A DNA stretch of 64,000 nt, from assembly GCA_009594865.1 (NCBI GenBank), contig VOPT01000051.1:1-64000 (forward strand), given 5' to 3'. The position numbers were made by a program, and so were the translations under genes. Each line of letters starts with the position of its first letter. The first letter of the stretch is position 1. Source of the DNA: Nitrospira sp. (GTDB taxonomy: Bacteria > Nitrospirota > Nitrospiria > Nitrospirales > Nitrospiraceae). The notes beneath the pieces are model-generated. The model saw nothing but the letters and a program-made list of their open reading frames with translations. It made no database searches and had not been told where the DNA came from. Shown here piece after piece: positions 1-64,000 of this stretch.

Positions 1-1
1 G

Positions 2-580
2 GAGAGATTTGAGTGGGGAGATCTGAGCAAGCCCACCACGTTGCAGGGCCGTGTGATCATTTTGGACCCGTATGATGAGGCAGTGTGGCTCAACATCGCG
101 GTGTTCGGTGGCAACGCCGAAAGTGGATTGTGGTGGCAGCGAGTCCATCCCGGAAAGAACCTCAAGTTCTATCCGGCGGACAAAAACGTGTGGGAGCAGT
201 TGAAGTCCATGGCCCGTGCTCATTCCGGCCCGGCTGCGGCGAAGGAAGTTCCTCCTGGATCCCCGACCACCTTGGTGGAGTTTGTGGCCCAGGAGACCGA
301 GCAGAATCATCGCGTGATTACGTCGGTGAAGAAGCTCAATGACAATGCTGGCGAAATGGGTAAGCCAAAGAGCATCTCCGCACTGCGTTTGAAGGAGTGT
401 GAAGGGAAGACGGAAGTGGATGCTCCTTGCCACGCTGCGAAGACGTTGTTGAACACTTCGCCGAAGACTCCAGATGGAGCCATGTTGCCACTTCAATACG
501 ATGTGCTCTTACCGGATGGCAAGCCGCTGGCCAACCTGATTCCTTGGACTGCCAAGTACAATCAGGGTAGCAAACACTAA
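2..580 (+). CDS. Hypothetical protein, 3' part only
   Basis: The reading frame is open to the left edge, so the start lies outside the window; about 192 residues are visible. I do not recognise the family. The visible part has a mixed N-terminal region rich in Trp and aromatic residues (LDPYDEAVWLNIAVFGG, then WWQRVHPGKNLKFYP), a hydrophilic middle, and a C-terminal stretch with two cysteines (ECEGKTEVDAPCH). No membrane segment is visible in this part. It is followed within 30 bases by a strong hairpin terminator, so it is the last gene of its transcript. The TTG at 41 could serve as a start, but the open frame upstream makes a longer protein more likely. Confidence 0.6.
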   Translation, partial: ERFEWGDLSKPTTLQGRVIILDPYDEAVWLNIAVFGGNAESGLWWQRVHPGKNLKFYPADKNVWEQLKSMARAHSGPAAAKEVPPGSPTTLVEFVAQETEQNHRVITSVKKLNDNAGEMGKPKSISALRLKECEGKTEVDAPCHAAKTLLNTSPKTPDGAMLPLQYDVLLPDGKPLANLIPWTAKYNQGSKH

Positions 581-608
581 GTTCCAGCGCGTTATTGCGC
601 GTGAAAGA

Positions 609-641
609 AGGCGACACTCCGAAAGGGGTGTCGCCTTTTTC
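609..641 (+). terminator. Rho-independent terminator, GAAA tetraloop
   Basis: Arms at 609-620 and 625-636 form a stem of about 12 pairs, including one T-G pair, closed by a GAAA tetraloop. A T-rich tract follows (five T, then CTTT). It ends the rightward gene that stops at 580. The leftward mutS gene stops at 684 on the other side and its transcript also reads through this hairpin, so it probably works in both directions. Confidence 0.85.
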
Positions 642-683
642 TTTATCCGGGTTCGTGGGTCTTAAACAGTTTGACGGAGAACG

Positions 684-3332
684 CTATTCGCTCAGAAGCC
701 GTTGTTGCAATGCAGCGAGTCGGTTCAGGGCATCGAGGGGTGTCATAGAGAAAAGGTCCATCTGTCGGACTTCTTCCAGGATGGGATGAGGTGCCGGCAA
801 AGTGGAATCAAACTGAAGGGCCTGCTGAGTTTCAAGAATGGGACGCGGAGATGTCGTCGACTCCAGTTGGGCAAGGACCGCCTTGGCTCGCTGTATGACC
901 GTCTCCGGAAGACCCGCCAGTTGAGCGACATGGATGCCATAGCTACGATCAGCCCCTCCCTGGACGATCTTGCGAAGAAATAAGACTTTTCCCTCGCGTT
1001 CCTTCACCGCCACAGAATAATTCGTAATCCCTGTTCGCAGCCCTTCCAATTGGGTCATTTCATGATAGTGAGTGGCGAAGAGCGTGCGGGCTCCGAGACG
1101 CTGGGGGTCCTGGATGAACTCCGCAATGGCCCAGGCAATGCTCAGTCCGTCGTAGGTGCTGGTCCCGCGGCCGATTTCATCCAGCAGAATCAAGCTACGC
1201 GCTGTCGCACAGTTGAGGATATGAGCTGATTCGGTCATCTCCACCATAAAGGTGCTTTGGCCGCCGGCAAGATTGTCTGACGCACCCACCCGCGTAAAGA
1301 TACGATCAACCAATCCGATCCTGGCCTCGGCTGCGGGAACGAAGCTCCCGATCTGCGCCATCAAGGTGATGAGTGCCACCTGCCGAAGATAGGTGCTTTT
1401 TCCCGCCATATTGGGGCCTGTCAAAATATGAAGGTGGCTCGTGTGTAGATCCAGGTGTGTGTCGTTGGGAATAAATCCCCCGGAGAGATCGAGGCGCTCG
1501 ACGACAGGGTGGCGGCCTTGCTTGATGTGGAGTACGTCACCCGCATCGATGGTCGGCCGCGAATACCGGTTCAATCCGGCGATTTCTGCGAGCGCTGTAA
1601 GGACATCCAAAACAGCCAGCCTGCGACTGATGTCTTGCATGCGCGCAGTTTCAGCGGCGAGATCTGTTCGGAGCTGTTCGAACAGCGATTGCTCAAGTGC
1701 CATGAGTTTGGCATCGGCTCCAGTAACCCGTTCCTCCAGTTCCTTCAGCTCAGCGGTCATAAAGCGCTCGGCATTGACTAGCGTCTGCTTTCGAATATAG
1801 TCGGGTGGAACCTTTCCCAGATTGGCCTTCGTGAGCTCGATGTAATATCCGAAGACCTGGTTGTAGCGGATTTTCAGGGACTCGACCCCGGTCCGGTCGC
1901 GTTCCTTGGCCTCTAGTCCGGCAATCCACCCCTTCCCTTCGCGACTGGCTTTACGAAGTTCGTCCACGTCCGGATGATATCCGTCCTTCAAAATGCCCCC
2001 ATCGCGGAGTGAAATCGGAGCATCGGGAAGAATGGATTGCTCAATGCGCTCATACAGATCTTGTGCGTTATCCCAGGAAGCCGCGAGATCTGCGAGAAGC
2101 GCGGCCTGAAGCGGAGAGAGTTCAGCCTGAATGGCGGGCAGGGAGGATAACGAGAGTTTCAAGGCCAACAGGTCGCGTGGATTCGCCACTCCGAGAGAGA
2201 TTCGGCTGCACAGTCGAGAAATATCCTGGACGGTTCGTAGCGCGGTTCGCAATCGAACCCGTGGCTCGATGCTCTTTTTGAGCTCATCAACGGCGGTGAG
2301 GCGCGCTTCGATAGGAGCACAGCTGATCAATGGGCGCAGGAGCCACTCGCGAAGCAGCCGGCTACCCATAGCGGTGATTGTGCGATCGAGGACGCCTAAC
2401 AATGTGTACGGGGAGCGGCTAGTTGGCGCTTCGTCCCAGCGGCCTGCAGGTTTGACGAGTTCCAAATTTCGGATGGTGACGCTATCCAGATGCATGGCGT
2501 CGTGGGACTGTCTCACCCGCAGCTGTCGGATATGATCAAGCGAGGCCGAGGGCTGCGTCTCCCTGACATAGCGCAACACGGCCGCTCCGGCTTGAATGCC
2601 TACTGTGAGCTGATGGCACCCGAAGGCGTCCAGCGAATGCACATGAAAATGTTCCTGAAGCATGGAGCGGCCGGTGTCCAACTCAAACCAAAGCGCCGGT
2701 TGTGCGCAACAACGAGGTCCCGTCAATTCAGCCATCCAGGACTGTTCACCCGGTGTACTCCCTTCGGCATACAGCAACTCTTTCGGGTCAAGCCGAGCGA
2801 GTTCGTCCATGAGAGCGATCTTGGCTTGTGAGCCATGAAATTCACAGAGCCAGTATTCTCCCGTGGAGACCTCAAGCGTCGCGAGTCCGAACGAACAGGC
2901 TGCGGGTTCGTGGCCCGCAGGGCGCAGGCGCGTGGCCACAGCTGCCAGGACATTGGATTCCGAGGAGGGGAGGAATTCGCTATCAATCAGGGTGCCGGGA
3001 GTATAAAGACGGACGACCTCCCGTCGGACTAGTCCCTTGGCCAGTTTCGGGTCTTCGACTTGTTCGCAAAGGGCGACCGTTCGACCCGCGCGCAGGAGCT
3101 TGGCGATATAATTGGTTGCGGCATGATACGGGACGCCGCACAGTGGAATTGGAGTTTCGCTGGATTTATCCCGGGATGTCAGGGCAATCGAGAGAAGCTT
3201 GGAGGCTTCGATCGCGTCTTCCTGAAACATTTCATAGAAGTCGCCCACCCGGAAAAACAGAATCGCATCACGGTAGGCCTGTTTAATCTCGCGGTACTGC
3301 CGCATCAACGGCGTGCCGTCAGCCTCACCCAT
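684..3332 (-). CDS. mutS: DNA mismatch repair protein MutS
   Basis: MutS recognises mismatches and small loops and starts methyl- or nick-directed repair with MutL. The protein has 882 residues, a normal length. The mismatch-wedging F-x-E motif is visible as F32-Y33-E34. The Walker A motif GPNMAGKST lies near residue 640 and the Walker B region LILLDEIGRGTST near residue 715, followed by the ATPase signature and the C-terminal dimerisation region. The ATG at 3332 overlaps the end of the upstream LapA-like gene by 8 bases, so it is translationally coupled as the last gene of the leftward pdxJ-nnr-tsaE-lapA-mutS operon. mutL is not in the window. Confidence 0.97.
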   Translation of the reverse strand: MGEADGTPLMRQYREIKQAYRDAILFFRVGDFYEMFQEDAIEASKLLSIALTSRDKSSETPIPLCGVPYHAATNYIAKLLRAGRTVALCEQVEDPKLAKGLVRREVVRLYTPGTLIDSEFLPSSESNVLAAVATRLRPAGHEPAACSFGLATLEVSTGEYWLCEFHGSQAKIALMDELARLDPKELLYAEGSTPGEQSWMAELTGPRCCAQPALWFELDTGRSMLQEHFHVHSLDAFGCHQLTVGIQAGAAVLRYVRETQPSASLDHIRQLRVRQSHDAMHLDSVTIRNLELVKPAGRWDEAPTSRSPYTLLGVLDRTITAMGSRLLREWLLRPLISCAPIEARLTAVDELKKSIEPRVRLRTALRTVQDISRLCSRISLGVANPRDLLALKLSLSSLPAIQAELSPLQAALLADLAASWDNAQDLYERIEQSILPDAPISLRDGGILKDGYHPDVDELRKASREGKGWIAGLEAKERDRTGVESLKIRYNQVFGYYIELTKANLGKVPPDYIRKQTLVNAERFMTAELKELEERVTGADAKLMALEQSLFEQLRTDLAAETARMQDISRRLAVLDVLTALAEIAGLNRYSRPTIDAGDVLHIKQGRHPVVERLDLSGGFIPNDTHLDLHTSHLHILTGPNMAGKSTYLRQVALITLMAQIGSFVPAAEARIGLVDRIFTRVGASDNLAGGQSTFMVEMTESAHILNCATARSLILLDEIGRGTSTYDGLSIAWAIAEFIQDPQRLGARTLFATHYHEMTQLEGLRTGITNYSVAVKEREGKVLFLRKIVQGGADRSYGIHVAQLAGLPETVIQRAKAVLAQLESTTSPRPILETQQALQFDSTLPAPHPILEEVRQMDLFSMTPLDALNRLAALQQRLLSE

Positions 3333-3669
3333 CGACCGGTTCTCCCTCAGCAGGGATGTCTGAGGAGGTCCCGACGCGCCGGGCGGCTTTATCGAGCGCC
3401 TGGCGCAGCCGTTCCAGATCGACTTCGGCTTCCTGCAAGGCTTTGGTTTTTCGTCGGAGTTCGATGCGTCCGCGGACCCAGGCGGGGAAAAGCAGAATGC
3501 CGGACACCAGCAGGCCGACGCCGAAAGCAGCGAGGATCGGCTTATAGATCAGAATCGATGCCGATCGAAGGCCGAAGAAATACCGGAGGGTGACCTCCTG
3601 TTCTTGATTCTGAAGGAAGAACGACAGCGCAAGCAGCAGTACCGTCCCGACCAATATCAAGCGGATCAA
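3325..3669 (-). CDS. LapA-domain (DUF1049) inner membrane protein
   Basis: This 114-residue protein has an N-terminal membrane segment (about residues 3-20), a central NQEQEVTLRYFFG-type linker and a second membrane segment (about 42-63). A charged helical tail rich in E, R and K (about 70-102) is predicted to be coiled coil. Two membrane helices plus a cytoplasmic coiled coil, with the asparagine/valine-rich linker, is the layout of the LapA/YciS family, which helps assemble lipopolysaccharide in Escherichia coli. Whether that role applies here is inference. It lies between tsaE (24-base gap) and mutS (8-base overlap). Confidence 0.8.
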   Translation of the reverse strand: MIRLILVGTVLLLALSFFLQNQEQEVTLRYFFGLRSASILIYKPILAAFGVGLLVSGILLFPAWVRGRIELRRKTKALQEAEVDLERLRQALDKAARRVGTSSDIPAEGEPVDG

Positions 3670-3693
3670 TGCGAGGCCCTCCTTGGCCGAGGG

Positions 3694-4287
3694 TCATTGT
3701 ACACGGGTTTGTGAAACCACTCTAGTGGGACGACGCGCCGACCTGCGGGAGCGAAGGGCGAGAAGGAGGCGGGACGCAGACGGCCCTGTGGCTGTGAGCA
3801 CCGCCTGTCGCGCAGATGGGGGGCGATGTGTGAGGTGGATCTCGAGCCGGTCATTCGGGAGCCCTGCGCCCCAGCGTTCGGCCCATTCGATCGCAAGGAC
3901 GGCATATCCGTCTACGTAGTCACCCAGCCCCGTGTTGTCGAGTTGTGCGGCCGTGAGCCGATATAAATCCGTATGGATCAAGGGCAGGCGCCCCCGGTAT
4001 TCGTGGATCAAGGTAAAGGTCGGACTACTCACAGCCATTGGTTCCGCACCGAGTCCATCGGCGATCCCTCGAACCAGTGACGTTTTTCCGGTTCCCATCT
4101 CTCCGAATAGGGCCACGACTTCACCACCCTCAAAGAGAAGGCCCAGATATCGCCCCAGCCGATGAGTCTGTTGCCGGGAACGAAGTACCGTTTTCCAGGG
4201 TTTGGTGACAACGGGAGGCCCTGCCTTCTTCTGCCGGACAGATGAAGCGGTCGATCGTTTAGGGGCGCGTGGTTGGGGCGATGGCAT
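3694..4287 (-). CDS. tsaE: tRNA threonylcarbamoyladenosine biosynthesis ATPase TsaE
   Basis: TsaE is the small ATPase that supports TsaB-TsaD in making t6A at position 37 of ANN-decoding tRNAs. The Walker A motif GEMGTGKTS is at residues 62-70, followed by the family switch region SSPTFTLIHEY and the segments HTDLYRL and LAIEWAERW. At 197 residues it is longer than the usual 150. Both a basic N-terminal leader of about 30 residues and a basic C-terminal tail are extra. The ATG at 4287 overlaps the nnr stop by 29 bases, so translation might really begin a little further in. tsaB and tsaD are not in the window. Confidence 0.92.
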   Translation of the reverse strand: MPSPQPRAPKRSTASSVRQKKAGPPVVTKPWKTVLRSRQQTHRLGRYLGLLFEGGEVVALFGEMGTGKTSLVRGIADGLGAEPMAVSSPTFTLIHEYRGRLPLIHTDLYRLTAAQLDNTGLGDYVDGYAVLAIEWAERWGAGLPNDRLEIHLTHRPPSARQAVLTATGPSASRLLLALRSRRSARRPTRVVSQTRVQ

Positions 4288-5815
4288 GGGAAATATGGCG
4301 AATCAGATCGCGGGCAATCATGCCGGCCTGGCCGAGTTGCTGTGCGGCGAGATCTCCGGCAAGGCCATGAAAGTAGGTGGCGGCACAGGCGGCGTCCCAG
4401 GGAGCCACCCCTTGGGCGAGCAACCCGCCGACCATGCCGGTCAGCACATCTCCGGTTCCTGCGGTGGCCATTCCTGGATTACCCGTCGGACAGATCGCCG
4501 CCACTCCATCCGGTCTGGCAATGACGGTTCGGGCTCCTTTGAGGACGACGAACACGCCGCGTTCACGCGCGAAGCGCGTCGCCGTGCCGAGGCGATCTTC
4601 ATTCACGGACTGGGTGGTTGCCTCCGCTTCGAGTCTGGCCATTTCTCCGGGATGAGGCGTGATGATCGGGGGGCGAGGGCATTCCGTCAGCAAGGAGGCC
4701 TTTCCCGCCAGGGCGTTAAGCGCATCAGCATCGAGCACGCACGGCTTGTCGATGCGCTTCACGAATTCTTGGACCAAATCGACAGTCTCCGGATGCGTCG
4801 TCAGCCCAGGCCCGATCGCGACGGCATCGCGGGATCCCGCGAATGCGAGTAGGCGATCCAGGCCTGAACGGGCAAAGGTCCGTGCCTTTGTTTCCGGCAT
4901 CGGCAAGGTCATGGTTTCGAGTAATTTTGCCTCCAGGATGTCATTGACGCTCGAAGGAACGGCGGCCGTGACGAGACCGGTTCCGATTCGAAGGCCCGCC
5001 AGGGCTGCCATGGCCGCGGCGCCAGTCTTGCCGACCGATCCGGCGATGATGCCGAGATGTCCAAAGGTGCCTTTATGCGAGGATGGACGTCGCGGAGGCA
5101 GGGCCGCCTGCGCGGAGGCACTGGTCAGAAGCAGCAGCCGGCTCCCGATGGCATCGACAAACGAAGATGGAATTCCGATGTCGGCCAGTCGCACCAACCC
5201 GGCGCAATCGATGCCGGCTCCGCAATACAGCCCTGCTTTTGGCAGTCCAAAGGTCACGGTGAGGTCCGCTTTCACCGCAGCGCCCAGGATAGCCCCGGTA
5301 TCGGCATGGAGGCCTGACGGAAGATCTACGGCGACGGTGGGACGGCCGGCGGCATTGATCGTGTCGATCGCATCCCGGTACAAGCCGCTCACAGGCGTGG
5401 AGAGTCCGGTGCCTAAGATGGCATCGATAATGATGTCGCTTGGAGCCAGCCGTTGCTGAAGGGCGGTCGTATCAGGGGGACGTGTAATGGCCGAGGGGCC
5501 TGCCGTTCGGTGAAAGCGTTGATACATCGCCTTTGCATCGCGACTCAGTTCGGCGACTGGCGCTAATAACAGCACGTGGATCCGAGATTTTTTTCGCCGC
5601 AGCAGTCGTGCGATGACGAAGCCGTCTCCGCCGTTGTTCCCCTTGCCACAGACGATGACGACTGTTTTTCCTCCAACCGGCCCGTACCGCGCCTCCAGGT
5701 GCGTGACTACCTCTGTTCCCGCTCGTTCCATCAGCACAAGGGACGGTACCTGCGCCTCGGTTATCGTCTGATGGTCAAGCGCACGCATTTGCTCGGCGGT
5801 CACGATCGGTATCAT
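4259..5815 (-). CDS. nnr: Bifunctional NAD(P)H-hydrate epimerase / ADP-dependent dehydratase
   Basis: This enzyme repairs hydrated NADH and NADPH: the N-terminal half epimerises the R and S hydrates and the C-terminal half dehydrates the S form with ADP. The 518 residues contain both parts. The YjeF-N epimerase domain (about 1-220) has the motif GKGNNGGDGFVIARLL near 57-72. The ribokinase-fold dehydratase (about 230-515) has GPGLTTHPE and the hallmark AGTGDVLTGM near residue 450. Its length is typical of fused Nnr. It begins 60 bases after pdxJ in the same direction and overlaps tsaE. Confidence 0.95.
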   Translation of the reverse strand: MIPIVTAEQMRALDHQTITEAQVPSLVLMERAGTEVVTHLEARYGPVGGKTVVIVCGKGNNGGDGFVIARLLRRKKSRIHVLLLAPVAELSRDAKAMYQRFHRTAGPSAITRPPDTTALQQRLAPSDIIIDAILGTGLSTPVSGLYRDAIDTINAAGRPTVAVDLPSGLHADTGAILGAAVKADLTVTFGLPKAGLYCGAGIDCAGLVRLADIGIPSSFVDAIGSRLLLLTSASAQAALPPRRPSSHKGTFGHLGIIAGSVGKTGAAAMAALAGLRIGTGLVTAAVPSSVNDILEAKLLETMTLPMPETKARTFARSGLDRLLAFAGSRDAVAIGPGLTTHPETVDLVQEFVKRIDKPCVLDADALNALAGKASLLTECPRPPIITPHPGEMARLEAEATTQSVNEDRLGTATRFARERGVFVVLKGARTVIARPDGVAAICPTGNPGMATAGTGDVLTGMVGGLLAQGVAPWDAACAATYFHGLAGDLAAQQLGQAGMIARDLIRHISHAIAPTTRP

Positions 5816-5875
5816 GACGTCAATCGGGCCTCAGACCAGGGCCTGAAGTGGGGGCGTGGCGCGGGCAGAGCCACG

Positions 5876-6589
5876 CTAGGCCACCAATTCTTTCATTTCA
5901 CGAACAGCTTGAACGAGCCCCACCATGACGGAGCGGGCAATAATACTGTGGCCGATATTGAATTCGACGATCTCAGGAAGTTTGGCCAGTCGTTTGACAT
6001 TTTTATAAGTCAGGCCATGGCCGGCGTTCACTCCGAGGCCAAGTTTGTAAGCCAGTTTTGCCGCCTGAGTGATGGCTTCAAATTCTTCGTCTTCTTCCTT
6101 GGAGCGTTTGGCGTTGGCGTACCGGCCTGTGTGCAACTCGACATAGGCCGCGCCGATTTTATGAGCGGCCTTGATTTGATCTAAACTGGGTTCAATGAAC
6201 AGACTGGTCGGGATCCCGCCATCTCTCAGCAAATCGACGATCTTTTGGATACGCTCGCGGTGGTTGGCGACATCCAAGCCACCTTCCGTGGTCAACTCTT
6301 GGCGCCGTTCGGGAACCAAGGTGACGAGGTCGGGCTTCACGCTGAGGGCAATTTTGGCCATGGCGTCATCGGCGGCCATTTCCAAATCTAATTTGGTGCG
6401 AACGATTTCCCGCAGCATGGTGAGGTCGCGGTCTTGAATATGCCGGCGATCCTCCCGGAGATGCACGACCAGGCCGTCTGCGCCGGCCAGTTCAACGAGG
6501 ATGGCGGCCGTCAGAGGATCGGGGTCGGTCCCGCCACGCGCCTGCCTGAGTGTTGCTACATGATCGATGTTGACGCCCAGTCGAGCCAT
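5876..6589 (-). CDS. pdxJ: Pyridoxine 5'-phosphate synthase
   Basis: PdxJ condenses 1-deoxyxylulose 5-phosphate with 3-amino-2-oxopropyl phosphate to give pyridoxine 5'-phosphate in the DXP-dependent vitamin B6 route. The 237-residue TIM-barrel protein shows the family's fixed N-terminus ([16 protein letters not shown]), [17 protein letters not shown] and the phosphate-binding [11 protein letters not shown] segment. It is the first gene of the leftward operon. The carrier-protein synthase gene acpS, often found between pdxJ and nnr in other bacteria, is absent here. Confidence 0.97.
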
Positions 6590-6889
6590 TACGCCTCCGC
6601 AACTACCATGATGACGCTGGAGAAAGATTTCGGAACTGGTCGAAATTCATAGACAATTCTGTTGTTCCTGAGGCATTATTAACAGAAGACGGTGGGGCGG
6701 AGCAAGAAGACTCCGATCGATGTGCCGTCATGTTTTTCTCACATTCATGGCAGAGCGGGAAGCCGCAACTCCATAGAAATATAGTGAAATTGACTCGTTT
6801 TGAGGGCTCTATTAGAATACGCCCCTTTCAGAGGCGTGACGACGCAACCGGTTCAGCCGAGGACCCGCCAGTAGGAGTCTGACACATCC
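6590..6889. other. 300-base divergent intergenic region between pdxJ and alaC
   Basis: No coding frame of interest is seen. The right half carries the strong sigma70-type promoter at 6790-6818 for the rightward amino acid operon. The left part must hold the promoter for the leftward pdxJ operon, but I could not find a convincing pair of hexamers there. No riboswitch or attenuator structure was recognised. Confidence 0.6.
6790..6818 (+). promoter_or_regulatory. Sigma70-type promoter for the alaC-hom-thrC-apgM-lysC operon
   Basis: TTGACT at 6790-6795 is separated by exactly 17 bases from TAGAAT at 6813-6818. Each hexamer matches the consensus at five of six positions. Transcription would start near 6825, leaving a leader of about 65 bases before the alaC ATG. 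Confidence 0.7.
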
Positions 6890-8086
6890 ATGTCGATCAG
6901 CGACGGTTTTTACCGCATCAAACGACTTCCTCCCTACGTATTTGCCCAGGTACAATCCCTGAAGCTCGAAGCCCGTCAACGGGGGGAGGATATCATCGAT
7001 TTCGGGATGGGCAATCCGGATCAGCCCACGCCGCCCCACATCGTCGACAAACTGATCGAGGCCTCCAAGAAAGCCAAAAATCATCGCTATTCAGCCTCGC
7101 GGGGCATCACGAAACTGCGTCATGCAATTACCGGGTGGTATAAGCGCAACTATGATGTGGACTTGGATCCCGAGACCGAGGCGATCGTCACAATCGGCTC
7201 GAAGGAAGGTCTTGCCCATTTGGCCTTGGCCACGATCGGGCCGGGCGATGTGGTGCTGACGCCGACGCCGACCTATCCCATCCACATGTACAGTTTCATT
7301 ATTGCGGGTGGCGAGGTACGTGGCATTGAACTGCGTCAGGACAGCGATTTCTTCGACGATCTGCTGCGGGTCTATCGCCAGACGTTGCCGCGTCCGCGAA
7401 TTCTGGTGATCAATTTTCCGCACAACCCCACGACCGCCGTGGTCGATCTTGAGTTCTTTAAAAAAATCGTCGCGTTTGCCAAAGAGCACGATGTCATTGT
7501 GATTCATGACTTGGCCTACGCAGACATCGCATTCGATGGCTATAAGGCGCCGAGTTTTCTGCAGGTGCCAGAGGCAAAGGACGTGGGCGTCGAGTTTTAC
7601 ACGTTGTCCAAGGCCTATAACATGCCGGGATGGCGCGTCGGGTTTTGTGTCGGCAACCGTGAAGTGGTGGGAGCCCTGGCGAAGCTGAAGAGTTATCTCG
7701 ACTACGGCATTTTTCAGCCGATCCAAATCGCCAGTACGGTGGCATTGAATGGACCGCAGGACTGCGTGAAAGAGGTCGTGCAACGGTATCAAAACCGCCG
7801 GAATGTGCTGGTGAACGGGCTGAATCGTATTGGTTGGCCCGTGGCCTTGCCGCGGGCAACGATGTTCGTCTGGGCTCGTATTCCGGATCCGTTCCGACAT
7901 ATGGGGTCATTGGAATTTTCAAAGTTGCTGCTGCGGGAAGCCAAAGTGGCGGTATCGCCAGGCATCGGATTCGGAGAAGGCGGGGATGAATTCGTGCGGT
8001 TTGCGCTGGTGGAAAATGAGCACCGTACGCGGCAGGCGCTACGCGGAATCCGGAAGGTGTTGAATCTGGATGATCAGGAACCATGA
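6890..8086 (+). CDS. alaC: PLP-dependent aminotransferase, AlaC type
   Basis: This class I/II aminotransferase of 398 residues most resembles the glutamate-pyruvate (alanine) aminotransferase AlaC group. The pyridoxal phosphate lysine is K241 in the segment [27 protein letters not shown] carries the cofactor-contacting Asn. The N-terminus ([15 protein letters not shown]) and [13 protein letters not shown] are typical of AlaC. Related proteins are sometimes annotated as LL-diaminopimelate aminotransferase. The location in front of hom and lysC makes a role in the aspartate family conceivable, so exact substrate use is uncertain. Its stop overlaps the hom start (ATGA). Confidence 0.88.
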
Positions 8087-9396
8087 AGACTGAGATCGGA
8101 GTAGGATTAATCGGCTTCGGCACCGTCGGGACAGGCGTGGCGCGAGTGCTGATCGACAATGCGGAATTGATCCGCCGGCGGGTAGGTGTGCCCATTAAGC
8201 TGGTGCGCATTGCGGATTTGGACATTACCCGTGACCGGGGCGTGGCGATTCCGTCGGGTGTGTTAACCACGGATATCCAGCAAGTACTGGAAGACCCGCG
8301 TGTGGATATTGTCATCGAGTTGATAGGCGGGTATGACCTTGCGAAACGCGTGATTCTCGATGCGGTGCAACGAGGCAAGCACGTCGTGACGGCGAACAAG
8401 GCGCTCTTAGCCGTGCATGGAGAAGAGATTTTCGCTGCCGCTTCTCGTCGCGGGATCGACCTCGGGTTCGAGGCGAGCGTGGGGGGCGGCATCCCAGTCA
8501 TCCGCGCCTTAATGGAAGGGTTGGCTGCGAACAATATTCAATCCATCTACGGCATCATCAACGGCACGTCGAATTATATTCTGAGCCGGATGACCAGCGA
8601 AGGACAGCGGTTCGAGGTTGTGTTGGAGGAAGCCAAACGCGCCGGCTATGCCGAGGCCGACCCTACATTCGATGTCGCAGGTACCGATTCGGCCCATAAG
8701 CTCACGATCATGGTGGGCCTGGCCTATGGCACGCCGGTGAACTTCAAGGAAATTTATACCGAAGGCATCACCGGCCTTACCCCGCTGGATATCGCCTACG
8801 CCAAGGAGTTTGGCTTTACCATCAAGCTGCTGGCGATTGCGAAGTTTTCCGATGGAGAAATTGAAGCACGCGTCCATCCCACCATGGTGCCGTCGGCCTC
8901 GCAAATTGCAAAAGTGGATGGCGTGTACAATGCCATTCAGTTGGTGGGTGATGCTGTCGAAGATGTCGTCTTGTATGGGCGTGGCGCCGGATCGATGCCG
9001 ACGGGAAGCGCTGTCGTGAGCGATGTGATGTCCATCGCGCGCGATCTGCTCAAGAACGCGACGGGTCGCGTTCCACCTGCGTCCTACCAGCCGGACTACC
9101 GGCGGCCGCTGCGCATCCGGCCGATGGAAGAAATCACCTCGTTATATTACATTCGCTTCATGGTTCTGGATCGGCCCGGCGTTTTGTCTCAGATCGCGGG
9201 GGTGCTGGGTCGCTACAGCATCAGCATTTCCTCGGTGCTGCAGCAGGGACGTAAAGAAGGGCAGACCGTGCCGGTTGTTATCATGACGCATATGGCGAAA
9301 GAGCGTGATATCCAAAACGCGCTTCGCGAAATCAATCCGATGCCCTACATCTCCGAACCGACAACGTTGATCAGAGTTGAAGGGCGGGATGAATGA
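8083..9396 (+). CDS. hom: Homoserine dehydrogenase
   Basis: Hom reduces aspartate 4-semialdehyde to homoserine, the branch point to threonine and methionine. The 437 residues show an N-terminal NAD(P)-binding segment [13 protein letters not shown] (from about residue 10). The catalytic domain includes [11 protein letters not shown] and [20 protein letters not shown]-terminal ACT domain (about 350-430, [21 protein letters not shown]) is the usual site of threonine feedback. The start overlaps the alaC stop by four bases, indicating translational coupling. Confidence 0.97.
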
Positions 9397-9442
9397 GTGG
9401 TGCTTTTCCCGTCTTGATGAGAAGGTGGTTGAGTAGATCGTT

Positions 9443-10501
9443 ATGACACGTTGGCGCGGCATTATCGAAGAATACCGGAAGTTTCTCCCGGTGACGGCTC
9501 AGACGCCGGTTATCACGCTGGGGGAGGGGAATACCCCGCTCATCCGCGCGGCACGGCTGGCCAAGAAGATCGCCCCTGGTGTGGATCTCTACCTCAAGTA
9601 TGAAGGGATGAACCCGACCGGGTCGTTTAAGGATCGCGGCATGACCATGGCCATTTCCAAGGCTGTGGAAGGAGGGGCGAAAGCGGTCATTTGCGCCTCC
9701 ACCGGCAATACCTCCGCATCGGCAGCGGCCTATGGCGCCCGGGCTGGCATTGCGGTGTATGTGCTGATCCCGGCTGGGAAAATTGCGCTCGGCAAGTTGT
9801 CGCAAGCCATGATGCATCAAGCCACCGTGATTCAGGTTGAAGGAAATTTTGACCAGGCGTTGACCATCGTGAAGGAGCTGTCGGCTACCTATCCTGTGGA
9901 GTTGGTGAATTCGCTCAACCCCTTCCGGATCGAAGGACAGAAAACAGCCGCGATGGAGATTTGCGACGATCTGGGTGATGCGCCGACCGTCCATGTACTT
10001 CCTGTAGGGAATGCGGGTAATATCACCGCCTATTGGAATGGGTATCGGGAGTATCGTGCCGCCAATCAAACGACGCGGTTGCCTCGCATGATGGGGTTTC
10101 AAGCCGCAGGAGCTGCGCCGATTGTCTTGGGGCATGTCGTCGCAGAGCCGCAGACCGTGGCGACGGCGATACGGATCGGCAACCCGGCCAGCTGGCAGTC
10201 GGCCCTTATTGCGGTGAAAGAATCGTCCGGCGCCATCGATATGGTCACGGATGAAGAAATTCTTCATGCGTACGCCTTGGTCGCGAGGGAAGAAGGGGTC
10301 TTTTGTGAGCCAGCATCGGCCACCTCTGTGGCCGGTGTGATTAAGTTGAGCCAAGCCGGACACTTAAAGGAAGGTGCCACGGTCGTCTGTACATTGACCG
10401 GGCATGGTTTGAAGGATGCCGATACGGCGATCGGCATTTCACGTCAGCCTCAAACGGTGAAAGCCACCCGCGATGATGTGGCCCGCCTCCTTCATGTCTG
10501 A
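9443..10501 (+). CDS. thrC: Threonine synthase
   Basis: ThrC converts O-phosphohomoserine and water to threonine and phosphate. This is a 352-residue fold-type II PLP enzyme with the cofactor lysine K63 in [11 protein letters not shown], and [17 protein letters not shown] as the next substrate/cofactor loop. [14 protein letters not shown] binds the PLP phosphate. The length matches the short bacterial class. It follows hom by 46 bases and precedes the ApgM-like gene by 18. Its substrate needs a homoserine phosphorylating enzyme, yet no GHMP-type thrB is present in this operon. Confidence 0.96.
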
Positions 10502-10519
10502 TTACTTCAGGAACATTGC

Positions 10520-11770
10520 ATGAAATATTTGATCCTGCATGCCGACGGGATGGCAGACCTTGCCTGTGCCGAACTCGGTGGGAGCACCCCGCTTCAGGCG
10601 GCCAAGACCCCCTTTCTCGACCAAATCGCCCAACGCGGCGAAGTAGGGCTCTTGAGCCTTCCTTCCGATGCGGGAACGGCGGGCAGTGATGTCACCGGTG
10701 TCGCCGTTCTGGGATATGATCCCAAGAAGTACTATCCGGGCCCAGGTCCTCTGGAGGCCGCGGGCCTCGGGGTGACGGTGGGTGACCAGGACGTCGTGTT
10801 CCGTTGCACGATGGTCACGGTGCGGGGCGAGTCCGCCTCCGGCGGAAAAGACCGGGCGGCCGACATCAAGAAGTTGGGACCGCATGTGGTCATGGAAGAT
10901 GCGACGGCCGGGCTCATCGAGACGGAACAGGCCCGTGAGTTAGTTGAAGCCGTCAACGAACAGCTGGGATCGGAGAGCATTCAATTTTACCCTGGCTCAG
11001 GTCATCGACATTTAATGGTGTGGGTCGGAGGAAAATCGCGCGCGACCTGTGTCGACCCTCAGCAGCTCGTCGGCCACTCGATTGCCGAGGCGTTGCCGTC
11101 CGGTGATGGCGCCGATGTCCTACGAAAAATCATGGACGCGTCCTTTTTTATTCTGCGCGATCATCCGGTCAATGAGGAGCGCGAACAAGAAGGACTGAAG
11201 CCGGCGAATTGTCTGTGGTTGTGGGGGCAGGGGCGCGCTCCATTGTGGCCCCCATTGCCGGAACGGTATCAGGTCTCGGGAGTCGTGGTATCGGCCAGTG
11301 ACGTGCACCGCGGCGTCGGTCTGTGCGCCGGATTGGATGCGGCTGAGCTGCCGGCTGATAGTGGCGATGAATCAGAAGCGTTTGCTGACTGTGTAAAGGC
11401 CGTCGTCCACGAGTTGACGAAGAAAGATTTCGTCTATCTCCATGCCGGTCTATCGGATGATGTGCTGCACGCGACCAATGTTCAACACAAGGTGCAGGCG
11501 ATTGAACGCTTCGATGCCCAGGTGATCGGGCCGATTCTTGCGGCTCTGGCGAAGTATCCGGCTTACCGTCTGCTCGTGGTATGCGATCCCGGTCTGGCAA
11601 AGGGGCAGGGGGCAGACGCCCCGCCGATTTTGTATGCCTTATGCGACGGTGCCGCCCAACCATCGGCTGGCTCATCAACCCGCTTTCATGAACAGGACAA
11701 GACCATCGCCGGATCTGCACCTCGCGATGCCACGAAACTCATGATGCGATTATTTCCTCGAGGAGCATAA
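10520..11770 (+). CDS. ApgM-like alkaline-phosphatase-superfamily enzyme, candidate homoserine kinase
   Basis: The 416-residue protein belongs to the archaeal-type cofactor-independent phosphoglycerate mutase (ApgM) group. The N-terminal metal-binding Asp is in LHADGMADL (D9). The nucleophile region is [14 protein letters not shown] (G55-S56-D57), followed by a [15 protein letters not shown] segment and a long C-terminal metal-binding region. Members of this group in threonine operons of genomes without thrB have been proposed as non-orthologous homoserine kinases (TIGRFAM 'proposed homoserine kinase'). The position between thrC and lysC fits that; phosphoglycerate mutase activity remains the alternative. 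Confidence 0.85.
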
Positions 11771-11775
11771 GGGTT

Positions 11776-13011
11776 GTGGCACTGATCGTTCAAAAATACG
11801 GCGGCACGTCGGTCGGGAACATTGAGCGGATCCATCGCGTCGCCGAACGGGTCGAGCGTGCGCAAAAAGACGGGCATCAGGTCGTCGTGGTGTTATCGGC
11901 CATGAGCGGGGAAACGGATCGATTGCTCAAGCTGGCGCATGAAGCGACCCACTCCCCGGATGAGCGTGAACTGGACATGCTACTCTCGACGGGCGAGCGG
12001 GTCACCATCGCCTTGTTGGCCATGGAGCTTCGCGGGCGAGGAGTGAATGCGCGATCGTTCACGGGCCGGCAGGTCGGCATTCATACGGACAGCGCTCATA
12101 CCAAGGCGAGAATTTCCCGCGTGACGGCCGAACGGATCAAGGACGCCCTCGCTGCAGGAGTCATCCCGGTGGTCGCGGGATTTCAGGGCATCAACGCCAG
12201 CTCGGATGTGACGACCTTGGGGCGGGGAGGGTCCGATTTGACCGCTGTCGCGTTGGCTGCGGCACTCAAGGCAGATCGCTGCATTATCTATACGGACGTC
12301 GATGGGGTGTACACCGCCGACCCCAACATTGTGCCGGCCGCGCGTCGCCTCGATAAGATTTCATACGAAGAGATGCTGGAAATGGCGAGTCTGGGCGCCA
12401 AGGTGTTGCAGAGCCGCTCCGTCGAATTTGCCGCGAAATATTCCGTTCCGGTGGAAGTCAATTCCAGCTTCAAAGAAGGAAAGGGAACGCTCGTGACACG
12501 TGAAGATGCCGATATGGAAGGGGTCATGGTGTCCGGTGTGACGGGAGACCGCAATCAAGCCAAGCTTACGATTGTCGGTGTGCCGGATCGTCCGGGTATT
12601 GCCGCGCGTGTATTTGGAGCCGTGGCGAACGCCAACATCGTGGTGGATATGATCATCCAAAACGTCAGCCAGGCATCGATGACCGATATCTCCTTCACGG
12701 TGCCGAAGCCGGACTTGCGCAACGCCGTCGATCTCGTGCAGCGGTTGTCTCAGGAAATCGGTGCGCGGTCGGTGGCTGTGACCGAGTCTATTGCCAAGGT
12801 GTCTTTGATCGGAGTCGGCATGCGATCCCACTCCGGAGTCGCGGCGAAAATGTTCGAGGTGCTGTCGCGCGAAGGCGTCAATATCATGATGATCAGCACA
12901 TCGGAAATCAAAATCTCCTGTGTCATCGAGGAAAAGTATTTGGAATTGGCCATGCGCACGCTGCATACGGCGTTTGGTCTGGATCGCGTGTCGGCGCCGG
13001 CCTTAGGCTAA
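11776..13011 (+). CDS. lysC: Aspartate kinase
   Basis: LysC phosphorylates aspartate, the committed step toward lysine, threonine, methionine and diaminopimelate. The 411 residues start at a GTG, 5 bases after the previous stop, with AGGAG at 11761-11765. The amino acid kinase domain opens with [10 protein letters not shown] and includes [20 protein letters not shown] and the nucleotide loop [12 protein letters not shown]. Two C-terminal ACT domains (from about residue 265) carry feedback control, with [13 protein letters not shown] in the first. This is the usual monofunctional, regulated form. It is the last gene of the operon that begins with alaC. Confidence 0.97.
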
Positions 13012-13086
13012 TCGCCGGAAAGAGAAACGTCCCTGGGCGAGCGATTTCCTCGACCCGTCACGAAGCGCCGCCTGACTCTCACATCT

Positions 13087-14730
13087 ATGAAACGTCGAAC
13101 AACAGCATCACGTCGGTCTCCTGCTGCGGACTCCACCAGCGTGCCGACGCTCACCGCCGCGCAAGCCTCCGCATTGGAGATCTACGATACGACGTTGCGG
13201 GATGGGGCCCAGGCGGAGGACGTCAGCTTCTCCGTCGAGGATAAGCTTCGCGTCGCGCATCAGCTCGATGAACTTGGTGTGCATTTCATCGAGGGCGGAT
13301 GGCCCGGAGCGAATCCCAAGGACATTGAGTTCTTCCGACAGATCAAAACCATGCCGTTTCGGAATGCGACGGTTGTCGCGTTCGGCTCGACGCGGAAAGC
13401 CAGCAATCCGGTCCGGAAAGACAAAAATCTGCAGGCGCTTCTGGAGTCCGGTACCCCGACCATCACGCTCTTCGGCAAAAGTTGGTCGTTCCAGGTGACG
13501 GATGCATTGGGCATTGCGCTCGCCAAGAATTTGGAACTCATCGAAGACTCCATTCATTATCTGCGTTCCAAAGATCGGCGCGTCTTCTATGACGCGGAAC
13601 ATTTTTTCGACGGGTATAAGGCCAACCCCGAGTATGCGTTGCAGACCATTCGTCGTGCCATTGCCGGTGGTGCCGAGCGGGTCATTCTGTGCGACACGAA
13701 CGGCGGTACCATGCCGTGGGAAATTCGGGAAATCTGCCGAGTGGTGAAGCAGGAATGCCCGGTCCCCTTGGGCATCCATGCCCACAATGACAGCGAAATG
13801 GCCGTGGCCAATTCGCTGGTCGCCGTGGAGTCCGGGATTCTTCAGGTGCAGGGCACGATCAACGGCATCGGCGAGCGGTGCGGCAATGCCAATCTCTGCT
13901 CCATCATCCCGAACTTGCAATTGAAAATGCAGCGGCCGGCTCTGGGAAACAAACTGACCAGACTGAAAGATGTCTCGGGATTTGTGACGGAGATCGCCAA
14001 TTTGATGCCCAATAAACGGCAGCCCTATGTGGGGGATGCCGCGTTTGCGCACAAAGGTGGCGTGCACATTCATGCCGTCCTCAAGAATGCGGCGACCTAC
14101 GAACACATCGATCCCGCTGTCGTCGGGAATCGTCGACGGATCCTGGTCTCCGATTATGCGGGCCGCAGCGGATTGATGGAAAAGGTCGAGGCCTACGGGA
14201 TTTCGTTGACTAAAAATCATGCGAAACTGCAGGAACTCGTCGAGACGCTGAAGGAGCGTGAAAGTCAGGGGTATCAATTCGAAGGCGCCGAAGGGTCGTT
14301 TGAATTGTTGATGCGTAAAGCGATGGGGAACCATCGTCCGTCTTTTCAGTTGCTGGGTTTCCGGGTGATCGTCGAAAAGAAGCAGGAACACGGGCTTCTG
14401 TTGTCGGAAGCGACGGTCATGGTGAAGGTCGGCGAGGTGGTCGAACATACCGCGGCGGTGGGTGCCGGACCGGTCAATGCGCTCGACCATGCGTTACGGA
14501 AAGCCCTGGAGAAATTTTACCCGCAGCTTCGCGAAGTCAAACTGCTCGACTACAAGGTGCGCGTGTTGTCTGCAGACAAGGGGACGGAATCGAAGGTGCG
14601 TGTCCTGATTGAATCGGGGGATCAGAAAGACAAGTGGGGGACGGTCGGGGTCTCCGAAAATATCATGGAAGCCAGTTGGCAGGCGCTGGCGGACAGCATC
14701 GAGTACAAATTGCTCCTAGCCGGTCGCTGA
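13087..14730 (+). CDS. cimA: (R)-Citramalate synthase
   Basis: CimA condenses pyruvate with acetyl-CoA to citramalate, opening the threonine-independent route to isoleucine. The 547-residue protein has an HMGL-like TIM barrel with YDTTLRDGAQAEDVSFS, DAEHFFDGYKANPEYA, LCDTNGGTMPWEI, the metal-binding HAHNDSEMAVANS and GTINGIGERCGNANL. A C-terminal LeuA-type regulatory domain (about 400-547) follows. The DGAQAEDVSFS form and overall length fit the long CimA group rather than 2-isopropylmalate synthase. It follows lysC by 75 bases and may be co-transcribed. Confidence 0.94.
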   Translation: MKRRTTASRRSPAADSTSVPTLTAAQASALEIYDTTLRDGAQAEDVSFSVEDKLRVAHQLDELGVHFIEGGWPGANPKDIEFFRQIKTMPFRNATVVAFGSTRKASNPVRKDKNLQALLESGTPTITLFGKSWSFQVTDALGIALAKNLELIEDSIHYLRSKDRRVFYDAEHFFDGYKANPEYALQTIRRAIAGGAERVILCDTNGGTMPWEIREICRVVKQECPVPLGIHAHNDSEMAVANSLVAVESGILQVQGTINGIGERCGNANLCSIIPNLQLKMQRPALGNKLTRLKDVSGFVTEIANLMPNKRQPYVGDAAFAHKGGVHIHAVLKNAATYEHIDPAVVGNRRRILVSDYAGRSGLMEKVEAYGISLTKNHAKLQELVETLKERESQGYQFEGAEGSFELLMRKAMGNHRPSFQLLGFRVIVEKKQEHGLLLSEATVMVKVGEVVEHTAAVGAGPVNALDHALRKALEKFYPQLREVKLLDYKVRVLSADKGTESKVRVLIESGDQKDKWGTVGVSENIMEASWQALADSIEYKLLLAGR

Positions 14731-14763
14731 CGCTGTTTATCCTCCATTGGGCACATATAATCC

Positions 14764-14792
14764 TTGACAGGCCAGATAACCTCACGTAACTT
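14764..14792 (+). promoter_or_regulatory. Possible sigma70 promoter for ihfA
   Basis: A perfect TTGACA -35 box lies at 14764-14769. The best-placed -10 after a 17-base spacer is TAACTT (14787-14792), which matches only three of six positions. Transcription would start near 14799, about 77 bases before the ihfA ATG. No terminator was seen between cimA and this site, so read-through is also possible. Confidence 0.4.
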
Positions 14793-14875
14793 ATGGGGAA
14801 ATTCTTTGTCTTGGACGCTCGACACCAAGAAGCACTTCCTAAGGAACGACTCTAGTGGATGGCGGGGGGAAAGGC

Positions 14876-15151
14876 ATGAGAAAGGCGGATATCGCGAACG
14901 AAATCTTCAAGCAGGTTGGAGTGTCTAAAAACGATGCAGCTGATATCGTCGAACTCGTGCTCAATCTGCTGAAGGGAGTGCTGCAGAAGGGTGATGCAGT
15001 CAAAATTGCAGGATTTGGGAATTTTGTCGTTCGAAGTAAAGGGGCCCGTAAAGGACGGAATCCACGAACCGGTGAAGAAATCGGCATTACCCCCCGTCGC
15101 GTGGTGACGTTTCGGCCGAGTCAGGTCTTTAAAAAGTACGTGAATTCCTAG
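14876..15151 (+). CDS. ihfA: Integration host factor alpha / HU-family DNA-binding protein
   Basis: This 91-residue histone-like DNA-bending protein begins MRKADIANEIFKQVG. The family signature GFGNFVVRSKGARKGRNPRTGEEI is visible, including the beta-arm Pro that intercalates into DNA. I chose the ATG at 14876 over the GTG at 14855 because a purine-rich site (GGGGGGAAAGG) lies just upstream and the next residues match the family start. The adjacent MerR-type gene fits the common ihfA-merR pair, and this supports IHF-alpha rather than HU. IHF partners are also relevant to sigma54-dependent promoters. Confidence 0.92.
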   Translation: MRKADIANEIFKQVGVSKNDAADIVELVLNLLKGVLQKGDAVKIAGFGNFVVRSKGARKGRNPRTGEEIGITPRRVVTFRPSQVFKKYVNS

Positions 15152-15192
15152 TCGCCACCTTGCCACGAGCACACGCAGCATGAGACACGGTC

Positions 15193-15546
15193 ATGGGGAA
15201 TGATCCCAGACTGGGAAGTAAGGTGTTTTATAAGATCGGCGAAGTCAGCAAGATTTCTAAATTGCCGGCTTATGTCTTGCGGTTCTGGGAGTCGGAGTTT
15301 AGCTTCCTGAGGCCCAAGAAAAGCCGCGGCAATCAGCGACTGTATGTGCAACGCGATGTGGATACGGTGCTGGAGATTAAACGCATGCTCTATGATGAAG
15401 GGCATACGCTGGCCGGAGTGAAGCGGTACTGGGCTCGTCGAGGACGGGCAACCGTCAAAAAGAGCGGGTCGCGGAAAGAACTGGCACAACGGGTCAGGGG
15501 CGATCTCCAGGCGATCATCCGGATGATCGATTCACATTCAGCGTGA
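15193..15546 (+). CDS. MerR-family transcriptional regulator
   Basis: This 117-residue protein has an N-terminal MerR winged helix ([24 protein letters not shown], then the NQRLY turn and [25 protein letters not shown]). A basic tail and a short C-terminal helix follow. There is no effector-binding domain or metal-binding cysteine. It belongs to the short MerR group that follows ihfA in many Gram-negative genomes; its target is unknown. It lies 41 bases after ihfA and 62 before tRNA-Pro. Confidence 0.9.
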
Positions 15547-15608
15547 CGTGTTCCGGTGATGCGGGCGGCTGCGTCCAACCGTGTGGGTAACATCGATGTC
15601 GGTCGTGT

Positions 15609-15685
15609 CGGGGCGTAGCGCAGCCCGGTAGCGCACTCGCTTGGGGTGCGAGGGGTCGTGGGTTCAAATCCCGCCGCCCCGACCA
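15609..15685 (+). tRNA. tRNA-Pro (anticodon GGG)
   Basis: The acceptor arms CGGGGCG and CGCCCCG pair over seven bases, with the discriminator base A and an encoded CCA at the 3' end. The D-loop has GGTAGCGC, the anticodon stem CTCGC/GCGAG holds the loop TTGGGGT, and the T-loop has GGTTCAAATCC. The middle loop bases GGG read CCC and CCU proline codons. The 77-base length is normal and no intron is present. Confidence 0.97.
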
Positions 15686-15820
15686 TCGGCACGATGTAGT
15701 CCATCACGTACTGTCCAACCATCTTCGCCTATCTGTGAACCTTCTTGCCTTCCCACCCCTCGTGAGTCAACGGGTTCAGTCCTCTCCCTTCCCGGTGAAT
15801 TCCATGCAGAAGGAGTGTCT

Positions 15821-16636
15821 GTGGCGCGCGTACGGATTCTAGTCACCAACGACGATGGAATTGCGTCTCCCGGTATTCATGCCGTGGCGGCTGCCCTCGG
15901 CGCGCTGGGAGAGGTGTGGATTGTCGCCCCCGACCGTGAACGAACCGCCGTGGGACATGCGGTGACCTTGCACAAGCCGCTCCGCATTACCAAAATGGCG
16001 CCACGCGTGTTTATGGTGAACGGAACTCCCGTGGATTGTGTCAATCTTGCCTTGGTGAAAATCTTGCCGGGACCGCCGGCGATGATCCTCTCGGGAATCA
16101 ATCGCGGCGTCAATCTCGGCGATGACGTCATGTATTCCGGCACTGTGTCAGGCGCCCTGGAAGGGACAATTCTCGGCATTCCGTCGGTAGCGGTGTCGCA
16201 GGAAGGCGGGGAGACGTTCCGGTTCGAGGTGGGGGCGCGGTATGCGGCCCGAGTGGCTGCGGAAGTGTTGCAGCACGGGTTGCCGGCGGAAACCATTTTG
16301 AATGTGAACATTCCCGATGTCCCGTTGCGCTCCATTCAAGGCGTCAAGGTCACGTGCTTGAGTCGGCGCCGTTTCAACAATCCCATTGTCGAGAAAGTGG
16401 ATCCGAGAGGGCGCAAATATTACTGGATTGCGGGAACCCGTCAATCGTGGAGTCGTCAGCAAGACGCCGACCATGAAGCCTTGGAGCGCCGCATGGTGTC
16501 TGTGACGCCGATCCATCTCGATACGACCCATCACGCTATGCTGGAGCATTTTCGAGCTTGGGAACAGCCGCTCTCCAAACCGCCTGCGACTGGGAGTGTG
16601 GCCAGAGGGCGTTCATCTAGGAGGTCTCGCGCGTGA
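15821..16636 (+). CDS. surE: 5'/3'-nucleotidase SurE
   Basis: SurE is a metal-dependent survival nucleotidase that dephosphorylates nucleoside monophosphates. The 271-residue protein shows the metal site TNDDG (N10-D11-D12) and SGINRGVNLGDDVMYSGTVSGA with its conserved Asn and Ser. I placed the start at GTG 15821, preceded by AGGAG at 15811-15815. The frame extends 60 codons further upstream, but that part reads through the tRNA-Pro gene and has no family match. The C-terminal 20 residues are Arg/Ser rich and look dispensable. The stop overlaps the next gene (GTGA). Confidence 0.95.
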   Translation: MARVRILVTNDDGIASPGIHAVAAALGALGEVWIVAPDRERTAVGHAVTLHKPLRITKMAPRVFMVNGTPVDCVNLALVKILPGPPAMILSGINRGVNLGDDVMYSGTVSGALEGTILGIPSVAVSQEGGETFRFEVGARYAARVAAEVLQHGLPAETILNVNIPDVPLRSIQGVKVTCLSRRRFNNPIVEKVDPRGRKYYWIAGTRQSWSRQQDADHEALERRMVSVTPIHLDTTHHAMLEHFRAWEQPLSKPPATGSVARGRSSRRSRA

Positions 16637-17271
16637 GCGGACTGATCGAGTGGTTGATCGAGGTGCTGGGCCGATTCGTCATTGCGACGATTTCTACGTT
16701 TGGCTATACCGGCATCGTGATCACGATGGCGATCGAAAGTGCCTGCATCCCCCTGCCAAGTGAAATCATTATGCCATTCTCCGGGTACTTGGTATTCACC
16801 GGCCAGTTTTCGATTGTGGGTGTGACGCTGGCCGGCGCCATTGGGAATGTGCTTGGCTCATTGGTCGCCTACTATGTCGGGGTCTGGGGCGGGCGGCCAT
16901 TTGTCGAGCGGTACGGCCGGTACTTTCTCGTGTCTCAACATGATATGGAGCTGGCCGACCGCTGGTTTGCGAAACATGGAGAGGCGGCGGTATTGATCGG
17001 CCGACTGTTGCCGGTTGTACGGACGTTTATCTCGCTCCCGGCGGGAATTGCGCGCATGGACGTCAAAAAGTTCGTGCTCTATTCATTTATTGGGGCGGTG
17101 CCCTTCTGTTATGCGCTCGCCTATGTGGGAGTGAAGATGGGGGAGCATTGGAATGAACTGCACCAGTATTTTCATCACGCGGATCTGGTGATCGGGGTGT
17201 TGTTGGCCGCGGGCCTCGGCTATTTCCTCTGGTCCCATTGGCCTAAGCGCCGCCCGTCTATGGAGTCATGA
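16633..17271 (+). CDS. DedA-family membrane protein
   Basis: This 212-residue protein has several membrane segments and the hallmarks of the DedA/SNARE-associated superfamily: an acidic residue in ITMAIESACIPLPSEIIMP, the GxxxG-type helix AGAIGNVLGSLVAYYVG, and the conserved R in IGRLLPVVRTFISLPAG. DedA proteins translocate lipids such as undecaprenyl phosphate or phospholipids and keep membrane potential normal; which lipid applies here is unknown. It starts at a GTG overlapping the surE stop, and cysS follows after 6 bases. Confidence 0.93.
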   Translation: MSGLIEWLIEVLGRFVIATISTFGYTGIVITMAIESACIPLPSEIIMPFSGYLVFTGQFSIVGVTLAGAIGNVLGSLVAYYVGVWGGRPFVERYGRYFLVSQHDMELADRWFAKHGEAAVLIGRLLPVVRTFISLPAGIARMDVKKFVLYSFIGAVPFCYALAYVGVKMGEHWNELHQYFHHADLVIGVLLAAGLGYFLWSHWPKRRPSMES

Positions 17272-17277
17272 CGCCTC

Positions 17278-18738
17278 ATGTTGCGTATCTATAATACATT
17301 GACCGGAAGCAAGGAACCGTTCGAGCCGATGGTGCCAGGAACAGTCCGCATGTACGTCTGCGGGGTGACGGTCTACGACTACTGTCATATCGGGCATGCC
17401 CGTAGCGCGTTGGTCTTTGATGTGCTGCGACGCTATTTGGAATACACCGGCTTTGCCGTGGAATTTGCCAAGAACTTCACCGATGTGGATGACAAAATCA
17501 TCAAGCGGGCGAATGAGCAGGGAGTCAGTTGTGACCGCATCACGGCGACCTACATCAAGGCCTACTACGACGACATGGACAGGCTCGGCGTTCGACGGGC
17601 CACGCTTGAGCCCAAGGCCACCGAGCACATGGCCGACATTGTCGCCCTGGTCGAGACCTTAGTGGCTAAAGGCATGGCCTATCGCGTCGATGGAGACGTC
17701 TATTTCCAAGTCGACCGGTATCCCGTGTATGGTCGCCTTTCCAAACGAAAGATCGAAGATTTACAGGCCGGCGCCCGGGTGGATGTGGACGAGCGCAAAC
17801 GTCACCCCATGGATTTTGCCCTCTGGAAAGGGAGTAAACCCGGTGAACCGTCATGGGACAGCCCATGGGGGCCGGGTCGACCTGGCTGGCATATCGAATG
17901 TTCGGCGATGGCGATGCGGCATCTCGGTGAAACGTTCGACATTCACGGCGGCGGCATGGATCTCATTTTCCCGCATCATGAAAACGAGATTGCCCAATCA
18001 TGCGGTGCGACCGGCAAAGAATTCGCGCGCTATTGGGTGCACAACGGCTTTGTGCAGATCAACCACGAGAAGATGTCCAAGTCGTTGGGCAACTTCTTTA
18101 CCATTCGCGAAATCTTTGACAAATCTGAATGGCCTGATGCCGTCACCGGCGAGATGTTGCGATACTTTCTGCTGTCTACGCACTACCGCAGCCCGTTGGA
18201 CTTTTCCGATCACAGCGTAGCGGAAGCCAAAAACGCCCTCAACGGATTGTATGACCTCTTTGAGCGATTGAAGGAGCCGGCTCCTGCCCACGGCGCGGCC
18301 GATCAGCAGATGCGTGAGACCAGCATGCGAATACGGCAGGCGTTTGCCGACGCCATGGACGATGATGTGAATACGCCGAATGCGGTGGCCGCGTTACAGA
18401 AGTTGCGCGGGGAAGCGAACAAGGCACTGGATGCTGGGCTGTCCGCTGAGATGCGGCAGGCCGTGAGGGAGGAGTTTCGTTCGTTGGGCGCGGTGCTGGG
18501 GCTGTTGCAGCAGGACAGATGGCAGTTCAGTCGTCCTGGGTCGCGCGAATCCCATGGCACCGCAGCGGTCTCAGTGAACGCGCTGTCCGATGAAGAAATC
18601 GCTGACAGAATTGCCGCCCGACTGGCTGCAAAACAATCCAGGGACTATAAGCGGGCGGATCAGCTCCGAGCCGAGTTGGCGTCCCACGGTATTCTCATCG
18701 AGGACAGGCCGGATGGCACCAGCCGCTGGAAACGATAA
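17278..18738 (+). CDS. cysS: Cysteinyl-tRNA synthetase
   Basis: CysS charges tRNA-Cys. The 486-residue class I synthetase shows the zinc-ligand start of YVCGVTVYD, the HIGH-type motif CHIGHARS, ECSAMAM with the second cysteine, FPHHENEIAQS with the histidine ligands, and KMSKSLGN. A helical anticodon-binding C-terminal part ends with the typical KRADQLRAELASHGI segment. Length is normal. The 3' end overlaps the start of rlmB by 26 bases. Confidence 0.97.
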   Translation: MLRIYNTLTGSKEPFEPMVPGTVRMYVCGVTVYDYCHIGHARSALVFDVLRRYLEYTGFAVEFAKNFTDVDDKIIKRANEQGVSCDRITATYIKAYYDDMDRLGVRRATLEPKATEHMADIVALVETLVAKGMAYRVDGDVYFQVDRYPVYGRLSKRKIEDLQAGARVDVDERKRHPMDFALWKGSKPGEPSWDSPWGPGRPGWHIECSAMAMRHLGETFDIHGGGMDLIFPHHENEIAQSCGATGKEFARYWVHNGFVQINHEKMSKSLGNFFTIREIFDKSEWPDAVTGEMLRYFLLSTHYRSPLDFSDHSVAEAKNALNGLYDLFERLKEPAPAHGAADQQMRETSMRIRQAFADAMDDDVNTPNAVAALQKLRGEANKALDAGLSAEMRQAVREEFRSLGAVLGLLQQDRWQFSRPGSRESHGTAAVSVNALSDEEIADRIAARLAAKQSRDYKRADQLRAELASHGILIEDRPDGTSRWKR

Positions 18739-19483
18739 TTCGACGGAGCTGATTTACGGTCTCCATGCCGTGCGCGAAGCGCTGCGTGCCGGGTCCCGCC
18801 CTATTCAGCGGCTGCTCGTGCTCGGGACAGATCGGCAGTTCGGAGACATCGTGCGGTTGGCGAGGGAGAAGCGCATCCCCGTCTATGTCGAACCACGTGT
18901 GGCTTTCGACCGGCTTGTTCCTGTCGGCCATCATCAGGGTGTGGTCGGACTCGTCGCCGCCAAGTCCTATGCCGACCCGGACGCCATTCTGGCTTCGGTG
19001 CAGACGCCTCGCCAGACTCCTCTGTTCGTGCTGCTCGACGGCGTCGAAGATCCTCACAATCTAGGGGCGATCCTCCGAACGGCAGAAGCGTCCGGGGTAC
19101 AGGGCGTGTTCATTCCGGAACGCCGTGCGGTCGGGTTGACGAGTGTGGTGGCGAAGGCGTCAGCCGGAGCGGTGGATTATATGCCGGTCGGCAGAGTGCC
19201 CAACCTGTCGCGATGGATTGAGCGGCTGCAGCAGGCCGGTGTCTGGGTGTATGCGCTGGATGCCGGAGCGCCGAAGGTGTACACGGAACTGGATTTTCGA
19301 GGGCCGGTTGCGCTGGTGTTCGGCGGAGAAGGCAAGGGTGTCCGCCCAGGGGTTCGCAGTGCCTGCGATGATGCGGCGCACATTCCTATGTCTGGGAAGG
19401 TCAGCTCGCTCAATGTCTCGGCGTCGGCGGCCATCGTTCTGTATGAGGCTGTGCGTCAGCGTCGGGAACGAAGAGAGGGGTAG
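18713..19483 (+). CDS. rlmB: 23S rRNA 2'-O-methyltransferase RlmB (TrmH/SpoU family)
   Basis: RlmB methylates the ribose of G2251 in 23S rRNA. The 256-residue protein has an N-terminal substrate-binding domain (ELIYGLHAVREALRAG) and a C-terminal SPOUT knot. Its motifs are DGVEDPHNLGAILRTAEASG, VFGGEGKGVRPGV and MSGKVSSLNVSASAAIVLYE. I placed the start at ATG 18713, where the family N-terminus begins. The frame is open 41 codons further up inside cysS, but those residues have no match. Cotranscription with cysS is common. Confidence 0.95.
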   Translation: MAPAAGNDNSTELIYGLHAVREALRAGSRPIQRLLVLGTDRQFGDIVRLAREKRIPVYVEPRVAFDRLVPVGHHQGVVGLVAAKSYADPDAILASVQTPRQTPLFVLLDGVEDPHNLGAILRTAEASGVQGVFIPERRAVGLTSVVAKASAGAVDYMPVGRVPNLSRWIERLQQAGVWVYALDAGAPKVYTELDFRGPVALVFGGEGKGVRPGVRSACDDAAHIPMSGKVSSLNVSASAAIVLYEAVRQRRERREG

Positions 19484-19505
19484 GCCGGAACATAAAGACG
19501 GCGGT

Positions 19506-19790
19506 CTACCTCAGCTTGAGCATTTTGCCCTGAATGGCAGCCTTGAGCAGTTGGGCGGTGTTAGAGACCCGAATTTTCTTCATCATATTGGCTCGGTGCG
19601 CCTCGACGGTTTTCACGCTGATTTTGAGCCGCTGGGCGATTTCCTTGTTCTTGAAGCCAGTCCAGATCAACTCAAGGATTTCTTGTTCGCGTGTGGTGAG
19701 TGCTTCCGGGCGTCGCTTGCGCGCAGGAAGAATCGGCTCTGGTAATGAGGCTTTGGTTCGACTTTTGGTAGTTCTGGCAGCTGTCGGCAT
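19506..19790 (-). CDS. Small LuxR-type helix-turn-helix protein without receiver domain
   Basis: This 94-residue protein has a basic N-terminal leader (about 30 residues) and a complete GerE/LuxR DNA-binding domain: LTTREQEILELIWTGFKNKEIA, LKISVKTVEAHRANMMKKI, then NTAQLLKAA. No receiver or sensor domain is attached, so activity would have to be set by level, dimerisation or a partner. I took ATG 19790 as start, because the longer frame begins with TTG. It is convergent with rlmB (23-base gap) and divergent from pilD, about 220 bases away. A role in pilus gene control is possible but only from position. Confidence 0.85.
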   Translation of the reverse strand: MPTAARTTKSRTKASLPEPILPARKRRPEALTTREQEILELIWTGFKNKEIAQRLKISVKTVEAHRANMMKKIRVSNTAQLLKAAIQGKMLKLR

Positions 19791-20010
19791 GTACTTCTCG
19801 CTCCGCTTGGATAAAGGCAATGCTCAGATTGAATCTTCGAATTATCGGGCCAAAAGCGTTGTCGGATTATACGCAGTGCTCCTGGCGTTTGTAAATGAAA
19901 AGAGGCAGGTGCAGAGAGGCGAATGCATGCTCTTATTGTCTTAGGATTGTCTACGTATACTTAGAGGAAGGCCGTGAGCGTAACATGAACGAGCCGTGGC
20001 GGGAGGCTTG

Positions 20011-20784
20011 ATGGTTCCATATGTGATACTGCTGTTGTTTGGCGCAGTCATCGGCAGTTTTCTCAACGTCTGTATCTACCGATTGCCACGAAAGGAGTCT
20101 GTCGCCTGGCCCGCCTCGCATTGTCCCGCCTGTCGCCAACCCGTCGCAGCGTACGACAACATTCCGATTGTTAGCTACCTGCTTCTGCGTGGCCGGTGCC
20201 GTTCGTGCCAGGTGCCGATTTCCATCCAATATCCGTTGGTCGAGGCCGCCAATGCCATCGGCTACCTGCTCATGTTTTGGATGTTCGACTTCACCGCCGA
20301 AGCGTTCGTATATGCGGCCTTACTCTCGGCCCTGATTGTGATTACGGGGACGGATCTTTCGCATACGATGATTCCCGATGCCGTGACGTTACCGGGGATT
20401 GCCGTGGGGCTAATCTGTGCCGCTGTGGTTCTGCCGATCGGCCTGGTCGACTCCCTGCTGGGCATCCTCGTGGGTGGAGGTATCCTGTGGTTCCTGGCCT
20501 GGGTCAGCCCCTATGTCTTCGGGAAAGAAGGCATGGGCGGCGGGGACATAAAACTCATGGCGATGGTCGGGGCGTTTATCGGATGGAAGCCGGTGTTGTT
20601 AGCCATCATGATCGGCTCGTTTCTAGGCTCCCTCGTCGGTGTCGGGCTGATTGCTGCCGGGATCACCAGGCGCGATCAATACATTCCATTTGGACCATTC
20701 CTCGCGGCGGGATCGCTTCTCGCGCTCCTGTTTCACCAGCCTCTCCTCAACTGGTATTGGTCGTTCATTAGCCTGTCCCAGTAA
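20011..20784 (+). CDS. pilD: Prepilin peptidase / N-methyltransferase
   Basis: PilD cleaves the leader of type IV prepilins and pseudopilins on the cytoplasmic side of the inner membrane and methylates the new N-terminal Phe. The 257-residue protein has the N-terminal domain with two CxxC pairs (CPACRQPVAAYDNIPIVSYL and GRCRSC). Multiple membrane helices carry the aspartic protease residues in TGTDLSHTMIPD and GGGDIKLMAMVGAFIG. ATG 20011 is preferred because GGGAGG lies 5 bases upstream; a GTG 15 bases earlier is possible. It supplies processing for the pseudopilins encoded next. Confidence 0.96.
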   Translation: MVPYVILLLFGAVIGSFLNVCIYRLPRKESVAWPASHCPACRQPVAAYDNIPIVSYLLLRGRCRSCQVPISIQYPLVEAANAIGYLLMFWMFDFTAEAFVYAALLSALIVITGTDLSHTMIPDAVTLPGIAVGLICAAVVLPIGLVDSLLGILVGGGILWFLAWVSPYVFGKEGMGGGDIKLMAMVGAFIGWKPVLLAIMIGSFLGSLVGVGLIAAGITRRDQYIPFGPFLAAGSLLALLFHQPLLNWYWSFISLSQ

Positions 20785-21078
20785 ATCCCTGAAAAGTGTC
20801 TGTCAGAGCCAGTTTATAGCTAGTGATACTGCGCCGCCTGTATCCGAATAGTCGGAGCACTGTATCTGATTCGGAACAGTTCAGAATTGTTCACGCCCAT
20901 TGGCACTGGGCATTTCACCCGCTGAGTGCAGACTCCATCCGCGCAAGATCCCGCCATCCCTGCATCTTATCCCAGGTTTCTAAGCAAGCCGGTTGCCGTT
21001 GGATTCCTTACGCTACGCGCAAATATCCAACGGCACGGAACTTGGAAATGCTCTACGCGCTCGAAGAAAGGAGCGGAC
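20785..21078. other. 294-base intergenic region before pseudopilin cassette A
   Basis: No gene is recognised. Near the right end lies the sigma54-like element at 21031-21046. AAAGGAG at 21067-21073 is the ribosome binding site of the next gene. The region is less GC-rich in parts than the neighbouring genes and could hold activator sites, which I could not identify. Confidence 0.5.
21031..21046 (+). promoter_or_regulatory. Sigma54 (RpoN)-like -24/-12 element, pseudopilin cassette A
   Basis: CGGCACGGAACTTGGA fits the sigma54 consensus TGGCACG-N4-TTGCW at all but two positions: C for T before GG, and G for C in the -12 dinucleotide. The spacing GG-N10-GG is correct. Transcription would begin near 21057, giving a 22-base leader that contains the ribosome binding site. 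The -12 mismatch lowers confidence. Confidence 0.4.
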
Positions 21079-21513
21079 ATGAACGAACGCGGAGTCAGTC
21101 TTGTAGAGCTGTGTACAGTGCTTGCCATCGTGGCGATCGTAGTTGGAGTCAGCGTGCCAGGGTGGACGGCACTTGTTGCGAAACATCGACAGCGGGCAGT
21201 GGTGACAGAGATTGCGTCTGAATTACGCATGGCCCGGCAATTAGCTATGGCGCGGCACGAACGCGTTCGAGTCGTGGTCAATACGGCGCAATCCGAGTTA
21301 CGCACGGAATGTGTGGACTGTGACACGACTGTGCTGCGTCGTTATGAGTTTGCGCACACCGGCACGGTGGTCGAGTCCATGAGCACCAGGCCTGAGATCT
21401 TCTTCCAATCCAGCGGCCGGTCCGCTACGGCAACGACCATGGTGCTGATTGATTCCAGTCGAGTGACGCATCAGGTCACCGTGAGTATTACGGGGCGGGT
21501 ATCGATGTCATGA
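21079..21513 (+). CDS. GspH/FimT-type pseudopilin (cassette A)
   Basis: This 144-residue minor pseudopilin has a very short leader (MNERG) and the type IV cleavage context G|VSLVELCTVLAIVAIVVGVSVPG, including Glu at mature position 5. Met or Val replaces the usual Phe at +1. The rest is a globular beta domain with a Cys pair (ECVDC). Start ATG 21079 is supported by AAAGGAG. In type IV pili and type II secretion such proteins sit at the tip and prime assembly. It overlaps the next gene by four bases (ATGA). Confidence 0.85.
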   Translation: MNERGVSLVELCTVLAIVAIVVGVSVPGWTALVAKHRQRAVVTEIASELRMARQLAMARHERVRVVVNTAQSELRTECVDCDTTVLRRYEFAHTGTVVESMSTRPEIFFQSSGRSATATTMVLIDSSRVTHQVTVSITGRVSMS

Positions 21514-22037
21514 AACGATTAGTGACGAAGCAGACGAAACAACCAGGTTCGACGATGAGTACCGCAGGGTTTACGTTGGTGGAAAGCATGGTGGCCTTGG
21601 TGGTCCTGTCGATAGGAATCAGCGGGACGATCGGAATGTGTGAATGGGCGCAGCGTGGCCTTCAGCGCGGGGCGATGACCACAACGGCCTTGGCTCTGGC
21701 TGAATCATGCCTGGAGGGGAAGCGAAGTCTGCCGTGGGATCAATTGCTGGCAGATGATCTCGATCAGAACGGCACACTGGAATCTCTCATGCACGACGAC
21801 GGTTTGCTGGGTGATGAGACCAATGGCGACGGTATCTTCACGGGGAGCCTGACGCGGTCCAATATCCGACTCAGCTGGACGGTGGAACTCAACCGCGGAG
21901 GACAGCTTGGATCTGCAAGCCTGGCGACGATTGAGGCGCGCGCGAGTTTCACAACGCTCGGGGGCCAGACGCGCGAAGTGCGCCTGCGTACGATCCGGGC
22001 CAACCCACGTGCTACCGGCTCGATGGTCTTGTCATGA
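21510..22037 (+). CDS. PilV-type minor pseudopilin (cassette A)
   Basis: This 175-residue protein has a prepilin leader (about 20 residues) ending in TAG|FTLVESMVALVVLSIGISGTIG, the classic class III motif with Glu at +5. The following GLQRGAMTTTALALAESCLE resembles the PilV/GspI group, whose members act at the pilus tip. The middle has an acidic loop (DDLDQNG, DETNGDGIF) that could bind calcium. It overlaps both neighbours by four bases and is part of a tightly coupled operon. Confidence 0.82.
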   Translation: MKRLVTKQTKQPGSTMSTAGFTLVESMVALVVLSIGISGTIGMCEWAQRGLQRGAMTTTALALAESCLEGKRSLPWDQLLADDLDQNGTLESLMHDDGLLGDETNGDGIFTGSLTRSNIRLSWTVELNRGGQLGSASLATIEARASFTTLGGQTREVRLRTIRANPRATGSMVLS

Positions 22038-22813
22038 CACACACACGACGTGGTGCTTCACAACAGGCGCAGCCGATGCGGTTGGAAGGGCGTCTTAATA
22101 CCAGGGGAGTCAGTCTCATCGAACTTCTCATCGCGCTGGCGATCAGCAGCGTCGCGGTCTCGGCGGCCATTCAAGCGTTTGCCGCATACGGCCATCGGTT
22201 GAGTTCCCAGCATGCCAGCATGACGGCGAATCAAGACCTGCGGTTAGGGATGGATGTGTTGTGTAGCGAACTGCGATTGGCCGGTGGAGGATTATTGGTC
22301 GGAGACACGGTCTTTGTGAAGACGGGGCTAGATGAAGTTGAGTTTTTTGCCAACTTGAGCGGATCGTCAACACTCCTCACGCAGCTTGTCGAAGCGGGCC
22401 GGCAGGACCTGCCGGTTGAGGGCGGTGCGGATTGGCCGAAAGGCAAGCAGGTGCTCCTGTGCACCGCAGCGCATTGTGTCTGGAATCGTCTAGCTGCCGA
22501 GGGCCGAAAACAAACATTGCTACTCATGACCCCGACGCTCGAACAATATCAGCCGAAGACCGCCGTCGTGTTGCTGAACCGGGTTCGCTACTACGTCAAG
22601 CGCTCTGACGAAGGGGGCCAGCGATTGATGCGTGAAGTGGACGGCGTGGCAAGTACGGTGTTGAACGATGTGAGTGATCTGCAATTGCAGTATTTCAACA
22701 GAAGTGGAGGGGTGGTCAATGATGGGCGTGATGTGGTGCGCGTTCGTGTGACGATACAGGTGAGCCGCCAAGGATTGAGACTCTCGCGAGATATTGCGAT
22801 CCGAATGTCATGA
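22034..22813 (+). CDS. PilW/GspJ-type minor pseudopilin (cassette A)
   Basis: The 259-residue product has a leader of about 25 residues, then G|VSLIELLIALAISSVAVSAAIQAF with the Glu at +5. It continues with a helix (QHASMTANQDLRLGMDVLCSELRLAGGG) typical of the PilW/GspJ group. The large C-terminal beta domain includes VLNDVSDLQLQYFNRSG, the same motif position at which PilW proteins describe a 'V-D-L' element. It overlaps the PilV-type gene by four bases. Confidence 0.82.
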   Translation: MTHTRRGASQQAQPMRLEGRLNTRGVSLIELLIALAISSVAVSAAIQAFAAYGHRLSSQHASMTANQDLRLGMDVLCSELRLAGGGLLVGDTVFVKTGLDEVEFFANLSGSSTLLTQLVEAGRQDLPVEGGADWPKGKQVLLCTAAHCVWNRLAAEGRKQTLLLMTPTLEQYQPKTAVVLLNRVRYYVKRSDEGGQRLMREVDGVASTVLNDVSDLQLQYFNRSGGVVNDGRDVVRVRVTIQVSRQGLRLSRDIAIRMS

Positions 22814-22831
22814 AAAAGGGGATAAGGGCAT

Positions 22832-24319
22832 ATGAATAGAAGGGTGGAGCGACCAGTGCAGACGAAGCGGCGGGATGAACGGGGAATGGCGTTATTAGCG
22901 GTGCTGATGGTGGTGTTTCTCCTGACCCTCTTAGGGATGACGTCCATGCAGCTCGCAGGTCAGGAAGTTGTCGGGGCCAGTGCCTTGCAGGAAGAGCGGG
23001 TGGCGCATCACGCTGCTGAGGCGGCCGTAGATCTGGTGATGGGGTGGTTTCATGATCCAACACTTCGTCCACAGGAGATCGGGACAACCTGGTTTGCCAA
23101 ACGATTCGTCAATGCTCAAGGGGATCCTTCCTATGTCGATGCGCAGGGGCATGCACAATTTGTCGGGACAAGCGCAGCGCCTGATGTGGTGTTCGATGCA
23201 GCGAACCTCCTGCACGACCGGTTATTGAACGACCCGCAGACAGGTTGGTTCAAATCGCTCAAGGGTCTTGCGAAAATTCTCAAATTACGAGTCTACGGGG
23301 CCACGAGACCGGGCTTGCTCTGCACCGTCGAAGTGACGGCCGGGGCTGGCCCTGCCTCGCGCGTGACCAAGACAGTGAGCATGGAATTCGGGGCCTATGC
23401 CATTCCGGCTCTTCATGCGCCGCTGCAGAGCGGTGCCCTTGGCAGCGAGGCAGTGCAGGCGCGCGCCGGTTCGGTTTTTGCGCATTGGGGTGAAATGGTG
23501 GTGCGTGGCCGGGCCTATTTCCCCCGGCCGGAAGAGATTCCGGTCAAGAGCGGAATGGCTCCTGTGAATGGACAAGCCTATGACGAAATGGGGCAACGTG
23601 AGGATCGCTGGCTGACGATTCGGCTGGGAGGCGAGGCCTATTTTGCCCAACTTCCGATCGAAGCCTGGTCGGGCGTGCCATTGAATGTCCATCCGCACCA
23701 AGAGCCGGTTCCGGGCATCAAAGTGGATCAGTGGGAGTACGCGAGCTTGAAGCGAATGGCAATGCAATTTGGTCACGTGTATGGGATCGACCGAGAGGGA
23801 CTCTTGTACGCGGGCGGCGTCGTTCAGCCAGGCATGGGACGTCCTGCATCCGAGGTGTTTGCTTCAAAGGGGCCGGGAGATCATCGAGGGCTTGTATTTG
23901 TGGATACCCTCGATGGGATGCCACCCCGCTTCGATAATTTGGGCACGATTGTGCTCGATCAGGACTATGCCGAGGGCACCTTTCTTGTGAACGCGCATGT
24001 GTTGTGGAAGGCTGGAAGTTCCGGAAGAGCCGTGCCGGCGCTGAGCCCGCCGCCAGAAGGGCAGCAGTCACTTGGGGCACGGGTACCGGTGCAACTGTCC
24101 GGTATTCATCTCCAAGGGGTTGTGTATGCTGCAGGGGATGTGCGATTTGCCGGCCATCTCAAAGTGTATGGCGGGGTGGTGGCACAAGGGACGATCATGG
24201 AAGCGGCCAATGGGTCGGGCATGCTGGAGGTTTGGTACAACCACGATCTTCGCGAAGGACTTGTGCAGGGTTTACCGGTGGTCTTTGCCGCCCCAGGCAG
24301 TTGGCAAACCAAAATGTGA
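22832..24319 (+). CDS. PilX-like protein with large C-terminal passenger domain (cassette A)
   Basis: The N-terminus has a PilX_N-type membrane helix (RDERGMALLAVLMVVFLLTLLG) and the following helix EERVAHHAAEAAVDLVMGW, as in PilX/GspK-like tip proteins. At 495 residues it is more than twice the usual PilX size. The extra part has repeated short beta-rich, glycine-rich segments (SGIHLQGVVYAAGDVRFAGHLKVYGGVVAQGTI near the end) that resemble a beta-solenoid or bactofilin-like fold. Its function is unknown; a tip-presented passenger is inference. It lies between the PilW-type gene and the PilB/GspE gene. Confidence 0.75.
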   Translation: MNRRVERPVQTKRRDERGMALLAVLMVVFLLTLLGMTSMQLAGQEVVGASALQEERVAHHAAEAAVDLVMGWFHDPTLRPQEIGTTWFAKRFVNAQGDPSYVDAQGHAQFVGTSAAPDVVFDAANLLHDRLLNDPQTGWFKSLKGLAKILKLRVYGATRPGLLCTVEVTAGAGPASRVTKTVSMEFGAYAIPALHAPLQSGALGSEAVQARAGSVFAHWGEMVVRGRAYFPRPEEIPVKSGMAPVNGQAYDEMGQREDRWLTIRLGGEAYFAQLPIEAWSGVPLNVHPHQEPVPGIKVDQWEYASLKRMAMQFGHVYGIDREGLLYAGGVVQPGMGRPASEVFASKGPGDHRGLVFVDTLDGMPPRFDNLGTIVLDQDYAEGTFLVNAHVLWKAGSSGRAVPALSPPPEGQQSLGARVPVQLSGIHLQGVVYAAGDVRFAGHLKVYGGVVAQGTIMEAANGSGMLEVWYNHDLREGLVQGLPVVFAAPGSWQTKM

Positions 24320-24380
24320 GAACGGATTCCGATTTCGAGTGATCAACAAGTCGGTCAGGTCGTTGAAAGGAATAGGCATC

Positions 24381-26180
24381 ATGATTCGCGCCAGTTCACC
24401 TGCATTAGCGTCAAGCGGACTCCCATCGGGAAAAACACGTCCAAGTCGGATCCATTCGGCTGGCCTCTACGAGCCACTCGTGCATCAAGGATTTCTGCGA
24501 CAGGAGGAACTGACACTTGTCGTATCAGAGGCGCTGCGAAGGCGGCTTGATGTAGCCACGCTGCTGATGGACCGCTATCGCATTCCAAAACCGGCGCTCG
24601 GTGCAGCCCTCGCAAAGTTCTACGAGTGTCAGTTTCTCGCCTCTGACGAGCAGATCCTCGTGGAGCCGGAGTTGCTGAAAAATCTCAGCGTCGACTACCT
24701 CAGAATGAATCATTGGGTGCCTCTCAAACGGCAGGGGCAGGTGGTGGAAGTCTTGATCGATGACCCCCATAACCCTGATAAACGTTTCGATGTGCGACGG
24801 GCCTTTCCGGGTCAAACGGTCGTCTATCACGTTGGGCTGCGGGCAGATATCGAGCGCCTGTTGAGTGACGCATGCGGGCGTGAGGTCGGCGATCCCATCA
24901 CGGACATTCTGGGCGAGCTGGTCAGTGAAGCGCAGTTAGAGGAACAGCAAAACGCCACCATCGCGTCGATCACTGAAAACGATTCGGCCATTGTTCGCCT
25001 GGCAAACCAGATCATTGCAGAAGCGTATCGGCGGGGGGCCTCCGACATCCACATCGAACCCTATGCGGATCGTAAGGAAACGGGGGTGCGCTTCCGTGTG
25101 GATGGGACCTGTTTTACGTACATGAAGATTCCCGCCGCCTATCGCCGGGCCATTGTGTCTCGCGTGAAGATCATGGCCAGCCTTGATATTGCCGAACGGC
25201 GGAAGCCTCAGGATGGCAAGATTCGTTTCAAATTGACGACCGGGCAGGAGATTGAATTGCGTGTGGCGACGCTTCCCACTGCGGGATTCAACGAAGACGT
25301 GGTCCTTCGTCTGCTGAGCGCCAACGGTCCGAGGCGACTCGAAGAGTTTGAATTCAGTGCTGGGACGCGTCGTCTGGTGGAACAGCTCGCTCAGAAACCA
25401 CACGGCATCGTATTGTGCGCCGGTCCGACCGGGTCCGGAAAAACGACGACATTGCACGCCATTCTGGCATCGATCAATACGGACGAACGGAAGATTTGGA
25501 CGGCGGAAGATCCGATAGAGATCACGCAGGATGGTCTGCGACAGGTGCAAGTGCATCCCAAAATCGGCCTGACGTTTGCCGCCACCATGCGGGCATTTTT
25601 GCGGGCCGATCCGGATGTCATCATGATCGGAGAAATGCGCGACAAGGAAACGGCGGACATTGCGATCGAAGCCTCGTTAACGGGCCATCTGGTGTTCAGC
25701 ACCATCCATACCAACAGCGCCGTGGAAACGGTCGTGCGGTTGCTCGATATGGGTTGTGATCCATTCAATTTTTCGGACGCCATGTTGGGTGTGCTGGCGA
25801 TGCGGCTGTGTAAGCGTTTGTGTTCCCACTGTCGGGAGTCCTACCACCCGACCCACAGCGAATACGAGGAATTGGTGCAAGCATTCGGGGAGAACGAATG
25901 GGCGTCTCGATGGCCGACGTATGATGGCGCATTCACGTTGTTCCGCGGTCGAGGTTGCGAGGCCTGTCATCACACCGGGTACCGCGGACGAGTTCCCATC
26001 CATGAGTTAATGGTGGTCTCCGACGGCATGAAAGCGCTCATCCAAGGCCGGACTCGTACCGGAGAATTACTGGCATTCGCGAAAAGTGAGGGCATGCAGA
26101 CACTGGTTCAGGATGGCATTGAGAAGGTGCTCCAAGGGCTCACCACCTACAAGCAAGTGCGCGCTGTGGCTATTAAGTAG
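24381..26180 (+). CDS. pilB: PilB/GspE-family type IV pilus assembly ATPase
   Basis: This hexameric ATPase powers pilin polymerisation at the inner membrane. The 599-residue protein has an N-terminal MshEN/T2SSE_N region (about 30-200) and the ATPase domain. The motifs are Walker A GPTGSGKTTTLH near 351, the Asp box TAEDPIEITQDGLRQVQVH, Walker B DVIMIGEMRD, and the His box GHLVFSTIHTN. The zinc-binding pairs are CSHC and CEAC. The frame is open further up inside the previous gene, but ATG 24381 matches the family start. No pilC, pilT or pilMNOPQ genes are in the window, so the rest of the machine is elsewhere. Confidence 0.93.
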   Translation: MIRASSPALASSGLPSGKTRPSRIHSAGLYEPLVHQGFLRQEELTLVVSEALRRRLDVATLLMDRYRIPKPALGAALAKFYECQFLASDEQILVEPELLKNLSVDYLRMNHWVPLKRQGQVVEVLIDDPHNPDKRFDVRRAFPGQTVVYHVGLRADIERLLSDACGREVGDPITDILGELVSEAQLEEQQNATIASITENDSAIVRLANQIIAEAYRRGASDIHIEPYADRKETGVRFRVDGTCFTYMKIPAAYRRAIVSRVKIMASLDIAERRKPQDGKIRFKLTTGQEIELRVATLPTAGFNEDVVLRLLSANGPRRLEEFEFSAGTRRLVEQLAQKPHGIVLCAGPTGSGKTTTLHAILASINTDERKIWTAEDPIEITQDGLRQVQVHPKIGLTFAATMRAFLRADPDVIMIGEMRDKETADIAIEASLTGHLVFSTIHTNSAVETVVRLLDMGCDPFNFSDAMLGVLAMRLCKRLCSHCRESYHPTHSEYEELVQAFGENEWASRWPTYDGAFTLFRGRGCEACHHTGYRGRVPIHELMVVSDGMKALIQGRTRTGELLAFAKSEGMQTLVQDGIEKVLQGLTTYKQVRAVAIK

Positions 26181-26356
26181 TGCCGTTGCGAGTAATCCCT
26201 GTTGAAAGTCGTCTCTCCCCTGTGAAACCAGCCGGTTGTGCTGAAGAACCGGCTTTGAAGCAACTCCATCCGTAGAAGGACGGTGTCAGTCCGTTCGGCC
26301 GCTGTCAGGATGGAATTCCTCTTTCTCCACTCTTGAACGCCTTGTCGCTGGCTCAT
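26147..26356 (-). CDS. Possible small antisense-oriented ORF of unknown function
   Basis: Reading leftward, an ATG at 26356 is preceded by two Shine-Dalgarno-like sites in tandem (AGGAGG and GGGAGGT, the latter 4 bases from the ATG). The frame encodes 69 residues, basic at the start (MSQRQGVQEWRKRNSIL), with no known motif. Its end runs into the 3' end of pilB on the opposite strand. The strong ribosome binding site is the only real support. The last 30 residues look random, so it may be a remnant or not a gene. Confidence 0.28.
   Translation of the reverse strand: MSQRQGVQEWRKRNSILTAAERTDTVLLRMELLQSRFFSTTGWFHRGETTFNRDYSQRHYLIATARTCL
26230..26257 (+). terminator. Weak hairpin after pilB
   Basis: An 8-base-pair perfect stem (AGCCGGTT at 26230-26237, AACCGGCT at 26247-26254) has a 9-base loop, followed by only a short run of T. 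It could end the cassette A transcript or act as an RNA-stabilising element. The poor T tract keeps confidence low. Confidence 0.35.
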
Positions 26357-26526
26357 CACACCTCCCTTTCTCCTCCTATTGATCTTTCCCCATTGGGCAA
26401 AGATCGCCATACATCAGACGAAAATTGTCATCTTAGAGATCATAAAACGGTCGGAAGTGTACGGCCTGCGATATGAATGCAACTGAGTTATCAAATGGTT
26501 AGATAAATGTTCCCGTGAAAAGCCAT

Positions 26527-26542
26527 CGGCATGGCACTTGCT
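26527..26542 (+). promoter_or_regulatory. Sigma54-like -24/-12 element, pseudopilin cassette B
   Basis: CGGCATGGCACTTGCT has GG and GC separated by exactly 10 bases and matches the RpoN consensus apart from C for T and T for C in the -24 half. It shares 12 of 16 bases with the element in front of cassette A. The implied start near 26553 falls downstream of the ATG at 26531, so translation would then have to use ATG 26558 with almost no leader. That is the main weakness. Confidence 0.3.
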
Positions 26543-27034
26543 CATCTGCCTGTTGCTATGTGTGTCTTTCCCGATCACCAACGGTCTTCTGTAGTCCGTT
26601 GTCAGAGAGGCTTCACGCTCATCGAAGTGATGATCGCCGTCGCGATTGTCGGCATTTTGGCCATGGTCGCCGTCCCTAATTATCTGCAATGGAATGCCCG
26701 GTATCAGCTGAAACAAGGCACGACTGAATTGGCCGGCAGTCTCACGCTTGCCAGAATGGCGGCCATGAATCGCAATCTTGCCGTCACGGTGACGCTGGCG
26801 CTCGCCTCCGGCAGAGTAACCGTCGATTTCGGCAATGCGCTCGCCCCCATCGTGCTCCCTCAGGCAATTGTTGGATTTACCGGTGGCCCGACGGTGCAAT
26901 TCACGCGACAAGGGTTGAGCGGATCGACAGCAAACGTGCCCCTCACCTTGGTATCTCAGCAGGGTACGGTCTACTCACTCGTCGTCACTCCGTCAGGCAA
27001 GGTGAACTGGTGTGCCCACGCAACGTGCCCCTAG
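26531..27034 (+). CDS. GspH/FimT-type pseudopilin (cassette B)
   Basis: This minor pseudopilin has the cleavage motif RG|FTLIEVMIAVAIVGILAMVAVPNY, with Phe at +1 and Glu at +5, then the alpha-helix LTLARMAAMNRNLAVTVTLAL typical of the FimT/GspH group. It has 167 residues from ATG 26531, or 158 from ATG 26558. The second gives a more usual 18-residue leader. Neither has a clear ribosome binding site. It ends with a CAHATC pair of cysteines. It opens the second cassette, 8 bases before the next gene. Confidence 0.87.
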   Translation: MALAHLPVAMCVFPDHQRSSVVRCQRGFTLIEVMIAVAIVGILAMVAVPNYLQWNARYQLKQGTTELAGSLTLARMAAMNRNLAVTVTLALASGRVTVDFGNALAPIVLPQAIVGFTGGPTVQFTRQGLSGSTANVPLTLVSQQGTVYSLVVTPSGKVNWCAHATCP

Positions 27035-27041
27035 AGGTTGC

Positions 27042-27566
27042 ATGAAACACGCGAGAGAATCGAAGGCCCTGTCAAGGATGGTCGATCTCCGTCAACAAGG
27101 GTTCACCTTGCTGGAAGCGATGATCGCGGCAGGCGTGCTTTCAGTCGGACTGTTGGGACTTGCAGGATTGTCGGGAATGTCGCTGGGGAAAAATGTTGAC
27201 GCCAACGACATGTCGCGCATTACCAACCTCGCGGCAGACATGGCCGAACGTATTCAGAATAACCGCCAGCGCGTACTGGATTATCACGGCACGGCGACGA
27301 ATATGGCCTGTCCCCAGAGCGTCAGTACGCAACGTATGGCGTGGGGCGACTGTACACAATGGTCAACGTTGGTGGCCAATTCCGGTCTGCTGTCGGCCGT
27401 TGGTACGGTCTCAGCCACGCGTCTCGATCCGGATCCCACGGCAAACCCCGTGACGATGAATCGCTTTCTGGTCACGGTTACTTTGAACTGGCAGACACGA
27501 AAGACGGATGTGAGCACCTCTCGCAGCAAGACCGCCGCGTTCACCACAGTCATTGCACCTGAATAG
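27042..27566 (+). CDS. pilV: PilV-type minor pseudopilin (cassette B)
   Basis: The 174-residue protein has a 19-residue basic leader ending in QQG|FTLLEAMIAAGVLSVGLLGLAGL. The following NVDANDMSRITNLAADMAERIQNNR matches PilV proteins, in which a conserved 'A.dmAeRi..N' helix follows the membrane part. A CPQSVSTQ..WGDC cysteine pair is typical of the group. I chose ATG 27042 because AGAGG lies upstream and the leader length is normal. It is followed after 19 bases by the PilW-type gene. Confidence 0.88.
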   Translation: MKHARESKALSRMVDLRQQGFTLLEAMIAAGVLSVGLLGLAGLSGMSLGKNVDANDMSRITNLAADMAERIQNNRQRVLDYHGTATNMACPQSVSTQRMAWGDCTQWSTLVANSGLLSAVGTVSATRLDPDPTANPVTMNRFLVTVTLNWQTRKTDVSTSRSKTAAFTTVIAPE

Positions 27567-27585
27567 AGATGGGTGGAGCACGACT

Positions 27586-28689
27586 ATGCGTCGAGTGATG
27601 GGGAACCAACGAGGCTTTACGCTGGTAGAGTTGATGGCCGCAGTGTTGATCACCGTGGTGATCGTGGCGGCCACAATGACCACGGTCGTCACCTCCAACC
27701 GTGCCAATGTTGTGAACAGCCAGGTGGCGGACACGCAACAGAATGTTCGGTTGGCCATCGATTTGCTCGGTCGAGATATCAAACTGGCCGGGTTTAACTA
27801 TAACGCCACCGACCCGGCCACGATGGCGGTGGGTGCCTGTAATGCGACCATCGGTGCCGTAACCAAGCCGGTCGGACTCCTCCCGCAGGACCAGGCGCCA
27901 ACGACGGCGGATACAGGCCCCGATGGTGTGTCGATGGTGTTGCCGGTCATGAATACCACCGGGTGGACCTTAACGGCAGCGGCAGGCGGCACAGCCAACG
28001 CGCCGACCTTCGACAACTCCATTAGTCTTTCAGGAACGGCGATGACTGAAATGGTGGCCAAGGGCCTGGCAGTCGATTCCACCATTTCGATCGGAGGCGC
28101 GGTGACGAAGACGGTCAAGTCTGTGAATGCCACGTCAATCGGTTTCGGCACGGGGAATTATGTGAGCGGACAATTTCCCATCGGTACCCCGGTGTATTTG
28201 CTGCAGTGCGTCCAATACCAAGTGGTGGTGAATACGCCAGCGACGTGTGGGAGCAATGCCCCCTGCCTAGTCAGAAACAATGTGCCACTGGTCGATGGCG
28301 TTGAAGATCTGCAGATCACGTATGCCTGTGACGGATGCAACCAGGCCGCGCCGAATCCGCTCTATCCGGACGGAATCATCGACGATCAAGACGGCTCCTC
28401 GTCCAGCGGCTTTCCAACCTTTTCGCAGGGAGACTTTATGTCCAACGGTTCGTGGGCGATCACACCACGGACTCCGGACAAGATCAGAATGGCGCAGGTG
28501 AGCCTCGTGGTCAGACCGACGAACGCGGACGCCGGGTTAGACGAGAAGGGGACCAAGGCCGTCAATACGACCGGGCCGGTCATCGTCGGCGATCACAACC
28601 CGTCGGCCGACACCGGTTACAACGCACAGGCCTATCAGCAGCAACGACGACGGGTAGTGATACGCACGATCCAGCCGAGGAATCTGTAA
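27586..28689 (+). CDS. pilW: PilW-type minor pseudopilin (cassette B)
   Basis: This 367-residue protein has the leader MRRVMGNQRG and mature start FTLVELMAAVLITVVIVAATMTTV. The motif VADTQQNVRLAIDLLGRDIKLAGF is highly typical of PilW. The large beta-rich domain contains LVRNNVPLVDGVEDLQITYACDGC, again a PilW signature. A GGAG site precedes ATG 27586. PilW helps stabilise the tip complex with PilY1 and PilX in Pseudomonas-type pili. The stop shares one base with the next ATG (TAATG). Confidence 0.9.
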   Translation: MRRVMGNQRGFTLVELMAAVLITVVIVAATMTTVVTSNRANVVNSQVADTQQNVRLAIDLLGRDIKLAGFNYNATDPATMAVGACNATIGAVTKPVGLLPQDQAPTTADTGPDGVSMVLPVMNTTGWTLTAAAGGTANAPTFDNSISLSGTAMTEMVAKGLAVDSTISIGGAVTKTVKSVNATSIGFGTGNYVSGQFPIGTPVYLLQCVQYQVVVNTPATCGSNAPCLVRNNVPLVDGVEDLQITYACDGCNQAAPNPLYPDGIIDDQDGSSSSGFPTFSQGDFMSNGSWAITPRTPDKIRMAQVSLVVRPTNADAGLDEKGTKAVNTTGPVIVGDHNPSADTGYNAQAYQQQRRRVVIRTIQPRNL

Positions 28690-29339
28690 TGAGAGACGTC
28701 GTGATGAAAGCGCGACACACGTCAACGGTCGGGCAACCGGTGCACGACGAGAATCGGATGACCGGGCAGCGAGGCATTGCGCTGCTGACTGTCATGCTGA
28801 TGTTGCTGATTCTGTCGATCCTGGGCATCGCCTCGATCACGGTGACCAGCATGGAAAACCGGATGGCCGGGTTTTTTCGCACCACCGAAGCCGTCGTCGC
28901 AGCAGCCGATTCGTGCGAAGGCTTGGCAGCCAACCTCATTCAGCAGACCTTGTCGCCCCCTGGGGTGCTGCCGGCCTCGTTTGTAGCCCCGACGGGACCT
29001 GTTCCGGCAGCCAATGCGACGATTCTCTGGCAGGAGATCATTGGTTCCTCACCGCTTCCGTCGCCGGCGCCCACCGGAACATTGGCTGAGAACTATGCCG
29101 ATTCCGCGGCAACGGAACCGAACTTTGAAATGACGAATATGCCTGGGTTTACTGTACGGGGCGACATCGACCGGCTCTACGCCCATCCGAAGGCCGGGCA
29201 AGGCACCGGGGTGACCGCAACGGAATTCGTCTACAGAATCACATGCATCGCGACGAATGCCACGACTGGTTCGAGTAGTACGGTGGTGTCCGTATATGGC
29301 TGTCTGGACGGGGACACGTGTGTGAAAAAAGTCAATTGA
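28689..29339 (+). CDS. pilX: PilX-type minor pseudopilin (cassette B)
   Basis: This 216-residue protein has the PilX_N helix (QRGIALLTVMLMLLILSILGIASITV) and the second helix TSMENRMAGFFRTTEAVVAAADSCE, the standard PilX pattern 'E..aagn.rd...Af.aAEaal'. Its C-terminal Cys-containing strand ends in GCLDGDTCVKK. I placed the start at ATG 28689, which overlaps the pilW stop; the frame is open far upstream but inside pilW. It has normal PilX size, unlike its counterpart in cassette A. Confidence 0.87.
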   Translation: MRDVVMKARHTSTVGQPVHDENRMTGQRGIALLTVMLMLLILSILGIASITVTSMENRMAGFFRTTEAVVAAADSCEGLAANLIQQTLSPPGVLPASFVAPTGPVPAANATILWQEIIGSSPLPSPAPTGTLAENYADSAATEPNFEMTNMPGFTVRGDIDRLYAHPKAGQGTGVTATEFVYRITCIATNATTGSSSTVVSVYGCLDGDTCVKKVN

Positions 29340-29352
29340 GAGGGGGCGTGCG

Positions 29353-29682
29353 ATGAATCATCTCATCCTTCTGGTCGTCCTGAGCCTGTCGGTGTTGGCG
29401 CAGGCGGCCAACCCTGCGGCATCCATGGCCGGGACGGAAACGGAACAGGCTCAAGAGGCCATCTCGTTTTCGACGGTCGGCTTTCAGTCCGGTGTCATCG
29501 ATGAGGTGCAAGGATCGACGATTCGGATCGATGGGCGAAGTTATGTGTTGAAGGCGAACGTCTTGGTGATCGACCACCGAAGCCGACCCATGGAAGTGGA
29601 ACGCATCGTGCCGACCTCGCTTATCAAATTCCATCTGAAAGAAGGCCACATCGACAAGATGATGGTGACCTTGCCGCAATAG
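29353..29682 (+). CDS. Exported small protein of the pilus operon
   Basis: This 109-residue protein starts with a clear signal peptide (MNHLILLVVLSLSVLAQAANPAA). A mature region of about 85 residues is rich in beta-forming residues (GVIDEVQGSTIRIDGRSYVLKANVLVIDH). A purine-rich site (GAGAGGGGG) lies upstream of ATG. I do not recognise the family. It sits between pilX and pilY1 in the position where Gammaproteobacteria have pilE or pilY2. A periplasmic accessory role is inference. Confidence 0.7.
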   Translation: MNHLILLVVLSLSVLAQAANPAASMAGTETEQAQEAISFSTVGFQSGVIDEVQGSTIRIDGRSYVLKANVLVIDHRSRPMEVERIVPTSLIKFHLKEGHIDKMMVTLPQ

Positions 29683-29758
29683 GGCAGAAAGGTCTTGTCT
29701 CAACTCGTAGCCGACACGCAACGGCTGTTGTCCTGCTTGAGATGAGGAGGAAAAACGC

Positions 29759-32700
29759 ATGAATCGTCGAACGTTTGCTTCGCTGATGATCGTTGTTGGG
29801 AGTCTCGGTGCCGGTCTCTGTGGTTCGGGCGATGCGGCAGCCGTCGTCTCCAACGCGGATTACACTGCGGTCCCGCCCTTTGTGTCCAGCGCAACGACGC
29901 CGAATATCATCATCTTGATGGATAATTCCGGCAGCATGAGCAACTTGGGCAATTGCGACGGGACTGATGACGGAGACTGTGTCGATTTCGGTACTGGCCC
30001 AATAGATAAGGCATTCACAAATACGGCCACCTGGGCTGGGTACTTCGACAGCCTGACTTGTTATACCTATGACACGACCGACACACGGTTTGAACCGGCT
30101 GCGGTCAGGACGACACTCGCCGACTCTTGCTCCACCACGCAATGGGATGGAAACTTTTTGAATTGGGCGACGTTGCGCCGATTCGATGCCGTCAAGAAGG
30201 CGATGCACGGCGGGGATTGTTTTGCGACCAGAGCGGCGGATGGGACGTGCCCGACAAATGGAACTCCCGCGCTGAAGACAATTGTTGCGCAAGGGGCTGG
30301 TGTTAATAACCAACGAGTGATGACCACGAGCTACGTGGGCCGAGTGCCGTCGAGTACGTATACCGCGTCAACGGGCTATTTCTTTGTGCTAGCCTCTCCG
30401 CAGGCTTCTACCGGGGCGCCTCCGTATTTCTGCACTGGTTTTAGCAAGACTTCTTCGTCGTTCTCCTATAGTTGCAGCACAACGTACTTATTGAAGATTG
30501 CCACTGCGGTGGAACCGACCGGCGTTATTCAGCAGATCGGTAGCAAGGCCCGATTTGGACTTTTCGTATTTAAGAAAACTGGTTCGGGAGATGGGGCCAA
30601 AATGTTGGTCGGTGCCGGCTCGCGTCAGTCCATTAATTTCGAGGATAGCGGCGTCGAGACGTTCAATACCAATACGGCGGCTATGGTCGATGCGGTGCAG
30701 GAGGCCTATCCCTCGACCTGGACGCCATTGAGCGAATCCCTGTACGAAATGGCGCGCTATGTCGCGCAGATCAATTCCACGTTTGCGCCGACCACCTACG
30801 TCTACCCGATCGCGTTTTCGGGTGGCGTGTCCAACGGGGCTGCGTTTGCGACAAGCGGCGTCGGATCTATCGGAACGAGTGAGATTACGGCGCTGGGAGC
30901 GAGCGAGACCTGCCCGGCCGGGTATATCAGCAGTGCGTGCGGACGAGACCCCTACTTCTTCGGCCAGAACCATACGCCGCCCTGGGCCTCGACATCTCAG
31001 GTCGTGAATTGTTGCCGGACGTTCGTGATCATTTTTACGGATGGTGAGCCGACACAGGATCTGAACATCCCTTCCGGCATTCAAGACTATGCCCATGCCT
31101 ACCATGGGGTTCATTGCACTGGAACCGACAATAGTTCCCCTCCACGGCCAATTGATGGGACCTGCAATACCAATAATGCAACACCCTTCAGTGTCCTGCT
31201 TGCCGAACATAAGACTGACTATGGTAGCAGCGGCAGTCACTACCTCGATGACGTGGCGTACTGGGCCCATACGAACGACCTTCGGCCTTGTAGTGGAACT
31301 GCCGATGGCACCATCGCCGTGTTGTCTGTCACTGGCCACTGCCTTCCAGGCACGCAAAACCTGACGGTCTATACGTTCTTCGCTTTTGGCAACATCAATG
31401 GACGAGGCATTCTTGCGCAGACGGCTCGATTGGGCGGGTTTGAGGATTCGAATGCTGACGGGATTCCTCAGGTCAGTGAGTGGGATAAAGAGAACAACCT
31501 TTCCGGCGCCTCCACCCCGGATGGTATCCCCGATGCGTATTTTGAATCGTCCAATGTCGACGACCTCCAAGACAAGTTGCTGGCCACCATTGCGAGTATT
31601 TTGAGGCGAAGTTCGTCAGGTTCATCGGTGTCGGTATTGGCTACCGCCTCAACCGGAGAAGGCGCGCTGTATCAGTCCTATTTCTACCCGAGCATTGGGG
31701 AGATTTCTACGAATAATGACGTGAAATGGACAGGGTACACCCAAGCGTTGTTTATCGATACGTTTGGCAATACGCGAGAGGACACGAATCAAGACGGTCG
31801 GCTTGACTACAAGGTCGACAAGATCGTCAAAACGAGATTCGATGGTACCCAAGTCAGGGTCGATAAGTACGTCGATACTGACGGCGATGGGTTGCCGGAC
31901 GACCAGAACGGCGATCACGTGGTGACCTTGGCTGATTGTAATCCTTGTGGACAATCGTTGAGCGATATTGTTCCGATCTGGGAAGCGGGGAAGCGGCTGG
32001 CGCTGAAGGATGCTTCCACTCGCACCATTCTCACCTGGGTCGACTCGGACCATGACGGCATGGTGGATTCCGGAGAGCAGATGGCGTTTTCGACCGCGAA
32101 CGAGCCGACGTTGCGTCCCTATCTGCGTGCCGCATCCAGTGCGGAGGGAACAAAAATCATCAATTTTGTGCGTGGATGTGACGCGACCACATGTACGGAA
32201 CAGGCGACGACCAGAGATCGCCGGCTCCAGGTTCCTGCCGGGAGCGGAACGTTAAAAGTCTGGAAGCTCGGAGACGTCATCCACTCAACACCGACCGTGG
32301 TCGCGGGGCCGCGAGATCGGCACGATGCGATCTACGGAGACCAGAGTTACACCGCGTTCCTGCAGAAATGGTACAACCGACGACAGGTCGCCTACGTGGG
32401 CGGGAACGACGGCATGCTGCACGCCTTCAATGCCGGCTATTACCATCCCGGCGACGATACGAGTGCCTCTTCCGGTACCGGCGTCATTGAGCACGGCTGG
32501 TTCACGACAGCTCCTGCGGACAATTCGAGCGGAGCCCCCCTGGGTGACGAGTTGTGGGGATTTGTGCCCTATGAACTCCTTCCGCAACTCGAGTTTTTAA
32601 GTCGTGCCGACTACCAACATGCCTACTATGTCGATTTGCCGCTGAAGGTGGCCGATGTGCGGATCTTCACCGCGGACACCGACCATCCGAATGGATGGGG

Positions 32701-34162
32701 CACCATCTTGATCGGCGGATTTCGGATGGGCGGCAGTTGCGGCGCCTGTGTGTCTGGAACCGGTGCGCCACCGATGACGGTGAATATCGGCGGGACGAAC
32801 TACAATTTCTACAGTTCCTATTTCGTGATGGATATCACCAATCCCGATAGCCCCAAACTGTTGTGGTCATTCAACAGTGCAGATTTGGGATTGTCCACCA
32901 GCGTTCCCGCGGTGGTGCGCGTGAATCCAGCGGCTGATGCCAAGGCGAGCAATACGAATGCCAAGTGGTACATGGTCGTCGGGTCCGGTCCGACCGGGTA
33001 CGATGCCAGTGTGGCGCAGGGCGCGAAAGTCTTTGTGGTCGATCTGGCGACGGGGCCTGGCAGCAACAATGCGTTGGTGACCTCGTATTTGGTGGGGTCG
33101 TGGAACTCCTATATTGGAGACATCACGGCATTCGATCGCGATCTCGATTACCGTCACGACGCCGTCTACTTCGGCCGGGTCATCAATGACGGCACGCCTC
33201 CTTGGAGAGGAAAAGTCTACCGGCTGACCATGGGGGCCGGCGGAGCGACGTCAAAGTTCGGTACCGTCACGAATCCTGCGCAATGGGGTATTGCGTCCGG
33301 CAGCGCGCGTGTGCCGACGGAAATGTTGGACACATTTACCTCCGGCGCGGAGATGGGGCCGGTGGCGAGTGCCCCTTCGGTCACGACAGACGATGCGGCG
33401 AATGTCTGGGTGTTTGTCGGGAGCGGGCGTTATTACAGCAAATCCGACAAAACCGACACCTCAACCCAGTATTTTGTGGGCCTGAAAGATTCCGTGCTCA
33501 ATGCCGGATGCGATCAATCAAGCGGGATCACGAACTGCATGGACAATGATCTTGTGGATGTCTCCAGTGCCACCGTCTGTGTAGTCGGTGTCGGCGACTG
33601 CGGGCTCGCGAGTGGCACCAATCAGGTTGCTGGGGTGACCGGCGCGACGACGTTTACCGGACTGATCGGGCTTGTCCAAAGCAAGGATGGGTGGGTGACT
33701 AAACTGGTCGAACCGGCCAACCCGCCGACGAAACCGGCTCCGTATGGCATTGGAGAACGGGCCGTGAGCAGCCCGACGGTCTTCGGAGGGGTGGTGTTTT
33801 TCCCGACCTTTATCCCGACTAACGACATCTGTGTCTCATCGGGAACCAGCCGCCTCTGGGCCTTGTTCTATAAAACCGGAAGCGCCTATCAAGAGCCGAT
33901 CCTCGGTAAAACTGCGTCGGGTGCGAATCAGATGGTGAATAAATTTGGGTCCCTCGGGGAAGGTCTGGCCTTCGGTGTCGTGGTGCATATGGGGTCCGGT
34001 CGGGATGGTGGAAGCCCGTTCGGATTGCTGATCAACATGAGTCAGGGCAATTTCGGAGACTGCGCCACCTGTACGACAGGTGGTGGAACCATCGGCTCCA
34101 ATATCAGCGTGCCTGTCGCGATAGACCCGCGGAGTAGGTTTTTCTCATGGACGAATCAATGA
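29759..34162 (+). CDS. pilY1: PilY1-like type IV pilus tip protein / adhesin
   Basis: PilY1 is a calcium-dependent pilus-tip adhesin and mechanosensing factor. The 1467-residue protein has a signal peptide (about 1-28) and a von Willebrand factor A domain whose MIDAS motif is D55-N-S-G-S-M. Calcium-type loops follow at 563 (DSNADGIPQ), 706 (DTDGDGLPD) and 762 (DSDHDGMVD). The C-terminal PilY1 beta-propeller begins near residue 840 (DVIHSTPTVV, YVGGNDGMLHAFNAG). Many cysteines occur in the vWA part. AGGAGG lies 8 bases before the ATG. It is longer than the Pseudomonas protein (about 1160). Confidence 0.92.
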   Translation: MNRRTFASLMIVVGSLGAGLCGSGDAAAVVSNADYTAVPPFVSSATTPNIIILMDNSGSMSNLGNCDGTDDGDCVDFGTGPIDKAFTNTATWAGYFDSLTCYTYDTTDTRFEPAAVRTTLADSCSTTQWDGNFLNWATLRRFDAVKKAMHGGDCFATRAADGTCPTNGTPALKTIVAQGAGVNNQRVMTTSYVGRVPSSTYTASTGYFFVLASPQASTGAPPYFCTGFSKTSSSFSYSCSTTYLLKIATAVEPTGVIQQIGSKARFGLFVFKKTGSGDGAKMLVGAGSRQSINFEDSGVETFNTNTAAMVDAVQEAYPSTWTPLSESLYEMARYVAQINSTFAPTTYVYPIAFSGGVSNGAAFATSGVGSIGTSEITALGASETCPAGYISSACGRDPYFFGQNHTPPWASTSQVVNCCRTFVIIFTDGEPTQDLNIPSGIQDYAHAYHGVHCTGTDNSSPPRPIDGTCNTNNATPFSVLLAEHKTDYGSSGSHYLDDVAYWAHTNDLRPCSGTADGTIAVLSVTGHCLPGTQNLTVYTFFAFGNINGRGILAQTARLGGFEDSNADGIPQVSEWDKENNLSGASTPDGIPDAYFESSNVDDLQDKLLATIASILRRSSSGSSVSVLATASTGEGALYQSYFYPSIGEISTNNDVKWTGYTQALFIDTFGNTREDTNQDGRLDYKVDKIVKTRFDGTQVRVDKYVDTDGDGLPDDQNGDHVVTLADCNPCGQSLSDIVPIWEAGKRLALKDASTRTILTWVDSDHDGMVDSGEQMAFSTANEPTLRPYLRAASSAEGTKIINFVRGCDATTCTEQATTRDRRLQVPAGSGTLKVWKLGDVIHSTPTVVAGPRDRHDAIYGDQSYTAFLQKWYNRRQVAYVGGNDGMLHAFNAGYYHPGDDTSASSGTGVIEHGWFTTAPADNSSGAPLGDELWGFVPYELLPQLEFLSRADYQHAYYVDLPLKVADVRIFTADTDHPNGWGTILIGGFRMGGSCGACVSGTGAPPMTVNIGGTNYNFYSSYFVMDITNPDSPKLLWSFNSADLGLSTSVPAVVRVNPAADAKASNTNAKWYMVVGSGPTGYDASVAQGAKVFVVDLATGPGSNNALVTSYLVGSWNSYIGDITAFDRDLDYRHDAVYFGRVINDGTPPWRGKVYRLTMGAGGATSKFGTVTNPAQWGIASGSARVPTEMLDTFTSGAEMGPVASAPSVTTDDAANVWVFVGSGRYYSKSDKTDTSTQYFVGLKDSVLNAGCDQSSGITNCMDNDLVDVSSATVCVVGVGDCGLASGTNQVAGVTGATTFTGLIGLVQSKDGWVTKLVEPANPPTKPAPYGIGERAVSSPTVFGGVVFFPTFIPTNDICVSSGTSRLWALFYKTGSAYQEPILGKTASGANQMVNKFGSLGEGLAFGVVVHMGSGRDGGSPFGLLINMSQGNFGDCATCTTGGGTIGSNISVPVAIDPRSRFFSWTNQ

Positions 34163-35178
34163 AGCCCTATGTGAGCACCATGTTTGGGAGACGTGCGAAG
34201 AGATGTGCTCTTCGCACACCTTCCTCCGCTCGCTGGATATTAGCGGCGTTGGTTGTGGCGGCCGCAGAAGGGTGCTCTTCCTCGCCTCAAGACGGATCGG
34301 GTGTCAGCGGTGCGGCAAAGACTAATCACGCTCCCACTGTTCGCCTCGTCACCATTGTCCCCAATCCACTCATACTCGCTGGCCCCATCACGGCACATGT
34401 GATGGCCGATGATCCTGATGGTACCGAGCCCACGAAACGATTTCAGTGGATCGTCAATGGCGCGCCCGTCTTAGGGGCAACCGGGCCTGAATTAGACTCG
34501 ATGCATGCCAAGCGAGGTGATCAGGTTGCGCTCGAGGTGGTAGCCCTGGATGGTGAGTTGGAGAGTGCCCCCTATCGCACAGACCCCATTCCTGTGGTGA
34601 ACACCCCGCCTCTCGTGTCACATGTGACCGTCGAGGCAGATGCTGAAAAGAACAATCGGGTTCATGCCAAGGTCGATGCCGTTGATCCCGATCGAGATGA
34701 GATCCATTACAGCTATCGTTGGTGGCGAAACGACAAACAGGTCAAAGAAGGCGAGGAAAGTGTCCTCGATACTACCGGCTTTGGGCGAAAAGATGTGGTG
34801 GTGGTCGAAGTGACGGCGCGGGATCAGGATGCCGCTGCTGCGCCAGTACGGTCAACCCCGAGTGCGTTGGGCAATTCACCGCCGTTAATTGTCTCGAATC
34901 CGGCGGCACTGACAAATCGGGAACAATACGAGTATGTCGTTCAGGCGAAGGACGTGGATGGCGATACGGTCACCTATGGCTTGGAGACCGGCCCCCCAGG
35001 GATGACCATCGACAAGACAACGGGCCAGGTCAACTGGAAGGTCATTCCGGGGGTGGCGGGGACTCATCGAGTGAAGATCATGGCGGAAGACGGGCAGGGC
35101 GGGATTGCCTGGCAGGAGTTTGAACTATCGATTCCTTCCACGGCGCAATCGCAGCCATCGTTACCGTCTCAAGGATAA
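34147..35178 (+). CDS. Putative lipoprotein with Ig-like/cadherin-like repeats
   Basis: This 343-residue protein (339 from the alternative ATG 34159, which overlaps the pilY1 stop as ATGA) has a basic start and a hydrophobic segment followed by EGCSSS, a possible lipoprotein site with an atypical -2 Glu. Two or three Ig-fold repeats follow (NHAPTVRLVTIVPNP, NTPPLVSHVTVEADA, NSPPLIVSNP). The last is a He_PIG-type domain (PPGMTIDKTTGQVNWKV). It is acidic and Asp-rich (DDPDGTEP, DVDGDTVTYG). Translational coupling to pilY1 suggests a surface or periplasmic partner of the tip protein. Confidence 0.78.
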   Translation: MDESMKPYVSTMFGRRAKRCALRTPSSARWILAALVVAAAEGCSSSPQDGSGVSGAAKTNHAPTVRLVTIVPNPLILAGPITAHVMADDPDGTEPTKRFQWIVNGAPVLGATGPELDSMHAKRGDQVALEVVALDGELESAPYRTDPIPVVNTPPLVSHVTVEADAEKNNRVHAKVDAVDPDRDEIHYSYRWWRNDKQVKEGEESVLDTTGFGRKDVVVVEVTARDQDAAAAPVRSTPSALGNSPPLIVSNPAALTNREQYEYVVQAKDVDGDTVTYGLETGPPGMTIDKTTGQVNWKVIPGVAGTHRVKIMAEDGQGGIAWQEFELSIPSTAQSQPSLPSQG

Positions 35179-35275
35179 CTGGCCTCTCGAAACCTAACGG
35201 TTCTCATTTTTCCCCGCCCCCCCTGTTCCGACCTTGTTCCTCCCTTTCGCTGTTTGTTAGAATCTAGACATCAGC

Positions 35276-36364
35276 TTGGCGAAAGGAGTCTTCGACACAG
35301 GCGTGCGCAAGATCAAACTACGTGAAGGCACGAACACAGCGGTCCTGTTTGGACACCATGATCGCCACCTCAAATTAATTGAGGAAGAGTTCGGGGTACG
35401 GTGTTCTGCACGGGGCGAAGAGGTCACGGTTGAGGGAAGTGCCGACGCCGTGAAGCAAGCAGAGCGTGTCCTTAATGAACTCGCGTCGCTCACCAACGAA
35501 GGATATAATCTCAGGTCAGATGACGTCACCCATGCGCTGACCGCCCTCCGCCATAATCAAGACGCCTCTCTCAAGGAACTGCTCTTCAGCGCCTCCCCGA
35601 TCGTCACCAGGAAGCGCTTCATTGTCCCTAAGACCCCGACACAGAAATACTACCTCGACGCGATCGAAAAGCATGACATTGTCATCGGTATTGGGCCTGC
35701 CGGAACAGGTAAGACGTATTTGGCCATGGCTATGGCGGTGAGCGCCTTGATGAAGAAGGACGTCAGCCGCATCATCCTGGCCCGTCCGGCAGTCGAAGCC
35801 GGAGAGAAACTCGGTTATCTGCCGGGAGACATGTATGCGAAGGTGAACCCGTATCTTCGTCCTTTGTACGACGCGCTGTTCGATATGATGGACATGGAGC
35901 GGGCCAACCGGCTGATCGATCGAGGGGACATCGAGATCGCTCCGCTTGCGTTCATGCGTGGCCGTACCCTGAACGACTCGTTCGTGATTCTGGACGAAGC
36001 TCAAAATGCCACCGCCGAACAGATGAAAATGTTCCTCACGCGTCTTGGCTTTCACTCCAAAGCCGTCGTGACGGGCGATATCACGCAGATCGACTTACCA
36101 TCCGACCGCGTCTCCGGCCTGATTGAAGTGCGGAACATCCTTCAGGATATTGCTGGTATTGAGTTCGTGTATTTCGATGAACGGGATGTCGTGCGGCATC
36201 GGCTCGTCCAAGAGATTATCAAAGCGTACGATCGGCATTCGGTTGCGTCGGCACCTCCCGGCTCCCCCAGAAAAGGCGACCATCTCGGAAAGGGGCAGCG
36301 CTCTGATCCGAAGAACGCTCGGCCATCAGCTCCTCCCAAAGACTCCCGGGGCCAATCACACTAA
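35276..36364 (+). CDS. phoH: PhoH-family ATPase/helicase-like protein
   Basis: The 362-residue protein has an N-terminal KH-like segment (about 15-75) and a PhoH ATPase domain with Walker A GPAGTGKTYLA near 141-151. The region ILARPAVEAGEKLGYLPGD and Walker B FVILDEAQNAT follow. The C-terminal 40 residues are low-complexity and basic. PhoH proteins are thought to act in RNA metabolism and ribosome maturation together with YbeY, encoded next. The start is uncertain: TTG 35276 has no good ribosome binding site, while AAAGGAG at 35281 would suit a start further in (GTG 35303). Confidence 0.93.
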   Translation: MAKGVFDTGVRKIKLREGTNTAVLFGHHDRHLKLIEEEFGVRCSARGEEVTVEGSADAVKQAERVLNELASLTNEGYNLRSDDVTHALTALRHNQDASLKELLFSASPIVTRKRFIVPKTPTQKYYLDAIEKHDIVIGIGPAGTGKTYLAMAMAVSALMKKDVSRIILARPAVEAGEKLGYLPGDMYAKVNPYLRPLYDALFDMMDMERANRLIDRGDIEIAPLAFMRGRTLNDSFVILDEAQNATAEQMKMFLTRLGFHSKAVVTGDITQIDLPSDRVSGLIEVRNILQDIAGIEFVYFDERDVVRHRLVQEIIKAYDRHSVASAPPGSPRKGDHLGKGQRSDPKNARPSAPPKDSRGQSH

Positions 36365-36834
36365 TGCCGGTCGTGGTTGGCATGCGGTTGACGAGGAGGA
36401 CACTGCGCCTCGCGTCTCTCAGGAAGCTCGCTAATCGTATTCTCCAATCCATCGGCGAACGCGAGGCGCTTCTCAGCCTTGAAATCGTAGGCGACGTCCG
36501 GATGCGTCGCTTGAATCGAACCTTTCGTCATCGTGACAAAACCACCGATGTGCTCGCGTTTGCGACCAGGGAAGGGCCTGGTCCGCCTTCGGCTTTGCTT
36601 GGGGATGTGGTCATATCGTTGCCGCAAGCCATCCGCCAGGCTCGCCGCCACTCACGGGGCATCGATCATGAATTGGTCGTCCTCCTGATTCACGGCATTC
36701 TTCATTTGTGCGGGTATGACCATGAGCGAAGCGAACCCGAGGCCAGGCGAATGGCCCGGCGAGAACGGGCCGTGTTACGTGGCATCGGCCCCGTTCCGAG
36801 GCTATTGGTATCTGGCGATTCAGATCCAGTATGA
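36364..36834 (+). CDS. ybeY: Endoribonuclease YbeY
   Basis: YbeY is a single-strand endoribonuclease required for 16S rRNA 3' maturation and 70S quality control. The 156-residue protein shows the zinc site HGILHLCGYDHERSE, with three His, and the upstream signature FRHRDKTTDVLAFATRE and LGDVVISLPQA. The start shares one base with the phoH stop, and the phoH-ybeY pair is a standard arrangement. Confidence 0.96.
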   Translation: MPVVVGMRLTRRTLRLASLRKLANRILQSIGEREALLSLEIVGDVRMRRLNRTFRHRDKTTDVLAFATREGPGPPSALLGDVVISLPQAIRQARRHSRGIDHELVVLLIHGILHLCGYDHERSEPEARRMARRERAVLRGIGPVPRLLVSGDSDPV

Positions 36835-36893
36835 TGCGTGACGTGAGTGCATAGTTCGGGAACGCGACCGTCGACACAGGGATGAGGTGAGCG

Positions 36894-37808
36894 GTGGGTT
36901 GGTTTCAGAAACTGAGCGAGGGGCTTTCAAAAACACGCCAGGCGGTCACCGGACAGCTGGATCGACTCCTGGGACGCGCGGCGGACCCCGCTCTGTTAGA
37001 CGAGTTGGAGGTCGCCCTCATCAGCGCGGATTTGGGTATGCCTGTCGTGGGACGTGTGATGGAGGCCCTGCGCGCTCAGATGCGCGGGGGAAACTTTTCG
37101 GCTGCCGAGAAGGTGCGGGAGTTGCTGCGGCAATCTGTCTTGGACATCCTGCTTCCAACGCAAGGGGTGTCGATCGACCAGCTCATCGCCCAAGGCCCGC
37201 GTCCCTTCGTGATTCTCGCCGTGGGGGTGAATGGTGTCGGGAAGACCACTACCGTTGCAAAATTGACCCAACGATTCCGCCAACAAGGGCACACGGCGCT
37301 GCTGGTGGCCGGCGACACATTCCGGGCGGCGGCTATTGATCAACTGCAGGTGTGGGCGGACCGCATTCAGGTCGACATCATCCGGCATCGACCGGGCGCC
37401 GATCCCGCAGCCGTGGCCTATGACGGGATCACGGCCGCCAAAGCGCGCGGGTCCGATGTGGTCCTCATCGATACTGCCGGGCGGCTACACACGAAAACCA
37501 ACTTGATGGATGAGTTGCGCAAAATCAAACGGATTGTGGCGCAAGAATGTCCGGGTGCGCCCCATGAGGTGCTGTTGGTCTTGGATGCCACGGTCGGGCA
37601 AAATGCCATCGCGCAAGCCCGGCAGTTCCACGAGGCGGTCGGGGTGACCGGCATCGCGTTGACCAAGCTTGATGGCACAGCCCGCGGCGGCATCGTGGTG
37701 GCGATTGCCGATACCCTCAAGATTCCGGTCCGGTTGATTGGGGTGGGGGAATCCGTCGAAGACCTCCAGGACTTCAACGCCAAGGCCTTTGTTGACGCAT
37801 TGTTTTAA
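36894..37808 (+). CDS. ftsY: Signal recognition particle receptor FtsY
   Basis: FtsY docks SRP-ribosome complexes at the membrane. The 304-residue protein contains only the N and G domains, without the long acidic A domain of Escherichia coli FtsY. The GTPase motifs are GVNGVGKTTTVAKLTQRF (G1), DTFRAAAIDQL, DTAGRLHTKTNLMDEL (G3) and TKLDGTARGG (G4/G5). The start is a GTG at 36894 with GGATGAGG upstream. It follows ybeY after 59 bases. Confidence 0.96.
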   Translation: MGWFQKLSEGLSKTRQAVTGQLDRLLGRAADPALLDELEVALISADLGMPVVGRVMEALRAQMRGGNFSAAEKVRELLRQSVLDILLPTQGVSIDQLIAQGPRPFVILAVGVNGVGKTTTVAKLTQRFRQQGHTALLVAGDTFRAAAIDQLQVWADRIQVDIIRHRPGADPAAVAYDGITAAKARGSDVVLIDTAGRLHTKTNLMDELRKIKRIVAQECPGAPHEVLLVLDATVGQNAIAQARQFHEAVGVTGIALTKLDGTARGGIVVAIADTLKIPVRLIGVGESVEDLQDFNAKAFVDALF

Positions 37809-37959
37809 CGTGCCTGCTTGATCGACCCCTCTGCCACCGATCCTGCACTTTCCTTCAATTCCTTCTCATCTCTCGAACCTCATGCTAGGCTGTTTTCTGA
37901 GACTCTCGCCTGAAAGTGGGCTGAGGGGAGTGCCTATCGCATATGTGTGAGAATCGACT

Positions 37960-38745
37960 ATGACCACCCTATTAGTCATCGACGATGACCGGTTGCACTG
38001 TGATCTCCTCCAGCTGGCGTTGTCGCGCCATGGATATCGAGTCAGCACGGCGACGAGCGGGCGTGAGGGCGTCGCCCTGTTCCGGCAGCTTCGGCCGGCC
38101 GTGACCTTGCTCGACCTGCGCATGCCGGAAATGGACGGGCTGGCCGTGCTCAAAGAGATTCGGACGCATGATCCGCGCGCCGGAGTGATCATGTTGGGGG
38201 GTGGTGCTACCGAGGAGTTGGAAAATCTCGCGCGAAAATTACGCGTCACGGATTTCTTTCGAAAAGGATTGTCGCTCGATGTGCTCGTGGGCGCGGTGCA
38301 TCGGATCGCCCAGCAGGCGAGACGGGAAGCGTCGGACACGCAGAATTTGACCGCTAGTGAGACCGATCAGCCTTCCGAGGAACAGATCCTCGTGGTCGAT
38401 GACGACGTGATGGCGCGTGATCTCCTGATGCGTTTCCTCAGTCTGCGCGGGTACCATGTGCGTGGGGCCAAGGATGGCCGCGAGGCCTTGCGGATGATTG
38501 AGGCGTCCGCCCCGGATTTGGTGATCCTTGATCTCGTCATGCCGGAGATGAACGGCGTGGAATTGTTGAAGGTCTTGGCTGAGCGTGACTATGCTGGCCG
38601 GACGATCATTTTGAGTGGACATCAAAACGAGCCATTGCTGGAAGACGCCTGGGCGTTGGGGCCGCAAGAAGTGCTGGATAAACCGCTTGATTTGGAGCGC
38701 GCCTTGATGGCAATCCAGCTTGTGATGGTCTGTCGGGAATGTTAA
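37960..38745 (+). CDS. Response regulator with two receiver domains, no output domain
   Basis: The 261-residue protein consists of two CheY-like domains. Domain 1 (about 1-118) has the acidic pair DDD, the phospho-acceptor Asp in LLDLRMPEMDG and Lys in FFRKGLS. The usual Thr/Ser after strand 4 is replaced in IMLGGGAT. Domain 2 (about 141-261) has VVDDD, ILDLVMPEMNG, Ser in IILSGHQ and Lys in LDKPL, so all key residues are present. There is no DNA-binding or enzymatic part, so it likely relays phosphoryl groups or controls a partner protein. No histidine kinase is adjacent. Confidence 0.9.
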   Translation: MTTLLVIDDDRLHCDLLQLALSRHGYRVSTATSGREGVALFRQLRPAVTLLDLRMPEMDGLAVLKEIRTHDPRAGVIMLGGGATEELENLARKLRVTDFFRKGLSLDVLVGAVHRIAQQARREASDTQNLTASETDQPSEEQILVVDDDVMARDLLMRFLSLRGYHVRGAKDGREALRMIEASAPDLVILDLVMPEMNGVELLKVLAERDYAGRTIILSGHQNEPLLEDAWALGPQEVLDKPLDLERALMAIQLVMVCREC

Positions 38746-38778
38746 CCTTCATCGTCAACCTCGGGGTGCCGGTGAAGG

Positions 38779-40968
38779 GTGAATTGTTTGCATCGCCTCA
38801 TCCGTTTCAGTTTGCTTGCCGGTTGTCTCGTTCCTGCGCTTGCAGTTGCTGAGCCTGTTTCCTCTCCCCCAACTATCACACATCACCAGCTGACGCTCGA
38901 GCTGCTGCCGGATTCTCACCAGCTCATCGCGACGGATCGCGTGACGCTTTCTGCTGGATCTCCCGGGAGGACATTGGCGTTCTCCCTTGCCCCTACGATT
39001 CAAATCGAGCGCATTCAGGATATCACGCACTGTCAGGCCTCCTGCGAAATGGCTCCTGAGCTTGCCTTCGAGAGGGATGGCTCATCGGGTCGATCCGAGC
39101 CGCAGCGGGTGATCCTGAAGCCACCGGCCACAGATCGGACAGACGGCACGGTAACCCTCAAGTTTTCCTATCGAGGTGTGGTCGATGATCCGCCACGAGA
39201 CCCTCGGCACCTGCGTTTTGTTACGCCTAGCGAGACCTCCGGCCACATCGGCCCCGAGGGCGTGTATCTCAGCAGTGAAAGCCAATGGTATCCCGATCTG
39301 GATGGGTCGCTCGCCACCTATGATGTGACCATTGCCGTGCCTGAAGGGTGGACGGCCGTCACGCAAGGCGCTCCCCAGTCTGATCCGGCACACTGGATCG
39401 TTCCCACCAAGAGCGAAGCCTTGACGGTGGTTGCGAACCGTTTCGTGGTGAAGTCCCGAACCTGGACGGCACAGTCGGGGCAAGCTATTCGGCTGGCCAC
39501 CTATCTTTTTCCAGACGAAGCCTCCTTAGCTGATGAATACTTGGACGCGTCGGCCCGCTACATCGATGCGTACATCCCTCTGCTCGGTCCCTATCCGTTT
39601 GCTCAATTCGCTGTCGTCGAAAATTTCTTTTCAAGCGGACTAGGCATGCCGTCCTTTACCCTGTTGGGGAGCGGAGTCATCAAACGGCACTATACGCAGC
39701 CCTACGCGCTTGGCCATGAGATCGTGCATTCGTGGATCGGGAATGGCGTGTTTAACCGGATCGATCGCGGCAACTGGGTGGAAGGGCTCACCACCTATCT
39801 CTCCAATTATTACTACCATGAGCTCATCGGCGACGAGGCCCAAGCTCGTGAACAGCGGCGGTTGATGCTCATGGGATATGCCGTGTATGTGCGCCCCGGA
39901 GAGGAATATCCCGTCATACAGTTCGCCCAGAAACACGATGAAAAGGACAATGCCATCGGCTATCAACAAGCCGCGATGGTCTTCCATGCATTACGGCAGG
40001 AAGTCGGCGAGACAGTATTTTGGAAGGCCCTGAAGCAGATACCGGAACGGTATCTCGGAATGGCGGCCGAGTGGCGTGACTTGGAGCGAGTATTCCAGGA
40101 GGCGGCGGGGCGCGACCTTCGGTGGTTTTTCGCACAGTGGATCGAGCAGGCTGGCGTGCCGGACATTGAGCTGACTGGTTCCCGAGTACCGTCGTCCACC
40201 GGACCCCCCGGAGAAATGAACAGGGTTGAGGCGATGGTGCAGATCGCCCAACATGGTCTCCCTTATCGCGTGGCCGTAGATCTGGAATTCGTGCTGGAAG
40301 GAGGACGCACCCACCGCACGCGCATTCACGTGACGGAGTCCCGGCAGGAGGTGATCGTGCCGTTGCCCGAACGCCCGCTGGCGGTTCGGCTGGATCCAGA
40401 TCTCCATGTGTTTCGCCGTGTGGCACGGCATGCGTTGGCGCCGATGTTGAATATGTATGTCACAGATACCCACCGCACGGTGCTGGTGCCCCCAGCGTCC
40501 TCACAACAACCGCGTCCCTTCAGCGACATTGTTCAACGGATCGTCGCACAGGAGGCGTCGAAGCCCGAGCCGTTGCGCACCACCGTGAAACAACCGGAAG
40601 ACAAGATGAAGGGTATGCCGGCGGGATCGGTGCTGGTGTTGGGCGGGCCCGGTGAGAATCCTGCCGCGTCAGACATACTGCATTATTGCGGCGACCATGT
40701 TCGTTTTTCCGAGAAGGGATTTGCGGTGGAAGGACAGCCCTATGAAGGTGCCACGATGGCGCTGTTGGTCTCGTGTCGGCGAGACGATCAGCCGGGCAGC
40801 GTGGTGACCCTCCTCTACGGCGTGACGCCGCAGGCGCTGACGCGTGTGGCTCGGCTCTTGTTTTTTTACGGATGGCAGAGTTATGTGGTGTTTCACGAAG
40901 GCGCCGTGGTGGCACGGGGCGATTGGGAGGATCGGATGACTACAGAGGTGCGAATTGAAACACGTTAA
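38779..40968 (+). CDS. M1-like (gluzincin) metallopeptidase, secreted
   Basis: The 729-residue protein starts (GTG) with a signal peptide (about 1-25, LLAGCLVPALAVAEP). A beta-rich N-terminal domain and an M1-type catalytic domain with HEIVH and downstream EGLTTYLS follow. The spacing is HExxH-x17-E, one residue shorter than the canonical x18. The aminopeptidase GxMEN motif is replaced by SGLGMPSFTLLG, as in a distinct M1 subfamily. A Tyr suitable for transition-state stabilisation is in IGYQQAAMVFHAL. The C-terminal 250 residues are not recognised. Substrate is unknown; periplasmic peptide turnover is likely. Confidence 0.82.
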   Translation: MNCLHRLIRFSLLAGCLVPALAVAEPVSSPPTITHHQLTLELLPDSHQLIATDRVTLSAGSPGRTLAFSLAPTIQIERIQDITHCQASCEMAPELAFERDGSSGRSEPQRVILKPPATDRTDGTVTLKFSYRGVVDDPPRDPRHLRFVTPSETSGHIGPEGVYLSSESQWYPDLDGSLATYDVTIAVPEGWTAVTQGAPQSDPAHWIVPTKSEALTVVANRFVVKSRTWTAQSGQAIRLATYLFPDEASLADEYLDASARYIDAYIPLLGPYPFAQFAVVENFFSSGLGMPSFTLLGSGVIKRHYTQPYALGHEIVHSWIGNGVFNRIDRGNWVEGLTTYLSNYYYHELIGDEAQAREQRRLMLMGYAVYVRPGEEYPVIQFAQKHDEKDNAIGYQQAAMVFHALRQEVGETVFWKALKQIPERYLGMAAEWRDLERVFQEAAGRDLRWFFAQWIEQAGVPDIELTGSRVPSSTGPPGEMNRVEAMVQIAQHGLPYRVAVDLEFVLEGGRTHRTRIHVTESRQEVIVPLPERPLAVRLDPDLHVFRRVARHALAPMLNMYVTDTHRTVLVPPASSQQPRPFSDIVQRIVAQEASKPEPLRTTVKQPEDKMKGMPAGSVLVLGGPGENPAASDILHYCGDHVRFSEKGFAVEGQPYEGATMALLVSCRRDDQPGSVVTLLYGVTPQALTRVARLLFFYGWQSYVVFHEGAVVARGDWEDRMTTEVRIETR

Positions 40969-42073
40969 GCAGGTGATGGCGGGAATGCTGGGGCTGGTGC
41001 TCTCTCTCTCCGCGACGAATCACGCGGCCGCGGCTTCGAAGGCGGCCGCGCCGACGGCTTCGACCGAGCGGCATCTGACCAATATCAAGCAGCTGACGTT
41101 TGGTCGGCAAAATGCCGAGGCGTATTTTTCGTTCAGCGGCGACAAACTCATCTTCCAGTCGACCAACAATTGGATGAAGGATACGTTTGCCGCGGCTATG
41201 CACCCGGCCGACATCCCGCTGGGCTGTTACCAAATGTACGTGATGGATCTCGGCAGTGAAAAGATCCGGATGGTCAGCACAGGTTCCGGCACGACCACCT
41301 GCGGGTATTTCTTCCCCGGCGATCGACGCGTCTTGTACTCGTCCACTCACCTGAGAGGCCCCAATTGTCCACCGAAGCCCAAACGCGAGGGAGGCGCCTA
41401 CCGATGGGCCTTGGACGACTACGATTTGTTCTCCGTTCGGATCGACGGCCTGGACCCGCAACGACTGACGAATACTCCCGGATATGACGCCGAAGCCACG
41501 GTGGCTCCCAACGGGAAGACTATTGTCTGGACCTCGATGCGTGACGGAGATTTGGATATCTACGCCATGGATCTGGACGGAACGCATCCCCGTCGGCTGA
41601 CACAGGAAATCGGGTACGACGGCGGGGCGTTTTTCTCGCCCGACAGCAAGCGGATCGTGTATCGCGCCCAGCATCCGAGTAATCAAGAGGAACTGGACCA
41701 GTACAAAGCTCTGCTCGCTCAAAACCTGGTGGAACCGGGCCGCTTGGAAATCTTCATCATGAATGCCGACGGCTCGAACAAGCAGCAGGTCACGAGCAAC
41801 GGCGCCTCTAACTTCTCTCCCTACTTCCATCCGGATGGACACCGTGTCATCTTCTCGTCGAACGTGGAGACGCGCAACGAAGGGGGGCGGCCCGAGTTCC
41901 ATTTGTACCTCACCAATGAGGACGGCTCCGGACTGGAACGATTGACGGCGGACGGCAAGTTCAACAGCTTTCCCATGTTCTCTCCGGATGGAAAGCACCT
42001 CGTCTGGGTGTCCGACCGGAATGCGAAAGAGCCGGGAGAATTCAACGTGTTTCTTGCCGACTGGGTTCCATGA
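40955..42073 (+). CDS. TolB-like WD40/PD40 beta-propeller protein, exported
   Basis: The 372-residue protein has a signal peptide and Ala-rich stretch (about 1-35). Repeated PD40 blades follow, such as TVAPNGKTIVWTSMRDGDLDIYAMDLDG, FFSPDSKRIVYRA, YFHPDGHRVIFSSN and MFSPDGKHLVWVSD. TolB-like propellers bind other envelope proteins; no N-terminal TolB domain is visible. The TTG start (40955) is supported by GAGGTG upstream and overlaps the peptidase gene by 14 bases; ATG 40976 is an alternative. It is coupled to the next gene by an ATGA overlap. Confidence 0.82.
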   Translation: MKHVKQVMAGMLGLVLSLSATNHAAAASKAAAPTASTERHLTNIKQLTFGRQNAEAYFSFSGDKLIFQSTNNWMKDTFAAAMHPADIPLGCYQMYVMDLGSEKIRMVSTGSGTTTCGYFFPGDRRVLYSSTHLRGPNCPPKPKREGGAYRWALDDYDLFSVRIDGLDPQRLTNTPGYDAEATVAPNGKTIVWTSMRDGDLDIYAMDLDGTHPRRLTQEIGYDGGAFFSPDSKRIVYRAQHPSNQEELDQYKALLAQNLVEPGRLEIFIMNADGSNKQQVTSNGASNFSPYFHPDGHRVIFSSNVETRNEGGRPEFHLYLTNEDGSGLERLTADGKFNSFPMFSPDGKHLVWVSDRNAKEPGEFNVFLADWVP

Positions 42074-43149
42074 ACGAATCAGGTGACGGGCAGGCTGCGC
42101 CGATGTCGTCGCCGCCTGCTCCCCCGCCGGACAGGCCGCCGGTCCCGGCGGTGATCCTCTCCGCGCTGGTGGTGCTCGGGTCGTTCGCCGCGCTTTTTCA
42201 CATCGATATTCCCATCTTGCTCTTACTCCGCTCGCACAATTTGTCGTCGCTCCAATCCTTGGGTGATCTTGGCGAAAAGCTGGGCAACGGGGGGACGCTG
42301 ATTACCATCAGCGTACTGCTCCTGGGGACCGGGTATGTGCTCAAACGACAGGCGTGGATTCGTACGGCGGTGGATAGCCTGCTTGCCCATGGAGTGGTGG
42401 CGTTAGTGGTGAACAGCCTCAAACATATCATCGGCCGTCCCAGGCCACGCCTCACCCATTCAGGCGGATGGCAATGGTGGCCCTCGTTGCAATCGGGGTT
42501 GGATTCATTTCCCTCGGGCCATACCTCGGCGACGGTCGCCGTGGCGACGGTATTGGCGAGGGCGCTGCCTCGCCTTTCATGGGTGCCATTTGCCCTGGCC
42601 GGATGGGTGGGAACCAGCCGGATCTGGAGAGGATCCCATTTCCCCGGCGATGTGGTAGGCGGGATGGTGTTGGGGTTTATGGTGGGATCAGTCTTTAACG
42701 GGCCGTTGCGGTGGTGGGGCAGGTCTTCCGCTCATGCGCTCGTGCGCATCGCGCCCATCGTGTTGTTGCTGGCCGGCTGGTTCTGGGTGTTGACGCATCG
42801 CATTCTTGATCCGATGACAGATCACGTGCTGGTAGCGTCGGGGGTGCTGCTGGTCCTTGTAGGGTGGGCGTTGCAGGTGATGCCTCAGTGGCGACCGGCA
42901 ACCGGCGGGAGTATCGCGGCGGTCGTGACTTCGAAGGCGTTGTTGCTGTCAGGGGTCGGGGTGGCGACCGGAGCCCCGATCGTCATCGCGTTGACCGGTC
43001 TGCTCTGTTTGGCCCGATGGAATGTTGCGGCACACCGTCTCGATGCGGTTGCTCAGCCGTCCTGGCGCAGGGATGGATTGTACGCGGCGGCAAGTCTCGC
43101 GGGCGTGATTGCCGTTCAGTTTTTGAAAGGCCTGGTGCCGTTACAGTGA
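42070..43149 (+). CDS. PAP2-family membrane phosphatase
   Basis: The 359-residue membrane protein contains all three PAP2 signatures: KHIIGRPRPR, SFPSGHT, and SRIWRGSHFPGD with the catalytic His and Asp. The phosphatase core spans about residues 60-215 and is followed by four or more further membrane helices (about 225-355) that are not part of the usual domain. PAP2 enzymes dephosphorylate lipid phosphates such as undecaprenyl pyrophosphate; the substrate here is unknown. It overlaps the TolB-like gene by four bases and converges with the glycosyltransferase. Confidence 0.88.
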   Translation: MNESGDGQAAPMSSPPAPPPDRPPVPAVILSALVVLGSFAALFHIDIPILLLLRSHNLSSLQSLGDLGEKLGNGGTLITISVLLLGTGYVLKRQAWIRTAVDSLLAHGVVALVVNSLKHIIGRPRPRLTHSGGWQWWPSLQSGLDSFPSGHTSATVAVATVLARALPRLSWVPFALAGWVGTSRIWRGSHFPGDVVGGMVLGFMVGSVFNGPLRWWGRSSAHALVRIAPIVLLLAGWFWVLTHRILDPMTDHVLVASGVLLVLVGWALQVMPQWRPATGGSIAAVVTSKALLLSGVGVATGAPIVIALTGLLCLARWNVAAHRLDAVAQPSWRRDGLYAAASLAGVIAVQFLKGLVPLQ

Positions 43150-43156
43150 TGGACGA

Positions 43157-44950
43157 TCAGTGGCCGGGAATCCGAACCTGAGGTTTCTCGGCCTCTTCGG
43201 GGACATGAATCATGGATTGATTGGCCAGGAGAATGTAGCCATACCGCTCGAGCATGACCGGATATTCCATGGTTTCAAACGGCAATCGATTTCGCATGGC
43301 CGCCGGCAGGAGAATCAAGGTGCGACCCGGCTGGGTCAAATAGGGCTTAATGTTGGCCTCTTCACCTTTGGGCACGACGATGGCTTTTCGTTTGGCATAG
43401 AACACCAGGGAGGGGCGCGGCTGTCCATAGAGAATCAGCCGGTCGCTCGGGCCGAGATTCAACCCTGCGACATCGGCCAGCCGCTGCGGCGGGTCGATGA
43501 CAAAATGGTGGACCAGCGGAAACGTCAGTTGTGTGACGGCCAGGACTACCAGGGCTAAGGATCCTCCCGCGGCCCAGAAGGCGGCCGGCTTCCGAGTCTC
43601 GCTGAGCCCGAAATAGGCGACCAGACCCATCCCCACCAAAAAAATCGAAGCGATGGTATAGGGCCCCGGTCCGAGTGTGACCTGTCCGGCAAGAGGAAAT
43701 TCATCCACCAGCTTCACGGCGAATTTGGCGTACAGGGGCGGCAGGGACGCAAACGCGAGTGCCAGAATATAACCGACCGCCGTCATCATGTGGATGGCGC
43801 CGCGCAAGTGCGGCGCGGCATGGTCCGTTACGCAGCGATTCCAGAACGACGCCGTCAAGATCGCCGCGGCGGGAAACAACGGGCCGATGTAGTGCGGCAG
43901 ACGTGTTGAGGAGAGGCTGAAGAACACGAGCCCCCCCAGCACCCAGACGGCGGCAAACCACTCGAGGGCCTGTGAGGACGACGGGGAATCTGCACTCGGA
44001 CCCGGTGTGAATGCTCCAGCTTGTTTGGCCTCACGCCAGCTTCGATAGACTTGATACCAGGCAAAGGGCAAGAGGCCGCTCCAAGGAAAAAATCCCAGGA
44101 GGAACACCGGCAAATAGAACAGCAGCGTCCCGCCGTGTCCTTCCATGGCGCCAAAGAACCGACCGATCGTATCTCCTTGCGCGGAGGTCGTGTACCGTTC
44201 CCCATGCAGGTTCAACATCATGAGATACCAAGGGAGGGCCAGGGCGACGAAGAGCAGCAGGCCTGGAAGGAGACGTCCCTCGCGACGGAAGAGCGGCCAG
44301 GAGCGAGTCAGCCAGAGATAGAGTCCCACCGCCAACAGCGGAATCAGAAAACCGATCGGGCCTTTCGTCAACGTGGCCAGCGCCATGCCGATGTACAAGA
44401 ACCAGATCAAGTGGCGTTCACGCCCCTCTCCGTAGAGGCCGAGCCAGAACCCGTAGAGAGACAGTGTGGTAAAGAAGATCAACACGCTGTCGGTGAGTGC
44501 CATGCGACTGAGCCCGATGATTTCCAGATTCAGCAACAGCATGGCCGCGCCGAACAGGCCGATGACCGGTCCCCGGCAACGGGTCAGAAACAGATATTGG
44601 AGTAGGATCAATCCGAGACCGAACAGGGCGGACGGGAACCGCGCGGCGAACTCGTTGACGCCGAACAGGTGGTACGATCCGGTCATGAGCCAATACACGA
44701 AGACCGGCTTGGCGAAGCGCGGTTCGTAGTTGAAGGTCGGGCTGATGTAGTTGCCGGTTTCGTACATTTCCCGCCCGGCTTCCGCGTTGCGCCCTTCATC
44801 CCGATCGGTCAGCCCGAGGGAGCCGAGCCCGACGAAGAACAGCACCGCAGCCATCGCCAGCAGCAGCACGAGTGCGAGCGGCTGGACGGACCGGTCGATC
44901 GGCGCAGACACCTGCAAGGGGGGGAGCTCTCCGTTCATCTGTGGTTCCAT
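43157..44950 (-). CDS. ArnT-like membrane glycosyltransferase (GT39/PMT superfamily)
   Basis: The 597-residue protein has about 12 membrane helices. The first periplasmic loop carries LTDRDEGRNAEAGREMYETG, the acidic catalytic motif of ArnT/PMT-type transferases that use polyprenyl-phosphate sugars, and FAKPVFVYWLM follows. A soluble C-terminal part (about 480-597) is also seen. ATG 44950 overlaps the upstream stop (TAATG). The frame is open 129 codons further, but that part lies across the upstream gene. Together with the GT2 and LpxB-N-like genes it forms a lipid-linked sugar transfer cassette; the target (lipid A or another envelope lipid) is inferred. Confidence 0.88.
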   Translation of the reverse strand: MEPQMNGELPPLQVSAPIDRSVQPLALVLLLAMAAVLFFVGLGSLGLTDRDEGRNAEAGREMYETGNYISPTFNYEPRFAKPVFVYWLMTGSYHLFGVNEFAARFPSALFGLGLILLQYLFLTRCRGPVIGLFGAAMLLLNLEIIGLSRMALTDSVLIFFTTLSLYGFWLGLYGEGRERHLIWFLYIGMALATLTKGPIGFLIPLLAVGLYLWLTRSWPLFRREGRLLPGLLLFVALALPWYLMMLNLHGERYTTSAQGDTIGRFFGAMEGHGGTLLFYLPVFLLGFFPWSGLLPFAWYQVYRSWREAKQAGAFTPGPSADSPSSSQALEWFAAVWVLGGLVFFSLSSTRLPHYIGPLFPAAAILTASFWNRCVTDHAAPHLRGAIHMMTAVGYILALAFASLPPLYAKFAVKLVDEFPLAGQVTLGPGPYTIASIFLVGMGLVAYFGLSETRKPAAFWAAGGSLALVVLAVTQLTFPLVHHFVIDPPQRLADVAGLNLGPSDRLILYGQPRPSLVFYAKRKAIVVPKGEEANIKPYLTQPGRTLILLPAAMRNRLPFETMEYPVMLERYGYILLANQSMIHVPEEAEKPQVRIPGH

Positions 44951-45249
44951 TACGATTTGGTTGCCGGAGAGGCGGCGTCGGAGGCGCCCTGGTTCGGACG
45001 GTGAATGAGCATGAGATTCCGTACGTAGACGATACTGCCGATGCTCTGGCCGGCAATGAAGACCGGGTCCTGCCGATAGATCGCATAGGCAAGCGTGATC
45101 AACCCGCCGATCATGCTCATATACCAGAATGCCGTCGGTACGCGGCTTTCCGCATGGCGTTCGGAGGCGATCCACTGGACAACCCAGCGCATAAAGAAGA
45201 TCCCCTGCCCGAGGAATCCAATAATGATCCAGATAGTGTCGAGTGTCAT
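44950..45249 (-). CDS. LpxB N-terminal-like (LAB_N) small membrane protein
   Basis: The 99-residue protein begins MTLDTIWIIIGFLGQGIFFMRWVVQWI. It has three membrane helices and the LAB_N motifs RWVVQWIASERHAESRVPTAFW, YMSMIGG and AYAIYRQDPVFIAGQ. The domain is found at the start of some lipid-A-disaccharide synthases and as a free small protein next to ArnC/ArnT-like genes, where it may help flip or present polyprenyl-sugar lipids. It overlaps the GT2 gene by four bases (ATGA) and the ArnT-like gene by one. Confidence 0.88.
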   Translation of the reverse strand: MTLDTIWIIIGFLGQGIFFMRWVVQWIASERHAESRVPTAFWYMSMIGGLITLAYAIYRQDPVFIAGQSIGSIVYVRNLMLIHRPNQGASDAASPATKS

Positions 45250-46007
45250 GGGCGTGCGGGGGCTGGTGGTGTTCCGGTCGAGCGGTACTTGTAGCGCAGG
45301 CAGCGGTGCTGCATCCATCGCACGGCCACCAGGTCATAGAGGCCCTTGAAGAGACGGTTGCCCACGCCGTATTTCGACGTGCCCCGGGTGCGAGGATAAT
45401 GGCGCACCGGCACTTCGGTGACGGTGAATCCGTGCATCAGGGCGAGGGCGGGAAAGAACCGGTGCATACCCTCGAAGAGTTGCAGCTTGTCGACCACCGC
45501 TCGTCGAAACAGCTTGAGTGAGCAACCGGTGTCATGAACCCGGTCGCCGGTGACGGCGCTACGGACGCTGTTGGCGATGCGGGACGAAATTTTGCGTGTC
45601 AGATTGTCGTGCCGGTCTTTACGCCAGCCACAGACCAGGTCGTACTGCCGGATCAGCGGAAGCAGTGTGGCGATGTCCGCCGGATCGTTCTGCAGGTCGC
45701 CGTCGATGGTCATCACCAGGTCTCCGGTCGATTGTTTGAACCCGGCATCGAAGGCCGCCGACTGGCCGTAATTGCGGTCGAAGTGAAAGACCTTGACCCA
45801 GCGATATTGCGCGGCCAGGCCATCAAGGATCTCCGAACTCCCGTCCGTGCTGCCGTCGTCGATAAACAGCAGTTCGAACGGGGCCGATCGGGATTCCTCC
45901 CGGCTCTCCAGTGCTTTCACGAGTTGCTCTGTCAGGGGAACCAGATTCTCGCGCTCATCCTTGATGGGGATGACAACGGAAGCCCATGGGCGGGTCGCTA
46001 CAGTCAT
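45246..46007 (-). CDS. Family 2 glycosyltransferase, ArnC/DPM1-like
   Basis: The 253-residue protein has a GT-A fold with VVIPIKDERENL, LLFIDDGSTDGS, the metal-binding TIDGDLQNDP and RKDRHDNLTRKISSRIANSVRS, typical of polyprenyl-phosphate glycosyltransferases. It lacks the two C-terminal membrane helices of ArnC; that part is short and hydrophilic (KYRSTGTPPAPARP). It probably makes the lipid-linked sugar used by the ArnT-like enzyme encoded two genes later. The first gene of the cassette, it lies 113 bases after the ABC transporter gene. Confidence 0.9.
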   Translation of the reverse strand: MTVATRPWASVVIPIKDERENLVPLTEQLVKALESREESRSAPFELLFIDDGSTDGSSEILDGLAAQYRWVKVFHFDRNYGQSAAFDAGFKQSTGDLVMTIDGDLQNDPADIATLLPLIRQYDLVCGWRKDRHDNLTRKISSRIANSVRSAVTGDRVHDTGCSLKLFRRAVVDKLQLFEGMHRFFPALALMHGFTVTEVPVRHYPRTRGTSKYGVGNRLFKGLYDLVAVRWMQHRCLRYKYRSTGTPPAPARP

Positions 46008-46120
46008 GGAGAGGGAACAGGTCCTTCACGCCGCGGGTTATCGGTCAACATCGGCGCCATTTTACAGAACGCGTAGAGGGGTGGTCAAACAGTTCCGCCC
46101 TGGGAAGTGGGTCTGACCCC

Positions 46121-47812
46121 CTATTCGATGATCGTCTGCCGATCGACATGAGTCGAGAAGGTCGGATCGTTCGAGACGAAGATGACCGACCAGGGCTCGT
46201 CTTTCGCGCAGAGCCGACGGAGCAGTCGTTCTCTTGTGGCGGGCAGCATATTGTGCAGGGTGCCATCGAAAATTAAGAGTTGCGGGCGGCTCACGATTGC
46301 GCGGGCGACCAGAAGGCGGAGAATCTGACCCATCGAGAGGTGGATCTCTCCACCGGAGACGCGGGTATTGAGGCCCTGCGGCATCGCATCAATGTCGTGG
46401 TCGAGCTCCACAAACCGCAGCGCCCATTGAAGATCCTGATACTCGATCGCGGGCCGACCCAGCGTGATGTTGTCTTCCAGCGTCCCGTCGAGCAGCGTGG
46501 GATGAGAATCCAGGATGAGGCCGCGCACCCGGCTGATGGAGTCGCGCCTCACTTCGGCCAGGTTCATATCGTTGTACCGGACAAATCCAGCCGAGGGTGG
46601 GTGGAGACCGGCCAGGACTTTCGCGAGGGCGGTTTTGGCTCTGTTGGTGCCGCACAGGATGGCGACTCTCTCTCCCGGAGCCACCTCCAGGGACACGTTC
46701 CGAAAAATCGGCAGGCCATCCTGCCCGCTGTAAGCAAGGCTCCGGCACGTCAGGCGAATGCCGGAGCCGCCGAATTGGGTTGCCGGCACGTCTTCTTTCG
46801 CGCCGTCCTCTTCGGTCGGCAGAGAGAACACGGCAGCCATCTCGCGGCAGGACACGAAGGTAAAAAACATCGCGACCATGCGCCGAGCCAAGGTGTCCAT
46901 ATTCAACAGCAGGTTGCCGACCAGCACCTCGGCGGCGGCAAATTGCCCGACCGTGAGTTCTCCATCGACGACCAAGAGCCCTGCCGTGATAAGTAGCCCG
47001 CTGTGCCCGGCAACCTGCCACAGCGCCGCCGCTTTGTATTGCCGGCCGGTGAGCGTATCGGAACGGCGCTGCCGGATTCGGGCATAGAGGCGAGTCAGCA
47101 TGTCGGTTCGGTCCAAGAGGTACGGGCTCTCCCCGGCCGCCCGCAGGTGCGGAAGATTCTGCGCGATATTTTGAATCCAGCCAAAGATCTCATAGTGCAG
47201 GCGAGACATTTCCAACGTGATAAAGAATCCACCCCGCCCAAAGAGGGTGAGCAACCCCACAAACCCGAGGATCAGCACCAAAATGTAGAGCACGAAGTAG
47301 GGATGGAACAGGATCAGCATAGTCATCCCGATGGTGCCGACCACAGCGACATTAAAGAGATCCGCCACCATTGCGACCAGGGCGCGCGTCAACAGATCGG
47401 CCTCCATGAACCGGTAGGCTTGCGGCGTGGCGAACGTGTCGTCCCGAAGACGGGGCAGGAGGCGAGTGAAGGCGATGGCAACGCGCGTGTAGATCCGCTG
47501 TTGCAGCGTCTCCACGGCGCGCGCCTGCAGTACCCGAAAGGCCGCGACGCCGGTCAAGGAACTGGCGACGAACAGCGCCAGCGTAAAGATCATGCGGGGT
47601 TCCATGGCGAAGGAGAACGTACTGACGAGTTCCTGGACGGCGATGGGCACGCAGAGCAGGAAGCACCCAATGGCCACCGCATACGAGGCGATGATGCCCA
47701 GGATCGAGCGCTCCAGTTTCAGCAAGATGCCGAGGTGGGCGAAGATATCGCGGAGGACTTCAGTGCGCTGATACTGAGGGTAGCTCGGGGTGGTCGTGGG
47801 GGACTGGGGCAC
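46121..47812 (-). CDS. ABC exporter half-transporter with degenerate nucleotide-binding domain
   Basis: The 563-residue protein has the normal half-exporter layout, six membrane helices (about 40-320) then an ATPase-like domain (about 345-563), in one unbroken frame. Key ATPase motifs are altered. The Walker A region is CGTNRAKTA, keeping the Lys-Thr but not the three glycines. The Q-loop Gln is replaced (LDSHPTLLDGT), and the signature is LSMGQ. Walker B is LLIFDGTLHN (catalytic Glu to Gly), and the H-loop is VSNDPT (His to Asn). It is probably a weak or dead ATPase. The GTG start lies just downstream of a hairpin that covers its ribosome binding site. Confidence 0.88.
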   Translation of the reverse strand: MPQSPTTTPSYPQYQRTEVLRDIFAHLGILLKLERSILGIIASYAVAIGCFLLCVPIAVQELVSTFSFAMEPRMIFTLALFVASSLTGVAAFRVLQARAVETLQQRIYTRVAIAFTRLLPRLRDDTFATPQAYRFMEADLLTRALVAMVADLFNVAVVGTIGMTMLILFHPYFVLYILVLILGFVGLLTLFGRGGFFITLEMSRLHYEIFGWIQNIAQNLPHLRAAGESPYLLDRTDMLTRLYARIRQRRSDTLTGRQYKAAALWQVAGHSGLLITAGLLVVDGELTVGQFAAAEVLVGNLLLNMDTLARRMVAMFFTFVSCREMAAVFSLPTEEDGAKEDVPATQFGGSGIRLTCRSLAYSGQDGLPIFRNVSLEVAPGERVAILCGTNRAKTALAKVLAGLHPPSAGFVRYNDMNLAEVRRDSISRVRGLILDSHPTLLDGTLEDNITLGRPAIEYQDLQWALRFVELDHDIDAMPQGLNTRVSGGEIHLSMGQILRLLVARAIVSRPQLLIFDGTLHNMLPATRERLLRRLCAKDEPWSVIFVSNDPTFSTHVDRQTIIE

Positions 47813-47814
47813 AG

Positions 47815-47847
47815 TAACTCCTACCGCGTGGGCGCTGGTAGGAGTTA
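47815..47847 (-). promoter_or_regulatory. Hairpin sequestering the Shine-Dalgarno of the ABC gene
   Basis: A perfect 11-base inverted repeat (TAACTCCTACC at 47815-47825 and its complement at 47837-47847) lies directly before the GTG start at 47812. In the leftward mRNA the 3' arm contains AGGAG, 5 bases from the start codon, and the 5' arm contains the complementary CTCCT. GCG and CGC inside the loop can add three more pairs. The ribosome binding site would be blocked when folded. There is no T tract, so it is not a terminator. Confidence 0.65.
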
Positions 47848-48022
47848 TCAGCCGTGCGGGGATCGCAACCGGCGGTTCTCGGTGAACTCCATCACCTGAG
47901 AAAGGCGCAAAGCTGGGCGAAGTCTAGACCGAGAGCCGGTCCGTCGTCAACACAAGGTCCCTTGGGCACGAGACGATCCGGGGATCGTCAGGATGCCGGC
48001 GGCGCAATTGTTCCCCGTCCGA

Positions 48023-48754
48023 TCAGCGAAGGAAGAGAGATTTGAAGATCAAGGCCGTGCCGGACACAAATAGAAAGGCGGCGAACGTGGCCCGGTATCG
48101 TTCCGTGCTCATCTTGCTATAGAGCAAGAGCTCGGTCGCCAGGAACATGCTCACCCCTACGGCCATATACAGGGCCGTGGTGGATGTGACAATGGCCGAA
48201 GGTCCCAGGGACATGCTCAGCGTCATGAGCTGAAACAGCGCGAAGGTGCCATAGGAGACCGCCGTTGTCGCGCGGGTCTGATCCTTGTCGTACGGTTTGC
48301 TGTGGATCATGGCCGTCAGCAGCGAACCACCCAGATTGGTCAGACCGTGGACGATGCCCATCACGGTGAAATACGTGCGTTCATATCGCACCAGCGATTC
48401 GATCAATCGGTTGAACGGCCCATAGACACTCTTGAGCGCCGCGACGATCAGGAACAGGCCAACAATGCTGCCGATGTTCAGCTTGAGCGTCGTGACCAAC
48501 AACAGACAGAGCACCATGCAGGGGATGGACAACGTCAGGATCTGACAATAGAACGGCCAGTGAATGGACCGGTAGTCCTTGCTCACTTGCAGCACATTGA
48601 TCGTCAGTGAGATCGGAAGCAGAATGGTCAGGGCGGTGATGAAGTCATAGCCCAGCATGAGAAGGATCGGGGTGCCGAAGAGCAACACGCCCACGCCGAA
48701 GAGCGACTGAATGGTGGCCGTGAGGAGGATGGTGGCGAGCATATCCCATTGCAT
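48023..48754 (-). CDS. TauE/SafE-family membrane transporter
   Basis: The 243-residue protein has about eight hydrophobic helices, with the two-fold repeat typical of TauE/SafE exporters (FGVGVLLFGTPILLMLGYDFITALTILLP, then VHGLTNLGGSLLTAMIHSKPYDKDQTRATTAVSYG). The family exports sulfite, sulfoacetate or other small organic anions; the substrate here is unknown. I chose ATG 48754, preceded by AAAGGAG 10 bases upstream, rather than the 33-codon longer frame. It precedes the ABC gene by 210 bases in the same direction. Confidence 0.85.
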   Translation of the reverse strand: MQWDMLATILLTATIQSLFGVGVLLFGTPILLMLGYDFITALTILLPISLTINVLQVSKDYRSIHWPFYCQILTLSIPCMVLCLLLVTTLKLNIGSIVGLFLIVAALKSVYGPFNRLIESLVRYERTYFTVMGIVHGLTNLGGSLLTAMIHSKPYDKDQTRATTAVSYGTFALFQLMTLSMSLGPSAIVTSTTALYMAVGVSMFLATELLLYSKMSTERYRATFAAFLFVSGTALIFKSLFLR

Positions 48755-48877
48755 GGCAACAACGCTCCTTTCGACCCGACTGCGCTCGAACGGCCCGACG
48801 CTCAGCCTTTGCGGCGGTAGACGGGTATAGCCCAGCGCTGGAGTGGTCGTCAATCGGGCTGAAACGGGCGGGTGTGG

Positions 48878-49453
48878 TTACCGGCTCCTGGCCGGGATGT
48901 CCGATTCAGCGGAGGCAAGAATCGTGAAACGCATGGTGCCCATCAGGCTCATGTCGTTGATCTGTTCACCGGCGTGGATTTCCACCTTATACCGTCCTGG
49001 TTTCCAGCCGCTGTCCATAGGGAATAACTTCAGATAGCCGGTTTGATCTTCCAACGCGATGTACATCGCATCTTCAGCCACGATCGTTCGTCCATCCAGC
49101 CCGGGTACTTCCTCGGGATAGCATCGTCCGAATAATTGAAAGGATTGGTAATGCTGGTGCAGCTCAAACACGATGAAAACAGGTTTGCCGGCGGCCGAGA
49201 ATTGTTCGGTCGGTTTGACGGGAACAATTTCATGGGTCCGTTGGAAGCCCAATTCTTCATCGAACCCCTCGGCGAGCACAATGCGACGAAACATCCCTTC
49301 CGGAGGGGCGTCGAAATTGTAGGGTTTGGCGCTCTCGGTCCGGTTTTGAAAATCGGGGACCGGGACATTGTGGGTCAGGGGAAGGTCTTCGGCCCAGGCC
49401 AGGGAGCCGGAGAGAAGAACGATGAGACACACACGCGCAGGCACCGATCTCAT
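48878..49453 (-). CDS. Exported protein of unknown function
   Basis: The 191-residue product begins MRSVPARVCLIVLLSGSLAWAED, a signal peptide with cleavage after AWA. The mature part is mostly beta-forming (GKPVFIVFELHQHYQSFQLFGRCYPEE, MYIALEDQTGYLKLFP, GWKPGRYKVEIHAGEQIND), with a closing strand like a carbohydrate-binding or Ig-type fold. I do not recognise the family. It is transcribed divergently from the methyltransferase gene, with about 170 bases between them. Confidence 0.75.
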   Translation of the reverse strand: MRSVPARVCLIVLLSGSLAWAEDLPLTHNVPVPDFQNRTESAKPYNFDAPPEGMFRRIVLAEGFDEELGFQRTHEIVPVKPTEQFSAAGKPVFIVFELHQHYQSFQLFGRCYPEEVPGLDGRTIVAEDAMYIALEDQTGYLKLFPMDSGWKPGRYKVEIHAGEQINDMSLMGTMRFTILASAESDIPARSR

Positions 49454-49627
49454 GCTGTCTTGGTACACTCCGCCCAACAGGCCTGTCAAGGAAGGTCCGG
49501 GGCCAGAGCTTAGGTCGGCGCAGTCGGCCGAACGGCAGCGAGGACGATGACGGGGGATTCGTCCGGGAGAGGTTGCGGGTGAAAATTGCTTCCTGTTAGA
49601 CTTTCGCTCTTTCTACAGGGGGACAGC

Positions 49628-51088
49628 ATGGAACAGCACCTCATGACACCCGTCGAGGATCCCGACGCGTTACCGCAACCCATCGGGGAATACAAGCCGG
49701 TCGATTATTGGCAGGCGCATATCAATACTCTGTTCTACCAACTGCGCGGGGACCAGCAACGCAGCTTCTACCAGACTTTTGCCTCCGCCGATTATCGGTT
49801 GGCCCATGCGTTGGCGGCCGACTATTTCGAACAGGTGGTCAAACGTGACAAGCACGCTGCGGCGAAATCGGCTGCGTCCGGCGATGCCGTTCCCACGTCA
49901 TCGTTGACCGTGATGGAGTGGGGCCCCGGCAACGGCAATCTCGCAGCCTGCTTTCTCAGCCATCTGCAGCGTCTCGACAAGACGGGTCAGGTCTATCCAC
50001 GGGTGCGGTATGTACTGGTTGATTCTCACGCCCCTGCGCTCGAGCGGGCACGCGCGCATCCGGATTTGATTCCACATCTCTCCAAGGTCGAGTCCCTCTG
50101 TGCCGATGTCGAGCACATGGCCACCATCGCCGACGGCACGGTCGACCGGATCATCTGTAATGAGATGTGGAATGAATTGGCCACCAAGCTCATTGTGAAG
50201 AAGGGTGGAGAGTATGAGGAAGAGCATCTCCGTCCAAACCTCAATGAGCGCAAGGCCGCGGCGATTGCCGACTGGTCCGGGTTTGTGCGCGCCTTCGACG
50301 CCAAGGACATCGAACAACTGAAACAGTTCCCGCCCTTTCTGGACGATCTGATTTGGGAGCGCGAATATCACAAGGTGGATTGGAAGGACGTGCCCTATCG
50401 CAAAACCCTCACCGAGTTTATGAAAGCCATCGACGAGGAAGTGTTGGTGCCGGTGAATCTGGGCGCCTGCGCGTCGATCAAGGAAGCGAAGCGGGTGCTG
50501 GCGCCGGATGCCGTCGGATTCAGCAGTTTCGATGCCGGCACGGCGGACATGCAGGTGCTGAACGATCCCGAGAAGCCCTGTTATGGCCAATTCGGCGGCC
50601 AATACAGTTTCATGGTGAATCTCGCCCTCATTCAAGCGGTGGCGAAGCACCTCGGGATCACGACCGCCATCATTGAGACCCAGCGGGAGTTTGTGGGCAG
50701 TCGACTGGGGACGAATGTGATGACGCTGATGGATTTGCTCGCCTGCCATCCGATGGTGGGTTCCAAGGTTCAGCCATGGCAATTGGATCAGCTCACGCTG
50801 AAAACCATCCGCACGCTGAATGCAATCTACGAGAGCCCGTATCAACGCAAGATCGAGTTCCCTCTGCGCAATGAAATGCCCGCAGAAGAACGTGAAGCGG
50901 CACAGGGTACGCTGCTCTCGATGAAATCGAATGGGATTCCGGATACCATCGCCTACGTCACCGAAGAAGAGTTGAGTCAGGCCCAGGGTGAATTGGAAGA
51001 ACTGGGATACGAGCGGGAGTCGTGGTTGATGGCGCTTGGCGCACCTCCGAGTCCGGTCGAGTACTATCACTTCGCGTTTCGGCCGTAG
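49628..51088 (+). CDS. SAM-dependent methyltransferase, MidA/NDUFAF7-like (PF02636)
   Basis: The 486-residue protein has the SAM-binding motif MEWGPGNGNLAACFLSHL near residue 95, the acidic end of strand 2 (YVLVDSHAPALERAR) and ICNEMWNEL. This order is that of the MidA/NDUFAF7 family, which methylates an arginine of respiratory complex I in mitochondria; the bacterial target is not established. The start ATG 49628 follows AGGGGGA; the frame is open 14 codons upstream without match. It is longer than most MidA proteins (about 380), with an extra C-terminal region of about 100 residues. Confidence 0.75.
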   Translation: MEQHLMTPVEDPDALPQPIGEYKPVDYWQAHINTLFYQLRGDQQRSFYQTFASADYRLAHALAADYFEQVVKRDKHAAAKSAASGDAVPTSSLTVMEWGPGNGNLAACFLSHLQRLDKTGQVYPRVRYVLVDSHAPALERARAHPDLIPHLSKVESLCADVEHMATIADGTVDRIICNEMWNELATKLIVKKGGEYEEEHLRPNLNERKAAAIADWSGFVRAFDAKDIEQLKQFPPFLDDLIWEREYHKVDWKDVPYRKTLTEFMKAIDEEVLVPVNLGACASIKEAKRVLAPDAVGFSSFDAGTADMQVLNDPEKPCYGQFGGQYSFMVNLALIQAVAKHLGITTAIIETQREFVGSRLGTNVMTLMDLLACHPMVGSKVQPWQLDQLTLKTIRTLNAIYESPYQRKIEFPLRNEMPAEEREAAQGTLLSMKSNGIPDTIAYVTEEELSQAQGELEELGYERESWLMALGAPPSPVEYYHFAFRP

Positions 51089-51357
51089 ACGCCGGTTTCG
51101 TCTTGGAGGGAAAGAGACGTAAGGGGGCACCTGGAGGAGAAAGAGCTTGACTAATTCCAGTCGTTTCTATAGCCTTTCCCGCGATTTCCGATAGTCGCCC
51201 CGTCCTTCGCCCTGCGTGGCGAAAATTCAGAAGACGATGGGGTTCGCAGGAAGACCTTCTCAGACGACATACTTCACGAGAGGCAGTTCGGTCGCCGGTG
51301 CGTGAACATTCTGTCGTGCGAATAATCGCACAGCTGTAACAAGGAGCATACAGTACC

Positions 51358-51642
51358 ATGTTTGGTTCGTTCGGCTGGATGGAGCTGCTGCTGATTCTCA
51401 TCATCGTGCTCATCATCTTCGGAGCGGGGAAAATCCCCCAGCTCGGTGAGGGATTAGGCAAAGCAATCAAAGGGTTCAAGAAATCGGTTCACGAAGCGGA
51501 TGCCATCGATGTGACAGCAAACGAGACGGAACCGGCCGCGGTTCAGCCGACGGCACAAATCCAGCAAACCGGACAGTCGGCCACACCGCCGCCTGCGCAG
51601 CAGGCCGGTGCGGCTCCACCGCCACGGACGACGCAGGGATAA
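51358..51642 (+). CDS. tatA: Twin-arginine translocase subunit TatA/E
   Basis: The 94-residue protein has the TatA pattern: a short N-terminal membrane helix (about 6-24) beginning FGSFGWMELLLILIIVLIIF, then the hinge GAGKIPQLGEGLG and the amphipathic helix KAIKGFKKSVHEAD. A Pro/Ala/Gln-rich tail follows. TatA forms the translocation pore for folded proteins. ATG 51358 is preceded by AAGGAG. No tatC lies in the window. The next gene, 92 bases on, is a second member of the family. Confidence 0.93.
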   Translation: MFGSFGWMELLLILIIVLIIFGAGKIPQLGEGLGKAIKGFKKSVHEADAIDVTANETEPAAVQPTAQIQQTGQSATPPPAQQAGAAPPPRTTQG

Positions 51643-51734
51643 CTTGCGAGACTGAGGATCAGCCCGGGTGACGGCGATTGGCGTTCACGGTTGCGCCGCC
51701 TGGTCTTGCACACAACCACCTCAGTAGGAACACC

Positions 51735-52034
51735 ATGTTCGGTCTTGGCGCTGGAGAAATTCTCATCATCCTGGTCATCGCGTTCCTGTTGTTCGGGCCT
51801 AAGCAATTGCCAGAAATCGGGCGTCAGGTGGGCAAGGCCGTCAAGGGATTCAAGGAGACGGCTGACGACCTGAAGAAGACGGTTGAGCCGGAACTCAACA
51901 TGATTCAGCAGGAAATGAAGATGGTCGAGCAAGATTTCGAGTCGTCGATGAAAGAAGCAGAAGAACAGATCAACCACGCAACATCGGGCGTAGAGCATGG
52001 GGCAGAGGAATCGGGTTTGCCCAAGCAGGCCTAA
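51735..52034 (+). CDS. tatB: Twin-arginine translocase subunit TatB/TatA-like
   Basis: The 99-residue protein starts MFGLGAGEILIILVIAFLLFGPKQLPEIGRQ, with the FGPKxLPE hinge seen in TatB and many TatA proteins. The helix VGKAVKGFKETADDLKKTV is followed by a long acidic coiled-coil tail (about 50-85). The long charged tail favours a TatB-like role as substrate receptor with TatC. The frame runs further upstream, but ATG 51735 has AGGAACACC in front and fits the family. Confidence 0.88.
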   Translation: MFGLGAGEILIILVIAFLLFGPKQLPEIGRQVGKAVKGFKETADDLKKTVEPELNMIQQEMKMVEQDFESSMKEAEEQINHATSGVEHGAEESGLPKQA

Positions 52035-52283
52035 TACCATTTCATACTCGCTCTACGACTGTGAAGGGAGGTGACCACAGTAACAATACAAGACTGACGG
52101 TGTGAGGGACTCGCTTCGGGATTGAAGCAGGTCATGGCCGGATGGTGGGCACCATTCTGGTTCGGCAGACCAAAACCCGCACACAGGAGTTAGCTTTGTA
52201 GTGCAATAGCGGTTGGATTTTAGGCGGCACCCAGAGTGAATGGGTACACGAAGGGTTGCCATCCAATTCACAGGAGGAACGCT

Positions 52284-53981
52284 ATGAACAGCATCCATGG
52301 ACGGACCAGATGGGGCCGGTTGGCCGCCATCTTTGGCGCTGCGGCAATCTCAGCTCTGCAGTGCCTGACGCTCCCGGCCTTCGCCGGATTCGAACTTCCC
52401 CCGGGCGAACGCATCACGAATCTCCCCGCAATCCCTCGCAACATGCCGCAAAAAGAAGCCTACGAACTCTATGATCCGGTCATCGGCCGGAATTTCGACA
52501 TTAAGAACCTGTGGATGCGCGCCGATCTGCGTGTGCGTCCGGAAATGCGGAACAACGCCTGCTTCGGTATGGCACAGGGGGGTGCGGGCACCTGTAACTC
52601 GTTTGGGACCCGTGGGGCTAATCCTACTGGCGGGAATAAAGGCAACGACATGTTCGTGCAGCAGTGGATGCGGTTGGGCATTGGCTACGACCTCTCCCCG
52701 GATGTGAACTTCTATGTGGAAATCATCGATAGCGCGACCTGGGGCGGTAACGGAAGCGCCACGAACGCCGGAAACGGCGGAGACCCCTTGAATCATAATG
52801 GTGGGGCTATACAAGGAGCGAACACCAATGGCAACGGAGGCCGCCTGGGCGTCCGCGCAGCGTATATGTTGGTGCGAAACCTTGCTGGAGTGCAGGGCCT
52901 CAGCATGAAGGTCGGTCGTCAATATGTGGTCTTCGGCAACCACTCCCTGTTCGGTCACTTCGATTGGGCCAACACCGGCTATTCACATGACGGTGTGATG
53001 TTTGCCTATCAGACGAAGAGCTGGGACAGCTACTTCGGCTGGTTCCGCAATTCGGAGAGCGATCTGGGTCAAGCTGCCGCGGTTGGTAGCGCGGCGCCCA
53101 ACGTTGCTGGTGGATCGGTTGCAGGTACGAACAATTTAGTGGGTGGCGATGCGAACCGCGATGCGGACATGTTTATTTTCTACAACCAGATCAAAATGGT
53201 TCCGGGAATGGTCATCGAGCCGTTCTACGTTTATTATAAAAATAACTACAGTTCGGCGGACAATGCGGCCCAGTTCGTCGGCACGGCCAAGCACTCCAAC
53301 CAGACTCGGCACATGATCGGAAACCGGATCGAAGTCCGCAAGGGCGGGTTCGATTTCTCGAACGAAATCGCCTGGCAGTTTGGTCAAATGGGCCAAGTCG
53401 GTGCTTGTGCGGGTGAGCAAAAATGCTTACACATCAATGCCTGGGCCACCAGAAACTGGATCGGCTATACGTTCTATGATACGGCGTGGAAGACCCGTCT
53501 GGCGTTCAATCTCGACTATGCCTCCGGCGATAGCCGTAACAATTGCCCCACTGGTGCTGGTGGAAATATGGGTTGTAAGACGGCTAACACATTTGAAAAC
53601 TTCTTCCCGACGAACCACATCCACATGGGCTATATGGACGTGCAAGCCTGGAAGAACATGCTGTCTCCTTCCGTCAACTTGCAGGCCCGCCCTTCGGCGC
53701 GTGACCATATCGAATTGTGGTACACGAATCTGAACCTGGCCAACTCGAAGGACTGTTGGTATCGTGCCTCACAGGGTTGCTACGTGTTCTCCAACAATGC
53801 CAACACGAAGACCCACATCGGCGACGAAATCGACGTGGCCTACACCCGGATGTTCGCCGACGGCAAAGTCGCCCTGCAGGCTGCGTATGGCACCATTTTC
53901 GCTGGTGGGTATTTGACCAGCACCTTGAACCAGACGCAGAATCAGCACTGGGCCTATATGTCGTTGTGGATGAACTTCTAG
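52284..53981 (+). CDS. Alginate-export-family outer membrane porin
   Basis: The 565-residue protein has a signal peptide (about 1-34, ending PAFAG) and a beta-barrel-like mature chain with aromatic girdle residues. It has many short amphipathic strands such as FVQQWMRLGIGYDLSPDVNFYVEI, SMKVGRQYVVFGNH, and a C-terminal ending WAYMSLWMNF that finishes in Phe, the normal outer membrane barrel terminus. The GRQYVVFGN and RADLRVRPEMR segments are typical of the alginate export family (PF13372). Glycine/asparagine-rich loops may be exposed. ATG 52284 has CAGGAGG 6 bases upstream. The transported substrate is not known. Confidence 0.85.
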   Translation: MNSIHGRTRWGRLAAIFGAAAISALQCLTLPAFAGFELPPGERITNLPAIPRNMPQKEAYELYDPVIGRNFDIKNLWMRADLRVRPEMRNNACFGMAQGGAGTCNSFGTRGANPTGGNKGNDMFVQQWMRLGIGYDLSPDVNFYVEIIDSATWGGNGSATNAGNGGDPLNHNGGAIQGANTNGNGGRLGVRAAYMLVRNLAGVQGLSMKVGRQYVVFGNHSLFGHFDWANTGYSHDGVMFAYQTKSWDSYFGWFRNSESDLGQAAAVGSAAPNVAGGSVAGTNNLVGGDANRDADMFIFYNQIKMVPGMVIEPFYVYYKNNYSSADNAAQFVGTAKHSNQTRHMIGNRIEVRKGGFDFSNEIAWQFGQMGQVGACAGEQKCLHINAWATRNWIGYTFYDTAWKTRLAFNLDYASGDSRNNCPTGAGGNMGCKTANTFENFFPTNHIHMGYMDVQAWKNMLSPSVNLQARPSARDHIELWYTNLNLANSKDCWYRASQGCYVFSNNANTKTHIGDEIDVAYTRMFADGKVALQAAYGTIFAGGYLTSTLNQTQNQHWAYMSLWMNF

Positions 53982-54057
53982 GACGAGGCAATCAGCTCAC
54001 GGCAATCAGCTGACAGCGTTTGTGCTGATGGCTATGGCCAGACAAAGGAGACACGCA

Positions 54058-54486
54058 ATGAAAAAACTCATGTTCGTCACGCTGGGCGTCGCGGCGTTGG
54101 CGATCGGCAGCCAGCCGATCACTGCGCAGGCCCAGGTCGCGGATGCGATTCAAGCAGTGAACGATGCCATCGTTGAGTTGACCGACGCGCCAGGCCTCGG
54201 CAAGCGGACGACCGTCGATGTCACGAAGCGATGGGGTTCAGATGTGAGCGTTATCGACAGCGCCACGGCCAAGCTCCAGGATGGGCTCAGCAAGGCCCAG
54301 TCCGGCGGAGTCGGCGCCGATGCCATGCGCCAGTTGAAGCTGGCGGTGGAGTACGGCAAGGCGCGGCTGCACAAGGAAGCTCGCTTGTCCGCACAGGGTG
54401 CCTTGCGCCATCTGTGTGTGGCGAATCAAGATCAAGGGCCTGGCTGCGACACCGCGCCGAAGTTCGGCAGCTACACCGCGCCATAG
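54058..54486 (+). CDS. Small exported protein of unknown function
   Basis: The 142-residue protein has a signal peptide (MKKLMFVTLGVAALAIGSQPITAQAQ) and a mostly helical, Ala/Lys-rich mature part (ADAIQAVNDAIVELTDAPGLGKR, MRQLKLAVEYGKARLHKEARLSAQGALRH). Two cysteines lie near the C-terminus (HLCVANQDQGPGC). AAAGGAG lies before ATG 54058. It follows the porin by 76 bases and precedes a strong terminator, so it is the last gene of the porin transcript. I do not recognise the family. Confidence 0.78.
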   Translation: MKKLMFVTLGVAALAIGSQPITAQAQVADAIQAVNDAIVELTDAPGLGKRTTVDVTKRWGSDVSVIDSATAKLQDGLSKAQSGGVGADAMRQLKLAVEYGKARLHKEARLSAQGALRHLCVANQDQGPGCDTAPKFGSYTAP

Positions 54487-54545
54487 CCAGCCCTCTGGTG
54501 ACCTTCGAGGTGTGAGGGGAGATCCCCCGTCTGTCTCGACGTCTG

Positions 54546-54583
54546 AAACCCCGCCGGGTGATCCCCGGCGGGGTTTCTCTTTT
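54546..54583 (+). terminator. Rho-independent terminator after the porin operon
   Basis: A 13-base-pair perfect GC-rich stem (54546-54558 with 54564-54576) has a 5-base loop TGATC and is followed by CTCTTTT. It closes the transcript that includes the porin and the small exported protein. Confidence 0.9.
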
Positions 54584-54726
54584 AGGCGACCGATGGTGCG
54601 CTGAGGTCTGCAGCAGATGGCTGATTCTCTCTTCAACCTGACCCTGACGACTCCTGACGGCTTGCCCGCGATTCGCCGGGCGTCTTATACTCGCCCGTCT
54701 GCAATAGGCTGAATGGGTCGCTTCGA

Positions 54727-56598
54727 GTGTTCCCCGTGGATGATCTGAGCAAACAACTTCACCAACAATTCGGGTTTTCGTCGTTTCGCCCCGGCCAACG
54801 GGAGGTGATCGACGCCGTGTTGTCCCGACGCGATGCCATGGCGGTGATGCCCACCGGCCAGGGGAAGTCATTGTGTTATCAGCTGCCGGCTACGATCCTG
54901 CCTGGCCTGACGTTGGTCATTTCTCCCTTGATCGCACTGATGCAGGATCAGGTGAACAGTCTGAACGCTCGCCACGTTGCCGCCGCGGCCTTCCATTCCG
55001 GCCTGTCTGAACAGGAGCGCGACAAGATCGTCTTGAACCTCAAATTGAGACGGCTCCAGCTCCTCTACCTCGCCCCTGAACGGATGCAGCACGAGCGATT
55101 TCTGCGCCTGTTGCGATCCTTGTGGGTTTCTCTTCTGGTCGTGGACGAAGCGCATTGCATTTCGCAATGGGGGCATGATTTCAGGCCGGACTACCTGAAC
55201 ATCGGCCGCTTGCGCCGGGAACTCGAAAATCCACCCTGTTTGGCTTTAACGGCCACGGCTACGGCGCGTGTGCAAGCGGATCTCTGCGAGCGACTGTCGC
55301 TCCACGATCCGTTACGGCTGGTCACGGGTTTTCGCCGGCCGAATCTCGCCCTCTCGGTTCGGCTGTGCCGTTCGCGCCAGGAGAAACTGGCTCAGTTGGA
55401 GCGTGTGGTGCGTGAGTACCCCACGGGCACGGTGCTCATCTATTGCGCCACGCGACGCGCGGTGGAAGAAGTGGCGGCCTGTCTGGGGCGCACCAATCCG
55501 TCCGTCGGGTACTACCATGCGGGTCTCTCGGATGACGAGCGGCGATCGGTTCACGAGGAGTTTCGAGTAGGTACGATCCGGATCTTGGCGGCGACCAACG
55601 CGTTCGGCATGGGGATTGATAAGTCGGATGTTCGTTTGGTCGTCCATTTTGATATACCCGGAAGCCTGGAGGCGTACTACCAGGAAGTCGGACGAGCCGG
55701 GCGTGATGGTCAACCGGCCGCTTGCCTGCTGTTGTTCCATGAGCGGGATGTGGCCACGCAGGAATACTTTATTCAACAGGCTTCGAAAGAGTCCGGCAAT
55801 GCCGCGCGTGTGGAGCGCATGAAGACGTTACTTCAGGACCTGCTGGAGTATGTGTCGGTGACGACCTGCCGCCAACTCGCCATCCTCGACTATTTCAGTG
55901 ATGAGGTGGAACGAGCCCTGGGGCCTTGTGGGTTGTGTGATCGATGTAAAACGCCCGTTCAGTTGCCTGTGGACGTCGTGGGGGATGAGTCGATGTGCGC
56001 GAAGGCTATCCTCACGGCAGTATCCTGGTGCGGAGGGCGATTCGGGGTGACTCGCATCGTCGAACTGCTGCGTGGCAGTCGAGCGAAAAATCTGCTGGCC
56101 TATGGGGGGGAAGACTGTCCGGGGTATGGAATGTATCAGGCCTGGACGAAGACGGCGCTGACTCGCCTGGTGAAATCCTTAATGGATTCGGGGTATTTGC
56201 AGGTAGACGGCTTGGAATATCCCACGCTTGACCTGACTCGACGCGGGCAGGAGGTGGTGAAGGGCCTTGGTTCTGTTGAGCTGAGCCAGGCCGCGACATC
56301 GTCAGCCGCGTCGGCGTTCATGGCGCCGGTCAGTAGCCGGGATCACTCCACAGCCGCATCCCTCACGTCGTCAGTTGATCCGCACTTGTTCGAGCGGCTC
56401 CGACAACTGCGCAAAGAGTTGGCGGAAGAGGAGGGGGTGGCACCGTTCGTGATTTTTCACGACAAAACGCTCCGTACCATCGCCGGCCATAAACCTGTGA
56501 CGCTCAGCGCCCTGCTGGAGATTCCCGGCATCGGGGAGGTCAAGGTGGAGCGCTACGGCCGACGCGTGCTCGGAATCGTCAACGAAGAGTGCCGGTAG
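54727..56598 (+). CDS. recQ: ATP-dependent DNA helicase RecQ
   Basis: RecQ unwinds DNA in recombination and fork repair. The 623-residue protein has all main motifs: FRPGQREVIDAVL, MPTGQGKSLCYQLPA (Walker A), VVDEAHCISQWGHDFRPDY (DEAH box), ATNAFGMGIDKSDVR and QEVGRAGRDGQPA. A zinc-binding region with cysteines (CGLCDRCK) follows. An HRDC-like C-terminal domain begins near 548 (FERLRQLRKELAEEEGVAPFVIFHD). The start is GTG 54727; GTG 54736 is an alternative. Confidence 0.96.
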   Translation: MFPVDDLSKQLHQQFGFSSFRPGQREVIDAVLSRRDAMAVMPTGQGKSLCYQLPATILPGLTLVISPLIALMQDQVNSLNARHVAAAAFHSGLSEQERDKIVLNLKLRRLQLLYLAPERMQHERFLRLLRSLWVSLLVVDEAHCISQWGHDFRPDYLNIGRLRRELENPPCLALTATATARVQADLCERLSLHDPLRLVTGFRRPNLALSVRLCRSRQEKLAQLERVVREYPTGTVLIYCATRRAVEEVAACLGRTNPSVGYYHAGLSDDERRSVHEEFRVGTIRILAATNAFGMGIDKSDVRLVVHFDIPGSLEAYYQEVGRAGRDGQPAACLLLFHERDVATQEYFIQQASKESGNAARVERMKTLLQDLLEYVSVTTCRQLAILDYFSDEVERALGPCGLCDRCKTPVQLPVDVVGDESMCAKAILTAVSWCGGRFGVTRIVELLRGSRAKNLLAYGGEDCPGYGMYQAWTKTALTRLVKSLMDSGYLQVDGLEYPTLDLTRRGQEVVKGLGSVELSQAATSSAASAFMAPVSSRDHSTAASLTSSVDPHLFERLRQLRKELAEEEGVAPFVIFHDKTLRTIAGHKPVTLSALLEIPGIGEVKVERYGRRVLGIVNEECR

Positions 56599-56646
56599 AT
56601 TTCTGTTGTCCCAGATCCGTCCGTTCTGTACCGTTCCCTAATGCCC

Positions 56647-57267
56647 CTACGCTTTTAACCCGCCCGCTTTACGGAACTGTTCCTGCAATTCTGGATAGGT
56701 CGTCGTTACCGGAAACTGCGGGAATTCTTTCGGCAGATGGGCCGGCGGACGAAAGAAGAAACCCGCATGGGCCTCTCCCAGCATGGCGGTATCGTTGTAG
56801 GCATCCCCGGCGGCCATGACGTGGAAATTCAGGTTCTTCAGTGCGGCAACCGCGTGTTTCTTCTGGTTGGGTTGCCGGAGTTTGTAGCTGACAATGCGGC
56901 CGTTGGGGCCGATTTCCAGTTGATTGCAAAAAATGGTAGGGAAGCCCAGTTGCCGCATCAGCGGGAGGGCAAATTCATAGAATGTGTCAGACAGGATGAT
57001 GACCTGAGCGCGTTCGCGCAGCCAGGCGATGAATTCGGCCGCCCCCTCCATGGGGCCCATGGCATCGATGACCGATTGAATATCGGCCAGGGTGTACCCG
57101 TGTTGATCGAGAATCTTCAGCCGGCGCGTCATCAAGGCGTCATAGTCCGGCATTTCGCGTGTGGTGATTTTGAGCTCTTCAATGCCGGTCTTAATGGCGA
57201 AGTTGACCCAGATTTCAGGGACTAACACGCCTTCCAGGTCGAGACACACAATGACGGGGTTCTGCAT
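56647..57267 (-). CDS. thrH: Phosphoserine phosphatase / homoserine phosphotransferase ThrH
   Basis: ThrH can dephosphorylate phosphoserine and transfer the phosphate to homoserine, giving O-phosphohomoserine. The 206-residue HAD protein starts with CLDLEGVLVPEIW. The first Asp (D9) is the nucleophile, and Glu fills the usual second Asp, as is typical of ThrH. IILSDTFYEFALPL holds motif II Ser, and MAAGDAYNDTAML holds motif IV. Length is the family norm. It converges with recQ (48-base gap). The nearby aspartate operon has hom and thrC without thrB. Confidence 0.9.
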   Translation of the reverse strand: MQNPVIVCLDLEGVLVPEIWVNFAIKTGIEELKITTREMPDYDALMTRRLKILDQHGYTLADIQSVIDAMGPMEGAAEFIAWLRERAQVIILSDTFYEFALPLMRQLGFPTIFCNQLEIGPNGRIVSYKLRQPNQKKHAVAALKNLNFHVMAAGDAYNDTAMLGEAHAGFFFRPPAHLPKEFPQFPVTTTYPELQEQFRKAGGLKA

Positions 57268-57368
57268 CGATCCTCCTTAAAAAGGTTTCTGAGTCTTGAA
57301 TGCTGAGTGGAATACCGCGCCACTCACTCGCAATTCAGCACTCGCGACCCGGCACTCAACATTATTCT

Positions 57369-58265
57369 CTATCCGCCGGTTCCGCGGCGCGCCCGTTCCT
57401 GACCGAGATACCGCCCGATTTTATCGATCGCCTTTTCGAACAACTCTGTGCCGGCCCATCGGCCGGCCTGCTCGGCATGATGCCGCTTGGCCCAGTCGAT
57501 GGCCAGCGGGAGCGGGATCAGCCTCGGTGTGGTGGCAGTGAGGTCCGCCCAGAGGAGGCTCAGAGCCGTACTGATGCGAACCGCCACGGGAACCGGCCGG
57601 ATTGTGGGATTCGTCATGTTTTGACAGTCTGTGGCCGGAGAGGTGACGGCGAGTTCCCGGCAGGCTGCCGGTCGATCATCGTAGATGCTGCACACCTCAT
57701 GGTCCAGAAACGGGCAGGGCATGCGAAGCGCATAATACGCCCGGTTCAACGGTTCGATGGCTTCATCACTGATCGGGTCTGGCGATTCAGCGAGAGCGGA
57801 CAGTTGTGGCAGGACTCCGGCTCGGGCCAGGTGCTGCTGCGCCACGTCAATTTTTGACAGAAGCCGCTCGCGTTCCTGGGGAGCGAGGCGGTCGAGGCTG
57901 TTTGTGAGGGCGAAGGCTTCTGGCGCGGAAATCGGCACCAGCATGCGACAACAGGCCGCGCAGCCCTTCTGACAGGACACGGTCTGCCCCGCTTCACGCA
58001 CCCGGGCAAGTTCCAGCGTCTGGACCTCCTCGCCGAGGCTGCGCATGAGGGGAAGAATCGCCGTCACCGGCACGAAGCTCGTCGGAACCCCGATGGCGGT
58101 GGAGACCTCACCACTGGGGGTCTGCAGAGAAATTTCGAAGTGTTCCACTGCTGTCTGGTGGCTCACGGATCTGGTGTCAGCTCGTTTCGTGCGGTCGTGA
58201 TCAAAGAGAACGCCTGTCTGGGTGTTGCCGTAGCTATCATAGAGAACCAGCGAATACACGGTCAA
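57369..58265 (-). CDS. YkgJ-family cysteine-cluster protein
   Basis: The 298-residue protein carries a putative metal- or iron-sulfur-binding cysteine cluster typical of the YkgJ/UPF0153 group: SCQKGCAACCRM near residue 97, then CPFLDHEVCSIYDDRPAACRE near 185 and a further Cys in TDCQNM. The N-terminal 90 residues are a beta-rich extension (YSLVLYDSYGNTQTGVLF) outside the cluster domain. The start is uncertain; a TTG begins this frame and a GTG lies two codons later. The function of the family is not known. Confidence 0.85.
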   Translation of the reverse strand: MTVYSLVLYDSYGNTQTGVLFDHDRTKRADTRSVSHQTAVEHFEISLQTPSGEVSTAIGVPTSFVPVTAILPLMRSLGEEVQTLELARVREAGQTVSCQKGCAACCRMLVPISAPEAFALTNSLDRLAPQERERLLSKIDVAQQHLARAGVLPQLSALAESPDPISDEAIEPLNRAYYALRMPCPFLDHEVCSIYDDRPAACRELAVTSPATDCQNMTNPTIRPVPVAVRISTALSLLWADLTATTPRLIPLPLAIDWAKRHHAEQAGRWAGTELFEKAIDKIGRYLGQERARRGTGG

Positions 58266-58324
58266 CCGATGGGGGCCCGACGTGGTCTTGCCCCCCGGGG
58301 ACGGTTGCGGCTACTCTGTCGCCC

Positions 58325-58720
58325 ATGCGTGTCTCCGGCCATATCATCGGTTTGTTAAAAGAGTATATGCGAGATCTTGTCGAGCAGGCTCGGCAGGAGT
58401 CGCAGGCTCAGCAGGCGTTTGGCTTTTCCGCACCGCCCTATCAGCCGGATCATGCCATCGCGGATTTGCTCTCGATTTTAGATGATCGGATTGAATCGGA
58501 AGGTCTGCAAGTCGGCATGCCGCTTGAGTTTCTGCATGAAATGTGGCGGCAGTGTAACGAGGCGCGCAGCCAGTTCATGGAACGAGTATGGCTGGAAACG
58601 AATCTCGGCCCGCCAGATGCATCCAAGGCCCGGATTCGAGAATTGACGTATGCCGCATTGATCACACATCTCGAATCGGATGCCGCAACAGAAGAATCAC
58701 CGCCGCATCGTGACGCATGA
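58325..58720 (+). CDS. Hypothetical protein
   Basis: The 131-residue protein is largely helical and acidic, with a central segment FSAPPYQPDHAIADLLSILDDRIESEGLQVGMPLEFLHEMW and a long charged helix at the end. No signal peptide, membrane helix or known domain is seen. ATG 58325 begins a frame with a basic start; ATG 58367 (MRDLVEQARQE) is a second possible start. It is divergent from the cysteine-cluster gene and converges with the YdcF-like gene, with an 11-base gap. I do not recognise it. Confidence 0.65.
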   Translation: MRVSGHIIGLLKEYMRDLVEQARQESQAQQAFGFSAPPYQPDHAIADLLSILDDRIESEGLQVGMPLEFLHEMWRQCNEARSQFMERVWLETNLGPPDASKARIRELTYAALITHLESDAATEESPPHRDA

Positions 58721-58730
58721 CGCTGATGGG

Positions 58731-59549
58731 TCAGGGCTGCCACTTGCCGGTGATCCAATAGACCAGGATGCCGGCCACTTCGTCGATGGCCTCCGTGCTG
58801 ACAAGCAGCGCCCGAACCGTGGGGATGAAGTCGAACAGGGTTTTCTGTTCCCAGGCCTGTTGCGGGTGGTGTGTCGCTTCATAGCCACAGCCCACCGGGG
58901 TGACCGTAAAGCCTTGCTTTTCAAACAAGCCCACGGCTCGGGGAAGATGATAGGCGGCGGTGACCAGGAGGATGCGGGCCGGCCCCAGAAGCGCCTTCGT
59001 CTGCACGGCGTTTTCGTAGGTTGTTCGGGAGTGTTCCTCGACCTGGATGACCGATTCCGGCACACCAAGGCGGAGCGCCCACCGTTTCATCTCACGGGAT
59101 TCAGGCGGTCCGGTTCGACGTACAGTTGCGTCGCCGCCGGCGAGTATCACCTTAGGCGCCAGGCCCTGGAGCCACAATTCCGCGCCACAAGCCGTGCGGT
59201 GTCGTGAGTCTTCGGAGGGTTCGTCTGCTGGTCGCAGCGATCCTTTGTGAAAGACCCCCCCTGCCAGGATGACCACGGCGTCGAATTTTGGTGCGGGGGG
59301 TGCGGTGAACGGTGGATATCGTTCTTCGAGCAGCGAAATATAGATGGTTGAAAGAACCGGAGTGGCGGTAAGGAGCAGGAGCAGAATGGTGCTGAAGGCG
59401 AAGCGCCTGACCCAGGTGGTTCGTGTGGGCGTCACGGGTAGACAGGCCACGACCAGGGTCAAGAGTCCCGACAGGACGATCCAGGACAAGGGATACAGAA
59501 GCCATTTTGAGGTCTTATAGACAGCGAACCACATGGGAGTGAGATCCAT
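58731..59549 (-). CDS. YdcF/ElyC-like (DUF218) membrane protein
   Basis: The 272-residue protein has two N-terminal membrane helices (about 10-35 and 50-70) and a soluble DUF218 domain. Its motifs are FDAVVILAGGV, WLQGLAPKVILAGGDA, HSRTTYENAVQT and ILLVTAAYHLPRAVGLFEKQGF. The GG, ENA and HxxRA patterns are the domain's hallmarks. ElyC, a member, affects envelope biogenesis at low temperature. The exact role here is unknown. ATG 59549 is preceded by GTGGAG; the frame continues upstream without family match. Confidence 0.88.
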   Translation of the reverse strand: MDLTPMWFAVYKTSKWLLYPLSWIVLSGLLTLVVACLPVTPTRTTWVRRFAFSTILLLLLTATPVLSTIYISLLEERYPPFTAPPAPKFDAVVILAGGVFHKGSLRPADEPSEDSRHRTACGAELWLQGLAPKVILAGGDATVRRTGPPESREMKRWALRLGVPESVIQVEEHSRTTYENAVQTKALLGPARILLVTAAYHLPRAVGLFEKQGFTVTPVGCGYEATHHPQQAWEQKTLFDFIPTVRALLVSTEAIDEVAGILVYWITGKWQP

Positions 59550-59626
59550 AGGCGCTCCACGGTTGACCGGAAGAATACTCAGCATACACGGAGGTGTGAC
59601 GGACACCAAGTGTTCAGGAGGATGGC

Positions 59627-60109
59627 ATGGCAGAGGGACGGCACTATTGGTTGATGAAATCCGAGCCCAACGTATTTTCGCTCGACGATCTGGCACAGGC
59701 GCCAAAGCAGACCACGGCCTGGGATGGGGTGAGGAATTACCAAGCGCGTAATTTCATGCGGACGATGAAAACCGGCGACCAGGTGTTGTTTTATCACAGC
59801 AACGCCCAGCCTCCTTGTGTCATGGGAGTCGCCGAAGTGGTCAAGCCGGCCTATCCCGATCCGACGCAGTTCGATCCGCACGATGCGCACTATGATCCGG
59901 CCAGCCCCACCGATCAGCCCCGCTGGGATGTGGTGGATATCCGGTTCGTGCGCAAGTTTGACGTGCCGCTATCGTTGGACTTGCTCAGGGGCCAGGCGAG
60001 TTTGAACGGGATGGAATTACTTCGAAAGGGATCGCGCCTGTCGGTACAGCCGGTGAAGCCGTCTGAATGGAATGAAATCCTTCGACTCGCGCGCACTCAT
60101 CGGGACTGA
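59627..60109 (+). CDS. EVE-domain protein
   Basis: The 160-residue protein is a single EVE (PUA-like) domain, with YWLMKSEPNVFSLDDL, TAWDGVRNYQARNFMR, GDQVLFYHSN, PPCVMGVAEVVKPAYPD and WDVVDIRFVRKF. EVE domains bind modified bases in DNA or RNA. As a stand-alone protein it is widespread and of unsettled function. Length is typical. It is divergent from the YdcF-like gene. Confidence 0.92.
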   Translation: MAEGRHYWLMKSEPNVFSLDDLAQAPKQTTAWDGVRNYQARNFMRTMKTGDQVLFYHSNAQPPCVMGVAEVVKPAYPDPTQFDPHDAHYDPASPTDQPRWDVVDIRFVRKFDVPLSLDLLRGQASLNGMELLRKGSRLSVQPVKPSEWNEILRLARTHRD

Positions 60110-60160
60110 AGCATGGCTTGAATGGGGAGAGGTAGCCCTTTCTTTATTCTGACGTGAGGG

Positions 60161-60406
60161 CTAGCTGCGGGCCTTTCCGTCGTCCAGGTAGCGATGTTGC
60201 CAGTCGAGCCAGGCATGGCCAAGTTCATGGGCGAGAATATAACGACGTCGCGTGACCGGAAGCCGCTTGCGGATATAGATGATTTTCGCTTCGTTATCCC
60301 AAATCCCATCCGCGTTGGCATCCTGGCGGTCCATCTCTGAATCGGTGACCTGCCGGATCATGATGTGATAGCCGAATGGAAGGACGACTTTATTTGGTAT
60401 GCGCAC
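60161..60406 (-). CDS. Very small zincin-like protein with HELGH
   Basis: The 81-residue protein has a predicted metalloprotease helix RRRYILAHELGHAWLDWQHRY, in which the HExxH motif gives two zinc ligands and the catalytic Glu. Only 17 residues follow, so a third ligand, if any, is in HRYLDDG. Before it lies DANADGIWDNEAKIIYIRKR, a calcium-loop-like segment followed by a beta hairpin. This order resembles the ImmA/IrrE and Wss1-type minimal zincins. The start is a GTG at 60406 with GAGGG upstream. No antitoxin or repressor partner is adjacent. Confidence 0.65.
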   Translation of the reverse strand: MRIPNKVVLPFGYHIMIRQVTDSEMDRQDANADGIWDNEAKIIYIRKRLPVTRRRYILAHELGHAWLDWQHRYLDDGKARS

Positions 60407-60601
60407 CGTGCCCTCACTGTCTTTCTTCTGGGCGCCCTCTGCGCCGAATTCCTGCTCCCGGTTAGCCTAACATATTTCCTCTTTTGTCTTCCCCGATTAT
60501 AAATTCATATTTATCAGTCGGTTATGCTTAATCGGCCCATCCACTATTTCTCCAGGCCTCTTCTGTCTCTCCCCGGACGGAGGCGGTGTTGAGGATTTCA
60601 A

Positions 60602-61387
60602 TTGAAAGATCGGATGGTGTATCATCCGGCCATGGTCGATAAACTTCTCGCGCAAGAGCTTGCGAAGCCCTACCCGTCGGTCGTCCGGATTGTGGGTGTG
60701 AAGATCCGTGACCGCGGCGAGATCAAGAAATTCGATGCCGGGGAAGCCAGCCTCGCCGTCGGCGATCGCGTCTTGGTCGATGTTGCCGGTGAGCTGAGCT
60801 ACGGAGTCGTGTACGGGGCTCCTCAGGCGATGCCGTTTATCCCGCCCATGCGTGTCTTGCAGCCGATTGCCCGGAAAGCCACCGCTGAGGATGCGACGAC
60901 CATCGATCGCTACGAGCGACTGGCTTCAGAGGGCATGAAAGCGTGCCGGGAACAGGCCATAGCGCTGGGACTCAGGATGAAACTGGTTGAGGTGTTCTGC
61001 TCGTTTCACCGCCGGCAGATGACCTTCGTGTATACGGCCGAGGATCGCATCGATTTCCGCGAGTTAGTTCGTGTGCTCGCTCGCCGGTTCGGCGGGCGGA
61101 TTGAAATGCGTCAAGTCGGAGTCAGGGACGAAGCCAGCCGATTAGGCGGAATCGATACCTGCGGGCTCGTGCTCTGTTGTGCCGCATTTCTGACAGAGGT
61201 CAAACCGGTGACCGTCAAGCAAGCCCGTGGAATGGGGCTTCCGGTGGATGACCCCAAGTTGCTGGGCGTCTGTGGCCGCCTCAAGTGTTGTCTGTTGTTC
61301 GAAGCCATGGAAAGTCAGCCGTCCTCCTCGTCATCTAAGTCTTCCGCGCTCATCAATCCCGCTCGTACCCGTTTGGCCTCTTCCTAG
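60602..61387 (+). CDS. PSP1/RicT-like protein
   Basis: The 261-residue protein contains a PSP1 C-terminal domain. DRVLVDVAGELSYGVVYG, KLVEVFCSFHRRQMTFVYTAEDRIDFRELVR and LARRFGGRIEMRQVGVRDEASRLGGIDTCG are followed by the family cysteine pattern CGLVLCCAAF and GVCGRLKCC, which binds an iron-sulfur cluster in RicT of Bacillus. The C-terminal tail is Ser-rich. In Gram-negative bacteria its role is unclear. The TTG at 60602 begins the frame with GAGG upstream; ATG 60614 and ATG 60632 are alternatives. Confidence 0.88.
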   Translation: MKDRMVYHPAMVDKLLAQELAKPYPSVVRIVGVKIRDRGEIKKFDAGEASLAVGDRVLVDVAGELSYGVVYGAPQAMPFIPPMRVLQPIARKATAEDATTIDRYERLASEGMKACREQAIALGLRMKLVEVFCSFHRRQMTFVYTAEDRIDFRELVRVLARRFGGRIEMRQVGVRDEASRLGGIDTCGLVLCCAAFLTEVKPVTVKQARGMGLPVDDPKLLGVCGRLKCCLLFEAMESQPSSSSSKSSALINPARTRLASS

Positions 61388-61495
61388 TTCCGATCAGGTT
61401 TCTCTCGTATCACGCCGGATACCTGATTCTTCGACTTGGGGGTTGAAAGCCTCGTCATTTCAGCCTGAAAGAGTATAATGACCGTGAGGTGACGG

Positions 61496-62587
61496 ATGCC
61501 TCAGGTACTGGTGCTCGGATCCGGGAAAATCGGGTCGCTCATTGCAGGGCTGCTGTCGGCTAAGGGACAGTATCAGGTCCATCTGGCCGATCTCACCCTG
61601 GATGCGCCGAAACGCTTGATCGACGATCTGGCGCTGACGACAGTCACTGCCTGCGCGCTGGATGTGCGGCGGCCCGATTCAGTTGTCGCCTATGTCACCG
61701 CGCACCGCTTTGACGCAGTAATCTCCTGTCTGCCGTATTTTTATAACGAGGCGGTGGCGGAGATTGCCCGAGCCCATCATCTCCACTATTTCGACCTCAC
61801 CGAAGACGTGGCCGTCACCGGGCGCGTCAAGGCGATCAGCGAAGGCGCCGATCGAGCGTTTCTCCCCCAATGCGGGTTGGCTCCCGGCTTCATCAGCATC
61901 GTCACCAACGACCTCATCGGCCATTTTGAATCCATTGATCACGTGAAGATGCGCGTGGGCGCTCTTCCGGTCAACCCGAGTAATGCGTTGAAGTATTCCC
62001 TGACGTGGTCGACCGACGGGTTGCTCAACGAATATGGAAATATCTGCGTCGGAATTGAAGGGGGAGAGGAGGTTCACCTGCGGCCCTTGGAGGGATACGA
62101 GACGATTGAATTGGACGGCCTGCTCTACGAGGCGTTCAACACGTCAGGCGGGTTGGGTACCCTGGCAGACACCTATCGAGGCCGGGTTCGGACGATGAAT
62201 TATAAGACGCTGCGGTACCCCGGCCATTGCGAAAAGATCCAATTCCTCATGAACGATCTCAAGCTGAATGAGGACCGGGAGACGCTCAAACGTATCCTGG
62301 AGCGGGCGATTCCGCAGACGCATCAAGACGTGGTGTTGATGTACGCCGCGGTGACGGGAACTCGAAAGGGTGAGTTGTTTGAAGAGACCTACGTGAAGAA
62401 AGTCTACCCTCGGACGATGCTCCGCCGCACTTGGTCTGCGATTCAAGTCACCACCGCGTCATCCTTGTGTTGTGTGCTTGATCTGGTGCTCGCGCAGCCA
62501 TCCGCCTATCGGGGATTCATCAGGCAGGAACATTTCTCCTTGCAGGACGTGTTGGACAATCGCTTCGGAGACTGTTTCCGATCCTAG
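61496..62587 (+). CDS. Saccharopine dehydrogenase-family oxidoreductase
   Basis: The 363-residue protein opens with a Rossmann motif LVLGSGKIGSLIAGLL and continues with the saccharopine-dehydrogenase-like pattern (DAVISCLPYFYNEAVAEIAR, HYFDLTEDVAVTGRV, FLPQCGLAPGFISIVTNDL). The C-terminal domain contains GGLGTLADTYRGRVRTMNYKTLRYPGH. The family makes or breaks carbon-nitrogen bonds of lysine-like substrates. The next gene is an ALDH7-type dehydrogenase, 7 bases after, so a lysine catabolic or related pathway is likely but not shown. Confidence 0.87.
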   Translation: MPQVLVLGSGKIGSLIAGLLSAKGQYQVHLADLTLDAPKRLIDDLALTTVTACALDVRRPDSVVAYVTAHRFDAVISCLPYFYNEAVAEIARAHHLHYFDLTEDVAVTGRVKAISEGADRAFLPQCGLAPGFISIVTNDLIGHFESIDHVKMRVGALPVNPSNALKYSLTWSTDGLLNEYGNICVGIEGGEEVHLRPLEGYETIELDGLLYEAFNTSGGLGTLADTYRGRVRTMNYKTLRYPGHCEKIQFLMNDLKLNEDRETLKRILERAIPQTHQDVVLMYAAVTGTRKGELFEETYVKKVYPRTMLRRTWSAIQVTTASSLCCVLDLVLAQPSAYRGFIRQEHFSLQDVLDNRFGDCFRS

Positions 62588-62594
62588 GTCAATC

Positions 62595-64000
62595 ATGACG
62601 ATAGAAGAAGTCTTCACACGGCTGGATTTGGCCCCGGAACAATCGGGGGGAGGCTCTGCTTCCTCAACCTGGACGCGTACGACGCAGGCAGGAGTGATCG
62701 AATCCCGGAATCCCTCGACAGGACTCACGTTAGGCCGAGTCTATGGGTGCTCCGATGACGACTACGACGCCCTGGTGACCGGCTTGCACGACACGCATCG
62801 GTCATGGCGGACGGTGCCCGCGCCGAAACGAGGCGAGGTCATCCGCCGGATCGGTCAGGCGCTGAGAGAACAGAAAGATGCCCTCGGCAGTCTGATTGCT
62901 CTCGAAGTGGGAAAGATTAAAGCCGAGGGCGATGGCGAAGTGCAGGAGATGATCGACATGGCCGATTTTGCCGTGGGGCTCTCCCGCATGTTGTACGGGC
63001 GCACCATGCATTCGGAACGGCCGCAACACCGGATGTACGAACAATGGCATCCCTTGGGCGTGGTAGGTGTCATCACCGCGTTTAACTTTCCGGTCGCGGT
63101 CTGGGCCTGGAATGCATTCATCGCGGCTGTGACGGGCAATACAGTGTTGTGGAAACCTTCCCCAAAGGCGCCGCTCTGTGCGGTAGGGATACAGCATCTC
63201 TGCAATCGCGTCTTGGACGATGCCGGACACCCGGGTGTCTTCGCGCTTTGTACGACGGACCGGGTCGAACTGGCCGAGCGCATGGTTCGAGATGAACGGC
63301 TTCCGCTGATCTCCTTTACCGGTTCGGTGCCGGTGGGAAGGCATGTGGCGGAGGTGGTGGGGCGTCGCCTGGGTCGGAGCCTGTTGGAACTGAGCGGAAA
63401 CAACGCCATCATCGTCGATGAGACCGCCGATCTGGAATTGGCCACCAGCGCGATTGTCTTCGGCGCGGTCGGCACGGCCGGACAACGTTGCACCAGCACC
63501 AGGCGGGTGATTGTGCAGGAATCCCGGTACGACGCATTCGTGTCGCGCCTCCTCTTTGCCTATAGGCAGGTGACCATCGGAGATCCGCTTCAGCCGAATG
63601 TCATGATGGGGCCGCTGATCGATGGCGAAGCCGTGGCGCGGTATCAATCGGCACTCGATGACGTCAGGCAAGCCGGCGGCGAGGTGCTCTGCGGGGGGCG
63701 GGTCTTATCTCGTTCGGGATATTTTGTCGAACCGACGATTGTGCGAGCCCAGAATCATTGGAAGATTGTTCAGCAGGAAACGTTTGCACCGATCCTGTAC
63801 GTCATGACCTATCGAACGCTCGATGAGGCCATCGAGATGCAGAACGCGGTTCCTCAAGGATTATCGTCCGCGTTGTTTACCACTCACCTCCGCCATAGCG
63901 AGGCTTTCCTGTCGGCGGCGGGCAGTGATTGCGGCATTGCCAACATCAACATCGGCACCTCCGGCGCGGAGATCGGCGGAGCATTCGGCGGAGAGAAGCA
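62595..64000 (+). CDS. ALDH7-type aldehyde dehydrogenase, 5' part
   Basis: Translating from ATG 62595 gives 468 residues before the right edge cuts the gene. The NAD-binding core and catalytic parts are complete: VITAFNFPVAVWAWNAF, SFTGSVPVG, the catalytic Glu in LLELSGNNAII and the catalytic Cys in GTAGQRCTSTRR. NINIGTSGAEIGGAFGGEK near the edge is the ALDH7 (antiquitin) hallmark. That family oxidises alpha-aminoadipate semialdehyde in lysine breakdown. The tandem arrangement with a saccharopine-dehydrogenase-like gene supports this. The truncation is from the window, not the gene. Confidence 0.9.
   Translation, partial: MTIEEVFTRLDLAPEQSGGGSASSTWTRTTQAGVIESRNPSTGLTLGRVYGCSDDDYDALVTGLHDTHRSWRTVPAPKRGEVIRRIGQALREQKDALGSLIALEVGKIKAEGDGEVQEMIDMADFAVGLSRMLYGRTMHSERPQHRMYEQWHPLGVVGVITAFNFPVAVWAWNAFIAAVTGNTVLWKPSPKAPLCAVGIQHLCNRVLDDAGHPGVFALCTTDRVELAERMVRDERLPLISFTGSVPVGRHVAEVVGRRLGRSLLELSGNNAIIVDETADLELATSAIVFGAVGTAGQRCTSTRRVIVQESRYDAFVSRLLFAYRQVTIGDPLQPNVMMGPLIDGEAVARYQSALDDVRQAGGEVLCGGRVLSRSGYFVEPTIVRAQNHWKIVQQETFAPILYVMTYRTLDEAIEMQNAVPQGLSSALFTTHLRHSEAFLSAAGSDCGIANINIGTSGAEIGGAFGGEK

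Follow-up and report, generated by a model that had tools for sequence, protein, structure and literature searches.

The window analysed here, a stretch of 64 kb of Nitrospira DNA, carries on its reverse strand a gene for an ABC exporter-like protein, which is preceded by a structured leader and followed by two glycosyltransferase genes (Table 1). The gene order ABC-GT2-PMT was kept in most relatives. Upstream of the leader, the reading frame at 48023-48853 (-) resembled by eye a TauE/SafE-like membrane protein and was syntenic in many relatives; no match to it was found in Pfam or NCBIfam.

Table 1. Features of the ABC-like gene, its leader and the adjoining genes (window coordinates)
Feature	Position	Strand	Evidence
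-35 element TTGACG	47945..47950	(-)	Invariant in 21/21 genus orthologs; consensus scan match, 0.1 expected
-10 element TAGACT, 18-nt spacer	47921..47926	(-)	Near-invariant CTA.ACT in 21 leaders; consensus scan
Fluoride riboswitch aptamer, Rfam RF01734, full length 1-64	47832..47905	(-)	53.3 bits, E 5.8e-12 in window
Aptamer hairpin GGUGA-U-GGAGU-UCACC	47881..47896	(-)	5 stem pairs and pseudoknot pairing unbroken in 26/26 sequences
Second aptamer helix, GCCG (47873-47870) with CGGC (47854-47851)	47851..47873	(-)	89% of cells paired, pair changes present
Switch strand ACUCC	47841..47845	(-)	Pairs with aptamer loop (predicted fluoride-bound form) or SD GGAGU (predicted apo form)
SD-sequestering hairpin (putative expression platform), 11 + 3 pairs	47815..47847	(-)	Complementarity, folding energy, conserved core
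Ribosome binding site AGGAG	47818..47822	(-)	Leader sequence; nearly every direct ortholog has TAGGAG 5-8 nt ahead of its start codon
ABC exporter-like protein of 563 aa, nucleotide-binding motifs degenerate; start GTG 47812-47810	46121..47812	(-)	Pfam ABC_tran E 1.3e-12
Gene of glycosyltransferase family 2, perhaps co-transcribed (gap of 113 nt)	45246..46007	(-)	Pfam
PMT-family glycosyltransferase ORF, probably with its true start further inside; may be a distal member of the operon	43157..45337	(-)	Pfam, synteny

The original prediction had described an 11-pair perfect hairpin with AGGAG in its 3' arm just before the GTG start, a loop able to add three GC pairs, and a fold that would block translation. 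The arms (47815-47825 and 47837-47847, 11 nt each with 11 nt between them) were indeed 100% complementary, and the three extra GC pairs (47835-47833 with 47828-47826), which lie past a bulged A, gave 14 pairs. In-silico folding of this hairpin yielded -20.5 kcal/mol at 37°C, and the SD was fully paired in the predicted apo leader, in agreement with a block of translation. A true start codon elsewhere had been named as a refuting case, but the position of the start codon was conserved in relatives. A count of perfect hairpins (stem >=11 bp, loop 3-20 nt) gave 3 places in the 64-kb window compared with 0.5 expected from dinucleotide shuffles, and owing to this excess the placement of a hairpin exactly on the ribosome binding site is not ascribed to chance; the hairpin was also present in all 21 orthologs of the genus. 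The 181-nt leader as a whole folded better than its shuffles (z -2.6).

A scan of the whole window with Rfam gave only 2 matches, a tRNA and a fluoride riboswitch aptamer, the latter well above the curated gathering score of 34 bits for RF01734 and the sole match of this model in the genome of the window. The loop of the aptamer hairpin, GGUGA-U-GGAGU-UCACC, holds the 5' strand of the pseudoknot (GGAGU, 47890-47886), and its pairing with ACUCC at 47845-47841 was 100% retained in 26 sequences, with a change from A-U to G-U in 5. The same ACUCC is also complementary to the ribosome-binding GGAGU at 47821-47817. The hairpin thus forms one element with the aptamer, its 5' arm overlapping the 3' end of the aptamer. 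As ACUCC is common to the pseudoknot and to the 5' arm of the sequestor, the two pairings are mutually exclusive, and as it pairs with both GGAGU sites, the aptamer loop imitates the SD. A full-length score above the gathering score, the pseudoknot and a 3' strand shared with an exclusive platform were all found at the locus. Linkage to fluoride-response genes (CPA2 antiporters, enolase, universal stress protein) was found in relatives, but none of these three genes occurred in the operon of the window itself. Judged by its sequence, the leader RNA is a further member of a known riboswitch class and ordinary for that class.

The predicted promoter with TTGACG at 47950-47945 was conserved in relatives, and its -10 element was assigned to TAGACT at 47926-47921. 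In other genera of the family TTGACG was likewise present, followed by TATATAAG at the place of the -10 element. From this promoter, transcription would start near 47914, just upstream of the aptamer. Initiation downstream of the 5' arm of the hairpin, the other refuting case, is at variance with this conserved promoter, which lies upstream of that arm. A second inverted repeat had been proposed as the other half of a leader built in two parts. The repeat exists, but its upstream arm (47928-47938) lies between the -35 and -10 elements, so that the transcript would not be expected to contain it, and it was not conserved; the other arm (47883-47873) belongs to the aptamer. The repeat was therefore rejected as a leader element. 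The idea of a regulated leader in two parts was retained, with the hairpin as the putative switching half.

The conservation of the leader was examined in 29 genomes of the genus Nitrospira, including Ca. N. defluvii; N. moscoviensis belongs to another genus of the family. The orthologous ABC gene was present in 21 copies in 20 of these genomes. In 21 of 21 cases RF01734 was located directly upstream of the gene, and all 21 also had the competing arm on the 3' side, TAGGAG, which is complementary to the switch strand. These leaders had a mean identity of 70% (minimum, 51%), and the conserved blocks largely coincided with the -35 element, the -10 element (CTA.ACT), the aptamer and the 3' arm of the sequestor. 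In other genera of the family, ABC orthologs with 58-69% identity were found in 13 genomes, and the aptamer was directly upstream in 9 of the 13. Elsewhere the leader was broken by Ns past the 5' half of the aptamer (G046) or lay beyond the contig end (G122), while the ortholog in G042 had two aptamers 4.7-5.4 kb upstream on the same strand. The ortholog in G093 (L126) had no aptamer on its contig; short GTGATGGGTGATGAG-type repeats occupied the place of the aptamer, while the 3' arm of the hairpin and a T-run were still there, a pattern that points either to riboswitch loss or to misassembly. Altogether the riboswitch preceded the same ABC gene at 30 Nitrospiraceae loci.

Relatives were also compared for compensatory base changes, as the original prediction had proposed, using an alignment of 27 sequences. 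The core of the sequestor, CUCCUAC/GUAGGAG, was paired in all sequences; the loop-proximal pairs were conserved as well, the outer 3 pairs (UAA/UUA) were not. Two-sided changes were present at 2 loop-proximal positions (4 two-sided cells), but in the control one slide of the register (-2) outscored the true register in such changes. The 7 core pairs showed no variation in any aligned sequence because the aptamer, the hairpin and the SD all make use of them, and covariation consequently lends the sequestor only modest, thin support. The weight of the evidence lies in the identity of the aptamer and in the retention of a complementary arm outside it.

Terminator-type fluoride riboswitches are described as working by the same kind of overlap, between the pseudoknot and the base of the hairpin (PMC11077080). 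Translational fluoride riboswitches have also been described (PMC13273304, PMC8814607). With the published terminator-type logic (PMC11077080) applied to the leader of the window, the RNA is best read as a fluoride riboswitch acting as a translational ON switch with an apo hairpin that buries the SD, a reading to which we assign a probability of about 0.88. In the absence of fluoride, the nascent ACUCCUACC strand would leave the aptamer pseudoknot and pair with GGUAGGAGU, and this pairing would bury the ribosome binding site in the 14-pair hairpin. With Mg2+ and fluoride bound, the pseudoknot between loop GGAGU and ACUCC would be locked and the GGAG of the SD free, and the ABC-like protein would be made, perhaps together with the downstream glycosyltransferases. 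In silico, the probability that GGAG of the SD is unpaired rose from about 0 to 0.11-0.98 when the aptamer helices were enforced and the switch strand and the loop were blocked. As the hairpin is very stable, release of the SD would have to be kinetic. The sequences show the identity of the aptamer, the exclusive pairings, the conservation, the promoter and the gene linkage; fluoride binding, the direction of control and these kinetics we infer. Several relatives have a U-run after the hairpin, and in them transcription termination may supplement or replace the control of translation.

The same aptamer could instead govern a hairpin that is mainly an intrinsic transcription terminator, its cover of the SD being incidental. 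Other fluoride riboswitches of the same genomes do have a CUCCUA...UAGGAG hairpin followed by 6-9 T (L028, L030, L062, L064, L124), a few ABC leaders are T-rich after the hairpin (L015 with six T, L008, L083/L091), and N. moscoviensis (L134) has an extra hairpin and a T-run between aptamer and gene. In the window, however, the stem is followed by TTACTGTG, which contains no U-run, and a terminator scan reported no terminator there, so that an intrinsic terminator was rejected for this leader. In most genus orthologs, moreover, no more than 3 consecutive T come right after the stem, and the start codon follows 5-7 nt past the hairpin. Termination as the main function of the hairpin is accordingly considered unlikely, and the same stem appears to serve as a terminator or as an SD sequestor depending on the leader. 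In L123 (G131) and L134 (N. moscoviensis) two hairpins succeed each other after the aptamer, the second being a terminator with a T-run; both hairpins of G131 use CUCCUACC/GGUAGGAG, which results in four interchangeable arms.

The regulators suggested by the original prediction, a rise in temperature that melts the stem and frees the SD or a protein that binds the hairpin, did not hold up. The SD sits in a simple hairpin as in an RNA thermometer, but this stem is perfect and contains GC pairs. In folding simulations from 15 to 90°C the SD was unpaired with a probability of <0.01 up to 60°C and still low at 80°C, and the hairpin was predicted to stay closed beyond 80°C. A thermometer would also leave the conserved aptamer sequence upstream unexplained, and it was rejected as having hardly any probability. 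Autoregulation by a bound protein is compatible with the geometry of the leader but very improbable: loop sequence and loop length of the hairpin vary among relatives, and the fluoride aptamer, which the 5' arm overlaps, fully accounts for the conserved upstream element, so that no protein ligand is needed and none is assigned on present evidence. The palindrome might finally be a chance or mobile repeat without a regulatory role, as the window has two more perfect hairpins of like size (54545-54577 and 20994-21035). Against this, the leader is present as a single copy in the genome, which led to the rejection of a mobile or repeated element, and the hairpin occurs at the same position before the same gene in the 30 orthologous loci; a chance origin is given next to no weight.

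The controlled gene encodes a protein with significant matches to type I exporter profiles but no match to Pfam ABC_membrane. A functional ABC ATPase was defined by a Walker A motif GxxGxGK[ST], an Asp-Glu in Walker B, the signature LSGGQ and a His in the H-loop. In comparison with P-gp and relatives, the protein of the window has CGTNRAKT as Walker A, LLIFDG as Walker B, LSMGQ as signature and FVSNDP as H-loop. Similar motif losses were present in all ABC orthologs examined, and the protein is, as far as these motifs tell, apparently ATPase-dead. An AlphaFold2 model reached a mean pLDDT of 48.5 and was usable for the succession of helices and strands only. With a cut-off of E <=1e-180, a search of 395 genomes of the phylum detected the subfamily only in the family of the window, the Nitrospiraceae. 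Tandem ABC paralogs with 46-54% identity were degenerate, too, and had no riboswitch. At 126-132.7 kb of the contig of the window (L066:8018-14677), two tandem degenerate ABC half-transporters adjoin TolC-like and HlyD-like genes, a set that may represent type I-like secretion without an obviously active ATPase.

In some relatives the genes that follow the riboswitch-ABC unit as its operon partners encode a universal stress protein, one or two CPA2 cation/proton antiporters and, in part of these relatives, enolase; in others GT2 and PMT genes came next as in the window. Further RF01734 aptamers were present in the CPA2/enolase clusters of some relatives. Genes for antiporters and for enolase count among those recognised as linked to fluoride riboswitches (PMC11139923). 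The product of the ABC-like gene is most likely part of the response to fluoride stress. Fluoride gene islands with five RF01734 aptamers (L062/L063; G003 contig 17, 236-268 kb) and with three (L064; G016 contig 25) combined riboswitch-ABC units with CPA2 antiporters, universal stress protein, enolase, phosphoglycerate mutase and MFS/EmrB efflux genes, and a dynamin-like GTPase was located near one of the aptamers.

The genomes with this gene mostly had none of the known fluoride exporters. No CLC protein was detected in 175 genomes of the family, while control genomes were positive. Intact CrcB was present in only 2 of the 29 genus genomes, both without the riboswitch-ABC unit, and one genus genome with the ABC gene had a CrcB fragment with a stop. 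Close CPA2 homologs occurred in 7 of the 29. Sixteen of the 20 genus genomes with the ABC gene lacked all three, an intact Fluc/CrcB, a CLC and a close CPA2 antiporter. In the family as a whole, the ABC ortholog and intact CrcB occurred together in 1 of 33 genomes compared with 6.5 expected (p 0.0006) when labels were shuffled within genera, a test in which the genus assignment is approximate for a few genomes and kinship within genera is not fully corrected. CrcB was present in 8 of 69 Nitrospiraceae genomes with any fluoride riboswitch but in 57 of 106 without one (175 genomes). As any fluoride riboswitch shows the same exclusion of CrcB, this is not a peculiarity of the ABC gene; inducible non-Fluc and riboswitch-free Fluc strategies would seem to be mutually exclusive. 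The distribution suggests that the ABC protein may stand in for the usual fluoride exporters. Tentatively, the degenerate ABC-like protein could be the main fluoride-resistance factor where Fluc and CLC-F were lost or never present, functioning as an exporter or channel without canonical ATP hydrolysis and switched on by fluoride via the riboswitch; this is a possibility of rather low probability.

A literature search gave nothing that links a fluoride riboswitch with an ABC transporter or with Nitrospira, the gene lists of the discovery papers lying outside this search. Targets of fluoride riboswitches have led to new fluoride exporters before, namely the EriC-type CLC proteins (PMC7266159), and for that reason the ABC-like gene is a concrete lead for another one in environmentally important nitrite oxidisers. 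As a candidate fluoride-response gene, the riboswitch-linked ABC-like protein is of more interest than the RNA, and what deserves to be followed is the association of this degenerate ABC family with genomes that mostly have no known fluoride exporter. The leader family also has one hairpin that is apparently used as SD sequestor or as terminator in different leaders.

The aptamer of the window resembles the RF01734 class in both helices, the conserved loop and the pseudoknot between loop and 3' strand, and as in the fluoride riboswitch of B. cereus the switch strand is shared with a downstream hairpin (PMC8752731, PMC11077080). In contrast to the class, the platform covers the SD and does not end in a U-run, and the aptamer precedes an ABC-type gene instead of crcB, eriC/CLC-F or an antiporter. 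With the translational fluoride riboswitches of Pseudomonas syringae and Burkholderia pseudomallei (PMC13273304) the leader shares the lack of a terminator and, as predicted, control at translation, but it comes from another phylum and another gene, and its long perfect sequestor is similar to a terminator stem without the U-run. The controlled protein has the layout of a half-transporter, with six long predicted helices followed by a nucleotide-binding domain, like the type I ABC exporters HlyB/LssB, PCAT1 and P-gp, but unlike in these exporters the glycines of Walker A, the catalytic Glu, the signature glycines, the Q-loop and the His of the H-loop are replaced.
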